A stretch of DNA of 64,000 nt from Undaria pinnatifida (lineage: Eukaryota > Sar > Phaeophyceae > Laminariales > Alariaceae). The stretch is from positions 14,625,016-14,689,015 of the forward strand of contig JABAKD010000013.1 in the NCBI GenBank assembly GCA_012845835.1. The letters run 5' to 3'. Positions 1 through 64,000 of this stretch are shown here, in pieces. Under the pieces are notes generated by a model. It was given only the letters and a program-made list of their open reading frames with translations. It searched no databases and was not told the origin of the DNA. The first letter of the stretch is position 1; each line of letters opens with the position of its first letter. The translations under genes were made by a program, and so were the position numbers.

Positions 1-325
1 AAATTGGCACGCATGATGGAGGTAATTGGTTCGATTGCTGTGTTTTTACTGCATGCATGCCCGCTGGTCGTGTCGCTGCAGCATTCTAGGCAGCCCGCGT
101 ATTCTTCCCTGTGTTAACGACTACCTACCGTGAGGTTTCGTACGGTGCATGCAGTACTCCAGACAGCAACCGCTGCGGTCAGTGGCCTCGAGTTGGATAG
201 TTCTCGGAACGGGGGGACTCCATGCTTCAATAGTAGTAATAGCAGCAGTAGTAGTAGTGAGTGGATACCCCCGGCGCGGGCTTGCTGTTTATTATGGTTC
301 AGTTTGCATACCACCAGGAGTTGTT
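1..325. other. No gene seen; GTA/AGT microsatellite
   Basis: Short open frames run across this stretch on both strands, but none resembles a known domain and they overlap a trinucleotide run (AGT/AGC units, about 230-260). A related TAC/TAG run lies at about 443-466 inside the neighbouring MITE. Confidence 0.5.
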
Positions 326-583
326 CTACGGTAGCCCCTCCAACTTTTCTTTGCAGAAATCGCCGGTTTTGGAAACCATCTCTTGGCCGTATGTCCTGAG
401 ATACGGTGCCCCTTGCCACCTCGATGCCATCGTTCGATAGTACTACTACTAGTGTAGCAGTAGTAGTCCTTTGCAACCAAGGAAATACATGACGATATGT
501 TATTCATAGCATCATTCCTCGTGTCAAGCAGCCATGAAACGTTCGCTAAACAAAGTCGCTGGTTTCGGGAGGGGCTACCTTAG
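326..583. mobile_element. MITE-like element, copy 1
   Basis: This 258-bp segment matches 10,808-11,050 along its whole length. It begins CTACGGTAGCCCC and ends GGGGCTACCTTAG, so the ends are imperfect inverted repeats of about 15 bp. Just inside each end is a conserved GAAATCGC-type motif. Size, terminal inverted repeats and lack of coding capacity are typical of a non-autonomous DNA transposon. I could not define a clear target-site duplication, so the superfamily is not assigned. Confidence 0.65.
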
Positions 584-1540
584 AATCAGTCCCAGGTAGG
601 TGGTATTGTCTTCGTTTCCCTTTCCAGGTAACTTGTACGCCTTCTTCGTCTGTTTTAATATAATGCGCGTTTTTGGTTCGAAGCGTGGTGATTCCCAGCC
701 GAAAAGTGATTTCATTGCGTATGGTTTTTCTAATCGCCTTCCTACCATAATGGCTCTTCTTGTTGTACCGTTGTGTGAACGCGGACTCTTGATGTTTCAC
801 AATCGTTCATGTGAAAACAACATAAATTAGCAACCTTCCGCGTTTGTTACTTATAATATCAAATTACCTGTTAAACAGTTGGCTGCTTACGATTACACCA
901 CTATTGATTGATCACTCAAAGCAACAGATAGTAAGCAACGCCAAGCACCCCAGGCTGTGGAGTTGATGGGTGCACCCGAGCTGCCCTGTAAGGAGACCCG
1001 ACGAGGGCGTCAAATAGGTGGTGGAAGATTGTGCTTCCGGCGCACCTTTTTGTCTTATGGCAAATATTTTTTTATGGCACCACGTGTAGAAGGCATGGTG
1101 CGGCATGCCGTACCACGCTTTTCCTGCGCCGCATATCTATTGCCGCACTTTTTTTCTCCTTATTATGGGGCGAAAACACCTGTTGTTGTGCGGGTCTTTT
1201 TTACGCCGAAAATTGTTTTTGGGTCTGTTTCGCCGCAGACGAAAAAAGAGTTGAACCTGTTTTTGTTTTGCTTTCTTTCGTCTTAGACGCACACGTTTTG
1301 AGTATATTTACACATATATGGTAAAACAAACGGTCTCAGGGGGGGCTCCGGCGGCCCCTGCGGGGACCTCGCGCACCAAGCACGAACCGAACGCTTATTT
1401 TACGCCCTGGACCCGACACCAACAACGCGGTATGATACCGTATGCATATGCATTGATTCCCTGGAGGAAGGAATAGCCATCCCAAGGTAGCGATGCCAGC
1501 AGGAACAAAGTGTCTGAGCTCCTAACATGAGGAGCTCAAT
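584..1540. other. Intergenic, nothing recognised
   Basis: Only short open frames of up to about 109 codons occur, without recognisable domains. The part around 1,030-1,270 is rich in T runs and CCGCA/CGCCG words. I see no transposon ends, RNA genes or strong repeats. Confidence 0.5.
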
Positions 1541-1935
1541 GTATCATGTGATGGTATCATGTTATGGTATCATGTTGTGGTATCATGTTATGGTATCATG
1601 TTATGGTATCATTTTATGGTATCATGTTATGGTGTCATGTTATGGTATCATGTTGTGGTATCATGTTATGGTATCATGTTATGGTAACATTTTATGGTAT
1701 CATGTTATGGTATCATGTTATGGTATCATGTTGTGGTATCATGTTATGGTATCATGTTATGGTATCATGTTATGGTATCATTTTACGTATGGTATCATTT
1801 TACGTATGGTATCATGTTATTTATGGTATCATGTTATGGTATCATGTTGTGGTATCATGTTATGGTATCATGTTGTGGTATCATGTTATGGTATCATGTT
1901 ATGGTATCATTTTATGGTGGTATCATGTAATGCTA
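1541..1935. repeat. 13-bp minisatellite, about 30 units
   Basis: The unit is ATGGTATCATGTT with rare variants (TTGTGG, TTTTATGG, TTTTACGT). Because 13 is not a multiple of 3, all three forward frames stay open and give spurious M/V/S/C/Y/G/I-rich reading frames of 78 to 173 codons. Confidence 0.95.
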
Positions 1936-1980
1936 TTATATTCCCCTCCGGGAGCCTTGCAGCCCCTTAATCATCCTTCT

Positions 1981-2284
1981 TATTTTTTCTCACACTTTTA
2001 CTTTCCAGCTTTTGGACGAGGAGTGGTCACAGGTGTCGTCCCTTTCCCCCCCCCGGTTCTTGCCTTCAATTTTTATCGCGCATAGAATTCAGCAATCCCA
2101 CTACTCGTCGATTTTTCATCGTGTATTGCTAACTCACGCTCTCGCGCTTTCCGCAAGTCAGTTTGTGCACAAGAAAAAGTCCCGAACCTATACGAGTATG
2201 CACTCGGCGGGGCTTGAACTCACGAAACTGACCTGTTCCAGGCTCGAGGATAACCTGATACCATACGCCACCGAGGCGACAGGT
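1981..2284 (-). mobile_element. SINE-A (tRNA-derived), minus-strand copy
   Basis: Read on the minus strand, this begins with a tRNA-like head (GCCTCGGTGGCGTATGG, then TCCTCGAGCCTGG) and a box-B-like GAGTTCAAGCCCC. The body contains the CTCACGCTCTCGCGC word in inverse sense, and the element ends in an A-rich tail next to 1,981. It aligns end to end with 6,045-6,346 and 13,577-13,882. The A- and B-box-like elements support pol III transcription. It is a SINE, not a functional tRNA, since no full cloverleaf with CCA-side pairing is evident. Confidence 0.8.
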
Positions 2285-2339
2285 CTATACTCACCCCAAA
2301 CATGATCGAAGAAGGCATTCGTTCGCGCTAGCCGACCAA

Positions 2340-2857
2340 GCCGACCTAGCCCTGCCTAGTATTCTCTTTGTTTTGCTTTTCTTGTCTTTTTCTTCTCTTT
2401 TCTTGCCTTTTAATTTTCCGTTTTGTTTCGTTTTCTTCTCTTTTCTTTCCTTTCCTTTATCTTCTCTTCTTTCTTTCTTTCTTTCTTTCTTTTCTCCAAT
2501 TGACTTACACCTGTCGTGCGTATGCGTAGTGATAGATACAACGTGTAATGTATACGTGGTATTGTTCCTTGGGTGGCAATCGGAATAGTTGGTTTCTCCA
2601 GGCGTGAGTAATGAGACGTATGCACCGGCGTGGACCTGGCACATCGTAGACTGACTCTCGATTTCACCTTTATATGTTTCTGGAGGCATGAAATGCGTCA
2701 GCTGTGAAATATGCGTGCACCACCTTGGGTTGTGTGTGTTTTTCCTGGGTATTCCTCATCTCAAGAGTGACTGGAGCCTGTCCTGTGACCACGGACTTTA
2801 TTATGCGAGTTAATTTGAGAACAACAACAGCAACAACAACAACAACAACAACAAGTA
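2340..2857 (+). mobile_element. (CAA)n-tailed retroelement, copy 1
   Basis: This copy has a polypyrimidine tract (TTTTCTT/CTTTC units, about 2,360-2,500), a conserved body (starting near GGGTGGCAATCGGAATAG) and a 3' (CAA)n tail at 2,821-2,857. Relatives lie at 2,862-2,971, 3,232-3,519, 5,030-5,303 and, inverted, 61,345-62,041. Variable 5' truncation with a shared simple-repeat 3' end points to LINE-type target-primed retrotransposition. No open frame is long enough for a reverse transcriptase, so it is probably non-autonomous. Confidence 0.7.
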
Positions 2858-2861
2858 GTCC

Positions 2862-2938
2862 TAAATCTCAAGAGTGACTGGAGCCTGTCCTGTGACCACG
2901 GACTTGATTATGCGAGTTAATTTGAGAACAACAACAGC

Positions 2939-2970
<32 letters not shown>

Positions 2971-2971
2971 G
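2862..2971 (+). repeat. (CAA)n-tailed element, 5'-truncated tandem copy 1b
   Basis: About 110 bp repeat the last part of copy 1 (CTCAAGAGTGACTGGAGCC through the CAA tail) almost exactly and immediately follow it. This could be a local duplication or a second, heavily truncated insertion into the tail. Confidence 0.75.
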
Positions 2972-3231
2972 TAGTCCTAAAACAAACTAAACTCGTGAAA
3001 TTGTTCGACTAACCGGCACGAGCAGACTTTCCTCACTTCTAGACGGAGTCTACAGGCAAGTATAAGATTTTTCCGCTCAAAAGTACACCTCCTAGGCTAC
3101 GGTGGGATAACTCGGAACTACACACACCCCTTACCTTACGTAGACACTAATTTATAGCAGACAAGACACCCCGCCACACGCCACATGAGCACTCCCGGTG
3201 ATATGTTGTTGTTTTCTCACATTGATCTAAC

Positions 3232-3519
3232 TCTTGGGTGGCAATCGGAATAGTTGGTTTCTCCAGGCGTGAGTAAGTGAGACGTATGCACCGGCATGGA
3301 CCTGGCACATCGTAGACTGACTCCCGATTTCACTTTTATATGTTTCTGGTGGAGGCATGAATTGCGCCAGCTGTGATATATGCGTGTACCACCTAGGGTT
3401 GTGTGTTTTTTTCCCTGGGGTATCCCTCAGCTCCAGAGTGACTGGAGCCTGTCCTGTGACCACGGACTCGATTATGCGAGTTAATGTGACAACAACAACA
3501 ACAACAACAACAACAACTC
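3232..3519 (+). mobile_element. (CAA)n-tailed element, copy 2
   Basis: This copy matches the body and tail of copy 1 from CTTGGGTGGCAATCGG to the CAA run. It lacks the upstream pyrimidine tract, as expected for 5' truncation. Confidence 0.75.
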
Positions 3520-4226
3520 TTGTCAATAATCTAGAATCCATGGTCACACAAATGTGCTGGAGTTAGGAAGATCCGAAAAACCAAATGAAATCGAAAATCG
3601 TCCGGGAAATACCACGCTTTCCCGCCTACAACGCACGATACGAAGATGGCGCACGAATGAAAACGTCCAATGTGCAAACCTAACTCACATGGCAGCGGGT
3701 ATCCACTCAACTACAGCATAGAGTTCCCCTGTTCCCACAACTAACCAACTCGCGGCTACAAACTACAGTGGTTGGGCGGCCTACGCCGTACGAACTGCAC
3801 AATAATCGTGAGCGCAGACGAACGCTCCTGCTGTCTAGAGTGCTGTCAGAGTGACGACCCGCGGGCATGCAGTGAAACAAGAGCAATCAAACTAAAAACC
3901 ACAGCACAAATGTGTCTGATCGCCGCGCCTTCCCGAGTTATTTGAAAGGTTGCAGCGCAGCTTCGACGCCCGTGTCTGAAAATTGAAAATTGCGGGGCGT
4001 CGTTCCCCGTGAAGGGTATAAAACTCTTCTACAAACTCTACAAAATCCAATGACGTGAGCAACATGTTGTACTACACTAACTCGCAAAGAAACCCTGGAT
4101 AAAAGACGATCGCTGCTCTCGTGAAGATGATGGTGTGCGTGCGGGTCGTGGGTTTCCGTGTGCCATTCTCCTGCTGTGGCTATCCACGGCCGCCTCATCG
4201 CCTTAGCTCACTCGGCCCGCTCCTTC
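3520..4226. other. Intergenic, nothing recognised
   Basis: No coding, RNA or repeat signal is clear here. Short frames on either strand lack domains. Confidence 0.45.
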
Positions 4227-4515
4227 GCACTTGCTCTCGTTGACACTCAATTCCAATCGGTTCCCCTCTTCCCCTGTCCCAAAAAACAAAATGTTCCACG
4301 CAGCTTGCGTTGCTGATCTGAAAAACAAAATTCTCGTTCAGGGAGAATTCAACCCGTCTCTTCCCCGCCCGTACTTGCTCTCGTTGACACTCAAATCCAA
4401 TCGGTTCCCCTTCTCCCCCGTCCCAAAAAACAGAATATTCCACGCAGCTTGCTGTGCTCATCTCTGAAAAACCAAAAAAAACGTTCAGAGAGAGTTCAAT
4501 CCGTCTCTTCCCCGC
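4227..4515. repeat. Two tandem units of about 143 bp
   Basis: Units start at about 4,228 and 4,371, each with the word ACTTGCTCTCGTTGACACTC and a later TTCCACGCAGCTTGC. Divergence is modest. A short 19-bp triplication (CGTACGACCCAA units) follows at about 4,721-4,772. Confidence 0.85.
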
Positions 4516-5029
4516 CCATCGACGGCCAGTCACCCTCCTCCTTCGTCGTGAAACCCAGCCTCCTGCCAGCGCAGTTCCCTCCACGCAAACCGAGCCTGTG
4601 CCGCAGTGTAGCTCGTGGTGGCGACTGCCTCCGCGCACGAGCATCGCGATTAAGCATTGCTGCTCCGCCGCTGCTGCCCCAAAAGACGCTCAAATCGTAG
4701 GTGACCGTGCCTAACGCATCACGTACGACCCAATGCACCTCGTACGACCCAACGCACAACGTACGACCCAACTCTACCGCCGCGCCTAAGCCTCGCGGGC
4801 ACACGCAGCAGCAAGAAGGTATCACTCCTTGAGGGTGAGTCCGGCCTTACAGCCGCCAGAAAGACCCCCCCCACTCGCTACAAGCCTGCTAGGGCATGCT
4901 TCGCAGCATGCCTTACCGAGGCGGCAAGGGGAACGGAGGAATATGCACATACATACGCTTTTTGGTTCGTTGGATACCACACCCACTGCAAAGTTGCTTC
5001 ATAAGCAACTACCTGGCACCAGATTTCAG

Positions 5030-5303
5030 CTGCGGTCTTTGAAACGTATGTACCAGTATGGGCCTGTCACGTACGTGCGCCTACTTCCCGCTTCATTTTT
5101 ATATTTTTGGCGGATATATGACGTTCTTCAGCTACGTACGCGTTCATGCCAGGTATTGTACGTGTACCGACTCCGTGCGGTATGGTTTCACTCACTCCAG
5201 AGTGACTCAAGCCTGTTCTGTGACCACGGACTTGATTGTTGCGGTTTAATGTGAGAACAATAACAACAACAACAACAACAACAACTACAACTACAACAAC
5301 AAC
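5030..5303 (+). mobile_element. (CAA)n-tailed element, diverged copy 3
   Basis: The 3' part (CTCCAGAGTGACTCAAGCC, TGTGACCACGGACTTGATTG and the CAA/CTA run at about 5,258-5,303) is clearly related to copies 1 and 2. The 5' part aligns only weakly, so this is an old copy. Confidence 0.6.
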
Positions 5304-5648
5304 CAGATATATCAAACTCCAAAAGCGTCAGAAAGCCATCACGTCACCATTCACCCACAACACTGCTCATGCTCTTCCTAACCACCTAAGGCCTAACGAC
5401 CGACTCCGGTGTACGAAGTTTGGTACCATTATTTACAGACAAAAATTGAAAATTGTCGCCTGTCGTCGTATCGGTACTTGTAAAACAGATTAATTCGCAA
5501 TGCTACGGCGGTGTACGAGTCGTACAGTTCTCCTGAGCGCCCTAGTCTATAGAGACAACGGTATAGACACAACGGTTTAACACGATTACGAATTGATGAT
5601 TATGGCAGGAGGTATTTGTCAGCGGGCCAAGGGTCTCTGAGGTGGGAT
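5304..5648. other. Intergenic, nothing recognised
   Basis: No gene, RNA or mobile-element end is visible between the (CAA)n element and the LTR-like repeat. Confidence 0.4.
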
Positions 5649-6039
5649 TGTTGACGTCACCATCGAAATACAATATGGTGGTGGTGTCTGTAACCACGGC
5701 ATACGGTAATTTTTTGTCCGACGCCTGTTCCGCGAAGCGCAACGTGAACTGGAAGGGCATTGCGGTCACGCGCGGCCTGCGTGAAGTCTTCCCACCAGTG
5801 GCCCCGGGAGATCCGACGAAGGGGCAAAGAAAATGCAAATATGATTGCGTTATAATATAGCTCCGAAACCAAATTCATAAAGTTCGTGTAGACACATTGA
5901 AAGCACTTGTTCCGACTACAGCACAGCGACAAAATGTGTCTCAACTACATTTCCCGCCGCCGGCGCCATGAGTACGCCCAGCACCATTTTCGCGACCGAG
6001 GTAGGACGGCGAAAGGTCGCGTGTCGTGTTGCGCGCAAC
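5649..6039 (+). repeat. LTR-like direct repeat, left copy
   Basis: About 390 bp here repeat at 6,367-6,758. Each copy starts TGTTGACGTCA, which contains the CRE-type palindrome TGACGTCA, and ends near TGTTGCGCGCA, so it has the TG...CA form of LTRs. An AT-rich stretch (TTATAATATAG, right copy CATAACATAG) sits about 200 bp in and could be a TATA box. The two copies enclose only a SINE-A and about 25 bp of other sequence. Confidence 0.5.
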
Positions 6040-6044
6040 GACCC

Positions 6045-6346
6045 GGTCACCCCGGTGGCGTATCAGGTTATCCTCGAGCCTGGTATAGTTCAGTTTGGTG
6101 AGTTCGAGCCCCGCCGAGTGCATACTCGTGTAAATTCGTTGGGACTTTTTCTTGTGCGCAAATTGACTTGCGGCAAGCGCGAGAGCGTGAGATAGCAACA
6201 CTCGATGAAAAATCCACGAGCAGTGGGGTTGCTGAACCCTGTGCGCGATAAAAAAATGAAGGCAAGAACCGGGGGAAAAGGGACGACACCTACCTGTTAC
6301 CACGGCTTGTCCAGAAGCTGGAAAATAAAAGTATGAGAAAAAAAAA
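6045..6346 (+). mobile_element. SINE-A (tRNA-derived), plus-strand copy
   Basis: The head is GGTCACCCCGGTGGCGTATC, followed by the box-B-like GAGTTCGAGCCCCG about 50 bp on. The body contains GCAAGCGCGAGAGCGTGAG and AAAATGAAGGCAAGAACC, and the tail is A-rich. It is near identical in layout to 13,577-13,882. It lies between the two LTR-like repeats. Confidence 0.8.
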
Positions 6347-6366
6347 GAGGTTCAATCCTCGGGGAG

Positions 6367-6758
6367 TGTTGACGTCACACCATGAAAACACAATATGGTG
6401 GTGGTGCCCGTAACCACGGCATACGGCAATTTATTTTCCGACGCCTGTTCCGTGAAGCGCAACGTGATCTGAAAGGGCATTGCGGTCACGCGCGGCCTGC
6501 GTGAAGTCCTCCCACCAGTGGCCCCGGGAGATCCGACGAAAGGACAAAGAAAATGCAAATATGATTGCGTCATAACATAGCTCCGAAAACAAATTCATAA
6601 AGTTCGTTTAGACACATTGAAAGCACTTGTTAATACTGCAGCACAGCGACCAAATGTATATCAACTACATTTCCCGCCGCCGGCGCCAAGAACAGGCCCA
6701 ACAGAATTTTCGCGACCAAGGTAGGACGGCGAAAGGTCGCGTGTTGTGTTGCGTGCAG
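6367..6758 (+). repeat. LTR-like direct repeat, right copy
   Basis: This partner of 5,649-6,039 keeps its ends and length, with scattered substitutions. Between SINE tail and repeat lies GAGGTTCAATCCTCGGGG, itself T-arm-like. Confidence 0.5.
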
Positions 6759-8089
6759 CACGCCTTGCGGCGCTTGTTGTACTTTACAGCATATAGTCTC
6801 AAACCACACAAAAAGGTGCTCCAGCGCAACAGCTATTTCGTTCCCTGCCGGCAACCGATCACCGGCATCGCAGCATGCATGGCGACGACCTTTGCTGTCA
6901 TCTCAAGTTCAAGCCTGACCGCACTATAACCGCCGGTATCCGTGGCAATGAAAAGGCATGTTTCAGACCAACGCCTCTGACGTGATAGCACGTCCCTTCC
7001 TTGTGCTCACACCGCGTGTTGTTGCCGGTATCACCCTGGTCGTTGTCGGCCGCCTTGATCTCACATCTCTTGCTCGCGCATTCTAACGTTTGCCATGTAT
7101 TACGCCTGGACGCAGTCCTCTTTATATTGTCCATCATAACGAAGACGATGTACCAGACAACGAAGACCGCACCAACCAACAGTCCAGAGTATTGTCAACA
7201 GCAGAAAATGCTGATACATGTAGCCAGGATTTCTTGCGTGGCGTCGGTCACTCGCACCTTGGCCCTGCTGTCCTCTACAATAGCAACAATCGAAATATGA
7301 ACCAATGCAACATCGCAGATCAACTTTACTTTAAGAAAATGTGTTTGAACATCGCGCCTGACTCAAGTATGTGTGCTCTTCGCATTAGACCGATCATCTT
7401 TCCACCTATTTTTACATCCAGCACAACCAGTCTCCGTGCAGCACACCTCACGGAGAGACGAGCCCGATGGCCGCAAACTACGAGACAGATACAAATAACG
7501 CAAGATCTTTTGGCCATGGAATGCCGGTCATTTCCTGTTTCTAAGGATATGATATAGTATCTATATAATAGCACAGGCGCTCTCAATATACAAAATGCTT
7601 CATTGTTAATCGTGGACGTCATGTCGAACGCCTCCTCCCGTAATGTCGACCTTGGCTTGGCCTTGCAAGGGGTTAAGCCGACGCTGACACTCATCGATGA
7701 CTAAGTGTTGCAATTTAGTACGAGGTATATGGTACATCTGGCAAGGAAGTTATTTCAGAAACATCTCTCGCTTTAAGCTGGGGGAGATCTTGTTGCGAGA
7801 AGAGGGAGCTCGGGTCGTTGCCTAAGCGGACCGTAGACGTCTCGTTGCAATCGGGGCTCTGATGTTGCTGAATTGCTATCATTACAAACATATGTTATAA
7901 ACTTGAAGCATAGTTTGGAGCAAGAAGTCGCCGTAACACACCCCTCCCGCGTCAAGCGTGAAGAGGTCTTACAGTGAGATTTGGGAGCTTGGGTCGTTCT
8001 CATAGAAGAGGACTTTTGTCGCTCGGCTGCATTTAGGATCAGAACTTCATGCAGTCAACAATTATGAGCATCCCATGTTTAAGCCAATT
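6759..8089. other. Intergenic; one diverged dispersed repeat
   Basis: About 7,390-7,485 resembles 15,700-15,795: both carry TTTCCACC, CAGCACAACCA/TAGCACAACCA, GAGAGACGAG and a following GCAA-CTAC. Nothing else is recognised. Open frames up to 155 codons have no recognisable domain. Confidence 0.4.
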
Positions 8090-8218
8090 GTAGTGTAGTG
8101 TAGTGTAGTGTAGTGTAGTGTAGTGTAGTGTAGTGTAGTGCTGTGCAGTGCAGTGTAGTGCTGTGCAGTGTAGTGTAGTGTAGTGTCAGTGTAGTGTAGT
8201 GTAGTGCAGTGCAGTGTA
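8090..8218. repeat. GTAGT pentanucleotide microsatellite
   Basis: Units of TAGTG with some CAGTG variants fill this stretch. The minus-strand frame across it (L-H-Y-T-T repeats) is a by-product. Confidence 0.95.
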
Positions 8219-9062
8219 TAGGCCGCGCGTTGGGTAGCGCATTTACATGGTTGACATCTATATGCGATCTGAGATTGACGGTATGTTTAGAACCGCAGGC
8301 GTCTGCGGTCGGGCGGAACATTTCGACCACTGAGTGTAGAACCCTCTCCCGCGCAAGAGACTCTGTGTATGTCACTGAAAAAAATGCCTTGGAAAGGATT
8401 CTGCTGGAGCAACGCAACAAACAAAAAGCAATACGGAACAACTGCCAATCTTAGACGCCTAAACCTGTCCAGAGGCAATTGGGTACCCACTGGCGCGACT
8501 GCCCCTGAGCCACTGACAAGAGGGACACTTGACGTCAACCTCCTACCGTTGCGTTGGCTCTCGCCGTATTGCTCTCGTCACCTCCTCCCTCTTCTTTGCG
8601 TCATGCGCCTCAAATCGGACGTATTTATGTGAGATTGGGGCGGTCATTTCGAGAGGGAATGTTTTTGGCCGGCAGAGTCGTGACAGGCCGAGGTACCTAC
8701 TCCCCCTCACGGGTAACTTTCTGCACCGCATGACCCTCTCCGACTGCCCAGTGGCGCATACATGACTTGCATGGCACAACACGTTTTCGGTTGACACCGC
8801 AACGCTTTCTTGATGGATCCCAAGACCATCGGGTACACTACTAATACAGTTGGCTGGTTTTGTTGTTGAACAGGCTCGCGTCTCTCGCCAGCGAAGTTGC
8901 TAACGACAATAATAGGTAGGAAGAGCATGACGGTGTCACACGCAGGAGGAAGTACACACGGAGCCAGCTGGGGATGGGAAACACGGTTTCTTGTTGCAGC
9001 ACCGACTGCGATATATCATATATGGTAGGTCGCCCCGGCCTATCTAACGAGTAACCTCGAAT
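8219..9062. other. Intergenic, nothing recognised
   Basis: Several short frames of less than 90 codons occur on both strands without domains. No repeats shared with the rest of the window were noticed. Confidence 0.4.
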
Positions 9063-9375
9063 GCGCTAGTAGGTAAATGGTTAGGGTCAGGGGTTCAATC
9101 CTCTGTATTAAGATTTGCACTGCTAGACACACCGACCCCTGCCGAGAGCGGTCGATAGCGCCTTCAGAAGCACAGTTCGACGCGAGTCAGCTACGGATCA
9201 AAGTGCTGTACCCTTTCGCAACAAAAATGAAGGCGCATACCACGGCGGAGAGGGGGGGGAGAAGAGCTTTGCTTAGTGGGCACAGTTCTAAGTAATGGCT
9301 ATTAATAGGGAGGTAGTATGGAGGGAGAAGGGGTCAAAGAAAGTGCGACACAGAGAAATGATTTTATGCTGAAAT
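9063..9375 (+). mobile_element. SINE-B (tRNA-derived), plus-strand copy
   Basis: A tRNA-like head (GCGCTAGTAGGTAAATGG, then GGGGTTCAATCCTC as box B) is followed by a body with TGCCGAGAGCGGTCGATAGCG, TTCGACGCGAGTCAGC and AAAATGAAGGCGCATACC. It aligns with the reverse complement of 21,695-22,032 and with 13,885-14,085. The tail is short and purine-rich. Confidence 0.65.
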
Positions 9376-9818
9376 ATAAAAGCTTCCCGCGTATGTATGT
9401 GTATTTCTCTCCCATTCCGACCGTCTTTGTATGCCGTTGTCCTCGTGTAGTGTGTTATTCAGTCGTAGTGCGTGCGGTGAGTCCATGACAACTCCCGCTG
9501 TCACTGTTGTTGTCGCTGGTTTTGTTAAAGTGTGTGTCTTATAGTGTAATGTATAACGTAATGTCATGTCATGTTCGGCACTGCAGTTTCTGGCATTTTG
9601 TATTTTGTGCATAAACGCACGTTTTATGCCGGCTTCGCGCATGTGTATTTACCTAGCTACCCCCGGCTTGCAATATGTCGAGTCTATGATATTATGTACA
9701 TAGTACTTGCATCACGACAAGGAGAAACTAAGATTGAATCTGTAATGCCGAGGTCGTTGTTGCCGTCCATGAACGCTATTTCTGCTGACCTCTGGCACAT
9801 GACTGCATCTCAAGCGGT
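9376..9818. other. Intergenic, nothing recognised
   Basis: No supported gene or repeat is seen; the TGTAATGTATAACGTAATGTCATG stretch near 9,550 is mildly repetitive. Confidence 0.4.
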
Positions 9819-10136
9819 TTGGCCTGCTTACACTCGGCAAACCCACTCACGCTTACAATGCCCACTAGTGGTGCTAACAGCCACTCTAATAGACCAAGGT
9901 CTTGGAGTCGTGTCGATGAGCGAGCGGTGTCAGCGCCGCGGAACCTGGATATCTATACAGAAACACAAAACGCGGCAGCTGCTGCGGAAACGTCTAGCGT
10001 TCGGAAGGAAACGGGTTCATCAACTGATGTTAGTGTTGGATATGGTATCTCGAAGGCGTTTGTTCATCGTTCAATAAATCAAGTTGTATTGAAACGAGAA
10101 AAGTTGGGCATTTTGAAGGTGTTGCCAATCATTTGA
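9819..10136 (+). other. Orphan reading frame, 105 codons, doubtful
   Basis: This frame has a more protein-like composition than its neighbours (S/A/R/N-rich, with an internal Met near 9,858). It matches no family I recognise. It could be an exon, since G-rich and GT words follow, or a chance frame. No splice partners are evident. Confidence 0.15.
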
Positions 10137-10309
10137 TAAACGATATCGACACGATAAAGCGATCAAGAAGACCGAACGCCTTCCCAGGGGGACAAGAGAC
10201 ACGGTAACAAGCGCAAACAGCGAACGGGAGCAATTGGCGTTTTGTCAGAAGGTCAGCTTTATACGATTCCGAAATTGCAGGTCTGACCAGGTATATATTA
10301 CTAGGGCTG

Positions 10310-10590
10310 GACGGACTGTTGCCCGCCATGGGGCAACGAGAGGGGGGCCTTCCCTCTTGCCGCAAGGAGAGGGACTGCCTCCTTGCCACAAGAACGCCCC
10401 CCCGCCCCCCACACACGAATGCGGCAAAGTGGGGGACTCTCGTCCCTTGCCACAAGAAAGGAGGGTGGGGGCTTGCCACAAATCGGGGGCAAGCGGTCCC
10501 GCTTGGTTCAATGTGGGGGGGGGGCCCTATGCGACAAGGACCCTTTGTGGTACAAGGGAAGTGAATCCGCCCCCTTGCCGCATGGGGACG
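10310..10590. repeat. Cluster of TTGCCRCAAG-like words in G-rich DNA
   Basis: At least six words of the type CTTGCCACAAG or CTTGCCGCAAG/CATGG occur in about 280 bp, separated by G or C runs. The core is a near palindrome (CTTGC-N2-CAAG). The several overlapping frames on both strands reflect the G/C richness. Confidence 0.6.
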
Positions 10591-10807
10591 GACTCCGAAA
10601 ACAAGAAAGGACGAAGATGTGGGGATGGGCTGTATGAGCTTTGTTCTTGATTTTCACCTTCTTTGTCGTTGTGGGTGTTGTGTACCTGATAAAGTCTGAT
10701 ATTATTTCCGGATGCCTACCCGGTATATCGGTATGACATCGTTACCGATATCTCTGATACCGACATCATATAGTATCCTACTCGGTAGTAATACCTATCG
10801 AGTCTTA

Positions 10808-11050
10808 CTACGGTAGCCCCCCCAACTTTTCTTGAACGAAATCGCCGGTTTCAAAACCAGCTCCCGGTCGTATCTGATCTCCTGCAATACGGTGTCCCTC
10901 GACACCCTCCCCGACATCGTCGATCGATAGGCCTTTGCACACAAGAGAGTATATGGATACTTTGTTTTCAATGACATCCTTTCTCGTGTCGAGCAGCCAC
11001 GAAACGTTCGTTATAACGAAATCGCTGATTTTTCGGGGAGGCTATCGTAG
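10808..11050. mobile_element. MITE-like element, copy 2
   Basis: This 243-bp copy begins CTACGGTAGCCCCCCC and ends GGGAGGCTATCGTAG. Its left end and the reverse complement of its right end match at 13 of 15 positions. It aligns throughout with 326-583, sharing GAAATCGCCGGTTT near the left end and CGAGCAGCCACGAAACGTTC near the right. Confidence 0.7.
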
Positions 11051-11819
11051 AACCAGTCTATATCGTTATCAATGCCCCGATGCTGTTGTCAACGAACGGT
11101 CGTTGAACCGTGTAACGAAATGATTTTCGTTTGGATATCCAACACCTTCGCCAACCCGCTTTAAAATCCGCATGATATCTCCCTCGAACATGGAAAATGA
11201 ATGATACCTTGGTAGTGTCGCAACTCTTGTTAATTTTTTGTATTATCACCCCACCTCTTATAAATAATATCGCTTCCCTATTTATTTGGCAAAATAAAAA
11301 AAACAAGCATGCCTCTCCCCATGTGTGTTTCACATGCTACCACACACCCAACAGCAGTATGCGTAGTTTATTTGCCTGCTGGGCATATATATCTGTGAAT
11401 TTGTCTGTCTCATTAATCTGTCTGTCGATATTATCAGTACACAGAACCTGATGGATGGAATGGCTCGAGGATCGTGAAATCTGGTGGATCGAACGTTACG
11501 TGAGGCATTTCGTTTGGCTGATGGGTTGAAGGGTTTGACAACTAACTGTGTAAGTCTAGATAGAGTCGTTCGTCTACGTATATACGGGTTTGGATTTTTG
11601 CTATTTCTTTTATTGATCGTCACTTTTACCCACCAGCGCAACCAGCAAGATGTGTTACTCAGCGAACTTTTATCGGACAAATAGCGATCGCAGGCAGCTG
11701 TCTTCCCCTTTCCCCCCATTATCCCGTTCTTGACTTTGCGATTTACGCGCAGAAGGTTCAGCGTTCTTCCCACTTTTCAGCTTTTTTAGGCCATTTCTTA
11801 TACATCATACAGTCGGTCG
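11051..11819. other. Intergenic, nothing recognised
   Basis: Apart from short frames there is no evidence of coding or mobile sequence. Confidence 0.4.
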
Positions 11820-12020
11820 GATTTGTCAGTCGAAAACGGCCGTTTTCGACTGTAGTAGCCCAAATCGGGCTTTCTTACACAGTCGAAAAAGGGCCTTTTC
11901 GACTCAACTTTTTCGACCGAGTTTTCCGATTGGGGGATCCAGTCGAAAAACTTTCCAGTCGAAAAACTTGACTTTTTCGACTGGATCTGTCAGTCGAAAC
12001 ACTCAGTCGAAAAAGTTTTA
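11820..12020. promoter_or_regulatory. Cluster of AGTCGAAAA / TTTTCGACT motifs with a perfect palindrome
   Basis: About ten copies of AGTCGAAAA or its complement occur in 200 bp, in both orientations. Positions 11,827-11,852 form a perfect 26-bp palindrome centred on CGGCCG. Such clustering could be binding sites for a DNA-binding protein or a foldback remnant; function is unknown. Confidence 0.5.
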
Positions 12021-12261
12021 CACCTGGTTCTGCACCCATCGCATCGCTCATCCCACCACAAAACACACACCCACACGCCCACACACCCATCATACAACAG
12101 CGCCGACGCCGCCTTGGCTATCACTGCTGTTGCTTCTCATCGCAAGTCAGCGTGGCGCACTCCTAGCTCCGCTCGCCAGCAGCAGTATCACACGACAACA
12201 GCAGCACGCGTTATTGATGCCATTTTGCCAACAACGGCTACGCCTGGTGTAGCTTTGTCGG

Positions 12262-13545
12262 CGATTCCCATTAGAACTACAACAGTGTAGCTTGTACCAG
12301 GGTCAACAGGGTGATTAAACCAATATGTTTGCGTAAACTACAAAACCCGTTTTGGGGCGGGAAAAAAGCTGACAGCTGTGGAAGTAAACGCATTAGTTTA
12401 TCAAGTATATATATCCTGCAAATCGTGTATAACGGTTGAGGAGAGGACTTAATTTTCAAGGGTGTGGGGGCCGGGGGCGGGGGACGGCGCGGGGTTTGAA
12501 AATGAGGGGGAAGCGGGGAGGGGGGGGGGGGGGGTTAAGGTAAAAACAGCATGACCTAAAACAACTTTGCTCCCATTCGCCTCACATTTAAGCGTTAGAT
12601 GTTGGGCAGCTGTTGTACCTGGCAAGGCTTGGTTTGGGTAAGCAATCAGTTACCCTTTTGTAAGTGGTCAAACGGACTGACGCCATACCTTCTAATTCCT
12701 TAGCAAATGGCGTCGTCGGAAGGACCATGTTTTTTTGGGTCGTGAATCGAATCCCAACATCCACCAATAATATTTTTTACGACTTTCCCCGAGTCGGTCG
12801 TGAAAGGTACTCTCCCCAAAATACCAAGGAAATGTAGAGGAGATATCATAACGCCTCTTCGTTTAGCACGCCCCGGTAAAGTATTTGCTCGCATACCCCT
12901 CGGTTACCATCCCCGCCACCACCACACACACCCCGCCCCCGACGCCCACCAAACCTGACACCCCCCCCTCACCCCCCCACACACAACCACCCTCCTCCCC
13001 CTCCCCCGCCGCCCCACCTTATATCAAAAGCCGCCAGAACAATAAACACTGCCCGACAGGTGATATCACCTCTTCACCGTTTGAGACGTCCATGCAGTCG
13101 TAGCTCCAACTAAATAATATGGTCTTCAAGTTCAAATTCATCTCCACCCCGCCCCCTCCTTCCCCGCCACTCCCACCATCGCCTAGACCTAGCATCACAC
13201 ATACATTAAGCTCCTACACATTTGGGCGACCTAAAAATGTTGAAAATCCCCCCCCCCCCCGCCCCCCCTCCCCCGCCTGAAAATCCCGCCGCCCCCCCAC
13301 CGGTTATGCAACTTACAGGTTATACATAATTCACTGATGATGCATTCGGCAACCGTCAGATTCTGTTCCCCTCAAAAACGGGTTTCGTTGTTGCCGTGCA
13401 CAGAAACATGACCACCCTGTTGACCCTCGTACAGGTTAGTTCCAAGGGGAGTCGCCGACCTATATCATTAGTCAGGACACACAGCCAGTAATACGCGCGA
13501 TGGGAATACCACACATAGCTTGCAAATATGAGTTTCGCGAGCGTT
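12262..13545. mobile_element. Foldback-like element with inverted P-repeat ends
   Basis: The left end (12,262-12,480) carries the P-repeat in reverse: GATTCCCATTAGAACTAC, CAGGGTCAACAGG, AAACCCGTTTTGGGG, CTGACAGCTGTGG. The right end (13,349-13,545) carries it forward: CCCCTCAAAAACGGG, CTGTTGACCCTCG, AAGGGGAGTCGCCGACC. G runs follow the left end and C runs precede the right end. Long inverted ends around a non-coding middle suggest a foldback-type DNA element. Units of the same family recur at 19,440-20,905, 23,861-26,225 and 49,380-49,880. Confidence 0.5.
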
Positions 13546-13576
13546 CTACAACTAACTACTGACCCTATCCCTAGCC

Positions 13577-13882
13577 GGTCGCCCCGGTGGCGAGTCATGT
13601 TGTCCTCGAGCCTGGTATTGGTCAGTTTCGTGAGTTCGAGTCCCCCCGAGTGCATACTCTGGTATAAATTGGGGGGGACTTTTCTTGCGCACAAGTTTAC
13701 TTGCGGAAAGCGCGAGAGCGTGAGTTAGAAACACTCGATGAAAAATCGACGGGCAGTGGGATTGCTGAACCCTATGCGCGATAAAAGTTGAAGGCAAGAA
13801 CCGGGGGGAAGAGACGACACCTGTGACCACGGCTTGTCCAGAAGAAGCTGGAAAAAGCATAAATTAAGAAAGAAAAAAAAAA
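13577..13882 (+). mobile_element. SINE-A (tRNA-derived), plus-strand copy
   Basis: The head is GGTCGCCCCGGTGGCGAGTC with box-B-like GAGTTCGAGTCCCC. The body keeps GGAAAGCGCGAGAGCGTGAG and TTGAAGGCAAGAACC, and the A-rich tail runs to about 13,882. It is immediately followed by a headless SINE-B. Confidence 0.8.
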
Positions 13883-13884
13883 CT

Positions 13885-14085
13885 ACTGCCGAGAGAGCGT
13901 TTTATAGCGTGTGGGTAAGCACAATTCGATGTCAGTCGCCAGGGAAGAGAGTGCGGAATATTTATCGAGAAAAAATGAAGGCGCGAACCGTGTGTGATAG
14001 GAGAAGAGCCTGCTTATTCGTAGCGAACCCGCGTCTGAGCTTCTTGAAGGGAGGGAGAACGAGAAACGAAAAGTGCGAAGATAAT
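13885..14085 (+). mobile_element. SINE-B, headless copy fused to SINE-A
   Basis: This begins ACTGCCGAGAGAGCGTTTTATAGCG and includes CACAATTCGATGTCAGTCGCC and AAATGAAGGCGCGAACCG, aligning with the bodies of 9,063-9,375 and 21,695-22,032. The tRNA-like head is missing; the SINE-A tail takes its place, so this is a composite or a nested insertion. Confidence 0.6.
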
Positions 14086-14637
14086 ACATGTACTGTTATC
14101 AGATGGGATTTTTACAAAAACAAAAATAACGTAACATATATTGCCAGGGCATTTTTTAGCAGCAGCAGAAGGGGAGCACATTAAATGTTGCCGACATGGA
14201 ACACGCCGTCCCCAGTAGGGAAGATAATGAACACAAACAAACAATGTTTTAATCTGAGGGGTCGAACGGTTCGGAGGTCTCAGAGAGGCCCCGGGAAAAA
14301 CAAAGTCGAGCGTATGATAGAGACAGACTACGTAGGGCAGTATCGCAACGTTGTATAAGCATTATAGTGAACAGTTAGTTGTACATACCTGGTACATGTT
14401 GTAAACCATTTTTAGAGAAGAAAAATCGAATAATTATATCGGTGGTCCGGTGTGTCTTTCGAAATCACAGCATCCATGCCGGCATAACAAACCTAGAACC
14501 TTCACAACGTCCTGGCACACGGCACGCCGTGACCGTCTAAGTAAGTAGTGTTACGGTTGGGTAGGGTTCGGGTTTTAAAAACACCGATTACACAGCGCCC
14601 CCGTACAACAATAACAAAGTGCCCACACAATGTGCAA
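14086..14637. other. Intergenic, nothing recognised
   Basis: No supported features. The minus-strand frame at 14,502-14,720 is generated by the 21-bp repeat that follows. Confidence 0.4.
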
Positions 14638-14712
14638 CTGCGCCGAAACGATGTGCGACAGCGCCGAAACGATGTGCGACAGCGCCGAAACGATGTGCGA
14701 CAGCGCCGAAAC
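14638..14712. repeat. 21-bp tandem repeat, about 3.5 units
   Basis: The unit is GCGCCGAAACGATGTGCGACA. Since 21 is a multiple of 3, every frame that crosses it gives a seven-residue repeat, which explains the cluster of overlapping reading frames here. Confidence 0.95.
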
Positions 14713-17700
14713 GTGCCCACAGAGCTCGTCTCGCGAGAAAGAGGCGTAGGCCACCGACACAGTCTAGTCTAGCCACGCGTGTCCTGGGTGTAGATGGATA
14801 GAAAGATCAGTGTAACGTAAACGCCACACACAGCCGCAGCACTGCAATGCCTAAAAGTTGTGGAGCGGCATTGAAATATTGTGGAATCGGTGTGAACCGC
14901 ATCTTGGTCGCTCGGACTGTTTGAGCGCTCTGGGCATGATCGAAAAGTTGTTAACCGTGAAGTTTGATGTTATCGGTCGCGAGTCTTGACCAATATTGAT
15001 TAACTCAATTTTGAAGGAACTGATTAACACGTTTATCACTCGTGGTTCCTCCTCAGCGCGTACAATGTTCGTCATCTTCTTGCATTTGACATTCTTCGGA
15101 ACGCCTGACGTTTGTTCTTCTTTGTTTTCTTTTCTTTTCTTTGTCTTGTTTTATTCTTTTTTTCTCGTTTTTTTGATGGTCTGGCTTGTTTTGTTGCGTT
15201 CTCGTACCCGGTACACTAGTATTTATTTCACTTGCTCTACCTTGACGAATTGCGACTGTTTGGCTTACTCTGTTTCGCAGTCTGTGACCACATAATTTGT
15301 ATCTCTCTAGGATACATAATCATCAGCCCGGACTCTGGGTGCACTGATGTCGTTGGGTAGCAATTAATGTGAAGACAACACACACAAGTGCGAAAAATGT
15401 CCCAACAAGAAATACAACTAGTTTGCCCACCGAACCGTACGTGCACTTCCAAACTCCACACGCTCTTAGTCTCGGGCGGCTCCTACGGAAAGTTTACTAC
15501 ATTTATTTGTGCAGCGGTTCAACACCAGTAGTAGTATTAGTCTTGGTGGAAGCAGAGGGGGCAAATGGGACCAGGTCCGTCAAGGTGGAAGCAGGGGGCG
15601 CAAATGGGACCAGGTCCGGGCGCAATGAAGGAGATGTGTTGATCAATTTGAACTATGTGTGGTATTTTGGGCCCCCCTCTGTGTTCTTCACATTGAACTG
15701 ATATTTCCACCCATCTACCATATACCGGAGTCTAGCACAACCATTGTCCGTGACGACGCCCCCTCGAAGAGAGACGAGCTGAATGGTTGCAAGCTACAAA
15801 AGATAAGTGGTACACGTGGTTGGAAAAGCAGGTGGTCTGTCCATGCACCGCCGAACGCATTGAATGCGGGTAGGGCGGAACATATGAAAGCCTGCACACC
15901 AGACTGCGTGCAGAGAAAGAACAAAATAAACGAAAAAATATACGAAGAAAGAAGAAAAAAATGAAACGAAATGGAACAAAAAGAAAAAAAAAAAAGCAGC
16001 AGGGGGGGGGGGGGGGGTAGGTGTGTACTCTACCCAGGGGAGCCAAATATCGAGCGAAACGAGACGGCAGACAACAAATGAAACTAAGCAAAACAGACAG
16101 CGAGCAACAGTGACAAGGCAGATTGCAACACACAATCTATCAGCGTCGGGGGCAGCGAGTATACTGGGTTCGAGTTCCGAGTGCACCTACTCTGTAGGAT
16201 TAGGAACGTTGCCGCATGCATGGTCTGTCACCTGCTTACTGTTTCCGGCCACAGCAGTGGTGCCCATGCCATATAGACTATATCGTCATCGTCGTCATCA
16301 TCGGCCCTTACCTATCAATGTCGAAAACGAACGTAAAAAATATAGTCTAAACGATACCAAGTAACTGGTAACAAGAGCAAAGCACAGCCAAAAAGCAGGA
16401 GACGCCTTCTATCTAGCCGACGTCGGGACAGCACCCCCAACTGCCTTCCGAGTGGAAGTACTACAACGGCCTTTGTTTGGTCGAACAGTAGAGTATCTTC
16501 GCGCTTAATTCGCCGTCTCAACGGTATCTAAATAAGCCCGGGGTGCCAACCCCACCAAGGTCGTATTTCAATTTTTCCTGTAGCATGGAGAAGGTGGAAC
16601 TACGTGAAGAGAACCCCTACTTTTCGTACACAATGACATTCGACCAGAGGGTCAGAGGTGGAGGGACACACTATGAAATGGAACTCTCTACGTGAAAAGG
16701 ACCATAGGAGGGATTAACCTGGCGTTCGTCAGGGACTTGATCAACCCCGGAGGATGCTATCGGTGGGGGAGCGAATTGCAGCCCAAATGCACTTGTTCGT
16801 TCGAATAAACTTCATTATAAAGACCAATTCACTGGTTCATTCGGCAAGTCAAGCTAATCTTGAGAAGGAACCTAGTTGGAACAAAGCGCCACCTAAAGCG
16901 CTGTGATTTACCTCCCACCAGTACGCGACTCCCCAATGTCCTTTCTCCAGTCTCGCCACATTTGTAAACGTTCTTTCTCAATTCTCGCCAAAGCGGACCA
17001 CCAAGACACTTTGTGACATCACACAAAGGCAATCTCCCTTCCCGGTCTCTGAATGGGGCCCTGAATCGTTGCGATTTTCGTACCCGGTACTTCGACACAC
17101 CTTCCTCGGCATCTCGTACGTCTTGACTCCCCCATTAATTTGCGATTACGTTGGTTCCTCTACTTGGCGATGTGTGACCATAGAAGCTGTGCGTTAGGGA
17201 ATATGGTTTCGACCCCTTCTGGCCCAGGCCAAAATTTAGATATGCAACAACAGAAGATATGTAGTCTAAGTATGGTGTGTGCTGTATGTGTAGTCGGTAT
17301 GTCTGTGGCTTGAACAGTGTCGCATACTGCCTGCACAAAACATTAGACACACACCCTACCACCTGCTACCACAGAAGTCACTACTACACTGCTGTCAGAG
17401 AAGCTGCTGCTGCTAGAAAGAGATTTTCGTCTATCTAAAGTAATTCAGTCTATGCATCAACCTTCCGTCGAACGTGACATCAACCTTCCGTCGAAAATTT
17501 GGTCCAATTAGCAGACTGCTGCTGTAATTTCATTTTCATTTTGGTAGAAAAAGCTGTAGAATCACGCTTTCTTCTCCTGTGGGCACGTGCGGGTGTCGTG
17601 CTGACTGCTGTACCGCACAGGTACCGGTGTACGCATACACCGTTGCCACCGCAGCGTTCTGAAGCAAGCTGATCACGGATACATGCGGTGGTTTGACCGA

Positions 17701-17900
17701 TCGAGGGCGCATGTACAATCAGTGACAGGACATAGAGCACTAGATTACTGCTTTATGGAAGTTCATGCTGTAGCTTCGAAGCGGGAATCTTTGCGTGTAC
17801 GATTTACGACGTGAGCTTATCAGCGCCCCGCAGTTGGGACAGCAACGATACTACTGTACTATCTCATCGCGTTCGTCTTCCCGTAGCACCCTCGCCCGCG
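14713..17900. other. Intergenic, minor repeats only
   Basis: It contains a 39-bp tandem pair at 15,545-15,619 (GGTGGAAGCAG...CCAGGTCCG), the diverged repeat at 15,700-15,795 shared with 7,390-7,485, an A-rich then G-rich stretch at about 15,950-16,018, and a 22-bp duplication with CAACCTTCCGTCGAA at about 17,458-17,500. No gene is supported. Open frames of 110 to 133 codons around 15,650-16,190 are low-complexity. Confidence 0.45.
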
Positions 17901-19439
17901 CGTAGTCCATACCGTCGAGATACAGTGGATACAATGGATACAGTGGATACAGCAGTGGACATAGTGGATACACATGAAGGCCACGGTAGGCAATTTTACT
18001 ACCGGGTTTCCGTGATTATGACATACTCGCGCGGGTTAGACTACTCCACAAGTCTCTTGACAAAAACACGTTGAAGGTGTTGTTGTCTGTCGCGGCGTTG
18101 CGAAACCACCCCATTGGGGACTCATACAGACAAAAAAAGATAGAACAGCATGAACAGGGGGTCACTCGCGCGAGTGACCACAAGCCACCGAAGAAAAATA
18201 TAGCCCCCTATTGACATCAACATAACACCAAATAGCCCGTACCATTGATTAGTCTACATGTGATACTGTATGGCGCAGGCTGTGGACTCGGTACGCCTTA
18301 GTCCGCACACGGTACACAGCGCGGAACGGGTCAACTGGCGCCCTCGAAGCATATGTTCACGAAAAGCCGTCTTCTTGTGAACGTCACCTAGCATGAAGCA
18401 TCGAGCATGTATGTGCCTATTATTGCATAAATACGTCGTTTGCCGCGTGGCATATCGCCGCCATTGCTGCGTTGCTGTTGTTGGCCTTCTGTATACCTGG
18501 TATATATTAATATTACCTCGCAACCCAAGTCACACCTCAATCACAAACAGTGTACGTAGTTTCCGGGAGATGTTTGCAGGAAAAAAAAAACTCGGGATCA
18601 TTTTAGAAAATTATTCTAACGACGTCGGCTGCGAGTTCGACGAACTTATAGGGTCGATAGTCATCTAGTCTAATCTTTGCAAGCTGCCTTGTTGGTACTT
18701 ATAGTACACTAAGTGGGTGAATTTTCTTTACTTAATTGGAGGGGTCCTGTTGTTTCGTTTTTTCTTGTACATGCAGCACTTGATATATATTTTGTTTTCC
18801 TCCACTAAAAAATAATGAATGGCTGGTGTTGTTATTTTTGCTCCCCAGGTGGCGAATTTTGAGCAAGATCCAGCATATCTGTTTTACAAATGTATTACTG
18901 TTACCTGGTACAGTAGTATTATTTGTTGGCCGCCCGACAAAACGCTGGGCTTCTTGAGCGGCGGTAAACCAAAAGGTACGCGCGGCCGTTGTAGATGCAG
19001 ACCCTCATTCGTCCTATCAAGCTCAGTGATAGTCGGCGGCGACACAGCAGTTCTAAGCTCATGACGCATACCGTTATGCTTGCGGTGTTCTATGTCGCTC
19101 TCGCACGGGTGATATTGCACACAAATTACGAGGTAGGGCGAGCCATCTTAAATGCCGTCCAAACCTTTTCAAGAGCCGCGAGTTACATGTATAAAATGGT
19201 ATCAGAATGGAGAATCAGGGCGGACTAGGTGTGCTGATCGTGTCGTTGGGTGAAAAGAACTCGAGACCACTTGACACACACAACACAGTTGTGGTTGAGA
19301 AAATACTTTTAATGTGATACCCCCGTAGGCAGCAAGAAAAAAAATCTCAACACATTGGGCGGCGAGTCGGCAGCAATCAACGACTGCAGCAGCAATAACT
19401 TCGGAGGACGGTTGCGGATAGGATTAAGTGACTTGCCGA
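17901..19439. other. Intergenic, short repeat only
   Basis: A GTGGATACA-type repeat lies at about 17,925-17,972. No reading frame, RNA gene or mobile element is recognised. Confidence 0.4.
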
Positions 19440-20521
19440 CTAAAGTCGGGCTAGAAAAGCGACCCCCCCCCCTCCCCCCCCCTCCCTCCTGCCGAGGGGG
19501 TGCTGGAGGCCCGATGAGGATCCCGCTGAAGGCGCCGCCGGAGTCGAATTTCGCTATTTAGCTTCATTTTACACAACATGACGCAACATATTTCGAAACA
19601 TTAAAAATACACTTCAGCTGTGAGATCGACCAAGAATGATTTTTCCATCAAAACTCAGCAATATATCATCAAAATACAAATACACTTCAGCTGTGAGATT
19701 AAAGATTTCGTCGAAACTTGCATCTTTGCAAGCTATGTGTGATACTACGATCGCGCGTATTACGGGTTGTGTGTCCTCATTAAGGATATAGGTCGGCGAC
19801 TCCCCTTACAACTACAGTGTAGCTATCAGGGTCAACAGGATGATGTTGGTCAGTCTGTGCGCGGAAACTATAAAACCCGTTTTTGAGGGGGACAAATCTG
19901 ACAGCTGTGGACGAAAATGCATCAGTTTATTTCATGTGTATCCTGTAAGTCGAATAACCGGTGAGGGGAGGGCGGAGTTTTGAAGGACGTGGAGCCCTGG
20001 GCTTGATAAACAGGGAGCGGGGGGGGGGGGGCCCGGGCGGGGCAGCACAACTTGTGCGTGGAAACTATGAATCCTTCAAGGGGATAAATCTGACGGTTTT
20101 GGAACGAATGCACCAGTTTATTATGAATATTCTGTTGGTCGTACAACCAGTGAAGAGAGGGCGGAGTGTTTGAGGGGGTGAGGGGGGGGCAGAAGAGTTT
20201 TTAACAGCTTTAGGTCGCATACATGTAGAGGGGTTTCGCTATACGCGTGGTGCTACGTCTAGGCGATGGTGCGGGTGGTGGGGAAGGAGGGGGCCTTGGG
20301 GGGGGGGGGGGGGGGGGGGGGGGGTGCACGGCGTGGATGGCTCTAGAAAAAAATGAGGTGATATTTATTGGGTGGAAGTGTTTATTACTTTGGCAGATTT
20401 CGATGTTAGGTGGGGTGGTTGAGCTAGAGGGAGCGGGAAAAAAAAAAAAAAAAAAGGAGGAGGAGGAGACGACAAAAAAAGGGGGGGGGGGGGGGGGGGA
20501 AACAAACCAAAAGGGGGGGAT

Positions 20522-20572
<51 letters not shown>

Positions 20573-20905
20573 TTAAGCTACGTCATGGATTGCTTGAAAG
20601 ATAATTATGTGAAATCAATTGCGTAGAAGTGTTTATTACTCTGGCCGATGTCGATTTTGGTGAGCCGTTTGACAAGAAGGGAACGGGGCATAAAACATGA
20701 AAATACACCCCACCTGTGAGATCGAATATTTTGTCGAAACCCATGTTTGCAAGCTGTGTGTGATACTCCGATCGCGCGTGTTACGGGTTGTGTGTCCTCA
20801 TTAAGGATATAGGTCGGCGACTCCAAACGCAACGACAGCAGTGTAGCTATGAGGGTCAACATGGTGATGTTAAGTCAGTCTGTGCGCGTAAACTATAATA
20901 TCCAT
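19440..20905 (-). repeat. P-repeat block, reverse orientation, G-run rich
   Basis: Two reverse copies of the P-repeat are clear (about 19,690-19,935 and 20,698-20,905), each with CTTTGCAAGC/TTTGCAAGC, GATCGCGCGT, GTTGTGTGTCCTCATTAAGG and GGTCGGCGACTCC. Between them are G runs, including an uninterrupted run of 49 G at 20,523-20,571. Gly-rich frames here are artefacts of the G runs. Run lengths may be inexact because such tracts are hard to sequence. Confidence 0.7.
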
Positions 20906-21602
20906 GTTTATCATAGAGGTTGGTATACGTCTCAGCACCAAACAAAAAAATGGCTCAAGTCTGTAATATATACCAAACGTAATCAGAAAACTACCAAACC
21001 GAGAAGTACCGAGCACATGTATGTACACTGGTATTAGTTGTAACTGTTCCTCCGGGGACTAGGGAGGCGTAATAGTACTAGTTCCTCTTTCTGTCACAAC
21101 ATATTGCTTGACGGGGATGCGAGCGAAACAGCAAACTCATCACAGAGGTAGCGGTACCTAGGAGGAAAGATCTTAGATCCCTCCGCAGCGCTATTCCTAT
21201 AGTGATGCCTCTCGGAATCTTGAGCGAAACGCGCGCGTCGATGGCGACGGCGAAAACCGTGAACCATCCATTTCACATGATGCAGTACAATATATTATAT
21301 ACGAAAGGCGGTAGGTTCTGGCATTATTACCCAACACGTCAGCAACAACCCTATGGAGTGAACATTGCGCTCTAGTGTACGGTACAGAGTAATTAAAACA
21401 ACACAGACGTTCAGTGCTGCAGGTGGTCTGCCTGTCGGATTGGCTGAGAGGCATGCGCTTTGATGATGTCCAACCGGCTGTTCTGCGGATCAAAAGCGGC
21501 AGTGGCAGATTTTTTCTCTTGCTGGTGGTTTAGACGCGAGAATGAGCCGTGAACATGATGGGACGAGAATGGCCCTGAATAGGGGCGACGCACCGTAAAT
21601 AG
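20906..21602. other. Intergenic, nothing recognised
   Basis: No coding or mobile-element evidence; this begins the centre between the reverse (G-rich) and forward (C-rich) P-repeat blocks. Confidence 0.35.
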
Positions 21603-21692
21603 AGCCGGCTCTGTCGTGAAATATTAATCGAGGAAGCTGCTCGATGGACCCACTGTGCACAATATTAATCGAGGAAGCTGCTCGATGGAGCC
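21603..21692. repeat. Tandem repeat with ATTAATCGAGGAAGCTGCTCG, interrupted by SINE-B
   Basis: Two close units of about 47 bp (ATTAATCGAGGAAGCTGCT, CGATGGACCCAC) precede the SINE-B. Two further diverged units follow it at about 22,040-22,125 (CTCCTCGATGGACCCACTAC, TCGTCGAGGAAGCTGCTCTA). The SINE therefore seems to have inserted into a pre-existing array. Confidence 0.7.
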
Positions 21693-21694
21693 AC

Positions 21695-22032
21695 TTTTTT
21701 TTTTTCCTCCACTCCTTTTATTTTCCCCGCATTGCTCTCGCGCTTCCTCCCAATAGTAACTCAGATCTGGATCACATAGCGGGCCCTCTTCCCCCCCCCA
21801 CAATGCGGTGCGTGCCTTCATTCCTATCACGAGAATATTCCGGCTTTTCGTTCCCTCGTCGACTCGCGTCGAATTGTACCCACCCACGGTACTAGGCGTT
21901 CTCAGCAGTAGATCCTTTTTTTTTTGCATTTATTTCTGCAAAAAAAGTCAAATCTCACCACGGTTGAAATCGAACTCAAGGGCCAATGGTAGTAGTATTC
22001 GAGGATAACCACTAGACCGCCGGGGCGACCGG
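21695..22032 (-). mobile_element. SINE-B (tRNA-derived), minus-strand copy
   Basis: On the minus strand the head reads GGTCGCCCCGGCGGTCTAGT, then GGTTATCCTCGAATAC and a box-B-like TTGAGTTCGATTTCAACC. The body has GGGTACAATTCGACGCGAG and GGAATGAAGGCACGCACCGC, and the element ends in an A-rich tail next to 21,695. This is the fullest copy of the family. Confidence 0.75.
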
Positions 22033-22125
22033 CTCTGCATGCAATATTAAACATGGAATCTCCTCGATGGACCCACTACATACCTGGTACAATACTCGTC
22101 GAGGAAGCTGCTCTATGGACTCGCA

Positions 22126-23403
22126 GCTACAAGCTGCATACCTGGAATCGTACGATTCGTCCGTTAAACGCCAGCCTACACTACAAACTGTCCCAGCATT
22201 TGTGTGCGTATGGATGTGCTGCAGTGTCCCACCATCTGTGAGGGTGTCTGCAGCCCGAAGCGATTCCAACTAAAAAGTTCCCTTCTTCCCGCGTATTTAA
22301 CGCCTTCCTGCAACTACTGGAACCAAGCCATTCGGATAGTTGGCACCTGCGTTTCTACGACTGACAATTTGGTTCACCTTGATAACGTCCGTAGAACCAA
22401 CGAGCGGCCGGTGTATCACGCAGGTTGCAAAGAAGAGTATCGACCCCAATTTATCGAACTCGCAGCTGACGTGTTTAGAAGATCTTAAAAACTAAGCCGG
22501 CACTGAAGTCGTGCCGACTGACAGCCCTAGTAATACCTACTACGAGTAGGGCAGGAAGGGCGTAGCAGGTAGCAGGTACATACTTACTGGGGAAAAATAC
22601 GCGGGCTCGCGAGCAGGGGAGGTGTGGAGAGACAAAGGTAACCCAACCAGCGCTACAAATGGGCACCCACCCGTGCAATGGTTATACTCTGCAGCTGCTT
22701 TTAATAGAATTTACATATGACATGTATATGTACAGGTGGCAGTAGTAGTAGCTAACTAAAAGGTACAGCATGGAAGGTTGTGTTCTGTAGGATACATACA
22801 GAACCGTGCCCGGGGTGTGTGTGCTCAATTTGTGCATGGCCGCTGTCGAATGGCCATAGACCCTCGAATCCTTACTATCTATGCAGGGACGGAGCACGTC
22901 GGGTTTTCACCCACCGGGCAGACGATGCTTGCACCAAGCGCGAATCGCCGTGAGGTGTGCGGCGAGTCGCATGAAGGGTGAATTGCATCCTTCCAAGAAC
23001 CGCTCGTAAGCCGGACTTCGGCACCTTGTGCCTACTTTCTTGCTTGTAGACGACAGCCCCAATGAGTTATACTTTGTTCTCTGATGTGGCCACTCCGGAG
23101 ACAGCAATGAAAAATGGGTTTTACTATGCAATTGCCTCGTGGGTGCCTTACCATATTCGCACTACATGATGCGATCATTCCCCTTGTGCGGAGTAAGGGT
23201 TCCCCACCCCGCACAATATCATCCAACTCGACAACCATCGAGGTGACCGTCAAAAAAAAAAAGGTACCCTGGTTGTCTATTAATAGCTCACGCTGTGACT
23301 GGCATGTTTGACAACGTTGTTGCCAACCAACGCGAACCCCAATATACGCATGATGCTTTGCGGCGTCTCGGTGCCAACCGAGACCAAGTACAAGGTGCAT
23401 GGA
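22126..23403. other. Intergenic, nothing recognised
   Basis: Open frames of up to 122 codons occur on both strands without recognisable domains. Confidence 0.4.
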
Positions 23404-23525
23404 CTATGTATTGTATTGTAGTGTATGTATTGTATGTATTGTATGTATTATATGTATTGTATGCATTGTATGTATTGTTTGTATTGTTTGTATTGTATGT
23501 ATTGTATGTACTGTATGTATTGTAG
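23404..23525. repeat. TGTATTGTA-type microsatellite
   Basis: Repeats of GTATTGTAT and variants fill this interval. The Cys/Ile/Val/Tyr-rich frames over it are spurious. Confidence 0.9.
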
Positions 23526-23788
23526 TCTACACGTTTTGGGTGCGGTCGGGGTGTCGCTTTTGTTTTTTTGTGGCTTTTTTTTTGCCGTGGCTCGGTGTCA
23601 CTTCGCGCCAGTGGCCCCCGTGTTCCTTAGCGATAGGTTTTGATATCGCGGTAGGTAATTAAATCGCGGTAGATAATTGAATCGCGGTAGGAACCGTCGG
23701 GAGTGGTAAGCTGCGCTGCGCCCTAAAAATGACCTATTAATAACGTATTTTGTCCGTGAGGTACAGAGTCACCTTTAGTGCGAGTATG

Positions 23789-23841
23789 ATATCATATGAC
23801 ATGATACCATATGATATCATGAATATCATGTCATATGATAT
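23789..23841. repeat. AT-rich inverted repeat
   Basis: A 17-bp arm (ATATCATATGACATGAT, 23,789-23,805) is perfectly complementary to 23,825-23,841, with a 19-nt spacer. A second ATATGATATCAT palindrome lies within the spacer. Confidence 0.85.
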
Positions 23842-23860
23842 ATATTATAATATAAAGAAC

Positions 23861-24544
23861 CCCCCGCCCCCCTCCAAACCCGCTCGCTTTTGATCAAAAC
23901 CAGGCCCCCCCTTTGCCTTCACAGCTGTCAGATTTTGTCCCCCTCAGAAACGGGTTTTATAGTTTCCGCGCACAGACTGACTAAAATCATCCTGTTGACC
24001 CTGATAGCTACACTGTAGCTGTAAGGGGAGTCGCCGACCTATATCCTTAATGAGGACACACAACTCGTAATGCGCGCGATCGGAGTATCACACACAGCTT
24101 GCAAAGATGAGTTTCGACGAAATTTTCGATCTCACAGCTGGAGTGTATTTTAATTTTTATAATATTATAATATAAAGAATAAAAATACACTCCTATAGTC
24201 TATCATATTAGACTATGTTACGTTATATATATTATATTATTAATACCACGTATCATATTTTAGTAAACATAAAAATACACTCCAGCGGTGAGATCGAATA
24301 GTTTGTCGAAACTCATTATATTATACTCCGGAGTATTATACAATATTATACTGACCTCTTTTCATAACAAACCCCAACCCTTTCCCCCCCCCGCCCCTCC
24401 GTCCCCCGATCCCCCCCCCCCCCTTCCGCCTAGTCTGTCCAAACGCCCCACTCACAATCAAAATCGGCCTGAGTAATAAACACCTATACGCAGTTGATAC
24501 CACGTCATTATCTTTCTGACCATCCATGACAAAGGTTTCAATTA

Positions 24545-24579
<35 letters not shown>

Positions 24580-26225
24580 CCCTCCAACGCCCCCTCTTTT
24601 CCGACCACCTACACGATCGCCTAGACCTAGCACCACGCGTATAACAAGCTGCTACATATCTTTGATCTCACAGCCGAAGTGTATATGAATATTATTTGTG
24701 ACCTAAACCTCCTAAAAATCCCCCCCCCCCCCCCTCTTGCTCTCCCTTACTCAAACGCCCCACCAAATATCAAAATCCGCCACATTAATAAACACTTCAC
24801 GCACAGGATATCACCTCATTATCTTTCGAGAGCCATCCATGCCGCTGTGTTCCTCCCCCCCCCCCCCGCCTCGAACGCCCCCTTCTTCCCCATCACCCGC
24901 ACCTTCGCCTAGACCTAGCACCACACGTATAACAAACCCCTCACGTAAAGCCCTTCCCCCCCCCCCCCCCCCCCCCCCCCACCCCCGCCCCCACCCCCCA
25001 CCCTCCCCCCCCAACCCATCCCAACCCCACCCCCTCGAACACTCCACCCTCTCTTTACTCACTGATTGTACGACTTACCCCAGGATATACACGATAAACT
25101 GATGAATTATTTCCAAAAAAGTCACATTTATCCCCTCGAAATAATGTTTAGTTTTCAGGCACATATCGAGCTGCCCCCCCCCCCCCCCCCCCGCCCCCAA
25201 TAATATACTGGTGCCAAAACCGTCAGATTTATCCCCTCGAAAGGATTTATAGCTTACATGCACAAATTGCCCCTTCCCCCCCCCCCCCCCCCCCCCCCCC
25301 CGCCCCCCTCTAAACCCGCTCGCTTTTGATCAAAACCAGGCCCCCCCTTTCCCTTCACAGCTGTCAGATTGTGTCCCCCTCAGAAACGGGTTTTATAGTT
25401 TCCGCGCACAGACTGACTAAAATCATCCTGTTGACCCTGAAAGCTACACTGTAGCTGTAAGGGGAGTCGCCGACCTATATCCTTAATGAGGACACACAAC
25501 TCGTAATGCGCGCGATCGGAGTATCACACACAGCTTGCAAAGATGAGTTTCGACGAAATTTTCGATCTCACAGCTGGAGTGTATTTTAATTTTTATAATA
25601 TTACTGAGTATATAATATTGTACGACTTACAGGATATACATGATAAACTGGTGCATTCTTTCCGAAACCGCCGCATTTATCACCTTGAAAGAATGTATAG
25701 TTTCCACGCACAGATTAAGCTGCCCCGCCCGCCCCGCCGCCCCTCCCCCCCTCTCCCCCATGATAAACTGGTGCATTCTTACTAAAGGCGTCAGATTCAT
25801 CCCCTTGAAGGATTATAGTTTCCATGCACAAACTGTGCTGCCCCGCCCGTCCCCACCCCCTCTGCCCCCCCTCCCGCCCCCCTTTTGATCAAACCCAAGC
25901 CCTCACGTCCTTAAAAACTCCGCCCTCCCCTCACCGGTTATTCGACTCACAGGATTCACTTGATAAACGGATGCATTTCCATCCGCAGCTGTCAGATTTT
26001 GTCCCCTCAGAAACGGGTTTTATAGTGTCCGCGCACAGACTGGCTAACATCACCCTCTTGACCCTGATAGCGACACTACTGTAGTTGCAAGAGGAGTCGC
26101 CGACCTATATCCTTAATGAGGACACACAACCCGTAATACGCGCGATCGGAGTATCACACACAGCTTGCAAAGATGAGTTTCGACAAAATATATTCGATCT
26201 CGCAGCTGGAGTGTATTTTTATTTT
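23861..26225 (+). repeat. P-repeat block, forward orientation, C-run rich
   Basis: Positions 23,861-24,180 and 25,296-25,615 are near-identical units of about 320 bp, and 25,878-26,225 is a third. Shared words are CTTTTGATCAAAACC, CAGCTGTCAGATT, GAAACGGGTTTTATAG, CTGTTGACCCTGA, GGAGTCGCCGACC and GATGAGTTTCGACGAAATT. A short reverse piece at 24,268-24,315 faces the end of the first unit across an AT-rich spacer. Another recurrent part (AATAAACAC...GATATCACCTCATTATC) lies at about 24,450-24,540 and 24,760-24,850. C runs of up to 31 separate the pieces. Confidence 0.7.
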
Positions 26226-26226
26226 C

Positions 26227-26312
26227 ATAATGATATGATACGATATGATACGATATGATATGATATGATATGATATGATATGATACGATATGATACGATA
26301 CGATATGATACG
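26227..26312. repeat. TGATA/TGATACGA microsatellite
   Basis: Repeats of GATATGATAC fill this interval directly after the last P-repeat unit. Confidence 0.95.
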
Positions 26313-26399
26313 ATGTGCAGTAGTGAAAAGTGGGGTATATTGTAACATCATAACACCCCCCCTGCCATAGCCTTTGCCCCCCACCATAGCCTTGGCAGC

Positions 26400-27560
26400 C
26401 TTGCGGGTTCTGTAAAAGGTTCATACCCCGTACCCGAAACTTCTGTGAGTTTTGTACCCCCTCGGCCTAATACCCGGGGCGCGGGTACACCTTTGAACTA
26501 GTACCCGAGGTGCGGGAGTACCTTTGTAGAAAGAAATACCGGGCAGGTAGGTTGTTTTTTTCTGAGTGGGGAGTGTCGGGTATATTCTACGTTATGACGT
26601 GACGGCGGGCACAAAAGTGACACAAACAAAAATTCAAGTAAACTCTCGGGCTGCCTCGCGCATAACTTGTACACACATGGAAAGAAAACGACACAGTCCG
26701 TGGAGAGTGAACAAGGGCGATGCAGACCTTCAAAATGAGTCGCATCCAGACGCATCCACCGAGCCTCAGCATGGATAGCCATCAGACACATCGCCAGCCC
26801 CGAGTGGCGGCATTCTACCTGAGACAGAATAAGCAGGAAAGGTGCAGCGGTAGTAGAGATCAACGTCGTACGTCGAAACAAGCTTGTCCGTATCCAAGCC
26901 GGCGATAGTCTACTAGTCGGGGGGCGGGGGGTGGTTGGCCTGTCGGTCGACACCATCAAAGCCGTCGACAAGGCGCCCGCAAATGGTCGTTCATGTTTTC
27001 GCTGGGAGTCTACATCGTCCCGCTAGACAAGGACGACGAGCGCCAAAAATCCCTCTGCTTAAAGCACGGCACCTGCCGCAAGAAGAATGTAGTCGTTGCG
27101 TGCGCAAAAGAGGCGATTTTCGCTGTTAATAATCGCAGGCCCATTGTGTATCTCGAATCGGTAACTGCACGGGTCTTACCCGTGTAATGCCCCTGGAAAC
27201 ACCCGACACCCGACACTACTCAGCGAATAACTTTATACAGGTGCCCGGAACTTCTGTGAGCTCTGTGCGAACTTCTGTAAACTCCGTAAGCTGACGGGAA
27301 ATACCTGGGTCGGTAAATACCCTGTCTCGGGAAATACCCGAGGTACGCGTATATATCCGGCTACACTGGTGGGTAGGGTATGAAAATTTACACTTACAAC
27401 TCGGTGTATACCGCACTCTAAAAACTTCGATGGGTTACGTAGGAAAATAATACCATACCCTAAACTTCTGTGGGTTCTGTAGGAAAACCACCATACCCTG
27501 AACTTCTCCGGGTTCTGCAAAATATATAACACCGGAAACTTCTGTGAGTTCTGTAAGACA
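26400..27560. repeat. Scattered AACTTCTGTGRGTTCTGTA repeats
   Basis: At least seven copies of the motif AACTTCTGTG(A/G)GTTCTGTA or close variants occur, at about 26,440, 27,248, 27,270, 27,424, 27,463, 27,500 and 27,537. They alternate with ATACCCGAGGTGCGGG-type words. The array is split by about 700 bp of other sequence. Confidence 0.65.
26845..27187 (+). other. Unidentified coding-like fragment, possible frameshift
   Basis: Two adjoining frames (about 26,845-27,024 and 26,985-27,187) have protein-like composition, for example VGLSVDTIKAVDKAP in the first and FSLGVYIVPLDKDD then KNVVVACAKEAIFAVNN in the second. A single frameshift near 26,980 would join them. I do not recognise the family. 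It sits inside the CTTCTGTG repeat array, so it may be cargo or remnant of a mobile element. This is weak evidence. Confidence 0.2.
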
Positions 27561-29376
27561 TTCATGCCGGTGCCGTACGACATCAGTCGCATGACAGTCA
27601 TCGTACGACATCAGTCGCGTGGCCAGCACGCGCCTTTGTGCCAGGCATGGACGGTGCGTGTGTTTTTATGCACTTCGTTTCGCACGTATACATCATCAGC
27701 CACATGGCGGACAAGTCCCTTTTGTGACAAGCATGAACGGTGCTTGTGTTTGCATGTACCTCTTGTACGTGTATGCCGTCCTACCGAGCAAGACGGTCAA
27801 CTCCTCAGCCGCGCAGCCACCAAAGCCGTACCGGTAAGACAGCGGCTGTGCTTCAAGTTCTCGCCTTTGAAACAGTGACGGTGTTGTAGAGATTTTGTGT
27901 GTATTACTCACATGAGATTTCTTTTATGACCACTCTTGCATTGCAAAGCCTAAGTGAAACACACAACAGTAGCGTCGGCCCTCACAACATGCAAATCTCA
28001 TACAAGAGACTAAAACAAAGCCGTTGTTCTTCCTGTTGAATTCGTGACGCCTCCGGAATCTCAAGTCAACGACACGGCGGACCTAGTGTCGTCAAGTCAT
28101 GAAACTGGGGCACATATTGAAGAAAAAACGAAAAAAAAAAAAACAATTGTAGTGCAGATAGCCCGGCTCACAGGGATTGATATACGAAAAACTACTCGTA
28201 CAATATTCTCGTAGCACTGCTATTCGTGGTATATCACATGGTACAAAATTCAATACGACCGTCGTGCCTGTAGCCGAGCTCACACAGCGATAATGACGCA
28301 GACTGCTGGTAAACATGAGAGGGTGTTCTAGTGCTGCAGTGCTTCGCCGCTAGATCGACACTCTCGTTGGGGGTCACTCCAATATACCCAGCCTAACCGC
28401 GAAACCCAATCCAATCAGTTAACCGATGTGTAGGGCTGGTCCTCTTCGTTATTTGCGCCGTTTTCGTCGACTAACTATAGTAGTGTCGAGTAAGCTAATA
28501 TGCTGTGAGGTCTACTGAAAAGTGGACTATCGAAACAGGCTGCGGGGACGTCTGCCTATGAATGGCATAGCCTTCAAGAGGTTTTGAGGTATTAGTAGCA
28601 CCAATAGTATGATGGTTCAACGAACGAGACTAATCGAAATGCTGAAGGGGTACTCACTACATGCAGTAGATTTAGGTTAGCAAAAAAGAATGCCCTGAGC
28701 GGCTTCGAATGGCGGCAGATCTGGACTGGCAGCGATGACCTCAGCTGCTTCGAGAATCGTCGGCCACAGGGCTCCGGTGCTACTGAATCGTTCTGAGCGG
28801 CTTTGAATGGCGTCGAGTGGAGAACGAAAAATTGCAGGGTGAATTACAATATTCAGAGTTTTCATATGCACGTAACAGGCGCTGTTTGAGTGTGTATAAT
28901 AACTTTATGAAGGTATTTCTTCACTGGAATCCGAAGCGCACAGCGGGATCTATGAAACTCGCTACAGCGTCCGTACATATTACCTAGCTGGTTTACGAGA
29001 TCGAGATCAGGTGTTCAACTGCGCCCCATGCAAGCTGGACCATGCATGGGTGGTGCTTGATCCGCTCCAACTAGCCACACGCTCCCCACGGGCACGCGGG
29101 GGTCGTGACGGCAGCTGGACATTCAGGGCTGCTCAAATATATTGTTTTCTCAATTAGGGTGTTTAACTGATACCTATGCACGATGGGCCAAGCATCCGTC
29201 GTGTATGGTTCACTCTCACTAGCGACACGTTCCTCGAGCAAACGCGTTGGTAGGGACGCGACCAAGACATGCATGGAAGCTTTAAAATTTATATGTTTTT
29301 CCCTTGTTTGATCTCAACTGCAGGCGTTTGCAGCCGACTGCAGTGGCGCAGCTGCACGTGGGACGAGTGACGCAGA
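27561..29376. other. Intergenic, upstream of the transporter gene
   Basis: A 24-bp duplication (GTACGACATCAGTCGC) lies at about 27,576-27,620. The rest has no recognisable gene. The 100 bp before the ATG at 29,377 are not obviously promoter-like beyond an AT-rich stretch (TTTAAAATTTATATG, about 29,281-29,295). Confidence 0.4.
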
Positions 29377-32300
29377 ATGCCTCCCTGCAGCTCCGACGTC
29401 GCAGCGAAAACTCCAGCGCGTGATGCAGCCACTCAGCCGACCCAACCCGATGGAACTGAGACGGCGACTCCGTTCCCTTGGCTGCCTATGGTTGCAATTG
29501 CGCTGTGCCTAGTGACTGTTGCTTATGCCTTGTGCAACCTGTTTCCCTACGCGGGCTACATGGTGCGACAGCTGGGGGCCACGGACGATAAGGATGAGTC
29601 CGGTGAGTTGGCGAACTGTTAGACATGATTGTGCGATTTCCGGAGATTGAACGGTGTGTGTTAAAATACTTCAATATGTTATTTTCATCGCTATACTATA
29701 ACTCGTCTACCCAAGTACCACTTGATCTTCGTGGAAGAACGGGCGTAGGCCCACCAAAGGTATGGTCGGAAACACTGCAATGCCTGCACACCTCACGGTT
29801 ATGCATAATAACGAGTTCGTTACTTCAAGCTTGGACTAGCCAACTACACTCGGAACAGCATCCCGCTCGCGATTAACACCAAACAAGGAAATAGAAGAAG
29901 TGGTTGCGGATGCAGAAACACGACAAAGGATCATTGGAAACAGTTGACAACGTGAAAAGATTTTGGTTGTGTGCTCTGGACTCGCCTCAAGTGTAAACTT
30001 CGCTTTACCAATATTTTCCCACAACTTCTGCTCTCCACAAATCACCAGGTATTCATGTATAAAAATATAGTTCGTGTCAACAGATTGATGCAAGGGCTGC
30101 CGTTTGGAAATACTTCACCGCTCGTCGTTCTGCCCATGAATAAGACCCCTGTATCTGCTACTCATTGATGTGCGCGTATATACTAACACATCGCAATGCA
30201 TGACCGTGACACACAGGCTACTACGCGGGTTACCTGTCGTCGGCCTTCATGGTCGGGCTATTCGGAGGCTCGTACTTCTGGGGGCGCTTCGCCGACACCT
30301 ACGGTCGATTGCCAGTCCTTTACATAGGGCTTTTTTCCACAGTCCTCCTGTCGATTGCGTTCGGCATGTCGACCACGTTTGTCTGGGCTGTTGCCTGCCG
30401 GTGAGGGCCGTGGTGCGTGTTCTGTGCGGAGGGTTTGTCTCTTCGTGTCCGGGGTCAATTGTTCACCGCTGTTGTAATCACCTCCGATGGTTTTCTCGTA
30501 GCCTATCGAGTTGCTGTCCCGCCTACCAACGCAAAAATCGAATGTCAGATCGAATAGGGGATGCGCGAACCCGGCCATCCCACAACACGAAGCATGTATG
30601 CCCAGGCTCAGATGCATCCCTTGGTAGCATCAACAGACTTAATACTAGAAGTACTAACGGAAGGGGCAGTTGTTTGGGCCATGTGGTGTTTCTTACCTTC
30701 TTACCTTCTTTCCTTCTTACCGGTTCAGTTCATCTACAGTGGATCTATCGGTTTGTATGGACGATCTACGAGTACGCTTGTTTTGTAGGAGTATCGCAAT
30801 AGAAGGTTGGTCGGGTATCGCGACCGAATGTATCGGTGTAGGGGTGTATCGATGTATTGGTGTATCGATGTATCGATGTATTCGAGGTCATGCTTCGGGT
30901 GAGACGTTGAGCTCCTCGTGTTAGCAGCTGAGAAGCGAACGTCTCTGCTTGCACTCCTAGCGTGGGATGAACCCGCAGTACAATCAGACTATCAGTAGAA
31001 TGGCGTCACCCGCCGATATTCAAGCACTTCGTCCGGGAGAAATACACTACTAGGCAAGGCATAAGATGCATGTTGCGTCATTCGTCTTTTCCGGCTGCCT
31101 AGTACTGTATAAACCTAAAGTTCCATCATTGGTTCCGAGCAGGTTTTTTCTGGGAGCATTGAATGGCCTGATGGCCACAACCACGACTATGATATCCGAG
31201 GTTTGCGGAAGCGAACACGAGGTGGTCGGCATGAGCTTCGTTATAGGTGATGTCACTGCAGATTTACAGGAGTCTTTTATTCAGAGTTTGTGTCATATAT
31301 CGCGATATGGTTCAGCTAAGGGCGAGGGGTGCCCTCCGGTTACCTGTTCACGGGCAAACCTCTAGACTAGGGCACTGTAACAATCTTGTAGATTTTACAC
31401 CGTACGTGGCACCATGTAGTGGTAATAGAAAGTATGGCCACGTCAGCACTGCAGTCTACCGAATTAATATTGGATCCCCTTCACACTATGTGTAGGTATC
31501 CAGGCAGCGTATGTCGAGCTGTGCACGCAGCCAGTGTAAAGCACAATAATTAACGCAACTGCACAGCTGTAGCGGAATGCCAAGAACGAAATAAACCCCA
31601 TCAGTTGCGGTGTTTTCGCTCAAACAACCATGCCCGTTCTTGCAAACCGACGGACTTGACGTTAGTCCAGCGTACTCGTCGCACAAGCGCCCTCGTTTCT
31701 ACTGCTCAACAGTTGGCAGCACCCACGCCATCTGTGTGGTTTGTTGCGCCCTTCAAGGGCAGCCTGCTGTGCTCCGCACGGCGTTGCCTGCGACACTCCC
31801 TAAGTGGTGCCTGTTGTTTAAATTAACATTGTAAACGCTTGGTCGGTTCGCCGTGTCTTTCTCGCCATCAAGGATGCCGGTCGGTTGGACTTGTCATTGG
31901 CTCTGGACTGGGTGGCCTGCTGGCAGAACCAGCGAAGCATTACCCCGCCGTGTTTTCGAAATCGGGACTGCTCGGAAGGTATCGTCGCGCGAACGACATT
32001 ATGAGCATTCTATCGGCGTGCTCTACCTCCAACGATCCACCATCGCTTTCGTACGTAAATCCCACTTTTGGTGTGGTTCTTCGTTAGTTACTGCGTCCTT
32101 ATGCACTACAGGTGCTGACAATAGCAACCACAATCGATATCAATGCTTCTTCGTCTTTTTTGTTGTGTCCTTCGTCACTGGCGCCGTTGATTTCACATGT
32201 GGAGTTTAGCTCTCTACGATCGCCCGGCGCGTTTAAGGTTGCCCTCGATTGTTGCCTACACACCTTGTTGTGCCGATGAAAGGCAACCGTCCAAGAGAGT

Positions 32301-35300
32301 GAGACATCTCGTGCAAGTATCCAGCAAATAATAGCCCACACAATACCGTTCTCATGGAAGTCGTCCGCTATTTCCGATAGGACGGGTTTTTAATCATCCT
32401 CATCCACGATCGTTCGGTCATCACAAGGGCACTATCGACGAATCTACCGTCGCCATGGCTTTGCGGGCCCGTAGAGCAGCACGATCTATTTTTTCCCGCC
32501 AAGTGTCCTCCAGCGTTAGTTACCAACCAAGATAGTGGGCGGTTGACATTGACATCTGCGAAATTCATTAATCACGTAGCTTGACCGACGACACGCAATG
32601 GTAGTCGTGAACGAATGCTAGAAGGGTAGCTCGCAAAGCTAAACCCGCTTGTGGGCATTCACAAATGTCGTCAGCGATATGCGTTGGTGGAGGGTATCAA
32701 AAATCAAAACCAAACGTTTTGCTTCGGAGAGTTGCGCAGTCGGGCGGCTGGGATCGGCTTAAGATTATATGTAAAAATGTCGGCCTCGTGTTTTGTACAG
32801 GATCTCCGACGTCACCTAGCTCTCACTTGGCTCCCATACTCGAGGCGGGCGTGTAAGTTATTTTACTCACTTCGTCATTATTATCTCTGTTGTTTCCTCC
32901 GTTTATTTGCCGTCTGTTCATGTCCAATCAAATCAGGTTCCCGTACTTGCTTCCGAACATCCTCGGGGCGAGCCTGGCCTTGATAAGTCTGTTTATGGTC
33001 TTTTTTTTCCTCGAAGAGACCTTGGACTGCCACAAGAGTGGCGACAGGTAACAGTCAACATTCAGGGGCGACCCGCAAAACAAACTATTGGTTTAGTGGC
33101 TCATGGTGCAATGTTTTATGGTATAGTATAATATAGTATAGTACAGTATAGTACAGTACAGTATAGTATATTATATTATAGGATAGTGTGGTATAGTATA
33201 ATATAGTATAGCCTAGTGAGTATAGGAATGACGCGTGCTACGATAGGGGAGCACCGCGTTTTTTTCTAATAACTACCCCGCGATTTGGGAGGTCAAGACA
33301 TGTCCCTCCCAAAAACTGATTTTGGAGAAAACTGCAAATGCTACGGGATGAAACCTCCCATGGCCTTGCTACGCAACGAAAATCATGATCATGCAAAACT
33401 AAAATGGCCGATTTCGGACGATAGTATTAGTAGGTTAAGGATCTCCGTCATCCAGAAGCCATTTGTTCTTCACACCACACCACGCCACACCACACCTGCT
33501 ATGATACCTCCATCGTAGCTTGCATCCCTTCTATACCATCTATGCCATGTACACCACGAGTACCTTCACTTAGGGTGCGAACAGCTAACCAGTCAGTTTT
33601 AGTGCCTGTAGGAGCGTCAGGGCCCCGGGTTAATCTCGTCTTGCCGGATAGTGTTCGGTACTTATGGTTCGCAAAGTACCGACCCCTCCTAGCGTTGCCG
33701 AAATCCTTCCCCTCTCCCCCGGGCGAAACGCCGCAGTCACACGCCCATCAGCAGTTAATAAACTGTAAAATCGTTCAAGCTAGGGCAAGTGTCGAGCGTC
33801 CACTTTCTGGGACGGTGAGTGGAGGTCTGATAATGTCTGTTTCACCATGAAAGAGAGAACCGTGAGGTGTGACACAGTAGCAAAGTAACCATGATGATGT
33901 AGGAAGATGTTGTTTTACCTGGTATATCGATTATGACGAGTTGCTTCAAATATCCGGTTTCATAGCGTTCCGTGGCCACCCCGTCTCGACGCAGGCACGC
34001 AAGTGGGCCCATGCCGACGCCGGAGGCGAAGTTCCACATCAAGGAGGAGGCAGCGGGCGAAAGTGTGGGTGCCAGATCAACCAGTTTGAGCAATGGCTAC
34101 GACCCCCAGCTCGCGAACGGCGGGGTGACGGGGGCAATGGCAAACAATGGGGGGGATAGCGGATGTCTAACCGTCGTCAACAACGTTGGAAGTAACGGCA
34201 GCAGTATCCAGGCACACGTTGATGAACGCCTACCTCTCGTTGAGCAACGCCTGGGATCACCCAGCGGAGGGCGAGATCTTGAAGCAGAGTTGCGCGGTGC
34301 CGACTACGGTGCTAGTGGAAACGCGCGGTCGGCAAGTGGCGGCATTGAAGAGGGCGAGAGGGTCGTCGATGCAAGCAGTGCAGAGAGACCAGCAGGGTGG
34401 AGGAAGGTTGACGTCTTGCACGAGTGTCTGCTGCCAATGAAGCTTTTCGAGCAGAAACAAGTGCGCATGGTCCTGTTCGTGTACGTCCTATTTTCGGTGA
34501 GAACACATTTCCATCCTGTCTGCTGTGCATGGTGCTAAATGTGTACTGTACCGTAATGCTATAAATCGTGACTGATTTTCTAAATTTCTGCAGTTGAAAA
34601 ATGGATGGCGGAATTCATGCGGCGTGCACCGCAACTTGTTCATAGGTTTATGTCCCGTTCGGTCAAGCGTTCTGTCTGAAGCACTGGGCCATGTGTGCGG
34701 GAGCTACAGAACAACACATCATCGTTCATCTCCGACCGCCTGCACTGCGTGTCCGCAGTTCCCAACCTCTGGCTCCTACAAGCGGCGCATCTTGTGGGCG
34801 CTCAGCACCGGAGGTTCGATGTTCATGCCGAAGCAGATCGGGCAAGAATCGCATGCACCTCTGAGCACCCTCTACCATAGTGATAATTTTATATGTCGTA
34901 AAAGGTTTAGCTGACACGCATATGGTTCGTATCGGCAGAAATACGCCCTGCTCACATGCCACCCGACACCAGGTGTGGCAACGTTTTCATTCGTTTCTCA
35001 GCTCCGCATCATTTTCCGCCACAGACGCAAAACACGATGCGGAAATGCTTTGGGCCTGTTTTGCCGCAGCAGAAACATTGCTTGGGTGTTGGGGTGGGCT
35101 TAATAAATGAAATACCCGGGGCCCAAACGGCGCACGTTTTGCGCGTATGTTCGAGTTCCATCCAACCCCGATGCATCCAGCGGCCATCCAGGGAGTCTGG
35201 GCCACCTGCACTATCTGCACTTTTGGTGGAAGCTCATAAAAGCTTCCATGAACTCTTCCGTGGAAGCTTCCGTGCAAGTGGTGGAAGCGCCCACAGAAGC

Positions 35301-37912
35301 TTTCATGAGCGTCCACGCAAAAAATAAGTAGTGCAGGAGACCGGGGAGTGTCTGGTGCCCCAAACAGCTCACCACCCCCTCCCGCGCACCACGAACCGGA
35401 CGCGTACTTGCCAGTGCAACCCTTCTCAGCAACGTTTTCCGGATAATTCAATGTACTTCGTCCGATTGCTCGCTTCTTCGCGGGTTGACGTTTTGCAGTG
35501 TATTGACACAGGATTTGACGAAGCATACCCTCTGTGGACGATCAGCAGCGTGGGCAGCGGGGGACTGGATTGGACCACCCAGGAAGTAGGACAGGTACGG
35601 AGTTTCGAGCGACCGACGTTCAGCACGCAAGCTCGCCCACAATACTTTCGCACCATCTGTTTCAGTTGCACCTGCATTCTCTTACCCAAGAGATTTATTC
35701 AATACGTCTAAAATGTCAAACCTACGCAACGCGGGAGCATTATGTTTTTTGAAAATTTCTACGGGATGATAGGGTGTGCGGCTTTCGCCGACGTTCTAGT
35801 CGTATCCGGTATTCAGCGCGCTGTCTTCATAAGCAGGGACGCTTGCGCCACGAGTATAGCGCTGCCGGGGCACAAAACATTTTCTTAGTGGTTTCATTAT
35901 ACCGCGAGCGGCACTGACAGGTACTTACATCGTACTTGCAATGTGTACGCCAACCTCTCGCTCTCGATCTCACTAGATGACCATTCGTTGGGGATTAGTC
36001 GGTGACAGTGCTGAACCCAACGATTTTTCCGAGGCTCTTTACCGATGGCGACATAGTTCTCCACACCACCCCGACTTCCGCTTCTTGGGCGCGTTTCAAT
36101 TTGTCGTGGCTGGTTTCACACGTGCTGTAGCATTTGTAACCGTCCTCTTATTATTGTGCACCGACCCGCTAACCTTTTCGTGTTCGTGCCCGCGCGATTT
36201 CTACCGTTGCAGGTCCTTACCATATGTGGCGTAGGCCTGGTCTTCTTCCAACTTCTGGTATATCCGCGGATCATCAAGCGAATAGGCACGTCAACGTCGC
36301 AACTCTGGGCCTCTTGTATCGCGATCCCCGTGTACCTCGCTTACCCCTTCCTCTCCCTATTGGGTGACACTGGGGATGCACTTATGGCTTCCTCGTTGGT
36401 ACTGCTGTTCTTCACCAACATCGCCGAGAACGCGGTGGGTGCCAAACCTGCCTCCATTCAGCCTTGTTTTTCGCTCAAATTCAAATCGATTCGGAGATGT
36501 TAGCGTACGATGTCGACTTTGTTTATGTTTTCTAGCGTGATCAGCATTTTGATTCCACTCTACGAATTTTCATTCAATGTCGAACATCTCAATGTTGCAG
36601 AGCGAATTCGCGTTACGCTCTCGGTGATGATGCCGGCAATCCCCTCTCATTCACCGGCGGGAAAGAAGCTAACAGTTACATCATGTTTTTTTGTTGACTA
36701 GTTTTCTATGAAGACCCCTGTCGCGTTTTGGAGAATTTAGGCTTCCTATCGCTAGGGCCTAGTGTGTAGATGCCGAAAGTTTGAGCAGCTGGGACCTTAT
36801 ATTTGAGTGAAGCGCCACACGATTGTTCCTCATGGGGGCGGGTCGAAAGAAGATGGGGGGTGGCCACGACGCCCATTGCCAACGAGCAAAATGTTTAGGA
36901 TTTTTCGCTAGCTGGACCAGTGCTATCGATTGTTCATGCGTCGCAGCGCAGAGTGGACAGCGGGAATGCCCTCAGCAAATTTTATCCCAGAGTAGACCAC
37001 GTCTTATTTGAACTGCACTCGGCCTACCTTCAATATTTTTCTTGGGACCGAATCCCGCATGCCCCTCTTTGTCTCGGAAAATCCAGTGGTACCGTGGTAC
37101 GCAGTCCACAACCTGAAATGGAGTCGGCCACGAAGCCGGTGGTGCCCGCGATGCACAGCCCTGTATAGTATAGAAAAAACTCCTCCACCGTTGATTTCGA
37201 GCCCGCCGTGATCGCTTGCGGTAGAGGCAAGTGGGCCTTCATGGATTTTGTTGTCCTATATTTCTTCCTTCTGCAAGACAAAGCGGCATGTAAGGAACAG
37301 GCGGTAGCATCCAGTAGCACAATCATTGGATGGACTACGTTTGCCCGCCCGTTCGTTTTGCCTGGACGTTTTCAGTGTTGAGTGTCACGCTGTTAAGCGC
37401 GTCTGCCAAGCTTAACCCATCAACGTTGCTCTGCGGCAGCAGGGCATCGCCGTGCGTGCACGGATGTCAAGGCATCTCTAACGCGTTACCCCCTCGCCGC
37501 TCCCTTCCCTCTGCCCCCACCCACCATTCCTCCTTGTGCTGCACCTAACCTTTCCCTCCCTAAACAGATGTTCACTAACATTTCTCTGGCGGTCAACAAC
37601 GCGGTGCATCCTTCCCAACGTGGCACCCTCAACGGCCTCTCGATGATGCTGGGATCGCTGGCAACATCAGCCGGCCCGACGATCTTCTCCGTCATTTTTG
37701 CTTGGTCCATCAACAAACCCCGCCCTTTCCCATTGGATCGCCATCTCATTTTCTGCCTCTTCGGCCTTGGCATGTTCGTCGTCACGGCCACGACCTGGAA
37801 CCTCGTTATCTCCCCCGGCGAGAAAAAGCGAGAGGGCCATGCCGCTTCGTCTGTAGCAGTGGCCGATGAGGCCACCGGTGCCGAAGAGGGTGGTCTGGTC
37901 TCTGGGAAGTAA
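29377..37912 (+). CDS. MFS transporter, ZIFL/DHA1-like, nine exons, 631 aa
   Basis: Exons are 29,377-29,602, 30,217-30,400, 31,143-31,246, 31,873-31,978, 32,937-33,047, 33,995-34,496, 35,499-35,594, 36,213-36,434 and 37,568-37,912. Every junction is GT-AG, phases agree, and the joined frame runs from ATG to TAA. It is a membrane carrier with about 12 transmembrane segments. TM2-TM3 carries motif A (GRFADTYGR, residues 98-106). RFFLGALNG (about 136-144), EEPAKHY-like LAEPAKHY after TM5, and QRGTLNG before TM11 are typical of plant ZIFL1-type and related DHA1 carriers. A Gly/Ser/Asn-rich loop of roughly 150 residues (exon 6) separates the two halves and is longer than usual. Substrate cannot be read from sequence; ZIFL relatives export organic ions or influence zinc and potassium balance. 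The fourth acceptor (CATCAAG) is the least certain junction. No neighbouring gene gives context. Confidence 0.88.
30817..30893. repeat. GTATCGAT-type repeat in intron 2
   Basis: About eight GTATCG(A/G)TGTA units lie in intron 2 of the transporter gene. Confidence 0.85.
33119..33215. repeat. TATAGTA microsatellite in intron 5
   Basis: Runs of TATAGTATAG/TACAGTA lie within intron 5 of the transporter gene. Confidence 0.9.
35222..35322. repeat. GGAAGCTTCC-rich segment in intron 6
   Basis: Overlapping copies of GGAAGCTTYCATG and its complement occur in both orientations within about 100 bp of intron 6, giving local hairpin potential. The 179-codon minus-strand frame over it is not credited as a gene. 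Confidence 0.6.
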
Positions 37913-39146
37913 AGAGCCGGCCTTGTCGAACGGCGACGTGGATGTCGGCGGCCTGGGTCTCCGCTGGATACCCAGAGGCGGCATTTACGTATGGTAAAAT
38001 GTCTTCTCCGACATTGAAAGAATATGGTTTGGACAGTGCATCCGTTCTCACCTTGTGTGGGGAAGAAACCTGGGTCTCAAGGAGCGCGAACAACAACCCG
38101 GCAGTTGGAGGTATTGGCGGACTCTTATGGAGAGCGGTTTGCTCGTCTCGACGTTTGAAAATCATCCGGACCTAAAGGATGTGGGCATGAAAGAGTCATG
38201 GAACTCGTACGTGGGCACCGATGCCGGCGTGCGTCATGTACGTATGCACACTCAAAGTATCGGGAATGGTGTGCGAACGAAGAAGATCATGTTGCTGTTG
38301 CATTGAGAACGAAGAGGCCTTCGTACATGGGCGTATGGCAGACATGATGGGGTTCGAACGGGTGGAGCGTTAGCGCCGCACGTACCGTAGTTGTGACGGA
38401 GTATGTATGTGGGGGCAGGATGAAAGGCGGGCAAAACGCGACGAGCCGCAGAATGCTGGGTGCGCTGGGCGATGGCTAAAGTTGTTTCGTATCATAGCAG
38501 TGTGTGTTGGTAAAATATGCCCCTTGAGCAAGAGCTTCAGTCCGTATCTGACGTACAGGTCTTGCTGTGTGCGACAGGACTGGAGAGATAGATTTAAAAC
38601 CTCAAAAGACTAGCCGCCCTGTTCGATATTTACTCCACGGAGATAGAACTATGTGTGTGTTTTACCCGGTGAGCATTGCCTGTTTTTTTGTCTGTGTAAT
38701 GTTCCACACACACAGTTTGAAGTGCATTGTGTTTTTGGTACGTCTTATTTGCACGTTTTTACTTTCGTGTTTGAGTTTTCTATAAGACCGGCACGATAGA
38801 ATTTTCCGGGATAATATTATCGGTATTTGAATACGTTGGATTCTTCATGAAACCCGTCAGAAACCTTTTACGACACACTGATATGCTGTAGCACACGATT
38901 TTCAAAGAGTAGACAAAGGGAAGCTCTTCGTGCAGGTGCGTAGTCGGAGCTTGATTACTTACAGCCCAAAATTCGGTTTCGATCAGCCCGTGCACTAACT
39001 GGGCAATGCCGACGAATGTCGGGCTACTCGCAGGGAAACCCTGTTGCGTGATGTTGTACAGTACCTCCTATACAGGGCGCCGTAGGGTCTTTCGAGGTAC
39101 CTCGTCAGACCTAGCTATTTACACCTCAGAAAGGGGATTTAAGTAG
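37913..39146. other. Downstream of the transporter; no gene seen
   Basis: The 3' untranslated region presumably starts here. Short plus-strand frames at 37,942-38,306 have no recognisable domain. Confidence 0.4.
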
Positions 39147-39434
39147 CGCAGTTCTCGTATAAACGTATTATAAGCTTTCTTCATCGCACTTGGTTGAAGG
39201 TGCACGCATAAAATACACGCACACGATCCTGGAAGAAGCAAACTATATAACGGAGAATATTCTGATGTCTCCCGAACATTTTTAAGTTGTGCGGTTCTCG
39301 TGTTCTAAACGTATCAGGTATTTATTACAAGCATCTTCGTCGCACCTGGCTGATGGTGCATGAAATGAAAATGCAGGGACCTGGAATAGAGGAAGTACAT
39401 GAAGGAGAATATTCTGATATCTCCCGAACATTAC
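39147..39434. repeat. Tandem duplication, two units of about 140 bp
   Basis: Units at about 39,150-39,285 and 39,290-39,434 share GTTCTCGT...AAACGTAT, CATCTTCGTCGCACCTGGCT-like and GGAGAATATTCTGATRTCTC. Divergence suggests an old duplication. Confidence 0.8.
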
Positions 39435-39795
39435 GTGTAATGGATGATGCGTGCAGTAGTGTGCAAACTTTATCAGGATATCGGCAGGGGCGCGTGTGCA
39501 CACGCCTGGTATCGAGGCCCTTTTTCGGGAGGCGGCAACGGATAAGCTTGATTTCAGGAAAGAGTCTTCATTGGCAGAGACGCCTCGGGAATCGCACGGT
39601 TGTTGCGGATGTGAGGCGAAGCGTACACGCATCTCTGTCGAATAGAGTGGAGTGCCCCATGATCGGCGGTTAGTCCGACCGACAATGTACTGTTTTATCG
39701 TGAATAAGAGGTTGGCCGTTTTCGAGCATTGCAGTACACGACATTGCCTCTCCAGCAGGCCAGGGTTATTCGCGGACACCACCACAATCCTGTAT

Positions 39796-40823
39796 TTATG
39801 GCTGAAAAATTGTCAATGTTTGATATGGGCACTGCCCAGTCCACCTTGAACACAACTTCGCATATTTGAGTGGAGGACGGGAACACAATATGTTTGCCTG
39901 TTTGCTCTGCTGTCGATGACAAGATAAACGGGCCGGATTTGACGCTTGTTCGGCTACTACAACCTGTTTTGGCGATATGCCAAGAACCTCGAACTCCAGG
40001 AGCACTTCCGGGTTGATGAAGATCGGTTTGAACTCTGGCGAAACCAATATCATCCCTACGTCCTCTCAGGACAAAGTTCGTTGGATTCCCGTTTGCCTTG
40101 ACGGTCGTGCCGGCTTGGCCTGGGCATGGTAAATTCCATTGTCAGCCCGCCTGGCAGAGACTGCAGTACTTCCTGAGCAGCTCCCCATCAATCTTGCCCG
40201 CGGGAGCGCCACCATCGCTCGCACATACTGCTGTTGTCTTGCCGCAACTTTTCCTACTTAAGGAAGCGTTGGATCTACCCTGGTTGCCCGAATGGCCTCT
40301 ACCGTGACGTCGATAGCCACGCCAACCAGTGCCGACACACGCACTGCCACCGTCGCGACCATTTCTCCCGGTCTCACCGGCACAAAGCGTGTGAACACAA
40401 GCTACTGTTTTCTCTTGGAGTTCCCCGACTGGGGGATATCCAACACGTTTCAACATGCCCAATGCCCTTTCATTTCGCAGATGTAGCAAGGAGGTGCTAA
40501 ATCGCTCCGTACCTAGACGAAGAGGGGGTACTCAAGGCTTCCATCGCCCAGGTCTGCACGGAAAATGTTGCCTGAATTGAACGCTGACTAAAGAAAGTAG
40601 TTTCGTCAGCATGCTTGTTCTGTATGGAGCTCAAATTTTCGAGGTAGGCGGGTGATGCTGTAATAATGGTTGTAACCTCACCCTGAGTGTTAGCATTGAG
40701 CAAGCGTAAACCGATGACCCGGGGCGTTACTATGTGGCCGGGGAATATTTTGGGAAAGAAATCAAGCCTCTTTGCCCTCCGTGGCGTAGCACAATACCCG
40801 AAAAAATCCACCAACCTACACAC
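39796..40823 (-). pseudogene. Unidentified coding-like stretch, broken frames
   Basis: Minus-strand frames at 40,497-40,823 (108 codons, with HIVTPRVIGLRLLNA and a later ETTFFSQRSIQATFSV), an open stretch near 40,250-40,400 (RPGEMVATVAVRVSAL) and 39,796-40,053 (SPEFKPIFINPEVLLEFEV) have protein-like composition but are separated by stops or frame changes. They could be exons or remains of one gene. I recognise no domain, and the plus strand also has a moderately open frame here. Treat as a lead only. Confidence 0.2.
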
Positions 40824-41485
40824 AAATCAACGTGTAGCGTCAAGCTTAGCCTGAACATCCGCCTGACCAATGTAATCTACGCTTCGTCTTACATGGTCGT
40901 CAGTAAGCTAACCCACCATCGCCGCGTACATATCCGCACAGCGAGCTGATGTACACGCAGTAATCTTAAACATGATAGCATGGCACTCGTTCGAGTAGCT
41001 GGGCGATCACATTTTGTTTTCAAGCAGAACGTCCTGAACATTTATGCTTCTCTGACCGTCGAATAATGCCTGAATTGTTGTTGCCCAATCTATGTATTCG
41101 ACCCTCCGTCTTACCGGGGAGAGCCCGAGCCGTCCCCGGGAGAGGCTTTTCTCGCCCCCCGCTCGCCAAGTTGGGAAATGTCGGCCGTTGTGTCACCGAA
41201 GACACGGAAGGGTTATGTGTGAGGTAGGCGTGGCACGGGGGTGCGGTCGCTGGGGGCCGAGTGGCGAGCGGTAGCGCGGGTCATGCCAAATGAATACTGG
41301 AACCGAAAGTTTTTTAAGATCCAAAATGAGGCGAATAGTACTACGTTAGCGTAATAGGTAATAACGATAATAGGTTCCGGAAATTGCAGAGCTTCATATG
41401 CTTGAGGAAAGTCCAACACACGCAAATTGTACTGCTATTAAAAAAACGTAGAGGGTTTCCACTATAAAAATGCAAAACATTAGAA
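40824..41485. other. Intergenic before the tyrosine-recombinase element
   Basis: No features recognised; short frames only. Confidence 0.4.
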
Positions 41486-41701
41486 CTGTAACCTTCCGCC
41501 AAGAATGTGGGGTTTGGTGGAGGCGTTTTGGAATTCGGAAAGAACGGGGATACTAGACTCACGAGAGGATAGCCCATTGGCAGAGCGTTGAGCCACGAGA
41601 CCACCCGCCGCCCTGATCATAGACCGCCGTCGTGGTAGCACCGGTGTGACTTCGTAGCAGAGGGGCCGGCAGCGTGCCCATCACAATTGATCAACTTTTC
41701 C
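41486..41701 (+). repeat. Split direct repeat A1
   Basis: It begins CTGTAACCTTCCGCCAAGAATG and ends about GATCAACTTTTCC. It matches A2 at 47,850-48,065 over about 216 bp, including GGTGGAGGCGTTTTGGAATT and GTGGTAGCACCGGTGTGAC. Confidence 0.9.
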
Positions 41702-41890
41702 ATGGCGGACAGAGGAGCTGAGGTCATTGATGTGGGAGGTGGGCTCGGGGGTGACCAGGCCCTACCTCCTCCTATCGGCATCCTGCCGGCATGAGGCAAC
41801 GGCCAAGGCGGAGGGGCGGTCGCGAATGCCCCTGTAGCCCCAGCCTCAATGGCCTTGCTCCAGTAGGTGCTGGTGACCTAAGAGGCGATC

Positions 41891-42770
41891 GTGGGACGGC
41901 TGGCCTGCGTGGAGAACAACCAGGCCCAGCCGCTACAGCAGCAGCAACAGCCGGTGGCCGCCCAGTCCCCGGGCGGTATACCCTTGGGAGGCTTGATGGC
42001 CCCATGTGCGGCAGTGGCGATGGGAGGGCAGCATCCCCCTGCGCCTCAAGACGCCCTCCAGCAGGCTGCGGTTACTGCGGGAGTCAAGGCCAACGCAAAA
42101 CAGGCCGCCGACCTTTGGAGTGCCAAAGAAGAAGCAAAATTCTTCATCGCCCGCGAAGTTTATTACATGCCGGAGGACATCGATCGTGCCCTCCTCCTCC
42201 TGGTGCTCGACAAGGTGGCCCACGTCTCTGAAAAGGCCATCACGCAACTCAAGGCTTTGTCTGAATTCGCGGTGCCAGCACGCGAGACGCTCCTGGCGGA
42301 TGCCTGCTGACGTTAATTTCACCACGTTGGTCGCGGCTTTCATGGCAACCCTCGAATATGGCATGGAGGGAGCGCAGGCGGTGTGCAAAGGCAGGGTGAG
42401 CCACTTACGGGGCGAGCTAGAAGCAGTGCAGAAGTCAGTGGAGGTCAACCTCCGGCGCCATTTCAGCATCCTCAACCAGTACTCGGTTAAGGTCCACGAG
42501 CTGCTACTGAAAGCAATGAACGGTGACCTGAACGACGCGATGACAGCACTCACGACGCAGGGAGGGGTCCTCTGCCGGAAACACCCGTACGCCGCCTCTC
42601 CGCCGGTACGGGGGTGCCCATGCTCACGCCGACCTTCACGCGGCTGCGGGAGCTGGTGGGGGAAGGCGCCGCAGCCGGTCTCGTGGAACGCATGGATGTT
42701 TAGAGGCAGCCCTCCGACAAGGCAGCAGGCTAGGTCGGGGGAAATGGAAGGGGGCCTCAGGCTCGAGTAG
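41891..42770 (+). pseudogene. Gag-like region of the DIRS-order element
   Basis: Positions 41,891-42,310 encode a Gln-rich then helical segment (AKEEAKFFIAREVYYMPEDI, LLVLDKVAHVSEKAI). The reading continues in another frame near 42,310 (FTTLVAAFMATLEYGMEGAQ, LRRHFSILNQYSVKVHELL) and shifts again near 42,590 (VPMLTPTFTRLRELVGEG). Position upstream of RT and helical content support a structural Gag-like role. At least two frameshifts break it. No family-level match was recognised. Confidence 0.5.
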
Positions 42771-42777
42771 CCAGCGT

Positions 42778-43176
42778 ATGGCCCCTACGCAAGGTCGGGT
42801 CAGCGGCGGCGGGTTGCCTGCATCATTCAAGGTTCGCATGCAGGACCGCTCTACTCCCCCCGAGGTATGTGGTTACGCGTGGCGCGGGGTCCCGTGCCCG
42901 CGGGTGAACTGTTCGTTTGCCCACCCATTCCCCACACAGCAGCAACCGCAACCGCAGCAAGCCCTCCCACCGCCGCCACCGCCTCCCCCGTCGCCACCGC
43001 AACAGCCGCATCAAGCAGCCGCAGCAGCGGGAAGGACGGGAGAAGGAGGGAGAGACGGAGCGCAGCGCCAACCGAGCGTCGCGCGCTACATTCGAAAACT
43101 TACGGGAGGCGGCAGGGGCGGAGCGCGGAGCAGGACGGGGCTCTGGAATCAACTGACAGTACGGGCGTGCCGTTAG
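42778..43176 (+). CDS. Gag C-terminal region with CCCH zinc finger
   Basis: This 132-codon frame contains C-X8-C-X4-C-X3-H (residues about 31-49, with CGYAWRGVPCPRVNCSFAH), a CCCH-type RNA-binding finger. A proline/glutamine-rich stretch and a Gly/Arg-rich tail follow. It lies between the gag-like region and the RT, so it probably forms the nucleic-acid-binding part of the Gag-like protein, perhaps joined to it before a frameshift near 42,770. Confidence 0.6.
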   Translation: MAPTQGRVSGGGLPASFKVRMQDRSTPPEVCGYAWRGVPCPRVNCSFAHPFPTQQQPQPQQALPPPPPPPPSPPQQPHQAAAAAGRTGEGGRDGAQRQPSVARYIRKLTGGGRGGARSRTGLWNQLTVRACR

Positions 43177-43796
43177 GCAGAGCCGACCGAAGCGGGGGCA
43201 GGGGCGCAGGAACAATGAATATCATTCGCAAACGCCAGGAGGTACGCGGGATTCCTCCACGCACCTACTCCTGGGTCGGTGTCACCCGCCCTGTTTCGAG
43301 GTGAGAGTCAAGAGTCCGAGAAGCACTTTCAGGGAGTCAAACAGCAGAACGTTCGAAGCAGAGTATACGCAGAAAAAGCAAGACACCAAAATTTAGGAAT
43401 CAGATTGCCGCGTACCAGTACGCAGCAGTGACAAACCAGAAGAAGGGAGTATTTGATGAAAGGGACGAGAGGGAGAGTTTGACTTGCCAGTATAGCGACG
43501 ACTTAACCTATAAGTCTGAACAGAGGGTCTGCAGATTTCCCCACTTTCTGTCGAATCGGGGAACCGAGGTCGCAGAAGGTTCAGCACAGCAGGCTTGGTG
43601 TCAGCAGCGGCTCTGCAGATTGCCCCCTTCCGTCGAAAACCGAGACAGCGTCCGCTTCACGGAAGACTCACAAAAAAGCGCAAACCAGCTCGAGCAGAGT
43701 GCCAGTTTACTTCACTTTCAGGGGGACTGAACTAGGATCGTTCACGCAGAAGGCTCAGATCAGAACGGCCGTTCACCCACTCAGTACAGCAGAATC

Positions 43797-44040
43797 CCCA
43801 CACAGAAGATGTCGTTGGGTAGCCTCCACCAGTACGGGGCGGCACCACACCCACCGCTAAGGTGGGACCACAGGCACAGTGCAGAGCAGGCAGATTGGCG
43901 CGAACTGTACCGGCAAGCCCACACAGCAGTACAAAAGATGCCGTTGGGTACCCCCCACCAGTATGGGGCGGCACCACCCCCACCGCTAAGGTGGGAGCAC
44001 AAGCACAGTGCAGATCAGGCAGAGTGACACGAACGGTACG
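43797..44040 (+). repeat. Two in-frame 123-bp tandem units in the gag-RT spacer
   Basis: Units at 43,797-43,917 and 43,918-44,040 encode a repeated peptide of about 41 residues with HQYGAAP and PPLRW in the frame of 43,809-44,027. Period 123 is a multiple of 3, so the duplication keeps the frame open. A partial, older relative may lie just upstream. Confidence 0.8.
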
Positions 44041-44267
44041 AGCCGTCCGTGCACCAACCAGATAATAGCATGTTCGTTCCGGCCGATTCGCGGGACAGTA
44101 GCGGGTCAGCACGCTCACGGCTTCCTTGTGGTGTATCGCTCAGTCGAATTAGAACAGAACGCGTGGTACAGCAATAGCACGCAGAAAAAGAAAGACTTTG
44201 AAAAGATTACCTCGAGGCACAAGAAAGAGGACATGTCCTGTACAAGCTAGCGCAAATTTGAACAACC

Positions 44268-45515
44268 ATGATGCGAAATAACAGAGGAGTCGTGAGAGAC
44301 GTAGCACGAGCAGTAGGAACATCCCCGGTAGCAACGCCGACAGACCCCTCACCGATGCAGCGATACCTCGGAGACTTGAAAGGCTTCGGGGCAGTGAACG
44401 AGATAGTCTCGATGATTACAGGAGGTTTACTTGTGAACGCGGTCACGACGGATGTTGACCTTAAGCGCGCGTTACAGTACGGAAATCACCGCAGCGTCAA
44501 CGAGCACCTGCCAGCCGTGTGGAAGAAACTGGGAAGACGTAAGACGTCAAAAATGTTTAGTGATACTAAAATCAGCTGCGTACGAAATCCCGAATCCATG
44601 AGTCTCGCCATTGGCGGCCGTTGTGATACACAAGATGCGAGTAATCAATGACTTCTCGTTCGACGAAAAGAGCAGAGAAAAGAAGGGAGGATTTAGCAGA
44701 AACACTGACCCGGATACCGAACCCCAATGCCTGTGCGCCCTGGCGCTGCCCAAGTTTCTCGCCGAACCAATGGCACTCAGAAAAATGTTCCCGGAAAAGC
44801 GAATTCTGATGAACAAGGCTGATGTGACCGACGCTTTTCGCAACGTCCGGGTAGACCCGGACGAAGCCCGCGTTTTTTCCTACACCATAGGAAGCTGGTA
44901 GTGATCGACTTCCATTTGGCGGCAGGGTGGTCTGGGTTGCCTGGATTCTGGGGCGTCATGTCGTCAGCCGCCGAGCACACGCACTGCAACACCACGACCA
45001 ATTCAACCCAATTGTTGGAAGAAGGAAAAGGAACGATGCCCCACATAAAGGTCGTGGATCGGTGGGCAGATGGAAAACCCACCCCGATTTCGCCGAACGC
45101 AAAATTCTGAGCGCACGCTGAGGGAGAAATAGGCAATCCATTTTTCGCGACCGTGTATACAGATGATTACTTAATGATTAAGGTGCAACACTCAGACGAC
45201 GACCCGACCGCTCTGATCGCGTCGGCCTCGTTAGCCTCGCATCATGTGCGGTTGTTCGGACAGGGGGAGGAAGGCGTAACGCCTATCCTAGCCCCGAAGA
45301 AGATCGCAAACTGGGACACCACGATTGATGCCCTAGGGTTCACTATCTTCTCGCACACTATGAGAATATCGTTTCTACGTGAAAACGCCGACGCGATAAA
45401 GAGGTTGCTGCGCGAGCAGTGGCCAGCGGACCGCAAGCAAACGAACAGTGGGGAATTTCTCAGCATGGCCGGGAAGTTGTGGAACCTCACGTACGTAGTG
45501 CGAGCGGGCGAATAG
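44268..45515 (+). pseudogene. DIRS-type reverse transcriptase
   Basis: The frame at 44,268-44,651 holds the N-terminal part (ALQYGNHRSVNEHLPAVW). After a frameshift near 44,605 comes HKMRVINDFSFDE and motif A with its catalytic Asp (MNKADVTDAFRNV). Another shift at about 44,895 leads to VIDFHLAAGWSGLPGFWG. The frame 45,153-45,515 carries motif C (YTDDYLM, 45,156-45,176) and a later KKIANWDTTIDALGF. These motifs and their order match RTs of the DIRS order, not LTR elements. Frameshifts make it non-functional as sequenced; catalytic Asp residues remain. Confidence 0.75.
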
Positions 45516-45561
45516 TTCGTGTGGATACCTCTGCGGCTTACGGGGTTGCACGACTCGTCAG

Positions 45562-46235
45562 GTGGCAAAAAACCATAATCATACGGTGGAACTCGGTAGA
45601 GAGTATCACGCCAACCTCCTCTTTTGGAAATGGGCGATCGACCACGAGCTACTGCTAGAGGGAGGGGCTCTAAGTGCTCCATACTACACGGCGATAAAAC
45701 GGCCCGCCAAAAGAAACTACTTATATCCGACGCCAGGTTTGACGCGGTGGGCGGTTTCTGCGTTGAGAGGAAGGTGTTTTGGACGTATGACTTGCCGCGA
45801 GAACTAACTACCGAGCTCAAAAGAAAAGCCGAACTTGGGGAGACGTGCACCATCACAATCAACCTGTTAGAGTTGCTGGGAATGGTTGTGACAGGGTGGG
45901 TCATGCTCGAATTAGTAGGAGACAGGCCGGACGCGGCAGGGGACCCGATACTGATGAGAGGCGATAACATGGCCGCGGGGTCGTGGATCTCTCGATGCGG
46001 TGGGACGAGGGACAAAAAGGGGTGCTTACTCATGTGAATGCTCGGACGCCTCGAACTTATAGAGGGGTGGAACCCCACGGCAAAACATTTTCCGGGCGCG
46101 CAAAACACCCTAGCGGATGGTATCTCGCGTTGGTCCCCGTTGGTATTGGCAGACAAGGTCAGAGAGCTAACCAACTCCAGCGAATGGTCCCAACAGGACA
46201 TCGGGTCACGGGGTTCGGGGATTTTAGATACATAA
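45562..46235 (+). pseudogene. RNase H domain of the DIRS-order element
   Basis: After a stop at 45,513 and a frameshift, the frame has LISDARFDAVGGFCVERK (first acidic residue), NLLELLGMVVTGW (Glu) and LMRGDNMAAGSW (Asp). After an in-frame TGA at 46,035-46,037 comes HFPGAQNTLADGISRW, the usual C-terminal signature. It follows RT directly, as in DIRS elements. Confidence 0.7.
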
Positions 46236-46509
46236 TACTTCAGACTACAAATATCCTTAGCAAGCACGACGCTATTTTGTGGACCCTGATAACGAAAGAA
46301 TAACGCATAACCGATTAACTCACGCGGTCGTTGCTATGCACGTCCCGCGCTGAGGGTACAGCTTGCACGCTCCGTGTATACCCATCGCCCCACATACTTC
46401 ATACATAATGCATGTGCGTCGCTCACCATGTTGCATGCGTTGCGCGCGTATGACTCTTGCTCAACATACGGCATGCATGCGGTACGCCCACGGACGTCGC
46501 AGGTACAGA

Positions 46510-47583
46510 GGACAACACGGGAGAAAGGAAGGATGAGGTTGCACGCTTGGTCGAAACTCTTGCGTTTGGGTCGGTTGGGCAGAGTACTCAGAAGAACTAC
46601 TTTGAAAGTGGAGCACCTGGGTAAAAGAGAGGAAAGCGCACTGCGAAGGGTTAAGGTTGAGTGCTCTTGACGACCCCCATAACTTGCTGAATGACCTGCT
46701 TGAATTCATGGCCTCTCGTTGCTTCGTGCATAATAATCAGCAGTCCACTGTCAGAGGTTACTTAGCGGCGATCAACGTTATCCACAAGATGTTTGCAGGA
46801 TGCGAACTACCGACGTCGCATTGCATGATCTTGGCAGTGGGAAAGGGAACAGATCGAGTGCGCGGTATGTCGAACAAGAAGGCGTGGGTCAGATTGCCGC
46901 TGACGCGGGCTGTGCTTTCGCAAGGGCAACGCGTAGTAGCAAGTATGGTAGACGGAGGATATTTGATGGGGCTTGGATTCGCGGTGTCTTACTTTCTCTT
47001 ATGCAGAGCGTCAGAGTTGTGGGCATACGCGGACGGTAAGGTCCACCCTGAGTTTTGTCTAACGCGGAACAGCCTCACTTTCCTTCGTGAAGGAATACAG
47101 GTGGCAATCGAGAACAGATCGGCCGCCTCGGCAGTGAAGGTACATTTTTGGGCGTCGAAGAGTGACCGAATGGGAGTAGGGTGCACCATCTCGCGAACTC
47201 GGCTCGCTACCACGAAGGAGACGGGGGGCGCGTTAATGGGAGCCTTCAAAGCTGTGGTTGGATTGCTCGACGTACACCCTCAGCTGCCAAGGGAGGCGCC
47301 GCTGATGATCAGGGGCACGTCGTTCGAATGGAGAGTCTTTAATAGGCCGGAAGCGGTCGTGGCGTTGAGGTTGATGGTAGGAAGCAGTGGTAGAGACCCT
47401 ATGCAGTTCGCACTGCATTCGGGAAAAATCGGGGAGGGCACCCAGTTAGCTGCGCAGGGCCTCTCTGAGCTGCAAATCTAACGTGCAGAAAGGTGGGAGT
47501 CTCGGGCTTTCATGACGTACGTGTGGGAGGCAGGGGAGGGAGCAGACGCGGTTTCCAACTCTCTCGCAAAATGCGTAGTATAA
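46510..47583 (+). pseudogene. Tyrosine recombinase with premature stop before the catalytic Tyr
   Basis: The main frame 46,657-47,481 holds an N-terminal core-binding part (STVRGYLAAINVIHKMFAG) and the catalytic domain, with the first Arg in CRASELW (about residue 117). The usual H-x-x-R appears as HSGK, so the second Arg is Lys here. A TAA at 47,479-47,481 ends the frame. The same frame then continues to 47,583 with ERWESRAFMTYV, which holds the Trp/His position and the nucleophilic Tyr. An earlier N-terminal piece with GQSTQKNYFESGAPG lies upstream (about 46,520-46,600) in another frame. The enzyme would insert a circular cDNA at target sites. As sequenced it lacks its nucleophile. Confidence 0.75.
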
Positions 47584-47610
47584 TATGTGTGTCAGGCTGG
47601 CCTTATGGTG

Positions 47611-47734
47611 TGAGTGTAAGATAGCCCCGTTGTAAAATAGAACGGGCCCAATCAGTGCGGGATAGCCTGATATAAGATGTGGAGGGGGGGGTTGTAAAGA
47701 GGTCGAAGGGGGGATAAGAACGGGGCAGCCTAGG
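47611..47734 (+). repeat. Split direct repeat B1
   Basis: It starts TGAGTGTAAGATAGCCCCG and ends GGGGCAGCCTAGG. It matches B2 at 48,145-48,267. Confidence 0.9.
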
Positions 47735-47849
47735 TTCTGGCCGCTTGTATCATAGTTGGGTTTTATATAGCCTTTTATACGATATGGTGGTAGTCCTCGC
47801 AGGTGTTTACACGTGAAAAATTAATCCAGAATTCTTGAGCCATACCAAA

Positions 47850-48065
47850 CTGTAACCTTCCGCCAGGAGTATGGAGTTTGGTGGAGGCGTTTTGGAATTC
47901 GGAAATAAGCGGGGATGCTAGACAGACGAGAGGATAGCCCATGGACAGAGCGTCTAGCCACGAAACCACCCGCTGCCTTGGTCATAGACCGTCATCGTGG
48001 TAGCACCGGTGTGACCTCGTAGCACAGGGGCCGACAGCGTGCCTATCACAGTTGATCGACTTTCC
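47850..48065 (+). repeat. Split direct repeat A2
   Basis: It starts CTGTAACCTTCCGCCAGGAG and matches A1 with scattered substitutions. Confidence 0.9.
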
Positions 48066-48144
48066 CACCCGCCCGCCCTGTCGCTCAAGAGAGGGGGAGA
48101 ATAAGGTTGCAACAAGTCAGTGCAATTGTTAGGTTGTGTGAGAG

Positions 48145-48267
48145 TGAGTGTAACATAGCCCCGCTGTAAAATGGAGCGGGCCCAATCAGTGCGGGTTAGC
48201 CTGATGTAAGATGAGGGGGAAGGGTTGTAAAGAGGTAGAAGGGGGGATAAGAACGGGGCAGCCTAGG
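48145..48267 (+). repeat. Split direct repeat B2
   Basis: It starts TGAGTGTAACATAGCCCCG and matches B1; it marks the right end of the tyrosine-recombinase element. Confidence 0.9.
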
Positions 48268-48601
48268 CGGCATGCCCGTAGTGTTTTAGGTGGAGTGATG
48301 AGCGGTAGTAAAAATGAAGTGCGCTGATCGATAACCTATTCCTGACCGTCCGTATACTAAACAATTTTCGGGCCGCGTCTCCTCTGTATCAGATGTGTGC
48401 GGAATTTTATTTGTCGTTTTCAAGCAAGCGGTTGCGTTGACATATACTACCTGGCTTGATGTAAAGCAAAGAAATACCACTCAGCGATCATCTACTACAC
48501 GCTAGGGCATGTTTTCATGAGCACCACTAACAAGAGCACCAGACATGGACGCGACATCTACAGGACCACAACATCTTCGACGACAGTGGGGAGAAAACAG
48601 G
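48268..48601. other. Intergenic, nothing recognised
   Basis: Short frames only. Confidence 0.4.
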
Positions 48602-49230
48602 GCGTATAATCGTACACTAGATAATGACAATGTGAAAAAGAAGTACAGACAGTTATGTTAACACTGCGATAGACCACACTACCAACCTACTACGCAGGGT
48701 ATTTCGTGCCTCCGGCCGTTTGCATGATCGCCTGACAACCTCTACCAAACGCAGTAGCACATGCCTAACAAAGTAAAGTCACCCTCGCGTTCAATATTGG
48801 TGACATCGCATGCCCATGTCAACTTGCTTGGTGTATTTGTAAGATGTATCTCTGTCTTCAAGTTGGCGACCTCAGAGCCCCACATCGGCACGGCAAAAAT
48901 TATAGGCGTAAAATCGTATATGTGAGACAATAATAATGTGAAAAGGAGGTACAGACAGATATGTTAAAATTGCGGTAAACCGTACTACCAACTTATTACG
49001 TAAGGTACTTCGTACATACCGTCTGCATGATCGCTTCCCAACCTATGCCAAGCGAAGTATGACTAACGAAGTAACGTAATTGAGCGCGTGGACACTAAGC
49101 GTTGATTTCAAAACACTAACGATTCGCATTTCTCCCTTTCGTTCACAATGGCTGTGACATTGCATGCCCACACCACCTCGCCTGTTGTATTTGGCAATAT
49201 GTATCTCTTTCTTATAATTAGCGATGTCAG
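48602..49230. repeat. Diverged tandem duplication, units of about 280-325 bp
   Basis: Positions 48,602-48,882 and 48,906-49,230 share, in order, ATAATCGTA/AAAATCGTA, AATGTGAAAA, GTACAGACAG, GCATGATCGC, ACATCGCATGCCCA/ACATTGCATGCCCA and GTATCTCT. The second unit is longer by an internal insertion. No coding frame is shared. Confidence 0.75.
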
Positions 49231-49379
49231 AATATAATGGTATCTCATCTACATGATTGTACCTATCGATTGAAGTATTCTATCTTTCGATCCATGTACA
49301 ATAACAAATTATGAAGCTTTTAACACGTTGTTTACTACACCTAAGAACTGGGTTGCACACTACATGTAACATCAAACAT
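49231..49379. other. Nothing recognised
   Basis: AT-rich sequence without evident features. Confidence 0.35.
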
Positions 49380-49880
49380 TCTAGAAAAATAAACATTACC
49401 AGGCGGGTGATATAAAGAGGTGTCTTCTTGCTACAACCGTCACATTCGTCCCCTTTAAGGGTTTATAGTTTCCGCGCACATATTGAAATGCCCCCCCCCC
49501 CCCCCCCCCCCGATCCCTCTTGTTCAAACGCCCCACCTGAAATCAAAATCTACCAGACAGAGTAGTGAACACTACCAGCCAGCTGATATCATCTCATTAT
49601 CCATCTGGCCGCCCATGCCGTAGCTCCAACTCATCTCCGCCCTCCGCCCCCTCCCCCCCTTTTGTTGCCCGCCCAGTTCGTTCAAACGCCCCACTTACAA
49701 TCGAAATCGGCCAGAGTAATAAACACTTCTAAGCAATTGATATCACGTCATTATCTTTCTAGCCATCCATGACGTAGCTTTCATTCATCCCCCCTCCCTC
49801 CCTCCAACGCCCCCTCCTTCCCCACACCCCGTACGATCGCCTAGACCCAGCACCGCGCGTATAGCAAGCCCCTGCATATA
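49380..49880 (+). repeat. P-repeat family block, forward, C-run rich
   Basis: It contains CACATTCGTCCCCTTTAAGG, GGTTTATAGTTTCCGCGCAC, a C run, and two copies of the AATCAAAATC...GATATCATCTCATTATC part seen at 24,450-24,850. The CGCCTAGACCCAGCACCGCG word near 49,838 also recurs at about 13,182, 24,621 and 24,909. Confidence 0.7.
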
Positions 49881-49993
49881 TGATTAATGTTGAGATACGG
49901 CCTCGAAAGGCCTGTAGGTATCCAAATTTGAGATCATTTGGATGGGTTTCGTATGATAAGGTTGGCGGTTTATATTCGGGGAAGTTAGGAATT

Positions 49994-50019
49994 AGATCGG
50001 AGGCGCGCGCCTCCGATCT
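49994..50019. repeat. Perfect 26-bp palindrome
   Basis: AGATCGGAGGCGC is followed directly by its exact reverse complement. It lies just right of the P-repeat block; function is unknown. Confidence 0.9.
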
Positions 50020-50346
50020 CAGAAGCTATCCCGGGCTCTGGTGGAAACGAATAAAGCTACATATCTACGAAGGAACGAAAGTGAGTACTCTCCGAGGACC
50101 TGCTCAATTGGCAGACCTGCAGGGGACACTCTGTGTCCCCCACCTTTAATTTAACATGTGGCGTCGACGAGCTTGATATGCTATTGTGGCAGCGTTCCTT
50201 CAATCTCTCCATTTTTTTTTCGTTGCGATTTTGCTTTTGCTTTCCATCGAGCCCACAACCCCTGTTCCTTCTCGGGCGGCTTCCCAATGGAGGGAGCGCC
50301 CTTCCTCCTACAACGGCGATCACATCAGCAGTGAGATGGCAGGAGC
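50020..50346. other. No supported gene
   Basis: A frame starting at 50,186 has a hydrophobic N-terminus but continues into the following tandem duplication; see rejected items. Confidence 0.4.
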
Positions 50347-50560
50347 CCCTCCTGTTGGTCGCCGGGCACGTACCACACGGACGACAACTTCCAAGTACGT
50401 GTGGACGACACTGCTCTGCGGAGCACACTCCTCGTCTCGAATTTTGGTCCCTCCTGTTGGTTGCTCGGCACGCACCACACAGAGGACACCTTCCGAGTAC
50501 GTGCGGACGACAATGCTCTTCGGACCACACTCCTCGTCCCGACCTTTGGTCGCATCAGTT
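50347..50560. repeat. Two tandem units of about 107 bp
   Basis: Units begin CCTCCTGTTGGTCGCCGGGC and CCTCCTGTTGGTTGCTCGGC and end with CACTCCTCGTC and ATTTTGGTC/CTTTGGTC. Reading frames on both strands stay open across it. Confidence 0.85.
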
Positions 50561-51962
50561 CACCGCCAGCTGGTCATAGACTACTCCGTAGTGAAACTGC
50601 CCGAGCCCCACCCATTAGACTTGTTTGCTCCGCGCTCTGCAAGCATGTTGCACAGCACATCTCCGCGAGTTGCCAGCACAAGCCCCAAGATCGGCCATCG
50701 ACTCGTACTTTTTTTTGGCGCTTTGGGGCTCGGAGGCATATGCACGACACGCGACGGACAAGCATGCTGGAATCAACCCTTCGAATGACCTTCGACGGGG
50801 ACTTAGCTTGCTGAGAGAGCCCATCGACCAGCATACACCTTTGCTGTCGGAGCCAGACCGCCCTTCGCGGGACTCCCTTGGACTACGGGCACCGTGCTCT
50901 AGGAGCTCATGTCGGGGCTCCTTCCTTGTGATCCTACCTGGGAAGGAACAGACGGTGCTCGTGGAATGTTTGGGCTTTTTCGTTTGGCGAATTTTCCAGC
51001 ACACGCGTTATCGTATGAGTTTCAGTACATACGTCGATCCGTCTTGTGCGTCGAACAAACAGTTGCTCCCTTTCTGCCGAAATTAGTACAAGCTACTAAT
51101 TTGACGCACCTCGGACCCCTCTCCGATCTTTCTCGATCAACAACGTTCCACTACTGCTGTGCGTCGCGTAGCTTCAACCACCATCATTTTTGCAGAGGTG
51201 CCAACTACAGTGCAGCACAATGGGCTCGCTGTCAATGCTTGCCATATACCGCCGGATTCTCTGCTGTAGAAGTCACTGTACAGCAGCCAAGCCGCCTACT
51301 TTGCTCCTGCCCATCCACCACATAGCTCGACCCTTCACTGCCCCAGCGTCCACAGTTACAGCACCGCAGCTCTGACACCCTCCACTGCTGTGCGAGTGCT
51401 CCTTGCAAGTTCGATTCGAGAGGTTTTCTTTTCGTCCTGCCCCCCCCCGTGACTAGAACTTGAATCTAGTGAACGCTGAAACTCTGTGCTGGCTTTTTTG
51501 GGCGAGGCTGTTGGTGTGTGCGATGCCCTATATTCTACCATTCATGGGTACACGGGGACTATAATACCACTTTCTGTGTATGCACAGCTGTGACAGTGCG
51601 GCACTCTGCACTGCTGTCAACGTAACTGTCCCTTTATCGGTGGGAGTGGGTACGGATTTGTTTTTCAGTTGTCCGGGCGTCAGGCCGTCTTCCTCTTGGT
51701 ACATATGCTGCCCTCCACGATATTGCTAGGGTCTACGCTGGAAATGTTTTTCTTCTTCTTCTCTGCACATGTTCGGACAGCTACTGCCCGTTACAGAGCG
51801 CTTACTACACAGTTCGCGGAGATACTGCGCTTCACAGCTTTTACTAGCGCAGTGGAGATCAGCCCGTTTGATACGGTACCTTTGGGGGCAAACAGCCTTT
51901 CTATTCGACTGTGGGCGTGCACATTTTTCTACAGCTGGTGTTGGTACTACACTATCCATCTT
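50561..51962. other. Region upstream of the Ty3 element; LTR not identified
   Basis: A left LTR of the Ty3/gypsy element would be expected between here and 52,900, but no matching right copy lies in the window to define it. No gene is recognised. Confidence 0.35.
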
Positions 51963-52480
51963 GGTGCGATGAGTGTCAGCGTGTTGGGTGACCTTTCACT
52001 GTGCTGCCCCCCTACACTACACCTAGGGTAAATGCTGCCTGTTGTGGTGCGACGAGTGTCAGCGTGTTGGGTGACCCTTCACTGTGCTTCCACCCCTACA
52101 CTACACCTAGGTTAAATGCTGCCTGTTTTGGTGCGATGAGTGTCAGCGTGTTGGGCGACGCTTCACTATGCTTCCACCCCTACACTACACCTAGGTTAAA
52201 CGCTGCCTGTTTTGGTGCGATGAGTGTCAGCGTGTTGGGTGACCTTTCACTGTGCTTCCACCCCTACACTACACCTAGGTTAAATGCTGCCTGTTTTGGT
52301 GCGATGAGTGTCGGCGTGTTGGGCGACCCTTCACTGTGCTACCCCCTACGCTACACCTAGGTTAAACGCTGCCTGTTTTGGTGCGATGAGCGTGGGCGTG
52401 TTGGGCGAACCTTTATTGTGATAACCCCTACACTGCACCTAGGGTAAATGTTGCCTGTTTTGGTACGATGAGCGCGGGCG
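51963..52480. repeat. 84-bp minisatellite, about 6 units
   Basis: Units start at about 51,963, 52,046, 52,130, 52,214, 52,298, 52,380 and 52,462, each with GGTGCGATGAGTGTCAGCG and ACTACACCTAGGTTAAATGC. The 84-bp period keeps the frame of 52,001-52,360 open with a 28-residue repeat. It lies about 500 bp before the gag-like frame. Confidence 0.9.
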
Positions 52481-52945
52481 TTTGGGGCGACGCTTTCCTG
52501 TGCTACCCCCCCCGCCTAGGTTGAATGATGCCTGTTTAAGTGCGATGGCTGCAGACGTACCTTTACTGTGTTGTACCCCCTGCACTGCGGTTAGGGTCAG
52601 TGCTGCCCAGTTTTGGCTGCTTTTACTGCGGTTCGTGCGGGCGTTACCCATATACCCTACGGTCAGACTGGGCGCTGCTCTTTCGTTGCGGTTTTGATGG
52701 TTGGTACCTTTTTACTGCTGTACTCCTTTTATACGGCTAGTTGGCGTGGCTGCTACCATGACTGATGCTGGACGGAGTCGAGGCCCATGTTTTGCTGTTT
52801 GCTGAAACACAGATATATTGCTACTTACAGCAGGGACATCACAACATTATATCTGCCTCCATAGCTTCTTTACGCGTCGTTCCCATCCCGCCACCTTCCC
52901 CCACACCCCCTCCTTCGGCTGCCCTCCATACAGACAACAAGCAAC
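52481..52945. other. Leader of the Ty3 element, no gene
   Basis: A diverged end of the 84-bp array runs to about 52,560. A primer-binding site could not be assigned. Confidence 0.35.
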
Positions 52946-55063
52946 ATGTCTACCAGTGAGGAAGCGGGCTACTCGGGGCAGGCTGAGGTCTTCCACGCAC
53001 CCCAACCTGGTTGCCCACGAGACAGGGAGAGCTCGCTCGATATGCCGCGACTCGAGACGGGGGAACCACCGATGGTGGGTTCCGGTGACGAGACAGAAGA
53101 CGGAGCATCATACCTCCACCCGTTCCAACCAGCCAAGAGGGTCGATTCGCCGGTTCGCGCTGAGAAGAAGACGGACCAACCCCCACCGGACTCGGGGGCG
53201 TCTCGACGCCAGCTCTCGCCAGCCCCGGGGGAGCGCCACCAGCTCCCCCCCCCCGCGCTCGACAGGGCACCACCGCCGCCACCTGGGCTCTCCGCGCTCG
53301 ACAGAGCGCCACCCCCAGAGCTCCCGGAACCGGGGCGCTCATGCCGCCCCCTTGGACTTGGCATACGCGGCGGCGCGGGCCCAGCGGGCGCTCGACCACG
53401 CCAACCAGACGATAGCACGCCGACGTCGGTTTGACGAAGATATCGAGCAGGCGAAGACCGCTGCGCGGGAAGCGTCCCTGGTAGCGAAGAGGGCGCAACA
53501 AGCCCTCGCCCAATCAGTTGCGGCGGCTGCGGCGGGAGCTACCGCGGCCCCCTTGCCTTCGTCGCACCCGCAGGGTGTCGCATCCCAGCGACCTCGACCC
53601 GGGAACGACGCCTTCTTCAAGGGCATCGTCGCGTGCATGGTGTCTGCACCGGGGGTAGTCATCCCCTCATCGTTGGCGACCGCGGTGGTGGAAACGGCCT
53701 GCGCCCTCCTCCCGTCAAAGAGGCCGGCGTCACGGCAAGCGGACGTCCTCAGTGGAAGCGGCCTGGGCTCGCGTGCATTGTACGCTCTATGATAGACAGA
53801 CGAGAGCCGCCCCGACCCTTGCCCTCGTCAATGCACTGCTAATAGCCCACGACGAGGACCCCGACCCTGTCTTTTGGCCGAACCCCGGAGGAAGCGTTGG
53901 CAGAACGAAACCGGGGAAAATGTCGCGACCGCGGGGACCGCAACCGTGGGGTGGCGGCAAAAATGGTGGGGGTGGCGACCACCACCACCGCCGCGGGGTG
54001 ACAGCACATCGGGTGCTGGTGTGCTTGAGGGCGCCGCCGAGGGGGTAACTTTGGTCCAACAACCGGGACAGTTGGCCGCAGCTCTGGCGGAGGCAACGGA
54101 GGGCGGAGAAATGGCGCGAGAGGACGTTCAGCGTGGGACGGCTCGTCAACCTCCTCCCGCCCGTCTTCGTCCTCGAGCACGGACCACAGCGAGGTGGTCG
54201 TGGTAGGAGACAAAAGTGTCTAGAGCCATGGCAGAAGGAACATCTGGGCCTGAGGCTTTCACCCTCCTGTTGCGTCTGCTGATCACGCACTTCGAATGGG
54301 TTGACACGGAGGAGGGCTACACTAAGTTGCAAACTTTTGGAATGTGTAACGGCATGCCTTTTTCTGATTTCAGTGGGGAGTTTCGCGTACTTATGCCGAC
54401 CGCTAACGGGAAGTGAGCGTGTCTTGTCTCCGGGGACGGATGTGGTGTTGGAGGTGGTTCGGGTGGCGGCGAATGAGCAATTTCCGGCTCTCCTGCCTGC
54501 GTTGTACCCTGGTTCGAAGACAATTGACCCGCGGCCATACGCCTCGTTGGATGCTATGTGGCGGGCTTTTAGTGACTACGCGCATAATGAGACACCTGCC
54601 GTCAACGACGAAACATTTTTTTCCTCTCCCTGTTTCTTTGACGGGAGCGCGGTCATGCGCCCTGTCGGGGCCCCGGCCCGCCGATCATGGGCGCGGCCAC
54701 GGCCGAGTGCCGTCCCAGTCGCTTTCGTGGCAGACGGGATCGAGCCATCATTCAACTGCCATGCCCATCGATGATTCATCTGACCCTTGGCTTGACCACA
54801 CATCGAACTGCTGGCCACTGGAAGAGCATCATTATGCAGAAGTTTTCGCCGTTAAGGCCCCGGTTAAGACAGACGACCCTCCCCTTTGGAGCGGCCTCCT
54901 TTCACCTCGCGCTGATGCCCTCCGAGAAAACCGGGGGCTTTGCCTCAACTGCCACGAAGACAACCATTCCTTCAAGCATTGTAGGCATCGTTTCATTACT
55001 GCGAGTGGCTGCTTGAACCCTGAACTTGGCCAACTTGGCGACGATGACGCACATCGACGTTGA
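52946..55063 (+). pseudogene. Gag of the Ty3 element, frame-broken
   Basis: Pieces in successive frames are: 52,946-53,434 (acidic, Pro-rich, start ATG preceded by CAAC), about 53,330-53,792 (Ala-rich helical, ALDHANQTIARRRRFDEDI), a Ser-rich piece near 54,170, a capsid-like part 54,216-54,416 (TEEGYTKLQTFGMCNGMPF) continued from about 54,400 to 54,774 (DVVLEVVRVAANEQFPALL, then PYASLDAMWRAFSDY), and 54,775-55,063 with a zinc knuckle CLNCHEDNHSFKHC (CX2CX4HX4C). At least four frame changes break it. The knuckle and position before Pol identify it as Gag. Confidence 0.7.
54949..54990 (+). other. CCHC zinc knuckle of Gag
   Basis: The motif C-X2-C-X4-H-X4-C lies in the frame ending at 55,063 and is the hallmark of retroelement nucleocapsid domains binding element RNA. 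Confidence 0.85.
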
Positions 55064-56379
55064 CAAACACGCATGGTCTGCTACCGCCGAGACGACAAAT
55101 CTTCTCGCCCGAGCAACCACAAGAAAAAATCGTCGCCATCTTTCAGGATCAGGGCCAGGTAAATTGTCACAACGATACCACATACACGTCGGATCACCAT
55201 GGGCTCGCCCTCCTCTTCTGCCCCCGCTCCTGCTCCTCGAATGCGCTTTGGAACCACCCACAACCCGGGCGAAAATAAATTTGGGCGCCAACCTGGCACA
55301 TTCCGTAACGGCAATCGACAGCTCGACGGCGGTACGGCACCGTCGACAACACTGTCGGGGGGTACCTATTTTGGTTTCAGAAGATGCTCGTGTTCTGTTG
55401 CTAGCCAGTCCAGTAACGCAGCACAGATTGCCTCTGTCGAGAGCCCACGGGTTCCTACGCCGTCTGCGGACGATTCTCACGGCGTAGTACCGGCGGCGGG
55501 AACTAGCGCTTCAAGCGTGGTTTCCTCCAGCCAGGTAATTTGTTTTCTTTTCTTTCTTTCTTTTTTCACGGCGAGAACGCGCGCTTTCAGCGACGTTCCC
55601 CTCGGTCATGGTCTGAGTTCGGCAACGGGAACCGCGCTTCCGGCGCCGTACCCCTCAGCCGCGGCATAAACTCAGCAATGGGGGTACGCGCTCCAAACGT
55701 CGCCCCCATCAAACATGGCACGGGAGCCTGCGCTTTCCCCCCCCCAAGGCACGCGCCGCGCAACAATATAGCTGCGGCGACGGCGCGTCGCCTTTTTACG
55801 CGCATGTGTTCTTCCCCCCCTCTCCCTGACCAGGCGGTGGCGGTCGGTTTGAGGTGTGGGACGGTCGACCCTCGAAACACTTTTTCTGACCACGAGGTGG
55901 CGGTCGATTTGAGGTGTGGGAAGGCCAACACTAAAACACCGAGATATTTCGCGAGGCTCAATCCGGTGTTTGCTCGCGATGACAGCGGGTGCTCTGTCCT
56001 TTTTTCCATCAAGGAGGAGTCGACAAGATTATCTACCTCGTCTCCCTTCTTCAAGAGACATAACGGAAGAGAGCTTCCTCGGGTAAAGATATTATTGCCT
56101 TGCCCGAGCCCCGCTCCAGAAGACGCCCACAGGGTCTACGGACCCTGCTTCGTCTTTTAACACGCTAACCCACGTGTTTCAGGCTACGTCTGCCCCAGTG
56201 GCACAGGAAGAGGATCCGACACTGCGCGACGGGCCAGTGGTGACTCCACGGCCTCCAGCCTGATCAGCTGGACGCTATTACCGTAAAATTACGGAAGAAT
56301 CGCGCCTCTCGTCAAGCAGAAACAGCTCAGAGCCCCTGCCCCTTCGGGCGCAGCTAGAGCAGTTTTCTTGCGATTATAC
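55064..56379 (+). other. Gag-Pol linker with possible intron
   Basis: A Ser/Ala/Pro-rich frame (about 55,199-55,534) ends at CCAG followed by GTAATTTG. A pyrimidine-rich CGTGTTTCAG acceptor lies at 56,173-56,182, and joining 55,534 to 56,183 keeps an open frame (SSVVSSSQ then ATSAPVAQEED). This could be a 648-bp intron or a small insertion. It also contains a local near-duplication with GGTGGCGGTCG(G/A)TTTGAGGTGTGGGA (55,845-55,925). Confidence 0.35.
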
Positions 56380-56935
56380 GCCAAAAAGCGAAGAGGCCAC
56401 GACGCGAGAAACCGTGGGTTCGGACTCGCGTCGTGCTCCCGAGGCCTGGTGGTCCTGAGGGGGACACTACAGGCCCAAAGAGCCGAGGACTGGTGTTCCC
56501 AGAGGGGGACATTGCAGACATAAATGCCCAACGAGGCTACCGACGGGTTGGCACCGTCGGTGTTGGACTCGTTTTCGGGTGCAATGAGGGCGGCTTCTTA
56601 CGAGTTTCCGCCAGCGAGTGAGGAGGACCCGAGGCGAGAAACCCCAGGTTTGGACTCGCATGTTGCTCCCGAGGCCTGGTGCTCCCGCAAGGGGACATTA
56701 CAGGCCCAAATAGCCGAGGACTGGTGTTCCCAGAAGGGGACATTGCAGACCCACAAATGTCCAACGAGGCTACCGACGGGTTGGCACCATCGGTTTTTGC
56801 CATTTTTCGGGCGCAGTTAGAGCGGATTCTCGCGCTTTTCCGCCAACGAACGAAGAAAGACCTGAGGCGAAATACCACGGGTTCGGATTTGCGTCGTGCT
56901 CCCGAGGCCTGGTGTTCCCGGACGGGGACATTGCA
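56380..56935 (+). repeat. Tandem repeat, units of about 230 bp, within the Pol leader
   Basis: Units at about 56,440-56,670 and 56,671-56,900, with partial units on each side, share CCGAGGCCTGGTG, GGGGACATTACAGGCCCAAA, GCCGAGGACTGGTGTTCCC and CGAGGCTACCGACGGGTTGG. In one frame they encode GLVFPEGDIAD-type peptides leading toward the NADAR frame. Unit changes put the copies in different frames. Confidence 0.8.
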
Positions 56936-57660
56936 GCCCAAACTTCAACACGGATTTTGACCCTTCTCTCGAATACTCGACAGCCAAAGTGGTGTTATTC
57001 TGGCAGCCCCCATCCTATTTTCCACCGTGGTCCCCTTCGTCGTTTGCCGTGGACGACGTACCATATTCTTGCGCGGAGCAGTTTATGATGGCTGAAAAGG
57101 CTCGGCTTTTTAAAGACCATCGCGCAGTGGAGCTCATCATGTCATCGTCTGACCCCAGCACACACAAACGCGTCGGTCGAGGCGTGCGCAACTTTGACAC
57201 CGCCGTTTGGGACAGGGAGAAGCAAAATGCCGTGTCATCTGGCAACTATGCCAAATTTACGCAGAATCCAGCCATGAAAAATCACCTTTTGAGCACTGGC
57301 AACAAATTTCTGGCAGAGGCCAATCCTCTAGACACAGTGTGGGGTATAGGTCTCCGGGCGGACGACCCCCACGCCAAGGATCCACACAAGTGGAGAGGAA
57401 AAAGTTTGCTCGGTGAGGCACTCTCTGCCGTTCGCGAAGCAATTCGCGACAGCGAGGACGGATCGCCACACCCGGCCTCCTCTCGTCGATTCCGCAGGCC
57501 CACCGGGAGTGCTGGAATCCATGAAATTTCATCCGCTCAGCAGTCGCGCTTGGGGACCGCGGTCGGCGCTGACCAAGGCCCTCCTTCGGCCTATTTTTCG
57601 GGTATACCCGCCGATCAAAGCCCGGAGGTTTCGGCGAAAGCCCGGAGGTTTCGGCGATAG
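56896..57660 (+). CDS. NADAR (YbiA-like) domain embedded in Ty3 Pol
   Basis: Residues about 30-180 of this frame match the NADAR superfamily: an N-terminal strand leading to PYSCAEQFMMAEKARLF, then the G-x-x-x-x-x-F-x-x-x-x-W pattern (VGRGVRNFDTAVWDRE), then KFTQNP, LLSTGNKFLAEANPLD, VWGIGL and WRGKSLLGEALSAVRE. All the usual landmarks are present in order. Known members cleave N-glycosidic bonds: YbiA/RibX acts on riboflavin intermediates, and DarT-linked NADAR proteins remove ADP-ribose from guanine in DNA. Here the domain sits between Gag and protease. A 20-bp duplication at 57,619-57,658 shifts the frame just before protease; without it both would be one frame. The host or element role is inferred only. 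Confidence 0.85.
   Translation: MLPRPGVPGRGHCSPNFNTDFDPSLEYSTAKVVLFWQPPSYFPPWSPSSFAVDDVPYSCAEQFMMAEKARLFKDHRAVELIMSSSDPSTHKRVGRGVRNFDTAVWDREKQNAVSSGNYAKFTQNPAMKNHLLSTGNKFLAEANPLDTVWGIGLRADDPHAKDPHKWRGKSLLGEALSAVREAIRDSEDGSPHPASSRRFRRPTGSAGIHEISSAQQSRLGTAVGADQGPPSAYFSGIPADQSPEVSAKARRFRR
57619..57658 (+). repeat. 20-bp tandem duplication causing NADAR-protease frameshift
   Basis: The unit AGCCCGGAGGTTTCGGCGAW occurs twice in a row. Unit 1 starts in the NADAR frame and unit 2 in the protease-RT frame. The NADAR frame stops at TAG (57,658-57,660), while the other frame runs on through protease. Confidence 0.95.
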
Positions 57661-59282
57661 CTTCTCGCGGCGCCTCAGACCGCGCACTGCCAGAACATGG
57701 CCCCTGCCTCGTCGGGGGTACCGTGACGCTGGACGACGATTCTTTCACTACCGATATTGCAATACATAGCGGAGGGGACGCTATTGCGCCCTACATATGT
57801 ACAGCGCTGCTTGACACTGGCTCCCCCCAAACCTTCATCCGTCGTAACGTGTTGGATCGTATGCTATCGGTAGGCGCCGCCTCATCGGCGTGCGAGAGGC
57901 CCAGCAGCCCTCGCTCCTGGGGTGGTTTTGGCGAATCCGCCCCTTTACGGACCGCGACCCACATCCGTCTGAGCGTTCAATTCTTCCTCGAAAAAGAACC
58001 AACATGCTCTCTCGCGGTGTGGGCATGCGTGGTCCCTCCTTCGGTCATGCAGCACGCTGTCTTGCTGGGCCGCGACAGTTGGATGCGCTTCAACACCCGT
58101 TCGTACCGCGCCCTGCCCCCTCGTCCTCTCGATAATCGGGTTTTGGGCGAGCTGACGTTGTCCTACCACGCCACAGCAGGCGTAGCGGCTTATGCCGTCG
58201 ACCCCGCACCATCGAACGGTGCTTTCCACTTTCGCTATGATGGCTCTACAGGTGTCACTTTGTCGGACGAGCCCCAACTGCTCGCGGTCAACTTGGTGCG
58301 CAGTAACGGCTCTCCTGCGCTCACAGGACACTATCTTGTCAACATACTGCCGCAGCCGGATATTCCTTCGGGACAGAAACACTTTGTTGCTTCAGGACGA
58401 CAGGTGCTTCCCGTCATAGGTGTCGCGGACCTCGAGCCAGGCGCCCTTATCGGGGTCGCCGACGCCCCACTTTTGCGCATCCCGCTGGGTGCCTTGCAAC
58501 ACCCTATCAAGGCTGCGGGTCCCCACCCTGGCCAGACTTCGGACAGCCAGGTCTCTGCGGTCGCGAGCCCGACGGGCGCGGAGGGGATAGTGCCCGCCGT
58601 ACCGCCGCCCTCGCCGACGCTTATGGAACGTTTGAACCCAGTCCAACGTTCTGCATTTCTACGCGTCTGGGCGGCCCGACTCCCACCGCACCTGCGGGAG
58701 ATTGCGTTCGACTTACACGATCCTGGTTGGGACCCCCCGACCATTGAGCAACTGGGGGATGTGCTCTGCGACTTTTCTGACGTGTTCTCCACCTCGAAGA
58801 CGGATTTTGGGTCATGCTCCCTAATGACCTTTGAAATCTCGGTTCTGGAGGGCAGCGCTCCGTTCACTTCACGGCCCCATCGCATAAACCCTATACTGGC
58901 CAGAGAAGTGGACGCGACCCTTAACCAATACCTCGCGGCTGGGCTGATTCAGCACTCGACCTCACCGTACTCGAGCCCGCTGGTGGTCATCCCGAAGAAA
59001 TCTATCGGTGTGAGGATCACGGTGAACTACAAGGAGCTCAACCAAATTAGAAAGCTCAGCCAACTGCCGATTCCGCGTGTGGACCAGGTCCTGGACTCCT
59101 TCGGCTCAGGTCGGGTGTTTTCCCTGTTCGGCTTGGTTTCCTCGTTCCACCAGATAGCGGCACACAAGGACATAGTTCCCCTTACAGCGTTCTGCACACC
59201 CACCGGCCTTTATGAGTGGCTCGTTATGCCCCGGGCAGCAGCGCCTCGCCTGGGTGGTTCGTCAAGGTTATCAATGAGGTGA
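57639..59282 (+). pseudogene. Aspartic protease and reverse transcriptase (N-terminal part) of the Ty3 element
   Basis: The protease carries ALLDTGSPQTF (Asp at about 57,813) and a second conserved HAVLLGRDSW. The RT follows after a spacer: YLAAGLIQHSTSPYSSPLV, VNYKELNQ, then motif A as FSLFGLVSSFHQI, where the catalytic Asp is Gly (GGC at 59,130-59,132). The open frame has no Met at its true start because it reads in from the NADAR frame. It ends by a frameshift at about 59,230, after YEWLVMP. Confidence 0.85.
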
Positions 59283-59452
59283 TCAAGGGCTTGACACAGG
59301 TGGCAGCTTACCTCGACGATGTCATCGTGTTCGACTCCGACCCGGTAACGCATGTTCGGACGATTCGCTCTCTCTTCGAACGCCTTCGAAGCACAATCTC
59401 ACGCTTTCCCTCTCGAAGGCGCGTTTGGGCGCTACCGATGCGAACTTACTAG
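59216..59452 (+). pseudogene. RT motif C segment in shifted frame
   Basis: The RT continues here with GSSASPGWFVKVINEVIKGL and the catalytic YLDDVIVF (59,309-59,332). A second frameshift near 59,385 returns the reading to the RNase H frame. Each break is explained by a single-base change within RT. Confidence 0.85.
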
Positions 59453-60648
59453 GCCACTCCATTTCTCCAGCAGGCCTACGCCCAACTTCGGAAAAAGTGT
59501 CGGCATTGACCAATATGCCGATGCCCACTGACGTTAAGCAGGTGCGCGCACTCATGGGTGGTATCAACTATTACCGCAAATTTTTGCCCGACTTATCGAA
59601 GAGACTTCGTCCTATTAACGCACTCCTTCGGAAGGGGGTAAAGTTTGCCTTCACGCCTGCTATGGAGAAGTTGGTGAGAGAAATCTTGGCGGAGCTCACG
59701 ATCCCGCCGGTCCTCGTTTTCCCTGATTGGGACGCCGTCGCCGACGGCATACGCCCGTTGCACGTGTACTGCGATGCCTGCATCGACGGGTTCGGAGCCG
59801 CTCTCGAACAGGAGCAGACGGACGGCTCCATAAAACCCATCGCATACATCAGTCGAGCTACGCTCGACTCGGAAAGGCATTGGATTCCTCTCGATTTGGA
59901 GGCTAGCAGCATCGTCTGGGCTCTCAAGCGCCTCCGCGGCTACCTTTGGGGCACCAAATTCCGAACATTCTCAGACCACAAGGCTCTGGAAAACATAGGC
60001 AAAGTGGGGAATCACAACGGCCGAGTCCAGAGATGGCTCGAGTTCCTCACCGCATTCGATTACACCCTAGAATACCGAAAAGGAAGCGCAAACGGCAACG
60101 CTGACTTCCTGTCTCGCTTGCCGGAGCCTGCCTCGGAACACGACCGCAATGGTTCGACGAGCCTTACCCCTGTTGAGGATGATGGTATTTACCTCGTACG
60201 GGCTTGCGGGCTGTACACTCCTTCTTCTCCGATACCGGGTGTCGGCTTGGGTGGGCTAATGCCCCGCACCGAAAATAATGCTTTGGGTGGGCTTCCTCTC
60301 ACTCTTGCCGACTTTGGCGATTTTCGCACACACGGGCCACGTATGAGGTTTGACGACCTTCCTACTCCTTCCAAGAGATTTGTCGCTTGCGTTTCTGCAT
60401 CGACCGCCACCGTCGATAGCTCGCCCGGCCGAGGCGGGGGCTCGCGTACAGCCGACTACGATTTCGCTTCGGTTTTTGCTGAACCCGCCGTGACCAACGA
60501 GGACTCCGCCGAAGCCCTGGCTGCCACGACATCAGTGGCCCAACCGACTCCTTCCCGAGCTCGGTACAAGGGACAAACCCCGTCGAGCCCATGGGCCCGA
60601 CCGCGTCCGTCCCAACCTCGCCAGGATCTTCGGCGCCCCAGACGATGA
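59386..60648 (+). CDS. RT thumb and RNase H of the Ty3 element, with Pol linker
   Basis: In this frame the RT ends with TLSLSKARLG, then NLLGHSISPAGLRP and MGGINYYRKFLPD. RNase H has VYCDACIDGFGAAL (Asp), LDLEASSIVWAL (Glu), FRTFSDHKALE (Asp) and GNADFLSRL near its end. About 130 residues of Ser/Pro/Thr-rich linker follow before the frame stops. RNase H acidic residues are retained. Confidence 0.85.
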   Translation, partial: SKHNLTLSLSKARLGATDANLLGHSISPAGLRPTSEKVSALTNMPMPTDVKQVRALMGGINYYRKFLPDLSKRLRPINALLRKGVKFAFTPAMEKLVREILAELTIPPVLVFPDWDAVADGIRPLHVYCDACIDGFGAALEQEQTDGSIKPIAYISRATLDSERHWIPLDLEASSIVWALKRLRGYLWGTKFRTFSDHKALENIGKVGNHNGRVQRWLEFLTAFDYTLEYRKGSANGNADFLSRLPEPASEHDRNGSTSLTPVEDDGIYLVRACGLYTPSSPIPGVGLGGLMPRTENNALGGLPLTLADFGDFRTHGPRMRFDDLPTPSKRFVACVSASTATVDSSPGRGGGSRTADYDFASVFAEPAVTNEDSAEALAATTSVAQPTPSRARYKGQTPSSPWARPRPSQPRQDLRRPRR

Positions 60649-61341
60649 CGACTTTTTCGGACCGCATCTCCACTCGGACGCGCCGGCGTTCAGCAACAGC
60701 AGCTGGTAAGGCACCCCCTGCTGTCGACTATGGCTTCGGGTCTGGCGGGGTCCCCCAGCCATCGTCCAGACGAGTTACAACTCCCCGCGAGCCCGACGGC
60801 CGCGGCCGGCTCCGTCAGTCGCCGCGACCCCTATTCTTGCCGACCCGCCGGCCCGCACGGTACCACTTCCGTCCGACCACGACCACGCAGAGCCCATGGG
60901 AACTCCGCTCCTACGGCTTACGCCTCCTCCTGGTGAAACGCCGGCTTCACTTACAAGGTCGGATGCCCTCGGCGACGCTGCTGAGTGGCGGTTCGCGAAT
61001 TCCGTCGCGCGTTATTCACATGCCGATTGGAAGCGCGAACAACACGCAGAGCCGACGTGCCACGCCACGATACGTTACATCTCTATCGGCCGGCCGTCAG
61101 CCCTGCCACCCGACTTCTTGACAAGCTACCCCTCGCCCAAGCGTCCCTCCCTCTCAGACATCCAGGAACTGGCGGGTAAGGATCGACTACATACAACCGA
61201 CGACGACATCGTCCTACTCGTCCGTAACCCGACACTCCCGCCAACAAGCTCTGACAAACCGAACTCTGCGGGGCGAGCTGCTTGCTTGCTAAACGACGAG
61301 CCAGTTCGCATCTACGTTCCCCTTCTCATGCGCCCTTGGAT

Positions 61342-61344
<3 letters not shown>
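60649..61344 (+). pseudogene. Pol linker and N-terminal integrase part, interrupted
   Basis: Coding shifts from frame 60,591-61,121 to 60,896-61,341 near 60,890. The latter leads through ADWKREQHAE and DDIVLLVRNPTL to VRIYVPLLMRPWI, the usual approach to the integrase zinc finger. It is cut by the nested (CAA)n element at 61,339-61,344. Confidence 0.6.
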
Positions 61345-61375
<31 letters not shown>

Positions 61376-62047
61376 CTCACATTAACTCGCATAATCAAGT
61401 CCGTGGTCACAGGACAGGCTCCAGTCACTCTGGAGCTGAGGAATACCCCAGGGAAACCACACACACAACCCAAGGTGGTACACGCATATATCACAGCTGA
61501 CGCAATTCATGCCTCCACCAGAAACATATAAAAGTGAAATCGGGAGTCAGTCTACGATGTGCCAGGTCCAGGCCGGTGCATACGTCTCACTACTCACGCC
61601 TGGAGGAACCAAATATTCCGATTGCCACCCAAGTAAGACTACCACGTATATATTACACGTAGTATCTATCACTACGCACACGCACGACAGGCATAAGTCA
61701 ATTGGAGAAAAATAAACAAAGAAAAGAAAAGAAGATAAAGGAAAGGAAAGAAAAAAGAAGAAAAAACGAAACAAGACGAAAAAGGCAAGCAAAGAGAAAA
61801 AAATTACAAGAAAAGCAAGAAAAGACAAGACAGGAAAGCAAGGAAAGAAGAAGAGCAAAAAAGAAAAAAGAAATAGAAAAAGAAAAGAAAGAAAAATTTC
61901 ATACTCACAGACCTTAGGAACTGGCTAAGGATGGCATTGGGCTAACAGAGGGTATCACGTCCATCATCAATGGCACCTGGGAGAGAACGCAGCATGGCGA
62001 AGAAGTCAGGGCGGTCTTATGCTATCTTGTGACGGCCATTAGATCAT
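61345..62047 (-). mobile_element. (CAA)n-tailed element, fullest copy, nested in Pol
   Basis: On the minus strand it runs from about 62,041 to a (CAA)n tail at 61,345-61,373. The hexamer GATCAT flanks it at 61,339-61,344 and 62,042-62,047, as a target-site duplication. Removing the insert and one repeat restores the integrase frame exactly. It shares with 2,340-2,857 the polypyrimidine tract and body, and has an extra 5' part of about 120 bp (61,915-62,041), suggesting a more complete element. Confidence 0.85.
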
Positions 62048-62939
62048 GCAAGCTTGCCACTCGACGGCCTCCTGCCACCTTGGCACCACGCGCACGTTGC
62101 GCATGCTGGAGCATTTTTATTGGTGGATTGGCATGAGTGTGTGTACCCGGTGGTGGCTTCGCCACTGCTTGAAGTGCCAAGCGCGGAAAACCCCACGGCT
62201 GACTGTCCGCTGGCCCATCATCACAATGCCTCTGCCGGAAGGTCCAGGTATCGCCGCCAGTGTTGACTACTTCGGCCCCCTTCCGGTCACACCACGAGGC
62301 AACACCTACATCCTGCTGTTCACCGATCGCTTCAGTAGGGGGGCCGACATGTTCCCCGTCACTGCCGCTGAGTTCACCGCGGAAGGTACAGCCAATATCC
62401 TGGTGAACCAATACATCCCCTTGTGGGGGTGCCCGCGCACCATACTCTCAGACAACGGACTGCAGTTCTGCTCCAAGCTTTCACAAGCTGTATATCAGCT
62501 GTTAGGTGTACACAAGCTTGCTACAAGCTCATATCACCCCAACTGTAACGGGGGCGTTGAGCGGGTAAATCACACTATGGCACAAATGCTGGCTATGGTC
62601 GTCAACGAGTGACAAGACGACTGGGACTTGCATCTGCCCCACGTAGAATTCGCTTACAACAACTCTGTCAGCGCGGCGACGGGTTTGGCGCCCAACGAGG
62701 TCCACATGGGCAGACTCCCACGGCTCCCCCTGACGATTTTCGACCGCACAGGTGTCGTGGGACACCAGAGTCTGGCCCGTGACCACCTGGCCTATTGCGA
62801 TTTGGCCACCGACCGGCAAAAGCGCGCAAACGACATTGTCCGCGCACACCACGCCCTCACCGTTTCCCGTGTTAACCGCAGAAATTCCGCCCTCGCCAAC
62901 GCGCTGCGTCCAGCACCTAACTTCACTGTGGGTGGTTAG
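62046..62939 (+). pseudogene. Integrase of the Ty3 element, one internal stop
   Basis: The HHCC zinc finger is visible (HSTASCHLG, then HCLKC). The catalytic core has Asp in SVDYFGPLP (62,265), Asp in LSDNG (62,451) and Glu in NGGVERVNH (62,559), so the D-x61-D-x35-E spacing is intact. A TGA at 62,610-62,612 splits the core from NSVSAATGLAPNEVHMG, in the same frame. TAG ends this section at 62,937. Confidence 0.85.
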
Positions 62940-63440
62940 GCATGGGTATACAATTCTGCCTCTACCATCCGCTAGCGTGTGAAGGCGAATACCGACGCCA
63001 AAGTACTCAAGGCCAAACTCGCGCTTAACTGGACGGGCCCATACAAGGTCCTGGCCGTCGGTCCCTGCTTCGCCGCCAAGACCCAGGACGGCTCGCCGCT
63101 CGGGAGCAACCTCCTTTATTTGGATCTCCCTTCCGACCTGCCTGGTTCGGACGCTCGTCGGCGTGTGGCCATCGAGCGCTGCAAACCCTGTGCCAACCCC
63201 CACGACAGCGGGGACATGCCCAAATACCTACCGGCTGGGCTGACACAGTATGTGCTCAACAAATTTTCCAAGAAGTCCCCGCCGTACCACGTCACTCAAG
63301 ACGACGTTTCGACTCCCCTCCAACGGCTAGAGGTGGAGCAGATCACTGGTCATCAGTCGGTACGGGGGTGAGGTGGCGTCATCGCGGTGCTATACAAGAC
63401 GCATTAGGCGGGACTCTCCGAACCGTCCTGGGAGCGGGAA
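62940..63440 (+). pseudogene. Integrase C-terminal region with chromodomain-like module
   Basis: The frame continues past a TAG at 62,973 with KLALNWTGPYKVLAVGP, a typical integrase C-terminal GPY/F-type motif, then VAIERCKPC. Next, LEVEQITGHQ, VLYKTH, AGLSEPSWERE and the following helix (HILRYW) have the order of a chromodomain. Stops at 63,369 (TGA) and 63,405 (TAG) fall inside this module. Chromodomains guide chromoviruses to chromatin marks. Confidence 0.6.
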
Positions 63441-63920
63441 ATGGACCTTCACCTCTCCCGCTCCCACATCTTGCGTTATTGGGATGGAACCCCGGACCAG
63501 CACCGCCAAACCAACCGCCTTTACCGCCGAATGCGGATCGGAGCGGCACAGCGTGAGCTCTCCCGCAACAACGGGGAACGTTTCCTAGCACCGGGCTACG
63601 CCTGTGTTCCCCCCACCGATTGGTTCCGTCGCTACCACGACACAGTACTCCCTAAGGGAGCTCACGTTTGGTACAAGGGAGACGATGGTTTATGATGGCT
63701 AGGAAAAATTAGCGCGAGCACTATCGAGGACGAGGTATACCTGGTCCGCTTTCTGGACGACCCGGGACCGATTGAACTCCCTCTTCCCCCGGCGCGCTAC
63801 ACGACTTCAACGGGAGCCGTACGAGGTTCTTGGTGCTTGCAAGTTCACATCGCCAGTGCGCTTCCTCGGGGAATCCAACGTAACGTAGACGAATCTCGAG
63901 GCGCGGCCGTGGCCAGTTGA
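63441..63920 (+). pseudogene. C-terminal extension, possible Tudor/Agenet-like module
   Basis: The same frame continues with PKGAHVWYKGDDG, a TGA at 63,693, then WLGKISAS and YLVRFLDDPGP, and ends at TGA near 63,918. The VWYK...GKI...YLVRFLDD pattern is reminiscent of small beta-barrel chromatin readers. This is a tentative fold guess. Confidence 0.35.
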
Positions 63921-64000
63921 CTTCCAAGCCACCACCGCTCCTCGATAGTTCTTCATTTTTTTTAGTTATGAGTTTTGCGTCTTCGTCTTTGGGTCGTTCG
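63921..64000. other. Beyond the pol frame; right LTR expected nearby
   Basis: A T-rich sequence (TTCATTTTTTTTAG) follows the last stop. No repeat of an upstream LTR can be recognised within 80 bp. Confidence 0.3.

What the first reader, a model, noticed from the sequence alone, without database searches (positions are those of the whole stretch)
56896..57720. NADAR domain built into a Ty3/gypsy Pol between Gag and protease
The sequence shows a full NADAR signature directly before the protease of a Ty3 element, in the same orientation. NADAR enzymes act on N-glycosidic bonds of ADP-ribosyl or riboflavin-type substrates, and some reverse ADP-ribosylation of guanine in DNA. The inference is that the element uses it to remove ADP-ribose put on its cDNA or RNA by a host defence, or to alter NAD-linked signalling. 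I cannot exclude that related elements have been noted before.
Basis: partly seen in the sequence, partly recalled or inferred. Interest (0 to 1): 0.9.

Follow-up and report, generated by a model that had tools for sequence, protein, structure and literature searches.

The report
ADP-ribose enzyme inside algal retrotransposon
A family of brown-algal jumping genes carries, inside its replication polyprotein, an enzyme domain of bacterial type that in other organisms removes ADP-ribose from DNA; this was reported in 2025 for a related alga, so the find itself is known, although its purpose is still open.

Summary
Confirmed. Window 56998-57447 encodes a full NADAR domain (Pfam E 4.7e-47) in the Pol of a Ty3/gypsy element with LTRs 264/273 identical and a TTAA target duplication. 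The window copy is frameshifted, but the genome holds at least 150 NADAR matches, several in open frames of 2371 or 2473 codons. Intact layout: Gag, in-frame UGA, then Pol = linker, NADAR, protease, RT, RNase H, integrase. Eight ADP-ribose-site residues are all kept in 43 of 59 copies; the predicted fold matches the ADP-ribose-bound Phytophthora NADAR 8bau.

It is not new: Genome Biol 2025 (PMC12477816) reports NADAR near the Pol N-terminus of an Ectocarpus Gypsy lineage. Added here: affinity to Myxococcota/Planctomycetota NADARs; constraint on NADAR beside a freely changing linker; a Gag-UGA-Pol junction seen in both subfamilies; and two distantly related Ty3-like polyproteins with NADAR, one between RNase H and integrase (P0175), one before RT with a MACROD1-like domain after integrase (P0229). 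Best reading: an active hydrolase that clears ADP-ribose from element nucleic acid. No substrate was tested, and the search for host ADP-ribosyltransferases did not complete.

The parts
49884..49887 (.). target-site duplication TTAA, 5' side (3' side lies past the window, L049:1048-1051)
   Evidence: TTAA directly before the 5' LTR and directly after the 3' LTR; copy L051/L032 has TATA on both sides (there in an AT-repeat, so weak)
49888..50156 (+). 5' LTR (TGTTGAG...TTTAACA); the 3' LTR lies past the window end (L049:779-1047)
   Evidence: 264 of 273 aligned bases identical; in copy L051/L032 the LTRs are 100% identical over 267 bases
51961..52512 (+). 84-bp tandem array (6.6 copies) in the 5' leader of the element
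   Evidence: alignments between L031, L033 and L041 upstream of Gag shift by about 84 bases as such an array would
52865..55063 (+). Gag remains, frameshifted; extent inferred from ORFs and from the layout of other copies
   Evidence: ORFs; no Pfam match for Gag pieces
54941..54982 (+). Gag CCHC zinc knuckle
   Evidence: CX2CX4HX4C; same motif in 5 of 6 upstream pieces of other copies (not in L033)
56400..56942 (+). 233-bp tandem repeat (2.4 copies) in the Pol N-terminal linker just before NADAR
56998..57447 (+). NADAR domain (YbiA subfamily), ORF 56866-57660
57807..57824 (+). aspartic protease motif LLDTGS, ORF 57573-59282; frame differs from NADAR in this copy
   Evidence: translation; in the NADAR frame in 30 of 30 best loci
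58947..60069 (+). reverse transcriptase and RNase H, frameshifted
   Evidence: the relative L042 is closest to Ty3 RT among solved structures, 4ol8, E 2e-62
62043..62540 (+). integrase H2C2 zinc-binding domain and rve core
   Evidence: PF17921 E 1.5e-10, PF00665 E 6.9e-08

Best explanation
A Ty3/gypsy LTR retrotransposon whose Pol polyprotein carries a YbiA-type NADAR hydrolase between a fast-changing linker and the protease. Shown: domain, fold prediction, kept ADP-ribose site, position, copy number, recent insertions. Inferred: Pol is made by readthrough of an in-frame UGA after Gag, so NADAR is packed with RT in the particle at low dose; there it cleaves the N-glycosidic bond of ADP-ribose on guanine (or a similar base adduct) of element RNA or cDNA, clearing lesions that would stop reverse transcription or mark the element for host defence.
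For: Residues around ADP-ribose in the Phytophthora NADAR crystal (PMC11543638, passages read), in 39 own copies: E43 37, K50 37, K75 38, R79 39, W89 39, E125 38, D130 39, W133 38; R93 is K in 34 and R in 5. With 20 further, lower-ranked copies the eight (R93 aside) are all kept in 43 of 59. The AlphaFold2 model (pLDDT 93.6) has as best PDB match 8bau, NADAR with ADP-ribose, E 1.7e-10. Between two Pol subfamilies of this genome NADAR is 47% identical with synonymous sites saturated (pN 0.387, pS 0.775), whereas the linker before it is 24% (pN 0.567, pS 0.712): selection keeps NADAR. The junction AAC-TGA is at the same place in 20 of 30 best loci (five of these read again) and occurs in L039 and L046 of subfamily 2. 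Two Ty3-like polyproteins whose RT is only 31-36% identical to that of the algal elements also hold NADAR: P0175 between RNase H and integrase, P0229 before RT with a macrodomain after integrase. Other relatives, apparently bacterial, join NADAR to PARG, ARH and macrodomains (P0174, P0184). Ectocarpus siliculosus has a PARP homologue (PMC4245714, passage).
Against: No substrate, expression or particle data. YbiA of E. coli acts on riboflavin intermediates (PMC11543638) and does not protect from DarT1 in cells (PMC11125620, passage). R93, which touches the pyrophosphate, is C in 6 of 14 NADAR-RT polyproteins aligned (also C in Nannocystis L065). The macrodomain of P0229 lacks the NAAN and glycine-loop motifs that I recall as catalytic, so it is probably no hydrolase. 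The genome search for a host PARP did not complete; PMC2964712 found no PARP in its 'brown algae' (Aureococcus). dN/dS between copies of one subfamily is uneven, 0.21 to 0.85, with one pair undefined; 16 of 59 copies have lost at least one of the eight residues. UGA readthrough is read from sequence only; in 10 of 30 loci a nearer stop comes first.
Confidence: 0.42

Rival explanations
1. NADAR acts on soluble NAD- or ADP-ribose-derived signals of the host (cyclic ADP-ribose or variants), blunting a defence signal, as proposed for phage NADARs.
For: PMC9503650 (passages) argues that phage Macro/NADAR domains mostly target low-molecular-weight derivatives; the residues that hold ADP-ribose are kept.
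Against: [quoted passage not shown] placement inside Pol favours a substrate in the particle (inference). Whether brown algae use such signals was not looked into.
Confidence: 0.22
2. NADAR serves RNA processing or end repair of the transposition intermediate, the role suggested in PMC12477816, possibly with a cap- or RNA-end-linked substrate.
For: SNA-3, a nematode trans-splicing factor tied to the cap-binding complex, needs its NADAR residues (PMC9303266, passages); P0230 joins NADAR to mRNA capping and cap-methyltransferase domains, and P0231 and P0232 are annotated likewise.
Against: No defined reaction; it overlaps with the best explanation if the substrate is ADP-ribosylated RNA.
Confidence: 0.2
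3. A YbiA-like N-glycosidase for damaged metabolites such as riboflavin intermediates, carried as a metabolic helper.
For: The domain is of the YbiA subfamily by its E125-equivalent glutamate, and E. coli YbiA has this activity (PMC11543638).
Against: No evident reason for such an enzyme in a Gag-Pol product; recurrence in several Ty3-like Pols is then unexplained.
Confidence: 0.08
4. Passenger domain without a function for the element.
For: Many copies decay; the position in Pol differs in P0175.
Against: NADAR is held between subfamilies with saturated synonymous sites while the linker is not; the site is kept in most NADAR-RT polyproteins aligned; reported as highly conserved in one Ectocarpus lineage.
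Confidence: 0.04

Closest known systems
Ectocarpus NADAR-bearing Gypsy lineage (Gypsy-12_Ec32; PMC12477816, passages read)
   Same: [quoted passage not shown] RT of Ectocarpus protein P0124 is 72.5% identical to that of L042
   Different: Another genome (511 Mb); a second NADAR subfamily on a long branch; no chromodomain recognised in the C-terminal pieces of L040 (Pfam and PDB sequence search) and L032 (Pfam only). The Gypsy-12 sequence itself was not at hand.
Tx1 LINE ORF1 NADARs of Crassostrea gigas (PMC12477816)
   Same: NADAR in a retrotransposon protein
   Different: Non-LTR element, ORF1, described as divergent; not compared here
Phytophthora nicotianae NADAR (8bau; PMC11543638)
   Same: Fold and ADP-ribose-site residues; YbiA-type glutamate; that enzyme removes ADP-ribose from guanine
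   Different: Not part of a retroelement polyprotein as described; 27% identity in the structural alignment
Bacterial NADARs of Nannocystis and other Myxococcota, and two Planctomycetota
   Same: 56-62% identity over the domain for Nannocystis (L065-L067, L071-L073) and Planctomycetota L068, L077; nearest groups in the tree
   Different: Free bacterial genes, not retroelements
NADAR/Macro domains in polyproteins of animal RNA viruses (PMC9503650, passages)
   Same: ADP-ribose enzyme inside a replication polyprotein
   Different: RNA viruses; in animal RNA viruses Macro and NADAR are said to be largely mutually exclusive, though the paper also notes tandem NADAR-Macro proteins in several viruses; P0229 holds both

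Membership tests
Ty3/gypsy LTR retrotransposon | Pol order PR-RT-RNase H-IN with RT nearest Ty3 | tested here: met
   L042 RT nearest to Ty3 among solved structures
Ty3/gypsy LTR retrotransposon | LTRs with TG...CA ends and short target-site duplication | tested here: met
   TG...CA, TTAA; copy L051/L032 TATA
Ty3/gypsy LTR retrotransposon | tRNA primer-binding site after the 5' LTR | tested here: inconclusive
   TGGCGTCG begins two bases after the LTR; not matched to a tRNA
NADAR superfamily, YbiA subfamily | Profile match and fold | tested here: met
NADAR superfamily, YbiA subfamily | Glutamate (E125-equivalent) in the last strand | tested here: met
   present in the window copy and in 54 of 59 copies
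NADAR superfamily, YbiA subfamily | N-glycosidase / ADP-ribosyl-guanine hydrolase activity | not testable with these tools
   needs an enzyme assay
[quoted passage not shown]
   (RT 72.5% to Ectocarpus P0124); the Gypsy-12 sequence itself was not compared
Ectocarpus NADAR Gypsy lineage (Gypsy-12_Ec32) | C-terminal chromodomain | tested here: inconclusive
   no chromodomain hit for the C-terminal pieces of L040 and L032; sequence searches only
DarT1-associated antitoxin NADAR (BC4488 type) | Aspartate in place of E125 | tested here: not met
   glutamate in 54 of 59 copies; the other 5 read G, G, K, Y or a stop
DarT1-associated antitoxin NADAR (BC4488 type) | Partner DarT gene alongside | not tested
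   no search made for DarT

The most novel reading that the evidence does not exclude
Ty3-type retroelements of several lineages have independently taken up ADP-ribose enzymes (brown-algal NADAR-PR-Pol; P0175 with NADAR between RNase H and integrase; P0229 with NADAR plus a macrodomain), which would point to an unrecognised eukaryotic defence that ADP-ribosylates retroelement RNA or cDNA and which these elements undo.
Probability: 0.3. Interest if true: 0.85.

Novelty: new member of a known kind. Interest (0 to 1): 0.48.

Why it matters
Nucleic-acid ADP-ribosylation is known as a weapon and defence in bacteria. A retroelement that keeps an ADP-ribose hydrolase in its own polyprotein would give a direct handle on whether eukaryotes use it against mobile elements. 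NADARs in three Ty3-like Pol arrangements, one with a macrodomain, make that question testable with a small soluble domain.

Tried and rejected
Rejected: chance match (E 4.7e-47); a host NADAR gene merely beside an element (150 scored places, PR motif in the same frame in 30 of 30 best loci); catalytically dead relic as a rule. Not supported: capture from a virus. NADARs of viral contigs are 44-51% identical to L002 (7 loci) or 39-43% to P0175 (2 loci) and none falls in the brown-algal group; these scans use a few peptide patterns, and the viruses' hosts were not looked up.

Open or negative: does the second subfamily (L039, L043, L044, L046, L050) come from a separate capture? It sits alone on a long branch, but one clade with the rest is not rejected (p-AU 0.366), and its RT is 78% identical to subfamily 1. 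Holding P0175 and P0229 with the brown-algal NADARs is not rejected either (p-AU 0.299); their independence rests on position and RT divergence. Whether stand-alone algal NADAR proteins (P0048, P0053, P0063, P0093, P0097) gave rise to, or came from, the element domain is undecided (p-AU 0.491). The bootstrap of the 84-row tree had not settled. Scans of viral contigs with P0229 and with the L042 RT found no relative. Eight of the nine ORFs of 180 codons or more in the first 49.8 kb were scanned and have no Pfam match.

Not answered: the genome search with the RT protein and with PF00644 PARP gave only 'busy', so the share of RT copies without NADAR and the presence of a host transferase are untested.

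Full report
What is there. The window element runs from a 5' LTR at 49888-50156 to a 3' LTR ending 1047 bases past the window (L049), about 15.2 kb; the LTR regions match at 264 of 273 bases and TTAA flanks both sides. After the LTR come an 84-bp tandem array, broken Gag with a CCHC knuckle at 54941-54982, a linker with 233-bp repeats, the NADAR domain at 56998-57447, protease, RT, RNase H and integrase. The coding part of this copy is frameshifted in several places; NADAR itself is open.

Is it more than one copy? The family search scored 150 of 1454 first-look candidates; each of the 150 exceeds the Pfam cut-off, the window copy at E 3.8e-45. Several lie in open frames of 2371 or 2473 codons. 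In the 30 best loci the protease motif follows NADAR in the same frame in 30 of 30. The junction AAC-TGA-CAG precedes Pol at the same place in 20 of 30; in the other 10 a stop nearer to NADAR comes first and the junction was not examined. In five upstream pieces, which belong to five of those 20 loci, Gag and Pol share one frame across this TGA. Of eight further loci, L039 and L046 (subfamily 2) have AAC-TGA 315 codons before NADAR; five have a nearer stop, and in L044 the frame runs open past that place to another stop. One copy has LTRs 100% identical over 267 bases, so the family has moved recently (inference).

Domain identity. Pfam, a PDB sequence match to 8bau (E 2.9e-12), and an AlphaFold2 model (mean pLDDT 93.6, 34 rows) with 8bau and YbiA 2b3w as the only PDB matches at E 0.001 or better agree. 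Numbering follows the Phytophthora enzyme of PMC11543638 (passages read); I mapped it through the printed alignment, where the chain index is the paper's number plus two. The 59 own copies are the 30 best loci, 8 loci, the window copy, and 20 more of the places ranked 31-150. Counts: E43 56, K50 56, K75 58, R79 59, W89 55, E125 54, D130 58, W133 57; R93 is K 43, R 15, N 1; the other eight all together in 43 of 59. Active-site columns change less than the average column in 43 subfamily-1-like copies (0.027 against 0.042; no significance test). In 14 other NADAR-RT polyproteins K50, R79, W89, E125 and D130 are kept in 14 of 14; K75 in 13 (I in P0128); W133 in 13 (G in P0126); E43 in the 10 that reach it (four rows start after it); R93 is R in 7, K in 1 and C in 6.

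Selection. Subfamilies 1 and 2 (L002/L041/L042 against L039/L040) share 47% of NADAR residues with synonymous sites saturated, 78% in RT-RNase H, 50% between NADAR and RT, and 24% in the linker before NADAR, where pN 0.567 approaches pS 0.712. NADAR is thus constrained, though less than RT. Pairs within a subfamily give dN/dS from 0.21 (window) to 0.85 (L030), one pair undefined; some of these copies are decaying.

Relatives and origin. The nearest named bacterial NADARs are of Nannocystis, other Myxococcota and Planctomycetota (best 59-62%). In the 84-row tree 27 brown-algal-type NADARs form one group (99/92) inside a 46-row group (97/87) whose named bacteria are Myxococcota and Planctomycetota; the bootstrap had not settled. 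Subfamily 2 falls outside on a branch of 0.84; one origin is not rejected. Short NADAR proteins named Pylaiella, Ectocarpus (two) and Scytosiphon, and one unnamed, fall inside the group, direction undecided. That the host is a brown alga is inferred from these neighbours and from the Ectocarpus polyproteins.

Other retroelements. Of 24 proteins in which my profiles found both NADAR and RT, 22 have NADAR before RT with RT 58-89% identical to L042 over the aligned part (22 to 375 residues); the other two are P0175 (RT before NADAR, RT 34%) and P0229 (NADAR before RT, RT 31%). P0175 has NADAR at 791-940 between RNase H and integrase. P0229 starts inside NADAR and carries, after integrase, a macrodomain (1339-1435, E 1.9e-19) closest to MACROD1 (E 2.6e-30) but without the NAAN and glycine-loop motifs, which I recall as catalytic. 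In the tree the two NADARs pair with each other (88/90) near the PARG-ARH-NADAR proteins P0184 and P0174. Their organisms are unknown.

Literature. [quoted passage not shown] So the arrangement is known. I saw no paper on NADAR plus macrodomain in a Ty3 element in the listings (20 of 104 listed; 15 of 15; 1 of 1; 2 of 2; 10 of 56; 6 of 6); the library is open-licence PMC only. PMC6338049 (passages) on accessory retrotransposon domains has no occurrence of NADAR or YbiA. PMC2964712 reports no PARP in brown algae, where its listed species is Aureococcus, while PMC4245714 reports a PARP homologue in Ectocarpus siliculosus.

Mechanism. Shown: position, conservation, predicted fold. Inferred: readthrough, packaging, hydrolysis of ADP-ribose from element nucleic acid. 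The main support for ADP-ribose rather than flavin chemistry is context: relatives joined to PARG, ARH and macrodomains, and a Ty3-like polyprotein with NADAR and a macrodomain. The main gaps are the absence of any assay and the unanswered host-transferase search.

Noticed in passing
protein P0229: Ty3-like polyprotein of unknown source with NADAR, RT, RNase H, integrase and a MACROD1-like macrodomain with degenerate motifs.
   Followed up: partly
protein P0175: Ty3-like polyprotein with NADAR between RNase H and integrase, a place not seen in the algal elements examined.
   Followed up: partly
proteins P0230, P0231, P0232: NADAR annotated together with mRNA capping enzyme and cap guanine-N7 methyltransferase domains; own scan made for P0230 only; source unknown, perhaps large DNA viruses.
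   Followed up: no
proteins P0174, P0184 and similar: Multidomain proteins, apparently bacterial, joining microbial PARG, ADP-ribosylglycohydrolase and NADAR, often with a macrodomain.
   Followed up: no
proteins P0048, P0053, P0063, P0093, P0097: Short stand-alone NADAR proteins, four named as Pylaiella, Ectocarpus or Scytosiphon and one unnamed; four of five have a small Cys/His-rich N-terminus. Donor or domesticated copy of the element domain.
   Followed up: partly
window 61724-61898: Purine-rich low-complexity repeat lying between RNase H and integrase of the window copy.
   Followed up: no
window 24001-26000: GC skew of -0.46, with C-rich tandem repeats at 25113-25300 and 25639-25873.
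   Followed up: no
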